This document shows, one piece after another, positions 1 through 45,072 of a stretch of DNA of 45,072 nt. The position numbers were made by a program, and so were the translations under genes. The stretch is from Nitrospirota bacterium (GTDB taxonomy: Bacteria; Nitrospirota; Nitrospiria; Nitrospirales; NS-4). A model generated the notes under the pieces. That model saw nothing but the letters and a program-made list of their open reading frames with translations. It was not told where the DNA came from and made no database searches. Location of the stretch: the NCBI GenBank assembly GCA_005877615.1, contig VBOD01000105.1:1-45072 (forward strand). Direction: 5' to 3'. Within the stretch, counting starts at the first letter, position 1, and every line of letters starts with the position of its first letter.

Positions 1-184
1 GGTCGGCGAGGAATTCCAAGCAGGCGACGTTGGCCGCGCCCTCCACCGGCGGCGCCGTCAACCGAACGTTCAGGGTGTCTCCGGTCCAGCCGACGACCGC
101 GTTGCGCGAAGCTCGTGGCTGGACGCGGAGGGAAAGGGTGACGTGAGGCCCGACAACCCGCTTACCGGTTGCGGGTGACATCAT
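1..184 (-). CDS. yggU: DUF167/YggU family protein (partial, runs off the left edge)
   Basis: Not in the ORF track. Minus-strand translation from ATG at 184: [61 protein letters not shown], matching the DUF167 pattern ([22 protein letters not shown]). Overlaps the divIVA 3' end. Confidence 0.85.
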
Positions 185-662
185 TCACGGAGGTGTCGCC
201 CGTCAGGGAGTGCAGATCGATCTCCTCCATCTCCACCATCTTGATGAAGGTATGCAGCAGGGCCCGTAGCTTCTCCAACGCCATGATCCGCTCCTTGCGG
301 AGCCCCAGGATGTCGCGCTGCAGCCCCTCACAATCGGCATGGGCCCGCTTCAGGAGTTCCTCGGCCTTGATCTGGGCCTCTTTCAGGGTCAGATCGGCTT
401 CCTTGCGGGCCGTCTCCTTGATGCCGTCCACCATGGACTGCGTGGTCACGAGCAGGTCGTTGAGGGTGGCCTCTTTCTTCCGCAAGTCGTTCACCTGGCT
501 CTCCAGGTGCTCGGCTCGCTCTTTGAGCTGGGTGTTCTCTTTCACCAGTTGCTCGACAGCCTGGGAGACGGAGCGGAGAAACGCCTGGACCTCCTGTCGG
601 TCGTAGCCCCGGACCCGTACCTTAAACTCCCATTGTTGTATGTCCAGCGGCGTGAGCTTCAT
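162..662 (-). CDS. divIVA: DivIVA domain-containing protein
   Basis: MKLTPLDIQQWEFKVRVRGYDRQEVQAFLRSV is the DivIVA N-terminal lipid-binding motif, followed by coiled coil. Start chosen at MKLTP rather than the track's 677. Confidence 0.9.
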   Translation of the reverse strand: MKLTPLDIQQWEFKVRVRGYDRQEVQAFLRSVSQAVEQLVKENTQLKERAEHLESQVNDLRKKEATLNDLLVTTQSMVDGIKETARKEADLTLKEAQIKAEELLKRAHADCEGLQRDILGLRKERIMALEKLRALLHTFIKMVEMEEIDLHSLTGDTSVNDVTRNR

Positions 663-760
663 GTGGTCACCTCCCATCCGAGCTTGCTGAGCCCGGCCAT
701 TCGTTCGAACTAGCCGGGATATTCAATACTTCCAGTCGCAAGCTTGTCCGCCCTACCATA

Positions 761-1081
761 CTATCGCAAACGCATCCCGATGTCGCTCAAGGTCCCGACC
801 AGGAAAAAATCCACGAAATAGATCGCCATGATCAGCAGCAACGGCGAGATATCGATGCCGATGCCTCGGTACCCCATCATCCGGAACATCCAACGCCGGA
901 TCGGCTCGAGCAAAGGATCGGTCAGACGGTTCAGCATCTGCACGATCGGGTTCCACGGATCCGGGTTCACCCAGCTGATCACAGCCCTGACGATCACCAC
1001 CCAGATATAGGCCTGCAAGAGCAGGTGCAGGACCGAGGCGAGGGCTGTCAGGAAGTTGCCCGCGACGAACACCGATGTTAC
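761..1081 (-). CDS. yggT: YggT family integral membrane protein
   Basis: Hydrophobic protein with two repeated segments and the RAVISWVNPDPWNPIVQMLNRLTDPLLEPIRR motif typical of YggT. Probable GTG start at 1081 (VTSVFVAGNF). Confidence 0.88.
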   Translation of the reverse strand, partial: VTSVFVAGNFLTALASVLHLLLQAYIWVVIVRAVISWVNPDPWNPIVQMLNRLTDPLLEPIRRWMFRMMGYRGIGIDISPLLLIMAIYFVDFFLVGTLSDIGMRLR

Positions 1082-1100
1082 ACCCCTTGCGCCACGAGGG

Positions 1101-1907
1101 CTAGCCCCGGCCCAATTCTTCCGACCGTTTCGTCGCCGCTTCGATGGCGGCAATCACGGCCGACCGGACACCGCCCGCCTCGAGCGCGTGCAGTCCGGCG
1201 ATGGTGGTGCCGCCGGGGGATGCCACCTTGTCCTTCAACCGGGCCGGGTGCTCGCCGGTCTCAAGCACCTGCTTGGCCGCGCCCAGCACGGTCTGCGCCG
1301 CCAGCGTCAAGGCCGTGTCGCGCGGCAGTCCCATCTTCACGCCGCCGTCCGCCAGGGCCTCGATGATCTGGAACACGTACGCCGGGCCGCTGCCGCTCAG
1401 GCCGGTGACTGCGTCCATCAACCGCTCCTCGACAACCACGACCGTTCCCACGGCCTCGAACAGCCGGACGACCAGGGCCCGCTCTTCGACGGACACGGCG
1501 GGCGAGATCGCAATGGCCGACGCCCCCGCACGCACGAGGCAGGGCGTGTTGGGCATCACCCGCACCAGCTTGCGCGCGCCGCCCAGGCGGGCTGTGATCC
1601 GCGACAGGGGAATCCCCGCCGCAATGGACACGATGAGCGCCCGTTCGGACAGACGGTCCTTGAGACCGTCGAGAACCGCATCCATCGCCTGGGGCTTGAC
1701 CGCCAGGATGACCACGTCCGCCCAGGCCGCCGCTTCACCGTTGTCGTTGCCGGACCGGACCTCATAGCGCTGTCGTACGGCGGCAAGCCGGTCGGCGACC
1801 ACGTCCGTGACCCAAAGCTCCTTCGGCGTCGCCACCCCTTCCGCCAGGAAACCTGCCAGCAGGGCTTCGCCCATGTTCCCGCCGCCGATGATCGCGATCT
1901 TGACCAT
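1101..1907 (-). CDS. proC: Pyrroline-5-carboxylate reductase
   Basis: MVKIAIIGGGNMGEALLAGF Rossmann motif; VRVMPNTPCLVRAGASAIA; GLSGSGPAYVFQIIEALADGGVKMGLPR; SPGGTTIAGLHALE. Confidence 0.95.
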   Translation of the reverse strand: MVKIAIIGGGNMGEALLAGFLAEGVATPKELWVTDVVADRLAAVRQRYEVRSGNDNGEAAAWADVVILAVKPQAMDAVLDGLKDRLSERALIVSIAAGIPLSRITARLGGARKLVRVMPNTPCLVRAGASAIAISPAVSVEERALVVRLFEAVGTVVVVEERLMDAVTGLSGSGPAYVFQIIEALADGGVKMGLPRDTALTLAAQTVLGAAKQVLETGEHPARLKDKVASPGGTTIAGLHALEAGGVRSAVIAAIEAATKRSEELGRG

Positions 1908-1927
1908 TCTCCTCCCGCGCACAACCT

Positions 1928-2632
1928 CTACCCGACAGGACGCGGCCCGAAGAGCGCCGTCCCGATGCGCACCAACGTGGCGCCTTCCTCCACCGCCACT
2001 TCGAAGTCTCCCGACATGCCCATGGATAGCTCCCGCATCGTGACGCCCGGAATCTTGAGCGCCTGCGCCTCCGCCGCCAACATCCGCAACCGCCGGAAGT
2101 GCGGCCGCGCCTTTTCCGGCGCCCCCGCAGCCGGCGGGATGGCCATCAGCCCCAGCACACGGATGCCTTTTAAGGCTCCCATTCGCTCGGTCACGCGCGC
2201 CAACTCATCGGGAGTGAATCCATGCTTGGTCTTTTCTCCCGCCACGTTCACTTCAAGCAGGATCGCCTGCGTGAGCCCGCGCTCCCTGGCCGCTCGATCG
2301 AGGCGCTCGGCCACCTCCAGTCGATCCACGGCATGCAGCAGCGCGAAGCGTCCGACCGCCGCCTTGATCTTGTTCATTTGGAGCGGACCGATCAGATGCC
2401 ACTCCAGACCCGGGTATCCGTTCAAAGCCTCCATCTTGACGTCCGCCTCCTGAACGCGGTTCTCGCCGAACACCCGGCACCCGCAAGTCGCCGCCTCGCG
2501 CAGTCGCTCGACGGGGACCGATTTCGACACGGCCACCAGGGTGACGCACCCGGGATCGCGCCCGGCCCGCCGCGCCGCGCGCTCGATGCGAGCCCGCACG
2601 TCATCCAGCCGGCTCTTGAAGTCGTCGCCCAT
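1928..2632 (-). CDS. yggS: YggS family pyridoxal phosphate-binding protein (PLPBP)
   Basis: VTLVAVSKSVP, FGENRVQEADVK, WHLIGPLQMNK, LSMGMSGDFEVAVEEGATLVRIGTALFG. Confidence 0.93.
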   Translation of the reverse strand: MGDDFKSRLDDVRARIERAARRAGRDPGCVTLVAVSKSVPVERLREAATCGCRVFGENRVQEADVKMEALNGYPGLEWHLIGPLQMNKIKAAVGRFALLHAVDRLEVAERLDRAARERGLTQAILLEVNVAGEKTKHGFTPDELARVTERMGALKGIRVLGLMAIPPAAGAPEKARPHFRRLRMLAAEAQALKIPGVTMRELSMGMSGDFEVAVEEGATLVRIGTALFGPRPVG

Positions 2633-2677
2633 GCCTGGACTCCTAACGCCTTATTCTACGCAACGGGGGCGGGTTTG

Positions 2678-3430
2678 TCAGGACAGCATGACGGTGAACC
2701 CGATCCCGCTGATCATGCGGCCGGTCCCGGCACCTTCGCGGCGATACGAGTAGAAGAGGTCGGGATGGCAGGCCGTGCAGAGGTTCACGCTTTCGATCCG
2801 GGCCGGACCGATGCCGACCTCCTCCAGTTGACGGCGGTTGAGCCCGCGCAGGTCAAGGTGGGCCTTCGTCCCCTTCACATCCTCCACGACCTCGGCCCAG
2901 TACGGACAGCCTCTCTTCAGCGGCGCCAGGACAGCCCCGTTGACCTCGTAGCAACAGACGCCGATGGACGGGCCGATGGCCGCTCGGATCGATCGGAGGG
3001 AGCAGCCAAACCGGTTCTGCATGACCGCTACGGTCTTGGGAACGACGCCGCCCAGCGTGCCTCGCCACCCGGCATGCACCGCGGCGGCCACACCGCGGAC
3101 CGGGTCCAGCAATAGGATCGGCACGCAGTCGGCCGTCTCGACGGCGACCAGCACCCCAGGCTGATTGGTCACGATCGCGTCATACCCGTGCGCGCCCGTT
3201 GAGGCCTCCCCCTCTCCCGCTACGATGGATCGCATACTCGGGCTTCGGCGGTCGAGAACCAGGGCCGCCGTGCCATGGACCTGATGCACGGTTACCACGC
3301 GCAACGACGGTCCGTTTCTGCCCGGCCCCTGCGGATCGGGCGCGATCTTCGTGCCGAAGAAGTGAGAGACCCCCACCAATCCTTTGGCAAAGAGGGGAAC
3401 GGTGATGATGGCTTCCAGCGCGCTGGCCAT
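2678..3430 (-). CDS. pgeF: Peptidoglycan editing factor PgeF / YfiH (DUF152, laccase-domain) family
   Basis: QVHGTAALV, ETADCVPILLLDP, AAVHAGWRGTLGGVV, GPSIGVCCYEV. Confidence 0.9.
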   Translation of the reverse strand: MASALEAIITVPLFAKGLVGVSHFFGTKIAPDPQGPGRNGPSLRVVTVHQVHGTAALVLDRRSPSMRSIVAGEGEASTGAHGYDAIVTNQPGVLVAVETADCVPILLLDPVRGVAAAVHAGWRGTLGGVVPKTVAVMQNRFGCSLRSIRAAIGPSIGVCCYEVNGAVLAPLKRGCPYWAEVVEDVKGTKAHLDLRGLNRRQLEEVGIGPARIESVNLCTACHPDLFYSYRREGAGTGRMISGIGFTVMLS

Positions 3431-3432
3431 GG

Positions 3433-4602
3433 CTAGTCGGCTTGCCTCCTTAAGAACGTTGGCACATCCCATTCCTCCTCGACCACCAGCATCGTCCGGT
3501 CCAGGGCCCGGTCGGCGCTGTCACGCGCGGCGGGGTTGCGCCGCATGAACGCCGGACGGTCCGCCGTCTTGGGATGCAGCTCATGCACCGGGGTTTCCCT
3601 GGTGGAGATCGTCGGAAGCGCCGTCTGACTCGGCGCATGCTGCGCAGCCTGCTCCCCGCGCTCGAACCCCGTCGCAATGACGGTGATCACCACTTCCTCT
3701 TTCAACCGCTCGTCGACCACCGCGCCGAAGATGATGTTGGCGTCCTTGTCCACCGCCTGCTCGATGATCGAGGAGGCCTGGGTCACCTCGTGCAGGGACA
3801 GGCTCGCGCCTCCCGTGATGTTCAGCAGCACCCCGCGCGCGCCGTCGATCGAGCCGTCCTCCAGCAGCGGGCTGGAGATCGCCCGCTGGGTGGCTTCGAC
3901 GGCCCGGTTGGCGCCGTGTGCCACGCCCATCCCCATGACCGCGCGCCCCATGTGCCCCATGACCGTGCGCACGTCCGCGAAGTCCACGTTGACGAGTCCC
4001 GGGATCGTGATAACGTCGGCGATGCCCTTGATCGCCTGCCGGAGCACGTCGTCCGCCACCTTGAAAGCCTCCCGCAATGGCGTGGTCTTGTCCACAACCC
4101 CCAGCAGCCGCTGGTTCGGGATCACCAACATGGTGTCCACGTGCTTGCGCAGCTCCCGCAGCCCTTCCTCGGCCCGCGTCATGCGCTTGCCCCCTTCGAA
4201 CAGGAACGGCTTGGTGACGACCGCCACCGTCAGCGCGTTGAGTTCGCGGGCAACGTTGGCGATGATCGGCGCGGCCCCCGTGCCGGTCCCCCCGCCCATC
4301 CCCGCCGTGACGAAGACCATGTCGGCGCCGACGAGCGCCTCGCGGATCTGCTCCGCGTCTTGCAATGCCGCTTGGCGCCCGATTTCCGGGTTTGCGCCGG
4401 CTCCGAGTCCGTTCTGCCCGATGCGGACCTTGGTCGGGGCCTTGGAGATCCCCAACGCCTGCATATCCGTATTGACCGCGATGAACTCGACCCCGACCAC
4501 GCCAGCCGCGATCATGGAGTTGACAGCGTTACAACCGCCCCCGCCGATGCCGATGACCTTGATCTTGGCACCCGCGATCGTCTCTTCTTCAAGCTGGAAC
4601 AT
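3433..4602 (-). CDS. ftsZ: Cell division protein FtsZ
   Basis: [30 protein letters not shown] tubulin signature; C-terminal peptide [11 protein letters not shown]. Start taken at [11 protein letters not shown]. Confidence 0.98.
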
Positions 4603-4652
4603 GCGATTCCTCCCTTCGTCGCGGGAGGGAGCCCTGCGCCCCTTCCCGTACC

Positions 4653-5900
4653 TCAAAAGAACTCCCGGAACCACCCTGTGACGTTCTCCACGGTCCGCCA
4701 CAGTCCGCGCCGGCTGCGGCGCCCGTTCAAAGCCAGATCGTCATGATGGTGCAGGGCATGGAGAATAAGGCCGACGCCGGTCGCGTATACGGGATTGTCC
4801 ACCTGCTCGCGAATGCCACCCACTCCCCAGGGGTACCCTCGCCGCGCGGGGAGGTCCAGCACGCGCTCCGCAACGTCCGGCATTCCCTCCATCAACGACG
4901 TCCCGCCGGTGAGCACCACCCCGCCCGCGACGATGCCCTCGTAGCCCGCCCGTTTGATCTCCCGCGCGACGAGATCGAAGACCTCCTCCGCACGCGGCTC
5001 GATCACGTCCGCCAGCAACCGGCACGAGAGCGAGCGCGGCGGCCGCCCGCCCATGCTGGGCACATCGATCATCTCGTCGTCCTTCACAAGGGAGGCCATG
5101 GCGCACCCGAACTGGATCTTGATCCGCTCGGCGTCGGGCATCGGCGTCTTGAGGCCGATGGCGATGTCGTTGGTGAAGTGCGACCCGCCGACCGGGATCA
5201 CGGCGGTGTGCATCACGCTGCCTTCGGCGAAGATCGCGAGGTCCGTGGTCCCGCCGCCCAAATCCACCATCGCCACCCCCAGCTCCCGCTCGTCGTCTGT
5301 GAGCACGGCCTCGCTGGAGGCGAGAGGTTGCAGGATGATGCCGATCACGTCGAGCCCCGCGCGCTCCACGCTCTTGACGAGGTTCTGGATCGCCGTCATG
5401 GCCCCCGTGATGATGTGCACGTTGACTTTCAGATGCGCGCCCGACATGCCCAGGGGGTCTCGGATCCCGTCCTGTTCGTCCAGGATGAATCCGCGGGGCA
5501 GGACGTGCAGCACCCGATGGTCCGGGGTGATGATGGCGGCGGCCCGCGCCGCCTTGACCGAGCGCGTGACGTCACTGCGGATCACCTCGCCGCTTTTGAC
5601 TGCCACCGCGGCCTCGGAGTTCAGCCCTTTGATATGGCTGCCGGCGATGCCGACGTAGACCGAGTTGATCTGCGTCCCTGATTTCATCTCGGCCTCGTCC
5701 ACGGCCCGGCGGATGGATTCAACGGTGCTCTCGATGTTGACGACCATGCCCTTGCGGAGTCCCCGGGAAGGACTCGTCCCGACCCCGACGACATGGGCCT
5801 TGCCGTCCTCGCGGGCTTCCGCCACGATCGCCCGCGTCTTGGTGGTGCCTATGTCCAGACCCACGATGATCTGGTCTTTCCTCGCCACGCCCCGCCTCAC
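4653..5900 (-). CDS. ftsA: Cell division protein FtsA
   Basis: [49 protein letters not shown]; the C-terminal amphipathic end is consistent with membrane targeting. Confidence 0.96.
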
Positions 5901-6724
5901 CTCCCTTCCCGCACGATGACCTTGTCCCGGAACCGGAGATCCACCTCCACTTTCTTACGCGCCGGCGCCGCCCGCTCCCGATCGCCCCAGCGATCGAGGA
6001 CCCGCTCCGACACCTGCCGATACCGGTCTACCTTATCCCCGAATTGCCCGTCGCCGAACCGAAGGCGGAACCCGGCGTCATACGCCACGAAGTCTCCCGG
6101 CGTCCCGAGGTCCACCACGGGCGGCCGGCCCACGGCCTGCCCGAGCAGGCCGGCTAGTGCGATCCCGGTCTGCAGGCGTTCGGCCGTCCATGGCTCCCGG
6201 AGGACCGCCTCCGCGTAATCCACGCCTTTCAACACCGGCAACGTGTCGTCGCGCCGCGGGGGGCGCTCCATCAAGAGGACTCCCTCGTAATCAACGAGGA
6301 AATCCCGTCTGTCGGTCCGTAGGATGGCCACCGGCTCCCGTTCCTGCACGTCCACCGCCAGGGTATGAGGGAACACCCGCCGGACGGCCGCGCGCCTGAT
6401 CCACGGATGCGTTTCCAACGCCCGTCGCAGCGCCACCGGATCGGTCCGGAGCAGCCCCCGCTCCGTCGGGAGATCGAGCACCGCCAACACCTGGTCCCGG
6501 GAGATCCGGCGCGTCTCCGTGAGGTCCACGGTCCGAATCACGAAGAACCGGTCGGCCCAGGCTACCAGATCGGGTCCCGCGCGCAGCCAGCCGTACCAGC
6601 CCGCGCCGGCACCCGCTGCGAACACCGTCAGCGCCACCAGCACCCTGGCAAGCGCGATCTTCCACCTGCGCCGGGGCCGTGCGTCGAGGTTGCACCTCCG
6701 ATTCGGACGGATCCGCTTGATCAT
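5897..6724 (-). CDS. ftsQ: Cell division protein FtsQ
   Basis: Single N-terminal TM then a POTRA-like region (HPWIRRAAVRRVFPHTLAVDVQEREPVA). Start at MIKRIRPNRR overlaps ddl by ATGA. The track ORF to 6934 is over-extended. Confidence 0.88.
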   Translation of the reverse strand: MIKRIRPNRRCNLDARPRRRWKIALARVLVALTVFAAGAGAGWYGWLRAGPDLVAWADRFFVIRTVDLTETRRISRDQVLAVLDLPTERGLLRTDPVALRRALETHPWIRRAAVRRVFPHTLAVDVQEREPVAILRTDRRDFLVDYEGVLLMERPPRRDDTLPVLKGVDYAEAVLREPWTAERLQTGIALAGLLGQAVGRPPVVDLGTPGDFVAYDAGFRLRFGDGQFGDKVDRYRQVSERVLDRWGDRERAAPARKKVEVDLRFRDKVIVREGR

Positions 6725-7671
6725 GCGCGACCCCTGGAGGGCGCCCACTCGGCCTCCCGTTGAAGGGCCGATGTGAGGATCGCCTCCACCATATCCTCGT
6801 ACGACAGACGCGCAGCCTTCGCCGCCATCGGCAACAAGCTCGTTTCTGTCATCCCCGGCACCGTGTTCAGCTCTAGGATGAACGGCCGTCCACTCTTGTC
6901 CAGCCGGAAGTCCACCCGGGTGGCGCCCCGGCACCCCAAGCGGCGATGCATGTCCAGCGCGAGCTCCTGAAGTTGCTTGGTCAGCCGGTTCGAGAGCTTG
7001 GCGGGAACCTGGTAATGGCTGGCGCCCGGGGTGTACTTGGCGGCGAAATCGTAAAAGCCGTTCTTCGGAATGATCTCCACGATCGGCAATGGACGGTCGT
7101 TCAAGATCGCGACCGTGAGTTCCCGGCCGTCGATGTACTCCTCGATCAGCGCCGCCGGGCCGTAGGCGAACGCCGCGTCGAGCGCGGCCCGGAGGGCTCG
7201 CGTTTTGCGGATGACAGTGATCCCCAACGTCGAGCCCTGATTGACAGGCTTGATCACCAGGGGGAACTTGTAGCCGGACGGGAGGGGTCTTCTCCGCTCG
7301 CGGAGGGTCCGTACAAACCCACGCGGCACCGGCAGCCCCCCATGTTCCAGCAGGCGCTTCGTCATCGCCTTGTCCATCGCCACCGCACAGGCCTGGACCC
7401 CAGACCCGGTATAGGGCATCCGCAGCACTTCGAGCATCCCCTGGATCGTGCCGTCCTCACCTCCAGGCCCATGCAGCGCTATGAAAGCGATCTGCGCCCG
7501 GACTTCCCGGAGGCGCGCGACCACAGACGCGTCCACTTCCAGCGGGATGGCGTCGTAGCCCTTCCGGATCAGCGCCGCCCAGACCGCCCGGCCGCTGCGG
7601 AGCGAGATCTCCCGCTCGGCGGACAGCCCTCCCATCAGCACCGCGATGCGCTTGGTGGTCAGCAACTTCAC
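6721..7671 (-). CDS. ddl: D-alanine--D-alanine ligase
   Basis: VLMGGLSAEREISLRSG; HGPGGEDGTIQGMLE; VKPVNQGSTLGITV; LELNTVPGMTETSLLPMAA. Confidence 0.96.
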   Translation of the reverse strand: MKLLTTKRIAVLMGGLSAEREISLRSGRAVWAALIRKGYDAIPLEVDASVVARLREVRAQIAFIALHGPGGEDGTIQGMLEVLRMPYTGSGVQACAVAMDKAMTKRLLEHGGLPVPRGFVRTLRERRRPLPSGYKFPLVIKPVNQGSTLGITVIRKTRALRAALDAAFAYGPAALIEEYIDGRELTVAILNDRPLPIVEIIPKNGFYDFAAKYTPGASHYQVPAKLSNRLTKQLQELALDMHRRLGCRGATRVDFRLDKSGRPFILELNTVPGMTETSLLPMAAKAARLSYEDMVEAILTSALQREAEWAPSRGRA

Positions 7672-8561
7672 GCCCGCCCCACGATCTTCACTTCAAGCTG
7701 CAGCGTCACGCCCGTCTTCTCCTCGACGGTCTGGCCGACCTTGCGGATCAGCGCCAGCACGTCGCGGGCCGTGGCGCGGCCGCGGTTCACGATGAAGTTG
7801 GCATGCAGGGGGGAGACCTGCGCGTCCCCGACCTGGGCCCCCTTCAGGCCGGCCGCTTCGATTAGCCACCCGGCCGGCTCCCCGCCCGGGTTCTTGAAGA
7901 CGCAGCCGGCGTTAGGGAGCGCGAGCGGCTGCGTGGCCTTCCTCCGATGCAACGCTTCTTTCACCGTCGCTTCGCTGCGGGCGGTGGGGTCCCATCGGAG
8001 TTGGAGCCACGCGCCCACGATGATGCCATCGGGCAGAAAGGTGCGGCGGTACTCGAACCCCACCTCGTCGGCAGACAGTTCGCGCCTCTCCCCCGACGGC
8101 GTCACGAGACGGACGCGTCGCACGACGTCCTTCATCTCCCCCAAGCGGGTCCCGGCGTTCATGACGATGGCGCCGGCCAGCGTTCCAGGAATGCCCGCGG
8201 CGAATTCAAGCCCGGCCAGCTTGCGCTGAAGGGCGTACTTAAGCAGCCGCGGCATCCCCACACCTCCTTGCGCGTACAGGAGCCCGCCTTCGTGCTCCTC
8301 GATCCGATCGAATTTGGTGAGCCGCACCACAATCCCACGGATGCCGCCGTCCCGGACCAACAGATTGGTCCCACCTATGACGAAGACCGGCACCTTCGCT
8401 TTGCGCGCCTGCACCATGAGAAGCCGGAGCGCCTCTTCGTCCTCAGGTTCGATCAACGCATCCGCCGGGCCCCCGATCCGGAAGGAGGTGTACTGGCTCA
8501 TGGGTTCGTGGAACCGGACCGTGCCTTGCACCCCCGACAGGGCCGACCGGATTTCTCGCAT
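7668..8561 (-). CDS. murB: UDP-N-acetylmuramate dehydrogenase
   Basis: YTSFRIGGPADALIEPE, VIGGTNLLVRDGGIRGIVVRL, AGIPGTLAGAIVMNAG, NAGCVFKNP. Start MREIRSALSG; the track ORF to 8909 is over-extended. Confidence 0.95.
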   Translation of the reverse strand: MREIRSALSGVQGTVRFHEPMSQYTSFRIGGPADALIEPEDEEALRLLMVQARKAKVPVFVIGGTNLLVRDGGIRGIVVRLTKFDRIEEHEGGLLYAQGGVGMPRLLKYALQRKLAGLEFAAGIPGTLAGAIVMNAGTRLGEMKDVVRRVRLVTPSGERRELSADEVGFEYRRTFLPDGIIVGAWLQLRWDPTARSEATVKEALHRRKATQPLALPNAGCVFKNPGGEPAGWLIEAAGLKGAQVGDAQVSPLHANFIVNRGRATARDVLALIRKVGQTVEEKTGVTLQLEVKIVGRA

Positions 8562-8575
8562 GCCGATCCTTCTCC

Positions 8576-9943
8576 TCACCCCAATCGTTCGAAGAGCGCC
8601 CGCCCGATCTGCCCGATGTCGCCCGCGCCCAGCGCTACGACCACGTCCCCAGGCTTGAGCACAGGCAGCACCGCCTCGACAAGTTGCTCCTTGCGCGGGA
8701 TGTAGGTCAGCGGCGGCGAGCCGACTCTCCGGATGACCTCCGCCAGCCGTTCGCCGGTGACGCCCGGGATCGGCGCCTCCCCGGCCGGGTAGATGTCGGT
8801 CAGGAACAGGTGGGCAGCCTGCTTGAACGCCGCCGGGAATTCCTCGAGCAAGTCCTTCGTCCGCGTGAACCGGTGCGGTTGGAACAACACCACCAACCGT
8901 CGGCCCCATCCGTTCTTCGCCGCGGCGAGAGTCGCCTTGATTTCGGTCGGATGGTGGCCGTAGTCGTCCACCACCAGCACGCCGCCTTTTTCGCCCAGCA
9001 CTTGGAACCGCCGCTCCACTCCCTTGAACCCGGCGAGCGCCTGGTCGATGTGCTGGAGCGTCACGCCCAGCTCCAACCCGACGGCGATCGCCGCCAGCGC
9101 GTTCCGGACGTTATGGATGCCCGGCATCGCGACCTTGAATCGGCCCAGCGGCGCGCCGCGCAGCCGCGCCGAGAACTCGGCGACGCCGACGTGGAGCTGC
9201 ACGTCCGTGCCTACCAGGTCGGCCGACGAGGTCAACCCGTACGTCTGGTAGCGCTTGATCACGCGGGGCAGCAGCGCGGCGAGAGAGGGATCGTCGGCAC
9301 AGAGGACCGACAGACCGTAGAACGGGACCTTGTTGATGAAGTCCAGGAAGGTCTCGCAGAGGCGCTCCATCGTGCCGTAGTGATCCAAGTGCTCGCGATC
9401 CAAGTTGGTCACGACCACCACGGTCGGCGAGAGCTTCATGAACGAGCCGTCGCTCTCGTCCGCTTCGGCGACCAGCAGATCTCCCCGGCCCAGCCGCGCG
9501 TGGCTGCCAAGCGCGTTGACCTTGCCTCCGATCACGATCGTGGGATCGAGCCCGCCCTCGGCCAGCACGTTGGCGACCAACGAGGTCGTTGTGGTCTTGC
9601 CATGCGCGCCCGCGATGGCCACGCCGTACTTGAGCCGCATCAGCTCGGCCAGCATCTCGGCGCGCGGGATGACCGGGATGACCCTGGCCTTGGCGGCCAC
9701 GACTTCCGGGTTGGTCGGCGGTACAGCCGACGAGACGACCACCACCTGTGCGTTGCCGATGTTCGACGCGGCGTGGCCGATGAAGACGGTGCCTCCGAGA
9801 GCGCGAATCCGCCGGACGGACTCCGATTCGTGCAGGTCCGACCCGGTCACGTGGTAGCCGAGCGTCAAGAGCACTTCCGCGATGCCGCTCATGCCCGCAC
9901 CGCCAATGCCCACGAAATGAATATGCTGAATCTTCCTGAACAT
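8576..9943 (-). CDS. murC: UDP-N-acetylmuramate--L-alanine ligase
   Basis: [48 protein letters not shown]. Confidence 0.97.
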
Positions 9944-9950
9944 CGTGCCA

Positions 9951-10015
9951 CGTTAATCGTTATTCGTTAATCGCTGACCCCCTCTTCCCGTTTTACGCTG
10001 AACGTTGAACGTTCT
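9951..10015. repeat. Two short heptamer tandem arrays in the murC-murG gap
   Basis: cgttaat-cgttatt-cgttaat (9951-9971) and acgctga-acgttga-acgttct (9995-10015). Confidence 0.7.
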
Positions 10016-10022
10016 GAACCAT

Positions 10023-11141
10023 TCAACGGGAGGGGGCCCCGCCCGCCAGCGCCCCTGCCTTACCCACTAATGCTCGGCAGGCCATAACGACCCGCTCTGC
10101 TGAATCGGCCCGACCCAAGCCCTTGCTACAGCGCCCCATCTCGCCCAGCCGACCGGGGTTCGCGAGCAAGGCCGTGATCGCCGCAGCCAGCGCCTCGCCT
10201 GTGAGCTCGGCATCCAGGATGACCGTCGCAGCCCCGGCTTCCTCCAGGATGCGCGCATTACGCTCCTGATGCCCGTGGATCGCATGGGGAAAGGGAATCA
10301 GGATGGCGGGCTTGCCGCACGCCGTGATCTCGGCGACCGTCGTCGCGCCCGACCGGCTCACGATCAGATCCGCCTGGCGAAATGCCCGCGGGACGTCAAA
10401 GAGAAACGGGGAAACCTCAGCCTCGAGTCGAGCGTTCCTGTAAGCCATCGCGACTTCTTCGTAATCGCGCTCGCCGGTCTGGTGGATCACTCGCACCGTC
10501 GGATGCGCGGCCAACAACCTCGGCAAGGCGGCGACCATCGCACGATTGATGGACCGGGCCCCCTGGCTGCCTCCCAGCACCACCAGGGTGGGACCGCCAA
10601 CAATTCTATCGGGAGGGGGCTCCGGAGGAGCTTCGAGAAACTCCCGGCGAATGGGCGTGCCCACAATCCGCGTCTTCCCCGGGGCGAAGAAGGGGACCGT
10701 GGCGGCGAAGGACACGAAGATGAGGTTCGCGAACGGCGAGAGCACACGATTGGCCACGCCCGGATGCACATTAGGCTCTAAGATCGCTCGCTTGATGCCC
10801 AGTAGGAACGCCGCCAGCACCAGAGGCGGGCTGGTGTATCCGCCAATGCCGATCGCCAGATCCGGCCGCCGCTGGCGGCAGATCGCCAGGCACTGGAGCA
10901 GGCCGACCGGCACCGCGGCGAGACCCTGCACGGCCCCCCACATGCCCCGGCCCATCACCCCCCGCGCCGTGATCGTGATCAACTCGAATCCCTCTCTGGG
11001 CACAACCTTCGTCTCCAGCCCCCGATCCGTCCCCACAAAAATCGCTTCGCTCCCGGGCTCCAGCCGGGCGAATTCACGAGCCAACGCCACCCCCGGGTAC
11101 AGATGACCACCGGTACCGCCGGCTGCGATAAGCACCCGCAT
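10023..11141 (-). CDS. murG: UDP-GlcNAc:undecaprenyl-PP-MurNAc-pentapeptide GlcNAc transferase
   Basis: MRVLIAAGGTGGHLYPGVALA, LVVLGGSQGARSINRAM, VSRSGATTVAEITACGKPAILIPFPHAIHGHQERNA. The upstream part of track ORF 10023-12101 is antiparallel/out-of-frame noise. Confidence 0.96.
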   Translation of the reverse strand: MRVLIAAGGTGGHLYPGVALAREFARLEPGSEAIFVGTDRGLETKVVPREGFELITITARGVMGRGMWGAVQGLAAVPVGLLQCLAICRQRRPDLAIGIGGYTSPPLVLAAFLLGIKRAILEPNVHPGVANRVLSPFANLIFVSFAATVPFFAPGKTRIVGTPIRREFLEAPPEPPPDRIVGGPTLVVLGGSQGARSINRAMVAALPRLLAAHPTVRVIHQTGERDYEEVAMAYRNARLEAEVSPFLFDVPRAFRQADLIVSRSGATTVAEITACGKPAILIPFPHAIHGHQERNARILEEAGAATVILDAELTGEALAAAITALLANPGRLGEMGRCSKGLGRADSAERVVMACRALVGKAGALAGGAPSR

Positions 11142-11149
11142 GCCCCTCT

Positions 11150-12304
11150 TCAAATGGGTGGGCGGTGCCGGGCGACCGCCATGAGGAGCCCGGCCCCGAC
11201 CATGCTGACGACCAGAGACGACCCTCCGTAACTCAGGAACGGCAACGTCAATCCCTTGGTGGGCAGCAGACCCGTGATCACCCCCACATTGATCAACACG
11301 TGGAACCCGATCAGCAAACTGACTCCCAAGGCCACATGGCGCGCGAAGGGGTCGTCCGCTTCCAATGCGATCGTGAAGCCCTTCGCCACAAACGCCCCCA
11401 GTAGCAGGATGACCATGGCGGTCCCGACAAACCCGAGTTCCTCGCCCAACGCCGCGAGCACGAAATCCGTATGGGGCTCCGGCAGGTAGAACAGCTTCTG
11501 CCGCCCCTCGCCGAGCCCTACCCCGAATGGGCCCCCGCGCCCGAGCGCGAAAAACGACTGGATCACCTGGAAACCCGTCCCCGTGGGATCGCTCCACGGG
11601 TCCCAGAAGCTCAGGAGGCGCTGGCGGCGGTAGGCGACCCGCATGAGGAGGACGTACAGGATTGGCAGGGCGGCCATGGAGATCACCAGCAGATGGCTCA
11701 GCCGAGCGCCGCCCACAAAGAGCACGCCCAAGGTCACCAGACCGATCACAGCCGCGGTCCCCATATCGGGCTCGATCACGATGAGCGCGACGAGCAGCCC
11801 GACCACCACCAGGGGCGGCACGAAGCCCCGCCAGAGGTCGGCGATCCGATCCCCCTTCCTCGCCAGGTAATGCGCCAGGTAGAGCACGACGCCTAGCTTG
11901 ACCACCTCGGAAGGCTGGATCGTGAGCGCGCCGATCCGGAGCCATCGGCGCGCGCCCTTGACCGTCACCCCGATGGATGGCAACAGCACGAGCACGAGGC
12001 CGAGCAGGCCGAGGAGAAGGACCGGCGCCGCCCAACGCCGCAGTGTCGCGAGGTCGCACCGGGCCACGACCAGCAAGGCCACCAGTCCGACGGCACACCA
12101 CAGCAGTTGCCGCTTGAGAAAGTAGGAGGGAGCGCCGAAGCGTTTGTCGGCCAAGACCCCGCTCGCACTGTAGATCACGCCGAGGCCGATCGCCACCAGA
12201 AGGAGTGTCAGGAGAAGGATCGTGTGATCGCTGCGCCGCGGGCGCTCGGCCACCGCGGCGTCAGACCATCGGAGGCCCATGGTCTGCTGGTCAACCCAGC
12301 TCAT
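11150..12304 (-). CDS. ftsW: Peptidoglycan polymerase FtsW (SEDS family)
   Basis: About 10 TM segments; LRIGALTIQPSEVVKLGVVLYLA, ALGEELGFVGT, GLTLPFLSYGGSSLV. Start could be 12304 or 12280. Confidence 0.95.
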   Translation of the reverse strand: MSWVDQQTMGLRWSDAAVAERPRRSDHTILLLTLLLVAIGLGVIYSASGVLADKRFGAPSYFLKRQLLWCAVGLVALLVVARCDLATLRRWAAPVLLLGLLGLVLVLLPSIGVTVKGARRWLRIGALTIQPSEVVKLGVVLYLAHYLARKGDRIADLWRGFVPPLVVVGLLVALIVIEPDMGTAAVIGLVTLGVLFVGGARLSHLLVISMAALPILYVLLMRVAYRRQRLLSFWDPWSDPTGTGFQVIQSFFALGRGGPFGVGLGEGRQKLFYLPEPHTDFVLAALGEELGFVGTAMVILLLGAFVAKGFTIALEADDPFARHVALGVSLLIGFHVLINVGVITGLLPTKGLTLPFLSYGGSSLVVSMVGAGLLMAVARHRPPI

Positions 12305-13679
12305 GCACGTACTCCTTGAACTGGCGCCCGCGGTCCCTATAGTCCGCGAACATGTCGAAGCTGGCGCAGGCCGGGGACAGCAGGACCGTGTCGCCCGGCG
12401 CCGCCAGCGCCGCTGCAATTCGCACCGCCTCGGCGAGGCTACCGACCTCCGTCACCGGGCAGACCCCGGCCAAGATTTCACGCAGGCGGGCGCGCGCCTC
12501 GCCGAGCAGGATGACCTGCTTGGCCTTGCGCCGGACCACTTCGGCCAGTCCCGGATACTCGCCACCCTTCTCGCGGCCACCGGCGATCAGGATGACGGGC
12601 GCCGGCAGGCTCTCCAGCGCCTTGATCGTGGCGTCCACGTTCGTGCCTTTGGAATCGTTGATGTACGCCACCCCGCGCCGGACCCGCACGACCTCCATCA
12701 CATGCTCCAACCCCCGGAACGCACGCAGTCCCTGGCCGATGGTGGCGATCGGGCAGCCGGCCAGGGTGGCCACCGCGGCGACCGCCATCGCGTTCTCGAC
12801 GTTGTGGGGGCCGCGTACTTGAAGGGCGCTCACCCGGCAGACCTCTTCGAAGCCGTCTCGCACCGTGGAGATGATGGCATCCCCGTCCACGAACACGCCC
12901 CGCTCGATGGCGCGTGTGCGGCTGAACAGCACGCGGGTTCCCGCAAAGCCATCGGCGGCGCGAGCTAGCCGGGGATCATCGGCGTTGAGGACCGAATAGT
13001 CCTTGGCGGTCTGGTTCTCGAACATTCGGAGCTTCGCCGCGGCGTATGCCTCCATGGAGGTATAGCGGTCCAGATGATCGGGCGTCACGTTCAGGATCGC
13101 TCCGATCCAGGGGTGGAAGGTCTCGATCGTCTCCAGTTGAAAGCTGGACACTTCGACCACCACAAAATCCCATCGCTTGCCGTGTAAGGCGGCATAGGCG
13201 GCCTCCGCCAGCGGCGTCCCGAGGTTGCCGCCGACGAACGGCTCGTAGCCCGCCCGCTGCAGCACCTCGCCGATCCAGGTTACCGTCGTGCTCTTCCCGT
13301 TCGTCCCCGTCACCGCAATGAGCTTGCCGGTGAGGCACCGGGCGGCGAGCTCCAGTTCTCCGATCACGCGGACGCCGGCGGCGCGCGCACGCCGGAGCGG
13401 CTCGAGCGTCAGCGGAACGCCCGGGCTGACCACGACGAGGTCCGCGCCCCGCAGCGCCGGCTCGTAGGCACCGCCGCTGTGGACTTCCAGATCGCCGGCC
13501 CGCAGGCCTTCCAGTGTGGCCGCCAACTCGGCGAGCGGTTTCTGGTCCGCGACCGCAACGCGCGCGCCCAGCTCCCCGAGCAACCGCACCGCTGCGATGC
13601 CGCTCCGTCCCAGGCCGATCACGGCGACCCGCTTCCCCGCCACTTCCACCGACGTCCGTTCGCCCATGACCACGCTCAT
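12291..13679 (-). CDS. murD: UDP-N-acetylmuramoylalanine--D-glutamate ligase
   Basis: [69 protein letters not shown]. Confidence 0.96.
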
Positions 13680-14752
13680 CGCAGCTTCAGTGTGCTCAGG
13701 CTGAAGAGCGCGAGCAGCACGGCGATGATCCACAGACGGACCACCACTTTCGGCTCCTCCCAGCCTTTCAACTCGAAATGGTGATGAATGGGCGCCATGA
13801 GGAACACCCGCTTGCCCCGTGACTTGAAGGAGGCCACCTGAAAGATCACCGACAGCGCTTCGAGCACGAAGACACCGCCGACCAGCAGTAGCAGCAGCTC
13901 GTGCTTGCTGATCACCGCGACGGTGCCGAGGGCGGCGCCCAACGGCAGCGACCCGACGTCCCCCATGAAGACCGACGCCGGATAGGTGTTGAACCAGAGG
14001 AAGCCCAGGCTGGCTCCGAAGATGGCGCCCGTGAAGATGGCCAGCTCGCCCGCGCCCTCGATGTAGGGGATGAGGAGATAGTCGGCGAAGACCCTGTGGC
14101 CCGACACATAGGCCACCACGGTATACGCCAGGGCGGCGACCATGACCGGGCCGATGGCCAGGCCGTCCAGTCCGTCTGTCAAGTTGACGGCATTGGACGC
14201 GCCCACGATGATCAGCACGGCGAACGGAATGTAGAAGAGCCCGAGGTCCGGCGAAAAGAACTTGAAGAAGGGCACGCTGAGCTTCGTGGAATAGGCCGGC
14301 AGGGAGTAGAACAGCGCCCCGATGCCGAGCGCCACGACGGCCTGGGCGATGATCTTCTGCAGTGCCGTCAGACCCTCGTTCTTCCCGTGGACAGTCTTGA
14401 GATAGTCGTCCCAGAAACCCACCGCACCGAACCCGAGTATTGCGAAGACCGCCAGCCAGACATAGCGATTGGTCAGATCGGTCCAGAGGAGCGTCGAGAT
14501 GATGACCGCGAAGAGGATCAGGATGCCCCCCATGGTAGGCGTGCCACCCTTGACTTGGTGCCGGCGGGGGCCGTCCTCGCGGATTCGCTGGCCAACGCCG
14601 TAGCTCTGCAGCGCGCGGATCACCGGAGGGGCGAGCACGATGACAAGCACAAAGGCAGTGAGCGCGGCGTAGATGAGCCGGAAGCTGAGGTAGCGGAAGA
14701 CGTTGAAGATCGAGAACTGCGTGTGAAGGGGATAGAGCAAGAGGTAGAGCAT
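13676..14752 (-). CDS. mraY: Phospho-N-acetylmuramoyl-pentapeptide transferase
   Basis: [57 protein letters not shown]. Confidence 0.97.
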
Positions 14753-16236
14753 TACGCCAACTCCTCCATCACGCGTTCCATTCGCGTGCCCCGCGAGCCC
14801 TTGAGCAGCACGACATCGCCCGCGCGCAGAATGTCCTTGAGTCGTTCGGCCAGGCCCGCGTGCTCCTGCGTCACGATCACGCGATCCACCGGCATCCCCA
14901 CCCCCCGCGCACCAGCGGCGATCTCCGCCGCCAGATCCCCGACGGTCAGGAGATAATCGGTCCCCTGGCGGGCCAACTCCTCTCCGATATCCCGGTGGAT
15001 CCGTACGGATCCCTCGCCCAGCTCCAGCATGTCCCCCAGCACGGCGATCGCGCGTCCGTTCCCCTTCAACTCACCCTTGAGTTCAGCCAGCCAGCGGAGC
15101 GCGGCCCGCATCGATGAGGGATTCGCGTTATAACAATCGTTCAGCCACGTCACCCCCCGCCACCGGCGCACCTCGGAGCGCATGGCAGTCGGGCGGAAAC
15201 GAGCAAGGCCCGCTCGGATCGCGCTTTCGCCGACGCCCAACGCAAGCCCCGTCGCGATCGCCGCCAGGGCGTTAGCAATGTTGTGGGCCCCGGCCACGCC
15301 CAGCGTGACCGAGAGCGGACGCGCGCGGCCGCGCACGCCGACGCGAACGAAGGAAAAAGCCAGTCCCCGTCGCTCGACCTGCAAAGCCCGCACGTCGGCC
15401 CGCTCGGAGAATCCGAAGGAGCGCACCTGTCCCCGCACCCGCGCGGCGAGGTCCTTGAAGAACGCGTCGTCCGCGTTGAGGACGGCCGTGCCGTCCCGGG
15501 GCAGCCGGTCCAGCATCTCGCCCTTGGCCTGCGCCACGGTACGGAGATCCCCGAGGGTCTCCAGATGGGTCGGTCCGATATTGGTCAACACGCCGTGGGT
15601 CGGCTCGGCGATCTCGCAGAGCCGCGCCATCTCCCCCAGCCTGCTGATACCCATCTCGATGACCGCCGCCTCATGGCGAGCCGTCAAGCGCAGCAGGGTC
15701 TGCGGCACGCCAATGTGATTGTTGAGGTTGCCGTCGGTCTTCAACACAGGGAAGCATTCCGCGAGGATGGCCCCGATCATCTCCTTGGTCGTCGTCTTAC
15801 CGTTGCTCCCGCTGACTGCCACCACCGGGATGGCGAAGCGGCGACGGTGCGCGCGTGCCAACTCCTGAAACGCGCGGAGGGGATCCTCCACCTCGATCAA
15901 GAGCGCCTTCCACGCTTTCTTTCTAGCGGGATGGGGCCCCGCAGACGCCCCTCCCGCACCCACGAACCCGCGCCGCACGATTGCCCCGACGGCGCCCTTC
16001 TTCAGCGCGTCGGCCACGAACTGGTGACCGTCAAAGCGGGCTCCGGTCAGCGCCACGAACAGATCGCCGCGCCGAACCGTTCGCGAATCCGTCCAGAGCC
16101 GTCGGATCGCCGTATTCGGCAAGGCCTGAGCCAAAACCCCGCCGGTGATCGTGGCTATTTCGTCGGTCGTGAACAGGGGCACGGCGTCATCCGACTCCTG
16201 ATCCGAACACTCCGCGGTCTGCAGCAGCAGACTCAT
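14752..16236 (-). CDS. murF: UDP-N-acetylmuramoyl-tripeptide--D-alanyl-D-alanine ligase
   Basis: [58 protein letters not shown]. Confidence 0.95.
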
Positions 16237-17723
16237 CGGGCCAGAGCCTCGATGGCCTCCCGCGCCACCACGCGGTCATCAAAGGGATGCTTCTCCTGCC
16301 CGATAATTTGGTAATCCTCATGCCCTTTCCCGGCAATCAGCACCAGATCGCCGGGCCGTGCAAGCCTCATGGCTTCTGCAATCGCTGCGCGCCGATCCGC
16401 CTGGACCAGGTAGCGGCCGTGTCCCGCTTCCCGCAGCCCGGCTTCCACGCCAGGGAGAATCTCCCGGATGATGGCGTCGGGATCCTCGGTGCGGGGATTG
16501 TCGGACGTGACCACCACGACATCGCTGTAGCGCGCGGCCACCCGCCCCATCTTGGGCCGCTTGCCCCGATCCCGATCGCCCCCGCAGCCGAACACGGTGA
16601 TGATCCGGCCCGTCCTGACCGTCTGGGCTGTGGTCAGCAACCGGTAGAGCGCATCCTCGGTGTGGGCGTAGTCCACAACCACTGTGAACGGCTGGCCGGC
16701 ATCCACCTGCTCGAACCGACCCGGGACAGTCTTGAGCGTGGCGACTCCCGCGGCACTCGTCTCCAGCGGCACGCCCTGCACCAGCCCGACCCCGACCGCC
16801 GCCAGGATATTGTAGACGTTGTGTCGGCCCACGAGTGGAGACCGGAGTGCGACCGATCCCCCCGGCCCACGGGCCGTGAACCGCACGCCGTTCAGGGAAA
16901 TCTGCACGTCTTCGGCGCGAAGATCGGCCGGACGATCGATAGCGTAGGTCCACACCTTTGCCTGCGTTGCCTCGACGACACGTCCGCCATAGGGATCGTC
17001 GCCGTTCACGATCGCGTGCGCCTCTGAGTCCAGCGCCGTGAAGAGCCGCAGCTTTGCGCGAAAGTAGTCTTCCATGTCGGCATGGAAATCCAGGTGGTCC
17101 TGCGTGAGATTGGTGAACACCGCTGTCCCGAATTGGCATCCCGCCGTCCGATCGAGCGCGAGCGCATGAGAGGACACCTCCATCACCACCGCTTGCATGC
17201 CTGCGTCCGCCATTCTCCGAAGCAAGCCCTGTAACTCCAACGGGCCGGGGGTCGTGTGGGTCGCCGCCACCCGTTCTTCGCCGAACAGGTAAGCCACGGT
17301 GCCGATCAGTCCCGCCCGCACGCCGGCGGCCTCCAGGATCGCCTTGCAAAGATAGGTCGCCGTCGTCTTCCCGTTGGTGCCGGTCACGCCGATCATCTTC
17401 AGCCGGCGGGACGGATCCCCATAGAACCGACTTGCCAGGAGACCCAAGGCCCGGCGCGAGTCGCCGACCTGGATCACAGGTATCCCGATCGACGCCAGAG
17501 TCTCTCCGGACACCCGCCCCGTCTCCACTACGATCGCGCCGGCTCCGGCCGCGACGGCCTGCGCGAGAAAGCGATGGCCGTCCGATTGCGTTCCCTTCAC
17601 CGCGACGAACAGCCAGCCAGGAGACACCCGCCGCGAATCATCCGTGAGCCCGGTGATCTCCCGATCCAGACTGCCCCGCACCGTCACCCCATCGAGGACG
17701 TCCCCGCATTCCCGAAGTCTCAT
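16233..17723 (-). CDS. murE: UDP-N-acetylmuramoyl-L-alanyl-D-glutamate--2,6-diaminopimelate ligase
   Basis: DDSRRVSPGWLFVAVKG, GVTGTNGKTTATYL, TNLTQDHLDFH, VVVTSDNPRTEDPDAI (DNPR is typical of meso-DAP-type MurE), IAGKGHEDYQI. Confidence 0.95.
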   Translation of the reverse strand: MRLRECGDVLDGVTVRGSLDREITGLTDDSRRVSPGWLFVAVKGTQSDGHRFLAQAVAAGAGAIVVETGRVSGETLASIGIPVIQVGDSRRALGLLASRFYGDPSRRLKMIGVTGTNGKTTATYLCKAILEAAGVRAGLIGTVAYLFGEERVAATHTTPGPLELQGLLRRMADAGMQAVVMEVSSHALALDRTAGCQFGTAVFTNLTQDHLDFHADMEDYFRAKLRLFTALDSEAHAIVNGDDPYGGRVVEATQAKVWTYAIDRPADLRAEDVQISLNGVRFTARGPGGSVALRSPLVGRHNVYNILAAVGVGLVQGVPLETSAAGVATLKTVPGRFEQVDAGQPFTVVVDYAHTEDALYRLLTTAQTVRTGRIITVFGCGGDRDRGKRPKMGRVAARYSDVVVVTSDNPRTEDPDAIIREILPGVEAGLREAGHGRYLVQADRRAAIAEAMRLARPGDLVLIAGKGHEDYQIIGQEKHPFDDRVVAREAIEALAR

Positions 17724-19435
17724 CGCGCTGCAAGAATCTGGCCTTGCTCCGTTTTCGGTACGATGCCCAGATGGCGTACCGCCTGCGTCGCAATCCGCTG
17801 GAAGACGGGCGCCGCCACAGTGCCTCCCCAGTGCTCGGTCCGCGGCTCATCCACCACGACCAGGATGGCCAGCTTGGGATCGTCCGCTGGCAGGAACCCG
17901 ACGAACGAGCTGACCATCCGCGTTGCCGAATAGGCTCCGGTGAGCGGATCGATCTTCTGCGCGGTCCCGGTCTTGCCGGCCACGTCGTACCCGGGCACAG
18001 CCCCGAGCATGCCGGTCCCGCCGGGCAGGACGGCGCCGCGCATGATCTCGGTCAGGTCCTTGGCCGTTTTCGTGGAGATGGGGCGGCGGCGGACGACCGG
18101 CTCGAAGCGAGCAACGGTCTCCCCGGTCGAGGATCGGACCTCGGACACCACGTAGGGCCGCATCAGCCAGCCTCCGTTGGCAATGGCCGCCACCGCCATC
18201 ACCAACTGCAAGGGGGTCACCCCGATCTCTTGGCCAATAGCGATCGAAGCCCGCGTGCGGCGGCCCCACTCGTGGAGTTCCTTGGTCAGGCCTCGCTGTT
18301 CTCCTGTCAGATCGACGTCTGTCTTTTGACCAAATCCGAAGGCGTTGAGGTACCAGGCGAGCTTTGCCGGCGCCAGTTGCTGCGCCACTTTGATCATCCC
18401 GATGTTGCTGGACCGCTGAAGGACTTGGGCGAAGGTCATCCACCCGTTCTTGTGGTGATCGTGGACTACCGTGTTCTCCACGACGTACCGACCGTTCTCG
18501 CCATAGATGAACTCGCGCGGCGAGACCAGTCTCTCTTCGAGCGCCGCCGCGGCGACCACAAGCTTGAACGTTGAGCCGGGCTCGTACGCGTCGCTGATGG
18601 CGCGGTTGCGCCACAGGTTCGGATCTGCCTTGGGTTCATTAGGATCGAAGGTCGGCCGCACGGCCATGGCCAGGATCGCGCCGGTCTTCGGCTCCACCAC
18701 GATGACGACGCCCGAGACCGCCCGCGTGCGCGCGACCACATTGGCCAGCTCCTGGTCTGCGATATATTGAATCACCTCATCGATCGTGAGGACCAGATCC
18801 TTGCCCGGGGACGGCGCGACGTAATTGAGCCCTTTCGGGAACACAGCCCCGCCGAAGGCATCCCGTTCTACCACCAGCCGACCCCGCTCACCCCGCAGCG
18901 CGGCATCGTACCGCCGCTCCAGCCCCTCCAACCCTTGGTTGTCGATATTGCCAAACCCGAGGACGTGCGACAGCATAACACCTTTGGGATAGAACCGACG
19001 CCCCTCAGGAATTACCCCAATGCCATCGAGGGCAAGACCCTGTAACCCCTCTGCCCGCTCGGGCGTGAGATGTCGCTGCAGCCAGACAAAGTCCCGCTCG
19101 CTCTTCAACTTGGCTTCCAGTTGCCGCGCGTCCGCCTTGAGCACACGGCTGAGCCGGACGGCCGTGGCCCGGGGGTCCGACACGTATTTGGGAGCGCCGA
19201 AGACCGATGGCACATCCATGGTGATCGCTAAGATCTTACCGTTACGATCGAAGATCGCGCCACGCCCGCCCTCCACCGTAAGCATCTTTTGGTACTGGCG
19301 GCCGGCCAACTGGGCCAACTCGTCCGCGCGGATGACCTGCAACTGGAAGAGGCGTCCCAAGGCGACGAGAAAACCAAGGCCCAGCAGTATCCCCGCCGCG
19401 ACTGTCCGCCAGCGTCTGGCGTCCTCTTCCATCAT
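17720..19435 (-). CDS. ftsI: Penicillin-binding protein / peptidoglycan D,D-transpeptidase FtsI
   Basis: N-terminal TM, GRGAIFDRNGKILA, EPGSTFKLV (SxxK), SSN (SxN), AGKTGTAQK (KTG). No PASTA domain seen. Confidence 0.94.
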   Translation of the reverse strand: MMEEDARRWRTVAAGILLGLGFLVALGRLFQLQVIRADELAQLAGRQYQKMLTVEGGRGAIFDRNGKILAITMDVPSVFGAPKYVSDPRATAVRLSRVLKADARQLEAKLKSERDFVWLQRHLTPERAEGLQGLALDGIGVIPEGRRFYPKGVMLSHVLGFGNIDNQGLEGLERRYDAALRGERGRLVVERDAFGGAVFPKGLNYVAPSPGKDLVLTIDEVIQYIADQELANVVARTRAVSGVVIVVEPKTGAILAMAVRPTFDPNEPKADPNLWRNRAISDAYEPGSTFKLVVAAAALEERLVSPREFIYGENGRYVVENTVVHDHHKNGWMTFAQVLQRSSNIGMIKVAQQLAPAKLAWYLNAFGFGQKTDVDLTGEQRGLTKELHEWGRRTRASIAIGQEIGVTPLQLVMAVAAIANGGWLMRPYVVSEVRSSTGETVARFEPVVRRRPISTKTAKDLTEIMRGAVLPGGTGMLGAVPGYDVAGKTGTAQKIDPLTGAYSATRMVSSFVGFLPADDPKLAILVVVDEPRTEHWGGTVAAPVFQRIATQAVRHLGIVPKTEQGQILAAR

Positions 19436-19454
19436 GGCAGACGCCGACCCTCCC

Positions 19455-19766
19455 TCATCGGGTATGCGACGCCCGGACTACGCGTCCCGCCGGCTCGTTC
19501 CTCGATGGCGGTGAAACGCCCTGCACCAACACGACCTGATTGTACCGGGGCTGCGTCATGCCAAGCCGAGACACTGCCACCCGTTCGATCTGATCCGGCG
19601 CGGTCAACCGGGCGAACTCCAGCTTCAGCATTTTCTGCTCCTGCTGCGCCTGCTTCTTCCATGCCTGGAGCTGCTCAATCGCATACCCGGTCCGGTAGAT
19701 ATCCATTTTCTCCCACACGGCGCAGAGAGCGAGAGCTAACAGCACCGTTCCTGCCAGGAATTTCAT
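19455..19766 (-). CDS. ftsL: Cell division protein FtsL
   Basis: Small bitopic protein with TM plus coiled coil (MKFLAGTVLLALALCAVWEKMDIYRTGYAIEQLQAWKKQAQQEQKMLKLEFARLTAPDQIERVAVSRLGM), positioned between rsmH and ftsI. Confidence 0.85.
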   Translation of the reverse strand: MKFLAGTVLLALALCAVWEKMDIYRTGYAIEQLQAWKKQAQQEQKMLKLEFARLTAPDQIERVAVSRLGMTQPRYNQVVLVQGVSPPSRNEPAGRVVRASHTR

Positions 19767-20662
19767 GCGGCGGCCTCCCGCGCAGCCAGTACCCGCAGTT
19801 TGGCGCTTCGGGCACGGGGATTCTCCACACATTCCTCGGCCGACGGTGTGATCGGGCGCTTGGTCAGGACAGTGAAACCCGCCGCCGGTCCCTGCGCCAG
19901 TGCCCGGAACGTGTGCTTCACGATGCGGTCTTCGAGCGAATGGAAGGCGAGGACCACAAGCCGACCGCCGGGACGCAACAGCGCAGCGATCTGTCGCAGC
20001 GCTGGTTCGAGGCTTTCGAGTTCGTGGTTTACGGCGATCCGTAGCGCCTGAAAGGTCCGCGTGGCGAAGTGGAGCCGTCCGTGCAGGTACACCGGCGGCA
20101 CCGCTTCTCGGATGACCTCGACCAACGCCAGCGTCGTCAGAACGGGGCTTTGGGCTCGCCTTCGGACGATTCCCTTAGTAATGCGTCGTGCGTAGCGCTC
20201 CTCTCCGTGTTCCTCAAGGATCCGGGCCAGCTCCTTCTCCGGCAGGCGATTGACGAGATCCGCAGCCGTCACGGAGTCCCGCACGTCCATCCGCATGTCC
20301 AGCGGTCCGTTCGCCAGAAAACTGAACCCCCGGGCGGGCGTGTCCAGTTGCAGGGAGGAGACACCCAGGTCCAGCAGGGCACCATCGAGATTGCGCTCTG
20401 TCGTTTCTCGCACCACATACGGGGCATCACCATAAGTAGCCTGCACGACCACCGCCCGATCGCCGTACGGGCGGAGTGCCTGCCGGGCGGTCGCCACTGC
20501 TGTTGCGTCACGATCCAACGCGACGATCCGCCCATCTGGCCCACTCGCTTCAAGGATGGCCAAGCTGTGTCCTCCCGCCCCGGTCGTCCCGTCGAGATAG
20601 ATCCCTCCAGCCCTTGGTTGCAGCCAAGCCAACACTTCTTGCAGCATCACAGGGCGGTGCAT
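19763..20662 (-). CDS. rsmH: 16S rRNA (cytosine1402-N4)-methyltransferase
   Basis: HRPVMLQEVLAWL, YLDGTTGAGGHSLAIL, LLDLGVSSLQLDTPARGFSF, VLAFHSLEDRIVKHTFR. Confidence 0.97.
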   Translation of the reverse strand: MHRPVMLQEVLAWLQPRAGGIYLDGTTGAGGHSLAILEASGPDGRIVALDRDATAVATARQALRPYGDRAVVVQATYGDAPYVVRETTERNLDGALLDLGVSSLQLDTPARGFSFLANGPLDMRMDVRDSVTAADLVNRLPEKELARILEEHGEERYARRITKGIVRRRAQSPVLTTLALVEVIREAVPPVYLHGRLHFATRTFQALRIAVNHELESLEPALRQIAALLRPGGRLVVLAFHSLEDRIVKHTFRALAQGPAAGFTVLTKRPITPSAEECVENPRARSAKLRVLAAREAAA

Positions 20663-20743
20663 GACTGCAATCCTGACCAGGTTCCATCATCAGCGGCCAA
20701 CAATAAGAAGGTCGCTCATTCTAAAGTTTTACCATTAGGAGAG

Positions 20744-20768
20744 AACCACTCATACCCACTTTCACCCA
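20744..20768 (-). promoter_or_regulatory. Three MraZ-type boxes (TGGGN direct repeats, 10-bp period)
   Basis: Minus strand: TGGGT-gaaag-TGGGT-atgag-TGGTT. Plus-strand boxes at 20764-20768, 20754-20758 and 20744-20748 (third has one mismatch). Matches the TGGGN-N5 repeat pattern known for MraZ operators of dcw promoters. Confidence 0.75.
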
Positions 20769-20780
20769 CTATTCGGCGCA

Positions 20781-20808
20781 AGTATACCTGCCGCCAAGGC
20801 ATTGTCAA
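20781..20808 (-). promoter_or_regulatory. Sigma70-type promoter of the dcw operon
   Basis: Minus strand TTGACA (20808-20803), 16-bp spacer, TATACT (20786-20781); AT-rich UP-like CCATAAATTTTTC directly upstream. Confidence 0.75.
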
Positions 20809-20861
20809 GAAAAATTTATGGTTTTTGAATGGATTGGAAAATCTTCCCTAATGCTATGGCC

Positions 20862-20870
20862 TGTGGATAA
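20862..20870 (-). promoter_or_regulatory. Perfect 9-mer DnaA box (TTATCCACA)
   Basis: Plus strand TGTGGATAA at 20862-20870, about 55 bp upstream of the dcw -35. Confidence 0.45.
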
Positions 20871-20945
20871 ATATGGACATCCTAGTTGGCTTGCCTAGGG
20901 ATTGGTAGCGAAGCCTACCACGACCAGTTGTGAGAGGCGAACGGG

Positions 20946-22241
20946 TTAGGGGTAAATCTTGTACAGCATGCGAGGGAAAGGAATGGTCTCCCGGACATGC
21001 TCCAGCCCACAGATCCAGGCCACCGCTCGTTCGATACCCATCCCGAAACCGGCGTGAGGGACCGATCCGAACGTGCGAAGCTCCACGTACCACCGGTAGG
21101 CGTCTTCGGACAACTGGTGGGCTTTCAGGCGCGCGAGCAGCTTGTCGCGCTCGTGGATGCGCTGCCCGCCACCGATGATCTCGCCATACCCTTCCGGGGC
21201 CAGAACGTCCATGCACAGAGCCAGATCCGAGTTCTCAGGATCATTTTGCATGTAAAACGCCTTCAAAGCCGTCGGATAGCGGTGAATGATCACCGGGCGG
21301 TCGAATTCATTGGAGAGGATCGTCTCCTCGTCGCCGCCGAAGTCGTCACCCGGTTGGATCGGGTTGCCCTTCTTCTGCAGCCGTTCCACCGCTTCGGCGT
21401 AAGTGATCCGGGGAAACGGGGCAACGACGACCTCCAGCTTGTTCATATCCCGTTCCAAGACCTTCAACTCTTCCCGCCGGCGCTCCAGCACACGGGCGAC
21501 GATAGACGTCAGAAACTCCTCGGCCAGCGCCATGACATCGGCGAGCTCCGCAAAGGCGACCTCCGGCTCCACCATCCAGAACTCCATGAGGTGGCGTCTA
21601 GTCTTGGACTTCTCGGCCCGGAAGGTCGGTCCGAAACAATACACTTTGCCGAACGCCGCGGCGGTCGCTTCGTTGTAGAGTTGGCCGCTTTGGGTCAGAT
21701 AGGCCTTTTCGCCGAAATAGTCGGTCTCGAACAGCGTGGTCGTCCCCTCGCAGGCGTTCGGGGTGAAGATGGGCGTGTCGACCAGGAGGAACCCGCGATC
21801 ATCGAAAAAAGTGCGGCAGGCGCGGATGATCTCGTGACGGATGCGCAAGATCGCTTGCTGGCGGTGGGATCGGATCCAGAGATGCCGATGCTCCATCAGG
21901 AAGCCGGTCCCGTGCTCTTTGGGCTGGATCGGGAACTCTTCCTGAACGAGATGGAGCACCTCTAGTCGGTTGACATGCAGCTCGTGCCCGCCCGGTGCCC
22001 GCGCGTCGGCCTGGACGGCTCCGGTCAGCACGAGGGACGATTCTTGGGTCAGCCGGCTGGTCAGCTCGAACGCTTCGTCCCCGACCGCAGCCTTGCTGAC
22101 GACGGCCTGTATATCGCCCGTCCCATCCCGCACGACGAGGAATGCGATCTTGCCTCCGACCCGCTTGTGGCGAAGCCACCCTCGAACCGTCGCCTCCTGT
22201 CCCGCATACCGCGCAATATCTTTGACATCCGAGATCGGCAT
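20946..22241 (-). CDS. asnS: Asparaginyl-tRNA synthetase
   Basis: [13 protein letters not shown]-fold N-terminus, [68 protein letters not shown]. Confidence 0.95.
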
Positions 22242-22247
22242 GGGGCG

Positions 22248-22276
22248 AGTCTATATCAGGGTCACGGTCGGCGCAA
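22248..22276 (-). promoter_or_regulatory. Putative asnS promoter placed for a leaderless start
   Basis: Minus TTGCGC (22276-22271), 17 bp, TAGACT (22253-22248); ATG begins at 22241, about 7 nt after the -10. Confidence 0.45.
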
Positions 22277-22292
22277 GACGCAGGCAGTCTGG

Positions 22293-22321
22293 TTGCGCCA
22301 CCGATGCCGACTCCGTAGAAT
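22293..22321 (+). promoter_or_regulatory. Putative promoter of the FG-GAP lipoprotein gene
   Basis: TTGCGC (22293-22298), 17 bp, TAGAAT (22316-22321); GTG start at 22331. Confidence 0.35.
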
Positions 22322-22330
22322 AGTCGGTTT

Positions 22331-23491
22331 GTGAACAGTCCGCGCCACATGTGCCTGCGTCTTTCGGCCTGTCTCCTCCTGCTGGTAGGGACCGGGTGCA
22401 CGCGGAGCGAATCCCACCAGGCCCCCGACCTTTTTTACCTCTACAAAACCGTCGAGGTCGGAAAAAATCCGACGAGCGTCGTCACGGGGGACCTGAACGG
22501 GGACCGCATCGCCGATCTGATCACAACCAACATTGGCAGTGACTCGCTCAGCGTGCTGATCGGCATCGGCGACGGTAACTTTCGCGACCCGGTGACCATC
22601 CGAATGCCGGAACAGCCGCGGGCGGTGGTGCTTCACGACTTCAACGAGGACGGGAAGCTCGATATGGCCGTGGCGACTGCCGGCAACAATCGGGTGACGA
22701 TCCTTCTGGGCGACGGGACCGGCCAGTTCACGCGAGGAGACAGCTATCCGGCGGTCAGGTCGCCGGTCAGCTTAGCCGTCGGAGACTTCAACCACGACCG
22801 CAAGGCAGACCTCGCCGTGGCGCTCCGCAACGACAAGCTCCTGGTCCTTCTCGGGCGTGGGGACGGCAGCTTCCTGCAAAAGGCCGTCTACGAATACGGA
22901 GATACCCCGACCTCCGTCGTGGCCGCGGACGTCAATGAAGACGGCCTACCGGACCTCGTGGTGACTCACGGGGGGAAAATGAGCAGCAGCGTTGTGGTCT
23001 TTCTGGGTAACGGGGATGGCACCTTCCGCTCACCTGTCGCCTACAAGACCGGTCACAGCCCGCTCAACGTGTCCGTCTTGGACCTCAACGGCGATCGCCA
23101 TCTGGACCTGCTCGTCGTCAACGGCGAACGGGACGACATCAGCGTGTTCTTCGGCAAGGGAGATGGCACGTTTACGCAAGGGGTCTCCTTCGGTGCGAAC
23201 GCCGGTCCGATCGCGACGGTGACCCAGGACTTCGACGGGGACGGCAAGACGGACATCGCCGTCGCGAACAACCTGTCGAGCGACCTCTCTGTCCTTCTCG
23301 GGAAGGGAGACGGCACCTTCTGGCAGCCTCCCCGCAGCTACCGCACCGGCGCCGCGCCCTTCGCGGTCACGGCCGTCTCGTTCGCGCCCCAGGATCCCAG
23401 GCCAGGCCTGGTGACCGCGAACAACCTTGCCAACACGATCTCGATCTTTCTGGCCAAGGACCCGCGTTCCAATCTCGTGCCTCGGAACTGA
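22331..23491 (+). CDS. FG-GAP/VCBS repeat lipoprotein (beta-propeller-like)
   Basis: Signal MCLRLSACLLLLVGTGC with lipobox-like end; about 6-7 repeats with D-x-[NDH]-x-D-G-like motifs (DLNGDRIADL, DFNEDGKLDM, DFNHDRKADL, DVNEDGLPDL, DLNGDRHLDL, DFDGDGKTDI). Start 22331 (GTG) or 22349 (ATG). Confidence 0.85.
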   Translation: MNSPRHMCLRLSACLLLLVGTGCTRSESHQAPDLFYLYKTVEVGKNPTSVVTGDLNGDRIADLITTNIGSDSLSVLIGIGDGNFRDPVTIRMPEQPRAVVLHDFNEDGKLDMAVATAGNNRVTILLGDGTGQFTRGDSYPAVRSPVSLAVGDFNHDRKADLAVALRNDKLLVLLGRGDGSFLQKAVYEYGDTPTSVVAADVNEDGLPDLVVTHGGKMSSSVVVFLGNGDGTFRSPVAYKTGHSPLNVSVLDLNGDRHLDLLVVNGERDDISVFFGKGDGTFTQGVSFGANAGPIATVTQDFDGDGKTDIAVANNLSSDLSVLLGKGDGTFWQPPRSYRTGAAPFAVTAVSFAPQDPRPGLVTANNLANTISIFLAKDPRSNLVPRN

Positions 23492-23507
23492 GGCAAATTC
23501 CGTAAGC

Positions 23508-23537
23508 TTGACATTTCAGAGGGATCACGGCTAGATT
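23508..23537 (+). promoter_or_regulatory. Putative sigma70-type promoter
   Basis: TTGACA (23508-23513), 18 bp, TAGATT (23532-23537) upstream of the 23565 CDS. Confidence 0.5.
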
Positions 23538-23564
23538 GGCTCCGGAAGACATGGAGTCGAGCCC

Positions 23565-23747
23565 GTGAAGACATTTCTCTGGTGGTTTGCGACAGGAGCG
23601 GTCATGACGCTTGCGGTGTTGATGGTGCAGGGAGGGGTGCAGGATCTGATCAGTGGGAACAAGAGTCCCGCCAATTTAGTGCTCACCATCACCGGCGGCG
23701 GCCTGCTCGCCGGATGCGTCGCCATCATCATGAACCGGATCAAATGA
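23565..23747 (+). CDS. Small two-TM membrane protein (60 aa), unknown function
   Basis: GTG start with GGAG 8 nt upstream; two hydrophobic helices (FLWWFATGAVMTLAVLMV and LVLTITGGGLLAGCVAIIM). Confidence 0.6.
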   Translation: MKTFLWWFATGAVMTLAVLMVQGGVQDLISGNKSPANLVLTITGGGLLAGCVAIIMNRIK

Positions 23748-23791
23748 ATGCGCATGTGGCGCGTCTTTTCGCTTGACTCCCACCCATCGCC

Positions 23792-23998
23792 ATGCCAGAG
23801 TGTCGACCCATGATGTGCCTGAAATGCCAGGGGTTCATGATGTTCGAGCGCCAGTACACGCTGGACAGTCGCCGCCTGTACGCCCGGTGTCTAAACTGCG
23901 GATTCTGGCTGGACTTGGCTGACCTGCTGCGATTCTTCCACCAGGTGCTGGAGGCCGGATTGAAAGATCTGAAGTTCCGAGTCACGATTCCTTCATGA
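23792..23998 (+). CDS. Small CxxC...CxxC zinc-ribbon-like protein, unknown function
   Basis: CLKC and CLNC pairs 24 residues apart; ATGA overlap with the downstream carboxypeptidase gene. Confidence 0.6.
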   Translation: MPECRPMMCLKCQGFMMFERQYTLDSRRLYARCLNCGFWLDLADLLRFFHQVLEAGLKDLKFRVTIPS

Positions 23999-24951
23999 GG
24001 CGCTTCCGCGGTCGCCTGGTTGCCGCCTCGGTGGCCTCGGTCGTGCTCTTCCTTCAGCCGGTCGGCCATGCGGCCGGCTCGGCATCGGATCCTCCTTCCC
24101 ATTCTCTCCGCGCATCGAAGGGGAGCCCCGCTCAAGTCAAGACCCCCAAGGCCTATTCGCGGCAGGTCCCGCGACACCTTGACTCGCCGGAAGGCATTCT
24201 GCTGAAAGACCTCAAGAGCGGCCGCATCCTGCTCGAAAATCAAGCTGACCGGCCCATGGCCCCCGCCAGCCTCACCAAGATCATGTCGGCCATCGTGGTC
24301 CTCGAAGAAGGTAACCTCGAAGACCAGGTAACGGTAAGCCGACGGGCAGCGGCGGCCCACCGGATCAAGCTCCACCTGAAGCCCGGCCAATTGGTCTCGC
24401 TACGTGGCCTCCTGCAAGCCATGTTGATCCGCTCGGCGAACGACGCCTGTTTGGCCGCTGTCGAGCACGTGGCAGGCGATGAGGAGTCCTTCGTCGCGAG
24501 GATGAATGCCAAGGCAACCACCCTCGGACTGACCCGGACGCACTTCCAGAACGCCTGCGGCTTCGACATGCCCGACCATTATTCGACTGCCGAAGACCTC
24601 GCCGCCTTGACCACCTACGCCATGGGGAATGAGACCTTCGCCGCTATCGTCAGGGAGCCGGCCGCCGTCATCCGCACAGCCGATCAGCGAAAGAGGTTCA
24701 TCGCCCGAACGACCAACCGCCTGTTGGGCACCATGGATGGCGTGGTCGGGGTGAAAACCGGTTATACAAGGGAAGCAGGACGCTGTCTGATAGCCGTCGT
24801 GACGCGCGAAGACAAAGAGTTGCTGCTTGTGCTGTTGAACGCCCGCCAGCGCTGGGGGCGGGCTCAGGAACTGATCGAGCTCGGCCTACAGGCTTCCGAA
24901 GAAAGTGCCGGAGCGACCTCCGAAGAAAGTACTGGTGCAACCGTCCCTTGA
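23995..24951 (+). CDS. dacA: D-alanyl-D-alanine carboxypeptidase (peptidase S11, DacA family)
   Basis: PASLTKIMSAIV (SxxK), RSANDACLAAVEHV (SxN), GVKTGYTREAGRCLIAV (KTG), signal-like N-terminus. Confidence 0.92.
   Translation: MRRFRGRLVAASVASVVLFLQPVGHAAGSASDPPSHSLRASKGSPAQVKTPKAYSRQVPRHLDSPEGILLKDLKSGRILLENQADRPMAPASLTKIMSAIVVLEEGNLEDQVTVSRRAAAAHRIKLHLKPGQLVSLRGLLQAMLIRSANDACLAAVEHVAGDEESFVARMNAKATTLGLTRTHFQNACGFDMPDHYSTAEDLAALTTYAMGNETFAAIVREPAAVIRTADQRKRFIARTTNRLLGTMDGVVGVKTGYTREAGRCLIAVVTREDKELLLVLLNARQRWGRAQELIELGLQASEESAGATSEESTGATVP
24895..24942 (+). repeat. 24-bp tandem repeat x2 in the carboxypeptidase 3' end
   Basis: tccgaagaaagtgccggagcgacc / tccgaagaaagtactggtgcaacc, encoding SEESAGAT SEESTGAT. 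Confidence 0.8.
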
Positions 24952-24981
24952 TCCGGCAATAGTGAGTGCCTATCGCCGCCT

Positions 24982-25515
24982 CTAGACACCAGTGTTGAAC
25001 TCCACGGTGATATCCCGGCCGGAAAAGAGAATCACCATCGTGCCTCCCTTGTAATTCAACCGGGTGAAGGTGGTTGAGTCTTCTGTGAACTCCTCCTTGC
25101 CCAGTAGTTTCCGGGTCTCTTCGATTCCTTCGCCTCGTAAAACGAGGCGGAAAACCCCGGCGGCAAGGTGGGCAAACCGCTGCGTAATAAAGATATAGTC
25201 CACTTTCCCGTCCATGAGCCGGACCCCCGCCATGGCATTACTGGGGTTTCGTCTGTCATACAGCATGACGAAGACGTCTTGCACTTCGACCTTCACTCCA
25301 GGGATTTTGATCTTGATGAGGTTTTGTTTGACCTTCGCTTCCGAATCCCCGATTTTGATCCCGAAGAGCGACACGTCGGTAGTATTAAAATGCGCAATGT
25401 CCATGACTTCGGACTCTGTGAGCTCGTACTGCTCGGCGTTCACCGCCGACGACATCAGGAACACCAACGAACAAGCCCACGCCACCAATCCCATGCCCCC
25501 GCCCCGAGTGCCCAT
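24982..25515 (-). CDS. Secreted/periplasmic protein of unknown function
   Basis: Signal peptide (LVAWACSLVFLMSSAVNA), good SD (GGGAGGAAGCATG), no recognised domain. Confidence 0.65.
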   Translation of the reverse strand: MGTRGGGMGLVAWACSLVFLMSSAVNAEQYELTESEVMDIAHFNTTDVSLFGIKIGDSEAKVKQNLIKIKIPGVKVEVQDVFVMLYDRRNPSNAMAGVRLMDGKVDYIFITQRFAHLAAGVFRLVLRGEGIEETRKLLGKEEFTEDSTTFTRLNYKGGTMVILFSGRDITVEFNTGV

Positions 25516-25636
25516 GCTTCCTCCCGTTATCAGGGTTAGATGAATCCGTTATCCTAAAGCCCTGTTGAAAGCCTTCGAAATACGGCGGCGCAATGGTAAC
25601 GGACACGCCTCGGAGTTGCAAGTGCCCAGATGGTCG

Positions 25637-25954
25637 TCAACCGGGCCCGGCCCCGCTTTTCTCTGCGCCTTCCTCATAGGCCTGGACGAGCAACCCGGCG
25701 AGGGCTTCCAACCGGCTGAAGTAGGAGGCTGCTGTTTCCTCCAAGTCTGGCAGTAACCGCGCCAAATCCGCCCGACAATCCTCCAGCATGGCCCTCCTCG
25801 GCGCATCCAGAGCCCCGCCGGCCTGCAAGTAAAAGTTCACGCACCCCCCGATGACCTCGTCCAGGACCCAGAGCTCTCCCATGCTCTCCCGCGGAACATC
25901 GGGAAGGGCGGCCTGGCGGTGCGCGTGCCAGAGCGAGAGAATGTCGTCCTTCAT
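25637..25954 (-). CDS. Hypothetical protein (105 aa)
   Basis: MKDDILSLWHAHRQAALPDVPRESMGELWVLDEVIGGCVNFYLQAGG...; start chosen just after the upstream gene's end. The longer track ORF overlaps another gene. Confidence 0.55.
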   Translation of the reverse strand: MKDDILSLWHAHRQAALPDVPRESMGELWVLDEVIGGCVNFYLQAGGALDAPRRAMLEDCRADLARLLPDLEETAASYFSRLEALAGLLVQAYEEGAEKSGAGPG

Positions 25955-25964
25955 GGCCAGCGCC

Positions 25965-26345
25965 CTACAACGAGATGATCCCATACGCCAGGGTCGTCGC
26001 AAGGCTGACCAACACGAATCCCCGCACGCGGTACTCCCAGAATGGCCGCTTGAACCACCAGTCCAGTACCGCCTCTCGTCGACCAAGCGGGGCTCCGATC
26101 AAAAACAGCCCTTTGGCGAGCCCCACGCATCCGACCACGACCCACAGCGCCCGGAAGGTGAGCCCGGCCGTCCCGATCACCAGCGCGAGATTGATCACCA
26201 TGCCCACCTGGATGAGCACGAACAGCCGAAACTCGTCCGAGACCAGTCGTTCCAGGATCTCCACCATCCATGCCGGTGCGATGATCAGACCAAGCCCCAA
26301 CGCGAACCAGACCACTCCGACGCAACTGAAGAGAAACGCCCTCAC
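25965..26345 (-). CDS. Small integral membrane protein (about 4 TM), unknown function
   Basis: GTG start overlapping the gdh stop (GTGA); VRAFLFSCVGVVWFALGLGLIIAPAWMVEIL... hydrophobic helices. The track ORF to 26783 is over-extended into gdhA. Confidence 0.65.
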   Translation of the reverse strand: MRAFLFSCVGVVWFALGLGLIIAPAWMVEILERLVSDEFRLFVLIQVGMVINLALVIGTAGLTFRALWVVVGCVGLAKGLFLIGAPLGRREAVLDWWFKRPFWEYRVRGFVLVSLATTLAYGIISL

Positions 26346-27610
26346 GGATAGAGTCCGCGGGCCAGATGCGCCTGAACGATCTTGTTGATGCCGTTCATGA
26401 GCGCGGCCATACGCATGGAGACCTTCTTCGCCTGGGCGAACTCGAGGGTTCTCCGGAAAGCGGCCGTGATGATCTCGTGCAGGCGATCCCGGATGTCCTG
26501 TTCCTTCCAGAAATATTTCTGCACATCCTGGACCCATTCGAAATAAGAGACGATCACGCCGCCGGAATTCGCCAGGATGTCCGGGATGACAAAGACGCCC
26601 TTCTCCTCCAGGATGCGGTCGGCGCCCAGCGTCGTCGGCCCGTTCGCGCCTTCCGCGAGGATCCGACAGCGGAGCGAGCCGGCGTTCTTCTCCGTGATCT
26701 GCTCCGAAAGCGCGGCCGGAACCAAGATCGTGCAGTCGAGCTGGAGGAGGTCCTGGTTGGAAATTTGCTCGCCCACCCCGCATTCGTGCAGCGGGCGGAC
26801 GTTGCTCTGGTAGCGAGACCGGAGGGTCGGGATGTCCAGCCCGCGCGGGTTGTACACCCCCTCCTTCGCATCACTGACGGCGATGACCTTCGCGCCGATC
26901 TCGTGCAGAATCCTCGCGGTGTGCATGCCCACGTTCCCGAAGCCCTGGACTGCCACCGTCGCGTTCGCGAGATCCAATTTCAGGTACTGCATCGCTTCCA
27001 GGATCACGTCAGCGACCCCACGTCCGGTCGCGTCCTCACGGCCCAGACTCCCGCCGATCGCCAGGGGCTTGCCTGTAACAACACCGGGCACAGCGTAACC
27101 AACCTGCTGGCTGTAGGTGTCCATCATCCAGGCCATGACCTGCGCGTTGGTGCCGACATCCGGGGCCGGGACGTCTTTCTCCGGACCGAGCAGCGGGAGA
27201 ATCTCAGCCGTATACCGGCGGGTCAGCCGCTGGAGTTCGGCCCGCGAGAGTCGCTCGGGGGCCACGCGGACGCCCCCCTTGGCCCCTCCGTAAGGAAGCT
27301 CCACCAGGGCGCACTTCCAGGTCATCCACATGGCCAGCGCCGCCACTTCCCCGAGGTTCACCTCAGGATGAAAACGGACTCCACCCTTGGAGGGCCCCAG
27401 GGCCGTGTCGTGTTGTACGCGATAGCCGACAAACACCTTGACGCTACCGTCGTCCATCCGGACCGGGACAGACACGATCAGCGCCCGTTGGGGGATCTTG
27501 AGCCGCTCGCGGAGGTTCCGATCCAAGCCGAGGCGCTCGGCGGCCTCTTCAAACTGCGCCACGGCCAACCGAAACGTCGGGGTGTCCAGTTCCCGATAGA
27601 GCTCAGACAT
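26342..27610 (-). CDS. gdhA: Glu/Leu/Phe/Val dehydrogenase (glutamate dehydrogenase)
   Basis: GPSKGGVRFHPEVNLGEVAALAMWMTWKCALVELPYGGAKGGV signature, VAVQGFGNVGMHTARIL, NSGGVIVSYFEWVQD. Confidence 0.94.
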   Translation of the reverse strand: MSELYRELDTPTFRLAVAQFEEAAERLGLDRNLRERLKIPQRALIVSVPVRMDDGSVKVFVGYRVQHDTALGPSKGGVRFHPEVNLGEVAALAMWMTWKCALVELPYGGAKGGVRVAPERLSRAELQRLTRRYTAEILPLLGPEKDVPAPDVGTNAQVMAWMMDTYSQQVGYAVPGVVTGKPLAIGGSLGREDATGRGVADVILEAMQYLKLDLANATVAVQGFGNVGMHTARILHEIGAKVIAVSDAKEGVYNPRGLDIPTLRSRYQSNVRPLHECGVGEQISNQDLLQLDCTILVPAALSEQITEKNAGSLRCRILAEGANGPTTLGADRILEEKGVFVIPDILANSGGVIVSYFEWVQDVQKYFWKEQDIRDRLHEIITAAFRRTLEFAQAKKVSMRMAALMNGINKIVQAHLARGLYP

Positions 27611-27621
27611 AATCCCGCCGC

Positions 27622-27987
27622 TCAGGCTTGTTGGGGCGTGGGTTCATCCGGGGGCGCATCGGCCGCCGCTTCTTGCGCGGCCCGCACCTTCTCCATCGCC
27701 ACCTGGACCTTGGCATATTCACGCCGGCCCCGGACTGTCGACTTGATCTGGAAGTTGCCCGTGTGGAAGAACCAGCCGGCGTTGACTTCCACACGATAGG
27801 GTTGGCCGTCCTTAGAGAGCACGATATCGCCGGCGAGAAACATGTCATTCAAGACTTCACGGACCTGAGCCCAGTCCGCCTCGGCGATCTCGTTGAGGAT
27901 GGCGACGTTCGCCGAAATCAGCTGCGATTCGTGAGCCTCGATCAGATAATTCAACAGGCGATACCGGATCTGATCGCGGGGCTCCAT
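27622..27987 (-). CDS. Hypothetical protein (121 aa), possible winged-helix-like fold
   Basis: MEPRDQIRYRLLNYLIEAHESQLISANVAILNEIAEADWAQVREVLNDMFLAGDIVLSKDGQPYRVEV...; start inferred from MEPRD. Confidence 0.55.
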   Translation of the reverse strand: MEPRDQIRYRLLNYLIEAHESQLISANVAILNEIAEADWAQVREVLNDMFLAGDIVLSKDGQPYRVEVNAGWFFHTGNFQIKSTVRGRREYAKVQVAMEKVRAAQEAAADAPPDEPTPQQA

Positions 27988-27988
27988 C

Positions 27989-28708
27989 TCACGCTCCTTT
28001 GCTGTTGACGCATTCGATCGGCCCTGGCCTAGCGTCAGTGGACGCAAGCCACTCCGCGACATGTTCTTTTTGCAACGCAAGCCCGAAGACCTCCTGGAAG
28101 GCCCCGATCACCGCCAGGCCCACCGCTTCGAGTTCGAGCGCCGCGCCCGTGACGAGCGCGACCGACGTCATGCCCGCACCGGCCAACCCACAGGGGACGA
28201 TCGCCGCGAACGGCGATAGAACATTCGCGACGTTGAGCGCGAACCCGTGCCGCGTCACTCCCTCAGAGATCCGGACCCCCACCGCCGCGATCTTGCGATC
28301 CCCCACCCACACCCCGGGCATCCCCGCACGCCGCCCGGCGGGCACTTTGAGCGGATCCAACGCCCGGATCAGCACCTCCTCCAGACGATTTACGTACGCT
28401 TTCGGCCCGTCACAGTACGTCCGCAGCCGGAGAATGGGGTAACCCACCACCTGGCCAGGCCCGTGGTAGGTCACGGAGCCGCCCCGGTCCGTGCTCAGCA
28501 CTGGAATCCCGTTGATCATCCCTCGCGCCCACCCCTCACCGACATGCGCCGGGCGGGTGGTGCGTCCCAGCGTGTAGACCGGAAGATGCTCCGTGAGCAG
28601 CAGGGTGTCGCCGATCGCGTTTTGCACGCGCGCCTGGTGTAGAGCCACCTGGAGGCGAGAGGCTTCCTGATAGTCAGTCAGGCCGAGATCAAGCAGGTGA
28701 CCGATCAC
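27989..28708 (-). CDS. lipB: Lipoyl(octanoyl) transferase LipB
   Basis: LTEHLPVYTLGRTT, GGSVTYHGPGQVVGYPILRL, KIAAVGVRISEGVTRHGFALNV, IVPCGLAGAGMTS. Confidence 0.95.
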   Translation of the reverse strand: MIGHLLDLGLTDYQEASRLQVALHQARVQNAIGDTLLLTEHLPVYTLGRTTRPAHVGEGWARGMINGIPVLSTDRGGSVTYHGPGQVVGYPILRLRTYCDGPKAYVNRLEEVLIRALDPLKVPAGRRAGMPGVWVGDRKIAAVGVRISEGVTRHGFALNVANVLSPFAAIVPCGLAGAGMTSVALVTGAALELEAVGLAVIGAFQEVFGLALQKEHVAEWLASTDARPGPIECVNSKGA

Positions 28709-29733
28709 TTGGTCACCGGTCGCTTGAGCTGGATCTTCTCCTGGGTGGTCTTGCGCACCACCGACAGGGTCACGGTCGGAGACGTCGACCCGTCTTTTAG
28801 CAGCGCGTGCCAGAGGTCTGACATGTTGTAGACCTGCGTGATGTCCACGGCAGTGACGACATCCCCTTCGCGAAGGCCGGCCTGAGCCGCGAGGCTCTCC
28901 GGTTCGACCCAGACGACCAAGACGCCCCGTTCCACATCCAGGCCGAATGAGGCCACGACACTGCCCGTGATCGTGACCGGGATGAACCCCAAGGAAGGCC
29001 GGAGCATGCTGCCTCGCACAAGCAGGGACTGGACCACGGGGATGGCCTCGTCGATGGCGACCGCATAACTGATGTTCTGAGCGGCCGGCGCCACCGCCGT
29101 GTTGATGCCGACGACCCGGCCTGACAGATCCACCAGAGGACCTCCGCTGCTTCCTGGGTTGAGGGCCGCATCCGACTGGATCAGGCTGTACAACGTCTCC
29201 CCGGACGGCGGGACGATCGCCCGGTCGAGGGCGCTGACCACCCCCACCGACACCGTCGCCCCGCCTTTCATCGCCAGCGGGTTACCAATGGCGACGACCG
29301 TCTCCCCGATGCGGAGGCGGGACGACCTCCCCAGTTTGGCTGGGACCAGCCCTTCGATCTCGACCTTGACCAGGGCCAAGTCGGTTAGAAAGTCCCGGCC
29401 GACGACTCGTCCAGGCACCAGCCGGCCATCATAGAGACCCACCACCAAGCGCGTCGCTCCCGTCACGAGATGGTTGGACGTCAGGATGTAGCCTGGTGAA
29501 ATGATGATGCCCGATCCCGAGCCGGAGGGAAGCGTCTGGGAAGGGGCCAGCCGGATGGGTCCGTGGGCCATGACGCTGACGACGGAGGGCAGAGCCTCCG
29601 CCACCGCGTCCGGCACCGAGAGCGATTTGAGCGGAAGGCTGTCATCGGGGACCGCCGCCACCGAGGACAACGCGCAGCCCATCAGGAGGATACTGCCTGC
29701 CACGCTCAAGCTTGCCCGCTGGCCCCACGCCAT
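28705..29733 (-). CDS. Trypsin-like serine protease with C-terminal PDZ (HtrA/DegP-like)
   Basis: GSGSGIIISPGYILTSNHLV, TDLALVKVE, ALNPGSSGGPLVDLSGRVVGIN, PDZ-like AAQAGLREGDVVTAVD. The catalytic His region reads SNHLV (TNxHV-like). Confidence 0.88.
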   Translation of the reverse strand: MAWGQRASLSVAGSILLMGCALSSVAAVPDDSLPLKSLSVPDAVAEALPSVVSVMAHGPIRLAPSQTLPSGSGSGIIISPGYILTSNHLVTGATRLVVGLYDGRLVPGRVVGRDFLTDLALVKVEIEGLVPAKLGRSSRLRIGETVVAIGNPLAMKGGATVSVGVVSALDRAIVPPSGETLYSLIQSDAALNPGSSGGPLVDLSGRVVGINTAVAPAAQNISYAVAIDEAIPVVQSLLVRGSMLRPSLGFIPVTITGSVVASFGLDVERGVLVVWVEPESLAAQAGLREGDVVTAVDITQVYNMSDLWHALLKDGSTSPTVTLSVVRKTTQEKIQLKRPVTK

Positions 29734-29795
29734 CCGTAGCTCTCCACGACGACGGCGCTATTGTCGCATATTCAGGCGGAAGGCGGAAGGGGACC

Positions 29796-29817
29796 CGCCC
29801 CGGTGACGAACGGGGCG
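29796..29817 (-). terminator. Perfect 7-bp GC hairpin directly after the sigma factor stop (no U-tract)
   Basis: CGCCCCG-8 nt-CGGGGCG, 6 nt past the stop at 29823; no T run, so only terminator-like. Confidence 0.35.
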
Positions 29818-29822
29818 AGCGC

Positions 29823-31115
29823 TTACAGAAGGGGGCGGAGGATCTGCTGGAACTCGGGAGCCCGCAGCTTCATCAAGGCCTTTTCCTCGATCTGGCGAAT
29901 TCGTTCACGGGTGACCCCCAAGGTACGGCCGACTTCCTCCAGGGTCATCGGCTCGCCCTGCCCGATGCCGAACCGGAGACGGATCACGGCTTCCTCGCGA
30001 GGGCTGAGCGAACCAAGCGCCCGCGCGACTTCCCGCGTCATCTCCTTGAGGCCGACCTGGCTGTCGGCCTGCGGGGTCTCCCGGTCAGGAATGAAGTCCC
30101 CGAGGAGGGTTTCCCCGTCCCCGATCGGGTGCTCCAGGGCGATGACATCTTGGAAGACCTGGATGGTCTGTCCTACCTTGTCGCTCGCGGTCTTGACCGC
30201 GCCGGCCACTTCTTCCAGGGAAGGCTGCCGGCCGAGCCGCTGCGCCAGCCGACGAGTCGCCTTGGAGACCCGCTGATACGCTTCGGTCATGTGCACAGGC
30301 ACCCGAATGGTGCGGGACTGATCCGCCAGCGCGCGGGTGATTCCCTGACGGATCCACCATGTGGCATAGGTGCTGAACTTGAAGCCGCGCCGGTGGTCGA
30401 ATCGCTCCGCCGCTTTCATCAGGCCGATATTGCCTTCCTGGACGAGATCCAGAAGGCTCATGCCACGTCCGTTGTAGTGCTTGGCGATGTCCACGACCAG
30501 GCGCAGATTGGACAAGACCATTTCTTCCTTGGCCTTTTCCAGTTGGGCCCACCCTTCGTGGTACTGCTTCAGGACAGCCTTCACTTGCCGAGCCTTGCGG
30601 GTCATTCGACGACTCGGCCCAAAGACCGCCTTGATGACCTGCTGGATGACACGCTTCCCCTTTTCAAGATCTGTCGCCGAGAGTCCGCTGACACCGACCA
30701 CGGCTTTCAGGTCCGACTGGCAGACCTTCAACAACTCCGTCTGACGGAGCCCGCGCGTGATGGACAGGACCGCTCGGAGGGCGCGGCGCACCTGCCGATC
30801 GCCCTGCTCGATCCGCTTTCCCAGCGCGACTTCGTCTTCGCGCGTCAGCAAGGCCTTCTTGCCGAAGGACTGGAAATACAGCCATTCCAGTTCGGCAAGA
30901 TTCGCCTCAGTCGGCGCCGTCTCCTGGGGGTCGGCCGCGCTTGAGCCTTCCACCGCCTCTACCAGCAGGGCTTCCGGCATGGAAGATGGAACAGTGTCCT
31001 GATCGGACTCCTCGAGCAGGGTGTTCTCATCCAGCAACACCTTGTCTTTCGTCAGATCATCCATCACAAGCTGGTCCTCATTGAGAGCTTTAACCTCTGT
31101 CATTTCTACGGACAC
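29823..31115 (-). CDS. RpoD/RpoS-type sigma-70 family RNA polymerase sigma factor
   Basis: Region 2 NLRLVVDIAKHYNGRGMSLLDLVQEGNIGLMKAAERFDHRRGFKFSTYATWWIRQGITRALADQSRTIRVPVHM; region 4 LEEVGRTLGVTRERIRQIEEKALMKLR. Confidence 0.95.
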   Translation of the reverse strand: MSVEMTEVKALNEDQLVMDDLTKDKVLLDENTLLEESDQDTVPSSMPEALLVEAVEGSSAADPQETAPTEANLAELEWLYFQSFGKKALLTREDEVALGKRIEQGDRQVRRALRAVLSITRGLRQTELLKVCQSDLKAVVGVSGLSATDLEKGKRVIQQVIKAVFGPSRRMTRKARQVKAVLKQYHEGWAQLEKAKEEMVLSNLRLVVDIAKHYNGRGMSLLDLVQEGNIGLMKAAERFDHRRGFKFSTYATWWIRQGITRALADQSRTIRVPVHMTEAYQRVSKATRRLAQRLGRQPSLEEVAGAVKTASDKVGQTIQVFQDVIALEHPIGDGETLLGDFIPDRETPQADSQVGLKEMTREVARALGSLSPREEAVIRLRFGIGQGEPMTLEEVGRTLGVTRERIRQIEEKALMKLRAPEFQQILRPLL

Positions 31116-31191
31116 GCGAACGCCCTCGGATGTCTAATCCCTACGACGAAAAAGTTCTCTCATCGTTTAAACCTTCTAACTAGTTGAAAAT

Positions 31192-31206
31192 ATGTACAAA
31201 ATACAT
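31192..31206. promoter_or_regulatory. Inverted repeat ATGTA-N5-TACAT upstream of the sigma factor gene
   Basis: ATGTACAAAATACAT, 77-91 nt upstream of the sigma start. Confidence 0.35.
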
Positions 31207-31222
31207 CAACAGAGCGAACAAA

Positions 31223-31248
31223 AACTAAGGTCTTTTCAACCTTTAGTT
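31223..31248 (-). terminator. Candidate intrinsic terminator after trkA
   Basis: Minus strand AACTAAAGGTT-gaaaag-ACCTTAGTTTTTG: near-perfect stem (one bulge) followed by five Ts, 67 bp past the trkA stop. Confidence 0.5.
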
Positions 31249-31314
31249 ATGGATAACCAGGGGGAACGCAAGATCAAGGGCTATGTTGGAAGAATCTTCT
31301 GGACTTCCGGGCGG

Positions 31315-32004
31315 TTATTCGGACTTGGTCAGCCGCTGCAGATCTTCCTGTTTGCCCACGAGGACGAGAATGTCGCCCTTTTCGATGACATCATCAAGGG
31401 AGGGCGTCACATTGAACACCTCATCAGTGGTCATCCGTCCCTTGACCATCCGCGTCACCTTCTTTCGGATGCCGATGAGGTTGACATTGTAGGCTTCCTG
31501 AATCTTAGCCTCGCACAGGCGAAGTCCTGACATGTGGTCAGGGACGGTCAGCTCCTCGACGCTAAAGCCCGGGGCGAGCTCCAAATACTCCAGCACGTTC
31601 GGGGACACCAGTCGCCTGGCCAGCCGGATGGCAGCATCTCGCTCCGGAAAGATGACTTCCGACACGCCGAGATTTTTCAGGATCTTGCCATGTTGGGCGG
31701 TGACCCCCTTGGCGATGACCTGCTTGATGCCCATCTCCTTCAACGTCTGCACAATGAGGATGCTGGCCTCGATGTTCTCGCCAATGCTGACCACAGCCAC
31801 ATCCACATTCTGCACGCTGACGGCCTTGAGGGCTCTCTCGTCGGTCGCGTCGCACTGGACAGCGAACGTCGCCAGATCGCTGATGGCCTGGATTTTCTCC
31901 GGATCTGTATCGATAGCCAACACCTCGCACCCTTCCTTGACCAGCGTCTCGGCGACCCAATACCCAAAGCGCCCGAGCCCGATAACCGCCACCTGACGTT
32001 TCAT
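31315..32004 (-). CDS. trkA: TrkA/KtrA-type potassium channel regulatory protein (RCK_N + RCK_C)
   Basis: [35 protein letters not shown], Rossmann fold, C-terminal TrkA_C-like segment. Single RCK copy (229 aa). Confidence 0.92.
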   Translation of the reverse strand: MKRQVAVIGLGRFGYWVAETLVKEGCEVLAIDTDPEKIQAISDLATFAVQCDATDERALKAVSVQNVDVAVVSIGENIEASILIVQTLKEMGIKQVIAKGVTAQHGKILKNLGVSEVIFPERDAAIRLARRLVSPNVLEYLELAPGFSVEELTVPDHMSGLRLCEAKIQEAYNVNLIGIRKKVTRMVKGRMTTDEVFNVTPSLDDVIEKGDILVLVGKQEDLQRLTKSE

Positions 32005-32039
32005 ACATTCACCTCCACCGGTGTGTGCCCGTCCTAGAC

Positions 32040-33440
32040 CTATCCTATCACGACCCGTGCTTCCGGGTACCGGTACCGCAAATCCTCGTGGCTCTTGACG
32101 GCAAAGAGGCCAACGGTCAGAGGACCCAACCGCCCCAGAAACATCGTGATGATGATGATGAACTTGCCGAAATCGCTGAACAATGCCGACAGGCTCAGCA
32201 CGCCGCCGTCTCCGGTGGACAGCCCCACAGTCCCGGCCGCCGACGCGACCTCGAACATAATCCCGATGAACTTCTGGCTCTCTAAGTACGACAGCCCCAT
32301 GGTAAACGCGGTGACAAGCCCGAAGGCGAGAGCGGAGAGCACGAACGCTTTGTGGACGATCTCCTGGGGAATCCGCCGGTGGAACATCATGACATCGGCT
32401 CGCCCCTTCAACGTCGCCCAGATCGCCGCGCAGATGATCCCGAACGTCGTCGTCTTAATCCCGCCTCCAGTCCCGCCCGGCGAGGCCCCGACGATCATCA
32501 AGAGGATGAGGAAATAGAGCGTGGCGGTGCCGACGAGCCCGATATCGATCGTGTTAAACCCTGCCGTTCTGGCCGAGATGGAATGAAAGTAGGCCACGAG
32601 GACCTGATCGCCGAAGGGCATCGGCGCCAGCGTCTTTTCATTCTGAACCTCAAAGGCCCAAATCCCGACCGTTCCTCCGACAATCAGCAACACCGAAACC
32701 AGCACAGCCAGCTTGGTATGGGTCGACAGGCGAAACCGGTGGCCACGCAGATTCTCCAAGATATCTCGGTAGACGAGAAATCCGATCCCGCCCAACACGA
32801 TCAGCGTCGTGATCGTCAGGTTGATGGTCAGGTCCGTCCGGTACGCCCGCAAGGTGAAATTCTCGGAGAACAGGGAGAACCCGGCGTTGTTGAAAGCCGA
32901 GACCGCATGGAAGATCCCGAAGTAGAGGGCGCGCAGGACGTCCATTTCAACGGAGAATCGGGCCGCAAGGATCAGCGCCCCGACGCCTTCCACGATGAGC
33001 GTGATCGTCACGATGACCTTCACAAACCGCACGAGACCCTCCATGCTCAACGTGTTCAGCACTTCCATCATCATCATGCGCTCCCGCAGGCCGATGCGGC
33101 GGCCCAGCGCCAGCAGCAGGAGCGTGGCGGTCGCTGAGTAGCCGAGCCCTCCTATCTGCATGCCCAGAAGGATGACGAGTTGACCGAACAGCGTGAAATC
33201 TTTCGGGGTGTCCAGGACGATCAAACCCGTGACGCAGACCGCCGACGTCATGGTGAAGAGCGCGTCCACGAACCGGATGCCCGGGCCCGTCGTGGCAAAG
33301 GGGAGCATCAGGAAGAGCGTGCCGACCAGAATCAGGGCCAAAAATGCCCCGACCACAATCTGAGTGCTGGTGTACCGGGACTCGCGGGCCCAGTCCAAGG
33401 CCTTTCTGGTCACCCCGCGATAAGTCAGCGCCTGCTCCAT
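32040..33440 (-). CDS. TrkH/KtrB family potassium uptake membrane protein
   Basis: FTMTSAVCVTGLIVLDT, AFNNAGFSLF, RTAGFNTIDI, GASPGGTGGGIKTTTFGII selectivity-filter and loop motifs. Confidence 0.93.
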   Translation of the reverse strand: MEQALTYRGVTRKALDWARESRYTSTQIVVGAFLALILVGTLFLMLPFATTGPGIRFVDALFTMTSAVCVTGLIVLDTPKDFTLFGQLVILLGMQIGGLGYSATATLLLLALGRRIGLRERMMMMEVLNTLSMEGLVRFVKVIVTITLIVEGVGALILAARFSVEMDVLRALYFGIFHAVSAFNNAGFSLFSENFTLRAYRTDLTINLTITTLIVLGGIGFLVYRDILENLRGHRFRLSTHTKLAVLVSVLLIVGGTVGIWAFEVQNEKTLAPMPFGDQVLVAYFHSISARTAGFNTIDIGLVGTATLYFLILLMIVGASPGGTGGGIKTTTFGIICAAIWATLKGRADVMMFHRRIPQEIVHKAFVLSALAFGLVTAFTMGLSYLESQKFIGIMFEVASAAGTVGLSTGDGGVLSLSALFSDFGKFIIIITMFLGRLGPLTVGLFAVKSHEDLRYRYPEARVVIG

Positions 33441-33451
33441 GAACGGGATGA

Positions 33452-34207
33452 TCAGGGCTTTTTCATGGCCTGGATGAAGGGGGACAGGATGTCGATGGGA
33501 ATGGGAAAGATCGTCGTCGAGTTCTTCTCGGACGCCACCTCCACGAGCGTCTGGAGGAACCGCAGCTGCAGGGCTGTGGGGTTCCGCGAAATGATTTCGG
33601 CGGCCTCGTAGAGCTTCTGCGCAGCCTGGAACTCTCCTTCGGCATGGATCACCTTGGCGCGTCGCTCACGCTCGGCCTCGGCCTGCTTGGCAATGGCGCG
33701 GAGCATCTCCGGCGGCAGGTCCACGTTCTTGACCTCCACCACCGAGACTTTGACCCCCCACGGCTCGGTCTGCTGATCAATGATCCGCTGGAGCTCTATG
33801 TTGATCTGTTCCCTCTTGGACAGCAGTTCGTCCAACTGGCTCTGGCCCAGCACACTCCGCAGGGTCGTCTGGGCGATCTGGGAGGTCGAATACAGGTAAT
33901 CCTGCACGGCGAGGATCGCCTGCTGGGGATCCACCACGCGAAAGAAGATGACGGCAGTGACCTTGACCGACACGTTGTCGCGGGTGATCACGTCCTGCGC
34001 CGGCACCTCTATCGTCACGGTCTGGAGATTCACCCGGAGCATTTTCTGAACAACCGGGATCACGATGATGAGACCCGGCCCCTTGACCGTTTGAAACTTT
34101 CCCAAGAAGAAGATCACCCCGCGCTCGTACTCCATCAGGATTTTAATGCTGTTATAGATAATGGCGGCCACCAGAACAAGTGGGATGAGATACGGTATCA
34201 TCGACAA
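33452..34207 (-). CDS. Slipin / stomatin-like SPFH (Band 7) protein
   Basis: [88 protein letters not shown]. Confidence 0.95.
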
Positions 34208-34220
34208 CTCCTCTCGTGGA

Positions 34221-35558
34221 TTACTTGCGGTGTGGTCGCACGGTCAGGGTGAGGCCGGCGACGGCCTTCACTTCGGCTTCTTCGCCTTCTCGGAGCGGCT
34301 CCTCGCTGACCGCGTCCCAGATCTCCCCCTGCAGGAACACCTTCCCACGCGGGGCCAGATCGGTCTTGGCGACGGCGATGCTGCCGACCATGCCCTCGGG
34401 CCCCGTCACCGGCCGGCGTAACTGGGACTTCACGGCCATCCCGACCACGACCATGAGCAGGGCACTAAAGGTCACCACCGTTGGGATGATGACGGACAGG
34501 GACACCTTCAGAAACGGCGCGTCGGTCTTCACCAGCAAGAGGGCCCCCAGGACCATCGAGGCTATTCCCCCCAGGCTCAGAAGGCCGTAGCTCATCACCT
34601 TGATCTCGAGGATGAACAACACAATGCCCAGGAGGAGGAGCAGCACGCCCGCGTAGTTGATCGGCAGGGTCTGCAGGGAATAAAAGGCCAGGATGAGGCT
34701 AATGGCCCCGACGATCCCGGGCAGGATGGCGCCCGGATTGTACAACTCCGCGAGCAGCCCGATGGTGCCCAAGGTCATGAGGATGAACGCAATGTTCGGA
34801 TCGCTCAGGGCTTTGAGCGCTTCGAGCCGCCAGCCCATGGGGCTCTCCTTCAGCCGTGCCCCCTTCGTCCGGAGCACGACCTTGCCGGCGCCCGTCACGA
34901 TCTCCCGGCCATCCACGGCCGACAGCAGAGACGGCACGTCGTCCGCAATCAGGTCGATCACTTTCAACGACAAGGCTTCCTTCTCCGTCACCGACACGCT
35001 CTTGCGTACCGCATCCTCCGCCCACTTGACGTTTCGCCCCCGCTTCTCGGCGATGGACTTGATATAGGCTGCGGCATCGTTCTCCACCTTGACCTTCATC
35101 ACAGCGTCCATCTCACCACCTCCCATCGCCACGGGATGGGCCGCGCCCACGTTCGTGCCGGGCGCCATGGCCGCAATGTGCGCGGAATAGAGGATGAACA
35201 CCCCCGCCGAAGCTGCCCTCCCGCCGCTCGGCGCGACATAGACGATTACCGGGATCGGGGAGGCCGTGATGTCCTTAATGATCAGTCGCATGGAGGTATC
35301 GAGCCCGCCTGGCGTGTCCAGGCGAAGGACGACGGCCACGGCCCCCGCCTCCTGGGCGTCCGTCAGTACGCGATTGAAGTATTCGGCGGTCACCGGATTG
35401 ATCACGCCCTCATAGGTCCCCACGTACACAGTCCCTGGTGCGCTGTCTTCAGACTTGCCAAACCCGGCCGACGCTGACAGAAGAAAACAGCCGCTGAGAA
35501 GGAGAGAAACCGTGAATCGGAGGGATGGCAGATGAGAGGCCTGTGGTCTGCTTGCCAT
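34221..35558 (-). CDS. NfeD family protein (long form with ClpP-like serine protease domain)
   Basis: [56 protein letters not shown]-terminal TMs and OB-like domain. Confidence 0.93.
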
Positions 35559-35578
35559 GATCAGTTCAGCCTAGAGGT

Positions 35579-35607
35579 ATCGTAGTCTCCACCCCCTACC
35601 CTGTCAA
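35579..35607 (-). promoter_or_regulatory. Sigma70-type promoter upstream of the NfeD gene
   Basis: Minus TTGACA (35607-35602), 17 bp, TACGAT (35584-35579). Confidence 0.55.
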
Positions 35608-35626
35608 GGAGAGGCGAAACCGAGCG

Positions 35627-37804
35627 CTACCGCCTGACGGCGCGCAGCCGGGCAAGCAGATCGTGAACCTTTTGGGTCTCATCCGACGAGAGCGAGGTCT
35701 GCCCGAAGCGAACCTGGTAATAGAGGTCGGTCAGGGGACGCACGAAGGGGGCAGCGTCCCGCCATTCGCGCGCCACCTGTCGGGCGAATTCCAGCGGGGT
35801 TGCCCCAGGGGACTTCGGCAGCCCGCGGATTTCCAAGATCCGCAGCATCCGGGTATAGAGCTGGATGGCAGCGACTTGCCGGGGTGTGCGGGGATCCAGC
35901 TGCTGCTGTCGGCGCCCATGCCCGCGCAAGAGCACGGCGAGGACCATGCCGATTACGAGCGTGCCAGCCGCCAGTCCTATTGCGAGGGCCCACCCACCCG
36001 CGTGCGCCAATTCGACCAGCCAGGCCCGCGCAGACGCCAGTCCACGCGTGACGGTTGACACGAAGTCGGACACTTCCGAGCGCACCTTCTCGCTCCGATC
36101 CCGGAGCGACTTTGCCACCGCCATTTGATCGCGGAAGCTGTACTGGACCACATAGCGGTCCCACCGGAGCCGGATCGAGTCCACGATTTTGCCGATGTTC
36201 CACCATACCCAGGAAGGCACAGCGGCGGGCACAGAGGGCGTCGGGTCAAACGTCACCCAGCCAGAGCGGGGGAAATACACCTCCACCCAAGCGTGCGCGT
36301 CCTGCTGTCGGATCGTGTAGTAATTGCCGAAGTCGTTCCACACCCCAGGGAGAAATCCGGTGACCAGTCGCGCGGGGATCCCCAAGGTCCGGAGCAGCAC
36401 GACCATCGCCGTCGCATAGTGCTCGCAGTAGCCGGTCTTCCGGGTGAACAGGAAGTCGTCCACGGGGTCGGCCGACACGGTCGTGCCGACGTCGAGACTG
36501 TACTGGTAGCTCCGACGGAGGTGCTGCTCGATCGCCCGAGCCCTCCCGTACGGGGTGGACGCGCCGCTGGTCACATCGCGAGCGAACGCCGCCACGCGCG
36601 GGCTGGTGTCCGGCAACTGGAGGTAATGTTCCCGGATGATAGCAGGATAGGTGAAGGACGGCGCGACACGATCGGCTTCCAGCAGGCGACTGGGAATTGA
36701 GCGCACGCCGTACTGGAAGCGCGCGGAGGTCGGAAACGGTACGAAGAGCCCCCGCATCCCGTCCATCTGCACCACCACAAAATTGCCTTTGACTGACTCC
36801 ACAAACGACGCCCCGAACAACACGGTAGTATCGAGCGCCTCAATGAGGATCTCCTGACGCATCACGGCCGACTCTGGGACGGCCAGCGTCAGCTCGGAAG
36901 GCACCAGGAACCCCCCGTCAGGGGTGCGGCCCAGCAGCCGCCGGGCCGCCAACCGGTTGGCCCAGGAGCGGCCGTCATAGGTGTCGTAGGCCGCGCCTCG
37001 AAAGTACAGCCCCTCAGGAATCGGCGCTTTCTGGTCCGGTAGTTCGACTCGCATGACCACGGTGGGGTCGAGCTTGACCGCGCCGATGACCCCCAGATCC
37101 ACCTTTTCGGAAAATCCCGACGTGCGGATCAGGTCCACACGATTCTTCTGAAAGAACCCGGCCCCGATGCGCGGGATCAGAAAGAAAATGGCCATCGTCA
37201 GGCAGAAGGAGACCACCGCGATCCCGTTCGTTGCCCAGAAGAACTGCGCAGTGACCGGGCGCGGGATCGGAGAGGGATCATGCAATTCCTTCCCGGCCTG
37301 CACGGCCGCCCGCGCCTCTTCAGCCTCGTTTCTCAAATGATAGAGGATGAGCGTCCAGATCGCCGCGAACACGTAGGCGATGAACACGCCCGCGTACCAG
37401 AGGTCCACTGTCAGCGCCGCCGCAGCCAGGAGTTCCAGGAAACTGATCGCGTAGAGCTGCAGAAAGTCCTTGCGCTGTCGCAGATGAAAGAGCTTGATGC
37501 TCATCAGCAGGATCAGGAAATGCACGGCCGCCGGCAGGATGTCCCGGGAGATCAGCAGGAGATCCGCGCCGAAGAACACGAAGACCGCGATCAGGAACAC
37601 ATTCCAGGTGGCGCTTGAGAGGTTGGCGATCTGGCGGGCCAGCCGCTCTCCGGCGAACTCCATTGCCTGGGCCGCGCTCACGACCAGGCTGGCCAGACCT
37701 AGCAGGATCAACCCCCCGGGAATCTCACCGGTGAGCACGAGGCCCAGAAACCCGATGGCGGCCAACAGGATCGAGCTCACCGGAAACGCGCGTTCAAGAA
37801 TCAT
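35627..37804 (-). CDS. Transglutaminase-like domain protein with N-terminal membrane domain (DUF3488-type)
   Basis: Multiple N-terminal TMs; catalytic Cys TGYCEHYATAMVVLLRTLGIPARLVTGF, His QQDAHAWVEVYFP, Asp WVTFDPTPS. Confidence 0.92.
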   Translation of the reverse strand: MILERAFPVSSILLAAIGFLGLVLTGEIPGGLILLGLASLVVSAAQAMEFAGERLARQIANLSSATWNVFLIAVFVFFGADLLLISRDILPAAVHFLILLMSIKLFHLRQRKDFLQLYAISFLELLAAAALTVDLWYAGVFIAYVFAAIWTLILYHLRNEAEEARAAVQAGKELHDPSPIPRPVTAQFFWATNGIAVVSFCLTMAIFFLIPRIGAGFFQKNRVDLIRTSGFSEKVDLGVIGAVKLDPTVVMRVELPDQKAPIPEGLYFRGAAYDTYDGRSWANRLAARRLLGRTPDGGFLVPSELTLAVPESAVMRQEILIEALDTTVLFGASFVESVKGNFVVVQMDGMRGLFVPFPTSARFQYGVRSIPSRLLEADRVAPSFTYPAIIREHYLQLPDTSPRVAAFARDVTSGASTPYGRARAIEQHLRRSYQYSLDVGTTVSADPVDDFLFTRKTGYCEHYATAMVVLLRTLGIPARLVTGFLPGVWNDFGNYYTIRQQDAHAWVEVYFPRSGWVTFDPTPSVPAAVPSWVWWNIGKIVDSIRLRWDRYVVQYSFRDQMAVAKSLRDRSEKVRSEVSDFVSTVTRGLASARAWLVELAHAGGWALAIGLAAGTLVIGMVLAVLLRGHGRRQQQLDPRTPRQVAAIQLYTRMLRILEIRGLPKSPGATPLEFARQVAREWRDAAPFVRPLTDLYYQVRFGQTSLSSDETQKVHDLLARLRAVRR

Positions 37805-38913
37805 GGCCGTTCCCAGACGTGAAAGACCCGGCTTACACCCCGAGCCAGTCGTTGAATCGACGGGTCGGGCCAGGGTAGGACGACAAGAGTGATCTCGCCA
37901 CGCATCGTCCGCTCCCCCAGCATCCCGAAACCCTCGGGGGCGCTTGACGCCCCCCCCTCAGCCGGCGTCGGTGCGCAGAGCGCCAAGACGTGCATCATGT
38001 GGTAGAGATGCTCCTCCCCCACGCCGTGCAGGATCTCCTGCTCGCCGACCAGCAGGCTCATCGTAAATCCTTGTTCCTGAAAATAGGCCGCCAGGGAGGC
38101 CGTCAAGCTGACAGCCTGTTCGAAAAAGCGCTGGCCGTCTGCAGGGATGACCGTGGGCAACGCCAGGGTCACCTGTCGCAGATCCTCGGTCTCGGTCTCC
38201 CGCACCATCAACCGCGCCTGGCGCGCCGAGGTCTTCCAATGAATCATGCGCGAATCATCACCCGGGAGGTATTCCCGGAGGTTGTAAAGGCCGACCCCCT
38301 GTCCCCGCCGGGAGACGGCCTGGTCGTGCCCCAGCACGGCGAGGTCATGGAGGAAACCCTCCGGCAGCGGCCGCAGTTCAGGGTACACCACCAAGTCGGA
38401 GCTCAGGGGAACGTGCGCCGCCTTGATGAAGAGGCCGAAGGGAAAGCGCGTCTGGACTTTGAGCCCCTCGATCCGGTGCCGCCCTCGTCGTGGGAACAGG
38501 ATCGGATAGGACTGGATCACCGAGGCGCCGGCCGGTAGGTGTAGGACATGGACGCCCCGGTCCACGCTCTTGCCTTCGACGACGTCCAGGACGCGGAGCG
38601 AAAAGCTGGGCAACCGTGGCTTGCGGTTCGTGAGGGACAGCGCGATCAACGCCGGGCTGTTGGCGAAGACATGCTCAGGAATCCGGCGGCGAATGACAAG
38701 GTGACGCAGGCATTGCTCGGAGAGGATGCCGGACATGACGATAAGGCTGAGCATCATCGCCAGCAGCAGGTAGAGCAGGTTGTTTCCCGTGTTGAGCGCA
38801 GCGACCCCCACCGCGAGGGTCAACAGCAGGAACCGCACGCCCTCCGGCGTCAGGCGCAGGGACCGGTAGCGGTAGAACCAGCGGAAAAACTCGCGGATGC
38901 GTTCGAACCGCAT
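37801..38913 (-). CDS. DUF58 domain-containing protein
   Basis: Two N-terminal TMs, GVGLYNLREYLPGDDSRMIHWKTSARQARLMVRE (DUF58 core). Confidence 0.92.
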   Translation of the reverse strand: MRFERIREFFRWFYRYRSLRLTPEGVRFLLLTLAVGVAALNTGNNLLYLLLAMMLSLIVMSGILSEQCLRHLVIRRRIPEHVFANSPALIALSLTNRKPRLPSFSLRVLDVVEGKSVDRGVHVLHLPAGASVIQSYPILFPRRGRHRIEGLKVQTRFPFGLFIKAAHVPLSSDLVVYPELRPLPEGFLHDLAVLGHDQAVSRRGQGVGLYNLREYLPGDDSRMIHWKTSARQARLMVRETETEDLRQVTLALPTVIPADGQRFFEQAVSLTASLAAYFQEQGFTMSLLVGEQEILHGVGEEHLYHMMHVLALCAPTPAEGGASSAPEGFGMLGERTMRGEITLVVLPWPDPSIQRLARGVSRVFHVWERP

Positions 38914-38918
38914 GCGGG

Positions 38919-39860
38919 CTATAGCGGGACGGGGACCGACTCCACGACTTCCTGGATGACCCGCTCGGCCTCTTCCGAGCGATGCCCGCGCGAGCCCTGG
39001 CTCGTCTTCAGCATCACGCGGTGCGCGAGGACCATCGGCGCTAACTCCTTGATGTCGTCGGGCAGGCAGTAGTCCCGCTGGCGGACAAGGGCGAGGGCCT
39101 TGGCCGTTTTATGGAGCGCCATCGCCCCGCGCGGGCTGACCCCCAGCATCAAGAGGGCACTGCGGCGGGTCGCCGCGATGATGGCCAGGAGGTACTCCAT
39201 CAGGCTGTCGTCGAGCCGGACTTTCTCGACCCGCTCCTGCAGATCCAAGACCTCCTGGGTCGTCAGCACAGGCTCTAGTTCGTCGGCCGGGTGCAGCAAT
39301 TGTGGGCGGTCCAGCACTTTCTTCTCGTCGGCCCGGTCTGGGTAGCCGATCCGGATCCGCATCATGAAGCGATCGAGCTGCGACTCCGGCAGAGGGAACG
39401 TCCCGTGGTATTCCCACGGGTTCTGCGTGGCGATCACCATGAACGGCCGGGGAAGCGGGTAGGTCTGGCTGTCCACGGACACCTGGGCGTCGTTCATCGC
39501 TTCCAGGAGGCTGCTCTGCGTCTTGGGCGTGGTGCGGTTGATCTCGTCCGCAAGCACGATGTGTGCGAAGATGGGCCCCGACTTGAACTCGAACGTCTGC
39601 TTCTGTTGATGGAAGACTGAGACTCCCAGGATGTCGGCCGGGAGCAGGTCGCTCGTGAACTGGATTCGCCGAAAGGAGCAGCCCAGGGAGCGGGCAAGGC
39701 TGTGGGCCAGCGTGGTCTTCCCCACTCCGGGCACATCTTCGATGAGAAGATGCCCGCGCGCCAGCAGGGCCACCACTGCCATCTCGACCACCGCGGGCTT
39801 GCCCTTGATGACCCGTTCGATGTTGCTTCTCAAGGCCTGAATCTTGTGGCCTGCGTCCAT
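38919..39860 (-). CDS. MoxR family AAA+ ATPase
   Basis: GHLLIEDVPGVGKTTLAHSLA (Walker A), VLADEINRTTPKTQSSLLEAM, ATQNPWEYHGTFPLPESQLDRF. Confidence 0.95.
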   Translation of the reverse strand: MDAGHKIQALRSNIERVIKGKPAVVEMAVVALLARGHLLIEDVPGVGKTTLAHSLARSLGCSFRRIQFTSDLLPADILGVSVFHQQKQTFEFKSGPIFAHIVLADEINRTTPKTQSSLLEAMNDAQVSVDSQTYPLPRPFMVIATQNPWEYHGTFPLPESQLDRFMMRIRIGYPDRADEKKVLDRPQLLHPADELEPVLTTQEVLDLQERVEKVRLDDSLMEYLLAIIAATRRSALLMLGVSPRGAMALHKTAKALALVRQRDYCLPDDIKELAPMVLAHRVMLKTSQGSRGHRSEEAERVIQEVVESVPVPL

Positions 39861-39869
39861 AATTTGGCG

Positions 39870-39898
39870 AGTCTAACAGAGCCTTCGGAAGCGGTCAA
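39870..39898 (-). promoter_or_regulatory. Putative moxR promoter placed for a (near-)leaderless start
   Basis: Minus TTGACC (39898-39893), 17 bp, TAGACT (39875-39870); ATG begins at 39860 with no SD between. Confidence 0.55.
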
Positions 39899-39916
39899 TT
39901 TTCTGGAAAAATCGGA

Positions 39917-39945
39917 TTGACTTCGTCATAACTGACACCTATCAT
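39917..39945 (+). promoter_or_regulatory. Putative promoter of the uracil-DNA glycosylase gene
   Basis: TTGACT (39917-39922), 17 bp, TATCAT (39940-39945). Confidence 0.55.
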
Positions 39946-39972
39946 GCAATCCACCCAACCCTGAAACCCATC

Positions 39973-40563
39973 GTGACGCTCCAGGAACTCCACGATTCCA
40001 TCAAGGACTGTCAACGCTGCCGCCTGGCGTCCGGGCGGACTCAGGTGGTCTTCGGGACCGGGAACCCCCATGCGAAGATCATGTTTGTCGGCGAGGCCCC
40101 CGGCTTCTACGAAGACAAGCAAGGCATCCCCTTCGTCGGCGCGGCCGGGAAGCTGCTGAACGAGCTGCTGGAAGGGGCCGGCCTCTCCCGAGACGACGTC
40201 TACATCGCCAACGTGATCAAGTGCCGTCCGCCGGACAACCGCGACCCGATGACGGACGAGGTCGAGACCTGCAAGCCATTCCTACTTCAGCAGATCGAGC
40301 TGATCAAGCCGAAGGTCGTCTGTACGCTCGGCAACTTCGCCATGCAGACGCTGCTGGGTAAGAAGGTCGGCATCATGAAGGTGCGCGGGCAATCGTTTCA
40401 GGTCAAGGACTTCTTCGTCTTCCCCATGCTCCACCCCGCCGCTGCGTTGCATCAGGGCAACCTGAACGAGCCGCTCCGGGAAGACTTCCGCAAGCTCAAG
40501 GCCTTCCTGGACCGCCAGCAAGAGCCAGTCCCGCCGGTCGAACAGATGAACCTGTTCGGGTAA
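39973..40563 (+). CDS. Uracil-DNA glycosylase, Fe-S type (family 4-like)
   Basis: CQRCRLA, FVGEAPGFYEDKQGIPFVGAAGKLL, ANVIKCRPPDNRDP, ETCKPFL, PMLHPAAAL; no UdgX-type KRRIH insertion seen. GTG start. Confidence 0.93.
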   Translation: MTLQELHDSIKDCQRCRLASGRTQVVFGTGNPHAKIMFVGEAPGFYEDKQGIPFVGAAGKLLNELLEGAGLSRDDVYIANVIKCRPPDNRDPMTDEVETCKPFLLQQIELIKPKVVCTLGNFAMQTLLGKKVGIMKVRGQSFQVKDFFVFPMLHPAAALHQGNLNEPLREDFRKLKAFLDRQQEPVPPVEQMNLFG

Positions 40564-40571
40564 TAAGGGGG

Positions 40572-40600
40572 TTGACAAGGCCTGCCTTCGTATCTATCTG
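40572..40600 (+). promoter_or_regulatory. Putative promoter of the 40607 CDS, leaderless arrangement
   Basis: TTGACA (40572-40577), 17 bp, TATCTG (40595-40600); ATG starts 7 nt after the -10. Confidence 0.5.
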
Positions 40601-40606
40601 TCAGGC

Positions 40607-41266
40607 ATGAGCACCCAATCAACGCCGCGTCCATTAACCACGGACGAGAAGAAAGCCGCGGAGGCGGCATTCCGCAGGGACCCGTTTGATCCTAAGTGGT
40701 CCGACGCAGCCCGCGCCGTCTATGACGGTATTTTACAGACGATGGGAACCCGAGCCCCCATCCTCGAAGGAGCGATGGCCGAGACGGTTAACTCCCAGGC
40801 AGATGGGCACGCCCAACCGAAGACGCCGACCGAGGGTGAGACAGGAGCCTCGTCAAACCCTCAGGGTGAGGGCTCACAGACTCCGATCATGACCCGGGAA
40901 GAGGCCCTCCAGACCGGGTACTTGATCGACGTCACGCCCATCGCGCAGAGCGTAGGCCTGCCGGTGCCGGTCTGCTTCAGCAAGCCGCTCTGGGACTTCG
41001 TCATCACCGCCTCCCACACGCTGCCGGACGAACAGCACGAGTCACGCGTCCGGGATGTGCTCATAGCGCTCAGACTACGTCTCGCAACGATCCCTGTGGC
41101 CTCCCCGGCTATGGAATTTCCAGCGCTGCTCCCGTTCCCTCCGGAGCCGGTCCCGCAACTCTGCCCGCTCTATGCCATCGCGATGGGGGACCAAGCGGTC
41201 CCGTACTCCATCACCATCCTGCTGGCCAACGAAGTCTCGGCCGTCATCAGGCCGACAGGCAACTAA
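40607..41266 (+). CDS. Hypothetical protein, DUF6573-like C-terminal part
   Basis: TREEALQTGYLIDVTPIAQSVGLPVPVCFSKPLWDFV resembles the conserved block of DUF6573-type proteins (from memory); low-complexity linker GHAQPKTPTEGETGASSNPQGEG. Confidence 0.6.
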   Translation: MSTQSTPRPLTTDEKKAAEAAFRRDPFDPKWSDAARAVYDGILQTMGTRAPILEGAMAETVNSQADGHAQPKTPTEGETGASSNPQGEGSQTPIMTREEALQTGYLIDVTPIAQSVGLPVPVCFSKPLWDFVITASHTLPDEQHESRVRDVLIALRLRLATIPVASPAMEFPALLPFPPEPVPQLCPLYAIAMGDQAVPYSITILLANEVSAVIRPTGN

Positions 41267-41275
41267 CGCCCAGTC

Positions 41276-42064
41276 CTAGCGCGCGAGGATCTCCAGGATC
41301 TCGTCCATCGGGCGGATCGTGCCAAGGAGCGTCGGGCTCCCGAACTGCTTGTTGTGCCGGTTCTCCTTGACCCGCTCCAGGGCGATGATCAGGTTATTGA
41401 ACTCGTCCAGCTTCGCCGTCTCGAAGTACGTGATGAAGTCGAGGTCGTCGAGCCCGCTGGCGTGGTACAGCTTGCGTTTGACCGTCTTCAGGTACGCGAC
41501 CGTCGCCTCCGTGTGCTCTTTCATCATGGCGTTCCGGCTCTCCTGCGGCATCAGCCACCACTCCGCGTCCTTCCGAACCGGCACCACAATCGCGTACGGC
41601 TTGGGGCCTGGGTCCGGCGGCGTCTTCAGCGCCGTCTTGAGATCGTCAGGAAGACTCGGCACGTAGTTGGGCTTCTTAGTGATGCCGTTGAACGTGTACG
41701 TGTTCGCCAGGTACTTCCCGAGCCTCGTGCCCATCAGATCCACGAGGAAGTTCTGGTTGTGCAGCATCTCGGTCGAGTGTACCCGGACAAAGAAGTCGGC
41801 CTTCCCCATGAGCCCCCGCAGCAGATAGGTATCCGTGATGATGTTGTCGCCGTGCTTCTGAAACACCGCTTTGACCTCTGTCGCTGCGAAGGTACGCGCT
41901 GCCTTGTCCAGCTTCCACCAGCTGTCGTCCACCTTGAAGACCGCAAAGGTGCCGAAGACCCCTGGCTCGGTCAGGAGCTTTTCCCGATCCACCGCCGCGA
42001 AAGCCGGCTGCGCTGCGACTATGGCCATGAGACATCCAGCTATGAGTGCGTTCACTCTGTTCAT
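41276..42064 (-). CDS. cld: Chlorite dismutase (periplasmic, Nitrospira-type long Cld)
   Basis: Signal peptide ...AAQPAFA; DREKLLTEPGVFGTFAVFKVDDSWW; FFVRVHSTEMLHNQNFLVDLMGTRLGKYL; EHTEATVAYLKTVKRKLYHASGLDDLDFITYFETAKLDEF, closely resembling Ca. Nitrospira defluvii Cld as remembered. Confidence 0.95.
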   Translation of the reverse strand: MNRVNALIAGCLMAIVAAQPAFAAVDREKLLTEPGVFGTFAVFKVDDSWWKLDKAARTFAATEVKAVFQKHGDNIITDTYLLRGLMGKADFFVRVHSTEMLHNQNFLVDLMGTRLGKYLANTYTFNGITKKPNYVPSLPDDLKTALKTPPDPGPKPYAIVVPVRKDAEWWLMPQESRNAMMKEHTEATVAYLKTVKRKLYHASGLDDLDFITYFETAKLDEFNNLIIALERVKENRHNKQFGSPTLLGTIRPMDEILEILAR

Positions 42065-42112
42065 CTCCCTGCCCTCCCCTTCTCCTCCTCGCCATCCACG
42101 GCTATCACACCC

Positions 42113-42862
42113 TCATATCCCCACCGCTCCGACCTCCGGCCAGAGCAAGGCGACGAGCTTACCGATCCCGAACCCGACCCCGGCCGCAAGCGAGCCGAGC
42201 AACATCACTTCCATCCCGCTTTTGAGCCACGGCTGCTTCGTCAGGACCGTCTTGCCCACGCCGATGATGAAGAGCGCCACAAGCGAGACGGCCACCGCCA
42301 CCTTCAGGGCCATCAGGACATCTTCCATCACCAGGTACGGCAACAGCGGCGCGATTCCGCCCACGACGTAGGCCCCGGCCATCAAAAAGCCGACCGTCAC
42401 GGGATTGTCGAAGGACTCCTCGAGGATCCCCAGCTCCTCCCGCATCATGAATCGCACCCACAGGGCCTTGTCCGAGGTGACGCGGTTGACGATCATCTCC
42501 ACTTCGTCCTTCAGGAACCCAAGCTTGGTGAAGATGTCCCGGATCTCTTTGCGCTCCAACTCGGGAACTTCCTCGATCTCACGCCGCTCCCGCTCCTTCT
42601 CGCTCTCGAAGAAATCGCGCTGGGACTTGCTCGCGAGGTACGCGCCGATGCCCATGGCCAGGGCGCCGGCCACGACGGACGCGATGCCCGCCAGCAGGAC
42701 CACGCGCGTCTGCATGAGCGCGCCCGTCGCGCCGGCGACGAAGCCAATCGTCGAGACCAGGCCGTCGTTCATCCCGAACATGACTTCGCGGATGAACCGG
42801 CCCTTCGGAGTATGCCAGTCTTCGGAATGGAGGGTCGAGAGCAGGTGCGGCGACGAGGGCAC
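42113..42862 (-). CDS. VIT1/CCC1 family membrane protein (putative Fe/Mn transporter)
   Basis: FIREVMFGMNDGLVSTIGFVAGATGA, AGALAMGIGAYLASKSQRDFFESEKERERREIEEVPELERKEIRDIFTKLGF. Confidence 0.9.
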   Translation of the reverse strand: MPSSPHLLSTLHSEDWHTPKGRFIREVMFGMNDGLVSTIGFVAGATGALMQTRVVLLAGIASVVAGALAMGIGAYLASKSQRDFFESEKERERREIEEVPELERKEIRDIFTKLGFLKDEVEMIVNRVTSDKALWVRFMMREELGILEESFDNPVTVGFLMAGAYVVGGIAPLLPYLVMEDVLMALKVAVAVSLVALFIIGVGKTVLTKQPWLKSGMEVMLLGSLAAGVGFGIGKLVALLWPEVGAVGI

Positions 42863-42866
42863 CGCT

Positions 42867-44212
42867 TTACTCTCCCGCCACCGTCATTTCGGCGATCTTC
42901 ACCGTCGGACTGGCGATGCGCCCGCGAAACACGAGGTCGTTTCCGATCGCCTGGACGCCCATCCACATGTCTTTCAGGTTGCCCGCGATCGTGATCTCCT
43001 CGACCGGATACGCGAGCTCGCCGTTCTCGATCCAAAAGCCGACCGCGCCGCGTGAATAGTCGCCGGTCACCATGTTGATCCCAAACCCAATCAGCTCCGT
43101 GACATAGAGCCCGCGCTGGACCGAGCGGATGATCTCCTCGGGCGTGGCCGTGCCTGGCGCCAGGTAGAAGTTGGTTGCCCCGACCGAGGACGCCTCGCCG
43201 ATGCTGCGCGACGCGTTGCCGGTCGAGGCGAGCCCCAGCTTACGGGCCGCGTAGGTGTCCAGCAGGTAGCTCTTGAGGACGCCCCGTTCCACGACGACGT
43301 TCTTACGCGTGGGGAGCCCCTCCCCATCGAACGGCTTGGAGCCCAGGCCTTCGGGCATGCGGCCGTCGTCGCAGACCGTGACCAAGTCGGGGGCGATGCG
43401 CTCCCCCAGTCGTCCGACGAGGTAGGATGTGCCCTTGTATATGGCGTAGCCGTTCACCGCGCTGCAGAGATTGCCCAGGAAGCTGCCGGCGATCTCCGGC
43501 TCGAAGACCACCGGCACGCGACAGGTGGCGATCTTGCGCGCGCCCAGCCGGCGGACGGTCCGCCGGCCGGCCTCCTGCCCGACGGCCTCCGGCGAGTCCA
43601 GCCGGTTCAACTTCCGGCCAACGGCGTACCAGTAATCGCGCTGCATCAGGCCGTTCTGCACAGCGATCGGCGCGACGGCGCACGAGAAACTGGAGCCCTG
43701 ATATTCCCCGAAGAAGCCGTGGCTGTTCGCGAAGACCGTGCGACCGCCGAACGCGCTGAAATCCGCTCCCTCGGAGTTGGTCAACCGGGAATCCACCGCC
43801 AGCGCCGCCTTCTCGGCGCGGGTGGCCAGCTCGATCATCCCGTCCATCGGCACCGTCTGGCTGTCGTAGAGGTCGAGATCCGGCCACTCTTTCGCCAGGG
43901 CAGCCGGATCGGGCAGGCTGGCGCAGGGGTCTTCCACGACCGCCTGGGCCAAGGCGCACGTCGTCTCGACCAACTCGTCCAGCGAAGACGGGGATAAGTC
44001 CGACGTGGAGGCTCCCGCCGAGCGCTGGCCGAAATACACGCGCAGGCCGAGCCGCTTCTCCTGCGCCTTCGAGAGCTTGTCCACGGCTGACAGGCGCACC
44101 TGCACCGAGGCGGAGTCCCCCTCGACGGCCACAACATCTGCCGCGGTCGCGCCCTTCCGTTTCGCCTGGGCAAGCAACTCAGACGTCAGGTTCTGGTCAA
44201 TGCGCCTGCTCG

Positions 44213-44216
<4 letters not shown>
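42867..44216 (-). CDS. pmbA: TldD/PmbA family metalloprotease subunit, TldE/PmbA-like
   Basis: PmbA-type fold segments; [63 protein letters not shown]; no HExxxH. ATGA overlap with tldD. Confidence 0.88.

Positions 44217-45072
<856 letters not shown>

Follow-up and report, generated by a model that had tools for sequence, protein, structure and literature searches.

A predicted MraZ operator in front of rsmH, with mraZ at a distant locus, in an order of Nitrospirota

The dcw cluster and the operator in front of rsmH

The window analyzed here is a stretch of 45,072 nucleotides from a Nitrospirota bacterium, and carries a dcw cluster on its minus strand. Its features, from the upstream neighbor to the last cluster gene listed, are as follows.

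20946–22241, minus strand: asnS-like class II tRNA synthetase gene, upstream neighbor (Pfam tRNA-synt_2, tRNA_anti-codon)
20803–20808, minus strand: −35 hexamer TTGACA of the dcw/rsmH promoter (direct reading and promoter scan)
20781–20786, minus strand: −10 hexamer TATACT (direct reading and promoter scan; conserved in the order)
20764–20768, minus strand: predicted MraZ box 1, TGGGT (direct reading, pattern count, PWM)
20754–20758, minus strand: predicted MraZ box 2, TGGGT (direct reading, pattern count, PWM; the most conserved box across the order)
20744–20748, minus strand: predicted MraZ box 3, TGGTT (direct reading, pattern count, PWM)
19763–20662, minus strand: rsmH (mraW), first cluster gene here (Pfam PF01795, 341 bits)
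19455–19832, minus strand: ftsL-like gene (Pfam FtsL, 26.1 bits, barely above the cut-off of 22.9)
17720–19435, minus strand: ftsI-type transpeptidase gene (Pfam Transpeptidase and PBP_dimer)
16233–17723, minus strand: Mur ligase gene, murE by position (Pfam Mur_ligase, Mur_ligase_M, Mur_ligase_C)
14752–16236, minus strand: Mur ligase gene, murF by position (Pfam)
13676–14752, minus strand: mraY (Pfam Glycos_transf_4 and a weak MraY signature)
12291–13733, minus strand: murD (Pfam MurD-like_N, Mur_ligase_M)
8576–9943, minus strand: Mur ligase gene, murC by position (Pfam)
7668–8909, minus strand: murB (Pfam MurB_C)
5897–6934, minus strand: ftsQ (Pfam POTRA_1, FtsQ-type)
4653–5900, minus strand: ftsA (Pfam FtsA, SHS2_FTSA)
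3433–4701, minus strand: ftsZ (Pfam Tubulin/FtsZ, FtsZ_C)

Read directly on the minus strand from 20768 to 20744, the leader of rsmH contains TGGGT-N5-TGGGT-N5-TGGTT with an exact 10-bp period. The promoter behind which this triplet lies, TTGACA-N16-TATACT, has a spacer of 16 nt, agrees with the consensus at 11 of 12 positions, and is the sole promoter-like site in 20640–20960. Twelve nucleotides separate the −10 hexamer from box 1, whose T is 13 nt past the last −10 base; counted from a transcription start predicted from the promoter, box 1 begins at about +7 and the operator spans about +7 to +31. The locus thus shows the two characteristics of an MraZ operator, namely at least three direct GTGG(G) boxes with a 10-bp period in a dcw promoter region, and a position just downstream of the −10 around the predicted dcw start. 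What it lacks is the usual first gene, since rsmH rather than mraZ stands right behind the operator, a feature that is not part of the binding site.

The operator pattern, with up to two mismatches allowed, occurs once in the window, where shuffles average 0.10 occurrences. A PWM trained without this genome's family assigns the site 31.8 bits; the runner-up non-overlapping site in the window reaches 7.7 bits, and the maximum over 40 dinucleotide-Markov simulated windows is 14.3 bits. Direct reading and PWM score both bear out the original prediction of an MraZ-type triplet behind a near-consensus promoter. Genome-wide operator scans were made by pattern matching only, and the strict pattern RTGGGNNNNRGTGGGNNNNNNTGG has a single match in 1.82 Mb, the rsmH operator itself. 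A loose-pattern match at C3:16091 was discarded as an operator because it apparently lies inside a coding region. An Rfam search of the rsmH leader matched no family, and the pattern AGTGGRNNNAGTGGRNNNAGTGG, which has a 9-bp period, matched nothing useful across the order.

The mraZ gene is nearly always the first gene of the operon that MraZ targets. This holds for the E. coli Pmra promoter, where the MraZ operator lies upstream of mraZ-rsmH and mraZ represses itself (Eraso et al. 2014, as cited in PMC8475190 and PMC7761207). The window shares with Pmra the TGGG-type boxes at a 10-bp period before the dcw cluster, but here rsmH comes first behind the operator and mraZ is elsewhere. In Mollicutes the operator is given as (AAAGTGKN3)3 (Fisunov et al. 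2016, as cited in PMC5282649 and PMC8475190); three direct repeats with a GTG core and a 10-bp period are common to both, box 2 of the window reading AAAGTGGG, whereas the Mollicutes operator adjoins mraZ. In the Burkholderia cenocepacia promoter PmraBc the repeats follow the −10 and extend across the transcription start (PMC7761207), a placement matched here relative to the predicted start, although PmraBc has four repeats and mraZ as its first gene, as opposed to three repeats and rsmH. MraZ is an oligomeric regulator, described as an octamer on GTG-core repeats in Mollicutes and B. cenocepacia (PMC5282649, PMC7761207).

Location of mraZ in this genome and in its order

A PF02381 search of all contigs of the genome found no mraZ within the window, as had been claimed from the window itself, and the genome-wide search then proposed does locate the gene. 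The only matches are two domains of a single gene on another contig, C19:5244–5699 (91.6 bits, two stretches), whose product has solved MraZ chains as its best PDB matches. The gene has both characteristics of the MraZ family, two PF02381 domains and a DXXXR motif in each half. In front of it lie a comF-like gene and a gene for an HTH_17 protein of 68 residues, and behind it a RusA-like gene whose match falls slightly under the Pfam cut-off.

The assembly is fragmented (131 contigs), which raises the question of whether mraZ really adjoins rsmH, or C19 comes from another organism. We give this explanation practically no credence. The path from asnS through promoter and operator to rsmH is continuous in the window, and the C19 mraZ is 91–95% identical to the mraZ of three genomes of the same genus. 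Furthermore, the same arrangement is found across the order, which is not visible from the window alone. Among the order's 59 genomes, mraZ is found in 58 and rsmH in 55, and none of the 54 rsmH promoters read has mraZ between promoter and rsmH. The two genes share a contig in 13 genomes, always at a distance of about 137 kb or more. Seven of the 13 (G012, G024, G025, G030, G044, G051, and G054) are single-contig genomes, and an assembly artefact is excluded because mraZ is far from rsmH in each. Named records inside the group include Nitrospira sp.

In genome G004 another rsmH-type operator, with the sequence seen in genus g1, sits at the end of a contig (C334, 92–115; L117). That contig probably derives from a related strain included in the bin.

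Conservation and ancestry of the operator

The comparison of rsmH upstream regions suggested by the original prediction shows that the boxes are conserved in relatives; neither of the outcomes named there as refuting it, lack of box conservation or mraZ inside this operon, was observed. Of 54 genomes compared in the order, 53 have TTGACA and a 16-nt spacer before rsmH and one has TTGACT, and 46 of 54 promoters score at least 20 bits with the PWM, 41 of the 54 having been included in its training. The four promoters of this genome's own family, which were held out, score 29–32 bits. GTGG box columns carry 1.41 bits on average versus 0.69 in the spacers and about 0.2 in the flanks, the box figure being inflated by an alignment anchored on the best box match and by omission of the most eroded genera. 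The leaders exceed their own shuffles, searched identically, in 51 of 54 cases.

The boxes could in principle be a relic of the time when mraZ stood there and now be unused, an option raised by the original prediction. Erosion is indeed under way in some genera of family f3: the operator is eroded in f3g10, f3g11, and f3g16, and partly in f3g13, which has two clear direct boxes, though mraZ is present in all four genera. However, this option is at odds with most of the order. In families f1, f2, and f4 and in most of f3 the box columns stand far above spacers and flanks, and the −10 spacing and 10-bp period are kept. MraZ itself persists in 58 of 59 genomes with both DXXXR motifs present. Six rsmH loci from other phyla, classed as mraZ-less by their immediate surroundings, carry no boxes and score below −7 with the PWM; cyanobacteria are reported to lack mraZ (PMC8871954). 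We consider a relic unlikely.

In f3g11 (L058, L063, and L038) the boxes are eroded or shifted, the −10 is now TATAAT, and mraZ is still present, making these genomes natural candidates for lost MraZ control of dcw. In f3g13 (L045, L046, L050, and L079) the third box seems to be inverted in the same 10-bp phase, reading TTCCACA in three loci and GGCCACA in the fourth. A seemingly inverted middle box, TCCCA, with the 10-bp phase kept, is found in L083 (f3g10) and in L132. Such inverted boxes might reflect chance or a tolerated orientation.

All 33 loci from the other orders of this class (L235–L267) have mraZ between operator and rsmH, unlike the order studied here. Elsewhere in the phylum mraZ precedes rsmH at 29 of 30 loci, in some of which the two genes are separated by a few hundred bases. 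In nearly all of these loci a cassette of the same promoter, spacing, and box triplet (TTGACA-N16/17-TATAMT plus triplet) is found before mraZ, with box 1 mostly 10–12 nt past the −10. This too cannot be seen from the window alone. The PWM built from promoters without mraZ also recovers the E. coli K-12 mraZ operator (24.2 and 21.7 bits) and mostly gives 20–35 bits on mraZ operators of other phyla. Since mraZ-first loci with the same cassette occur in sister orders and in the phylum at large, the cassette is ancestral and mraZ departed from it; the simplest account is a single departure from the dcw cluster at the base of the order, with the operator left in place. A genome from another class of the phylum (G116) has a second, weakly matching MraZ-family gene (C3:42672–43022) besides its normal one.

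The distant MraZ and control of the dcw cluster

In a tree of 147 columns with long branches, the MraZ proteins of the order are monophyletic (100/100), with a stem of 1.43 changes per site. Both DXXXR motifs, D11-R15 and D89-R93, show no variation within the order, while R77, an invariant Arg elsewhere, is His in most of the order, and the specificity of this diverged MraZ could have shifted. In the best tree the clade is placed separately from the other MraZ of the class, raising the possibility that a foreign MraZ replaced the old gene and uses the old operator in trans. The AU test does not reject trees in which the order's MraZ is constrained to join the remaining MraZ of the phylum, however (p 0.28 and 0.33), and the columns are few and the branches long. 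Replacement, which is compatible with the explanation we prefer, is thus a tentative proposal.

The promoter of mraZ itself differs within the order. No MraZ-type triplet is found in the 500 bases before mraZ in f2, f3, or f4 (best score about 6 bits or less). Family f1 has a TGGCA triplet with a 10-bp period (up to 17.3 bits) upstream of the −35 of an HTH-mraZ operon, and a further loose pattern matches this genome only at the rsmH operator and at this triplet. TGACA/TGTCA repeats with a period of about 10 bp occupy the same place upstream of the −35 in f2. In f1 and the majority of f2, mraZ comes after a 68-residue HTH_17 gene; at the locus on C19 (L003, G000:C19) the repeats lie at 4932–4960 and the HTH gene at 5026–5232. 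An autoregulatory role of the f1 triplet as an MraZ site is less likely, as the repeats track the HTH gene: because TGRCA repeats are found only where an HTH gene precedes mraZ, they are more likely the operator of the HTH protein. Since most mraZ promoters of the order are without MraZ boxes, MraZ autoregulation was probably lost in the order, f1 being the least certain case.

The lack of boxes at most mraZ promoters, together with the strong divergence of MraZ, would also fit a takeover in which another factor uses the rsmH boxes and the distant MraZ does a different job. We regard this as quite improbable, and it is not needed to account for the data: there is no candidate factor, the sequence and geometry of the boxes match those of genomes with adjacent mraZ, and MraZ has kept both DXXXR motifs.

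In our assessment, which draws on sequence comparison, it is highly probable that the boxes are a genuine MraZ operator derived from an ancestral promoter-operator-mraZ-rsmH-dcw arrangement, and that the distant MraZ acts on them in trans, probably repressing dcw. Action in trans, one of the options of the original prediction, is supported by the mraZ gene on C19, by the order-wide arrangement including single-contig genomes, and by conservation of the boxes relative to their surroundings. At the base of the order mraZ would have left the cluster, either by moving or by being lost and replaced by a copy elsewhere, and promoter and operator would have stayed before rsmH. MraZ made from the distant locus (C19:5244–5699 in this genome) would then bind the boxes at about +7 to +31, a site just downstream of the −10 that fits a block of initiation or early elongation. 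Negative autoregulation would probably be gone and the level of MraZ set by another promoter.

Since MraZ is a repressor in both E. coli and Mycoplasma genitalium (PMC8475190), analogy makes dcw repression the most probable effect here, a sign that we propose with moderate confidence. The sign is uncertain because the MraZ of Neisseria elongata behaves as if it were an activator: loss of mraZ lowers dcw transcripts and ectopic expression raises them (PMC9395523). N. elongata thus provides a precedent for trans action. In M. genitalium, complementation with mraZ is reported to have worked only in cis, and it was proposed that repression by MraZ depends on its gene being linked to the operator and the cluster (PMC8475190).

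We lean toward the broader view that, throughout the order, a self-limiting loop on dcw has given way to one-way control by a diverged or replaced MraZ that acts in trans on the old operator. The promoter expressing this MraZ would be unlinked to dcw, and in two families mraZ would stand behind the gene of a small HTH regulator that has repeats of its own. If true, one-way trans control contradicts, for these bacteria, the linkage proposal made for M. genitalium (PMC8475190). A literature search for mraZ and Nitrospira, with partial coverage of the literature, found no report of this arrangement. The feature departs from the known regulatory unit in that operator and promoter are conserved while the regulator gene is unlinked throughout an order. 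The order, including records named Nitrospira, appears to have had the unlinked arrangement since its origin. Neighboring orders are available for comparison, making cis versus trans action and the purpose of MraZ autoregulation directly testable, and the clean separation of operator and gene offers a system for studying the co-evolution of MraZ and its DNA site.
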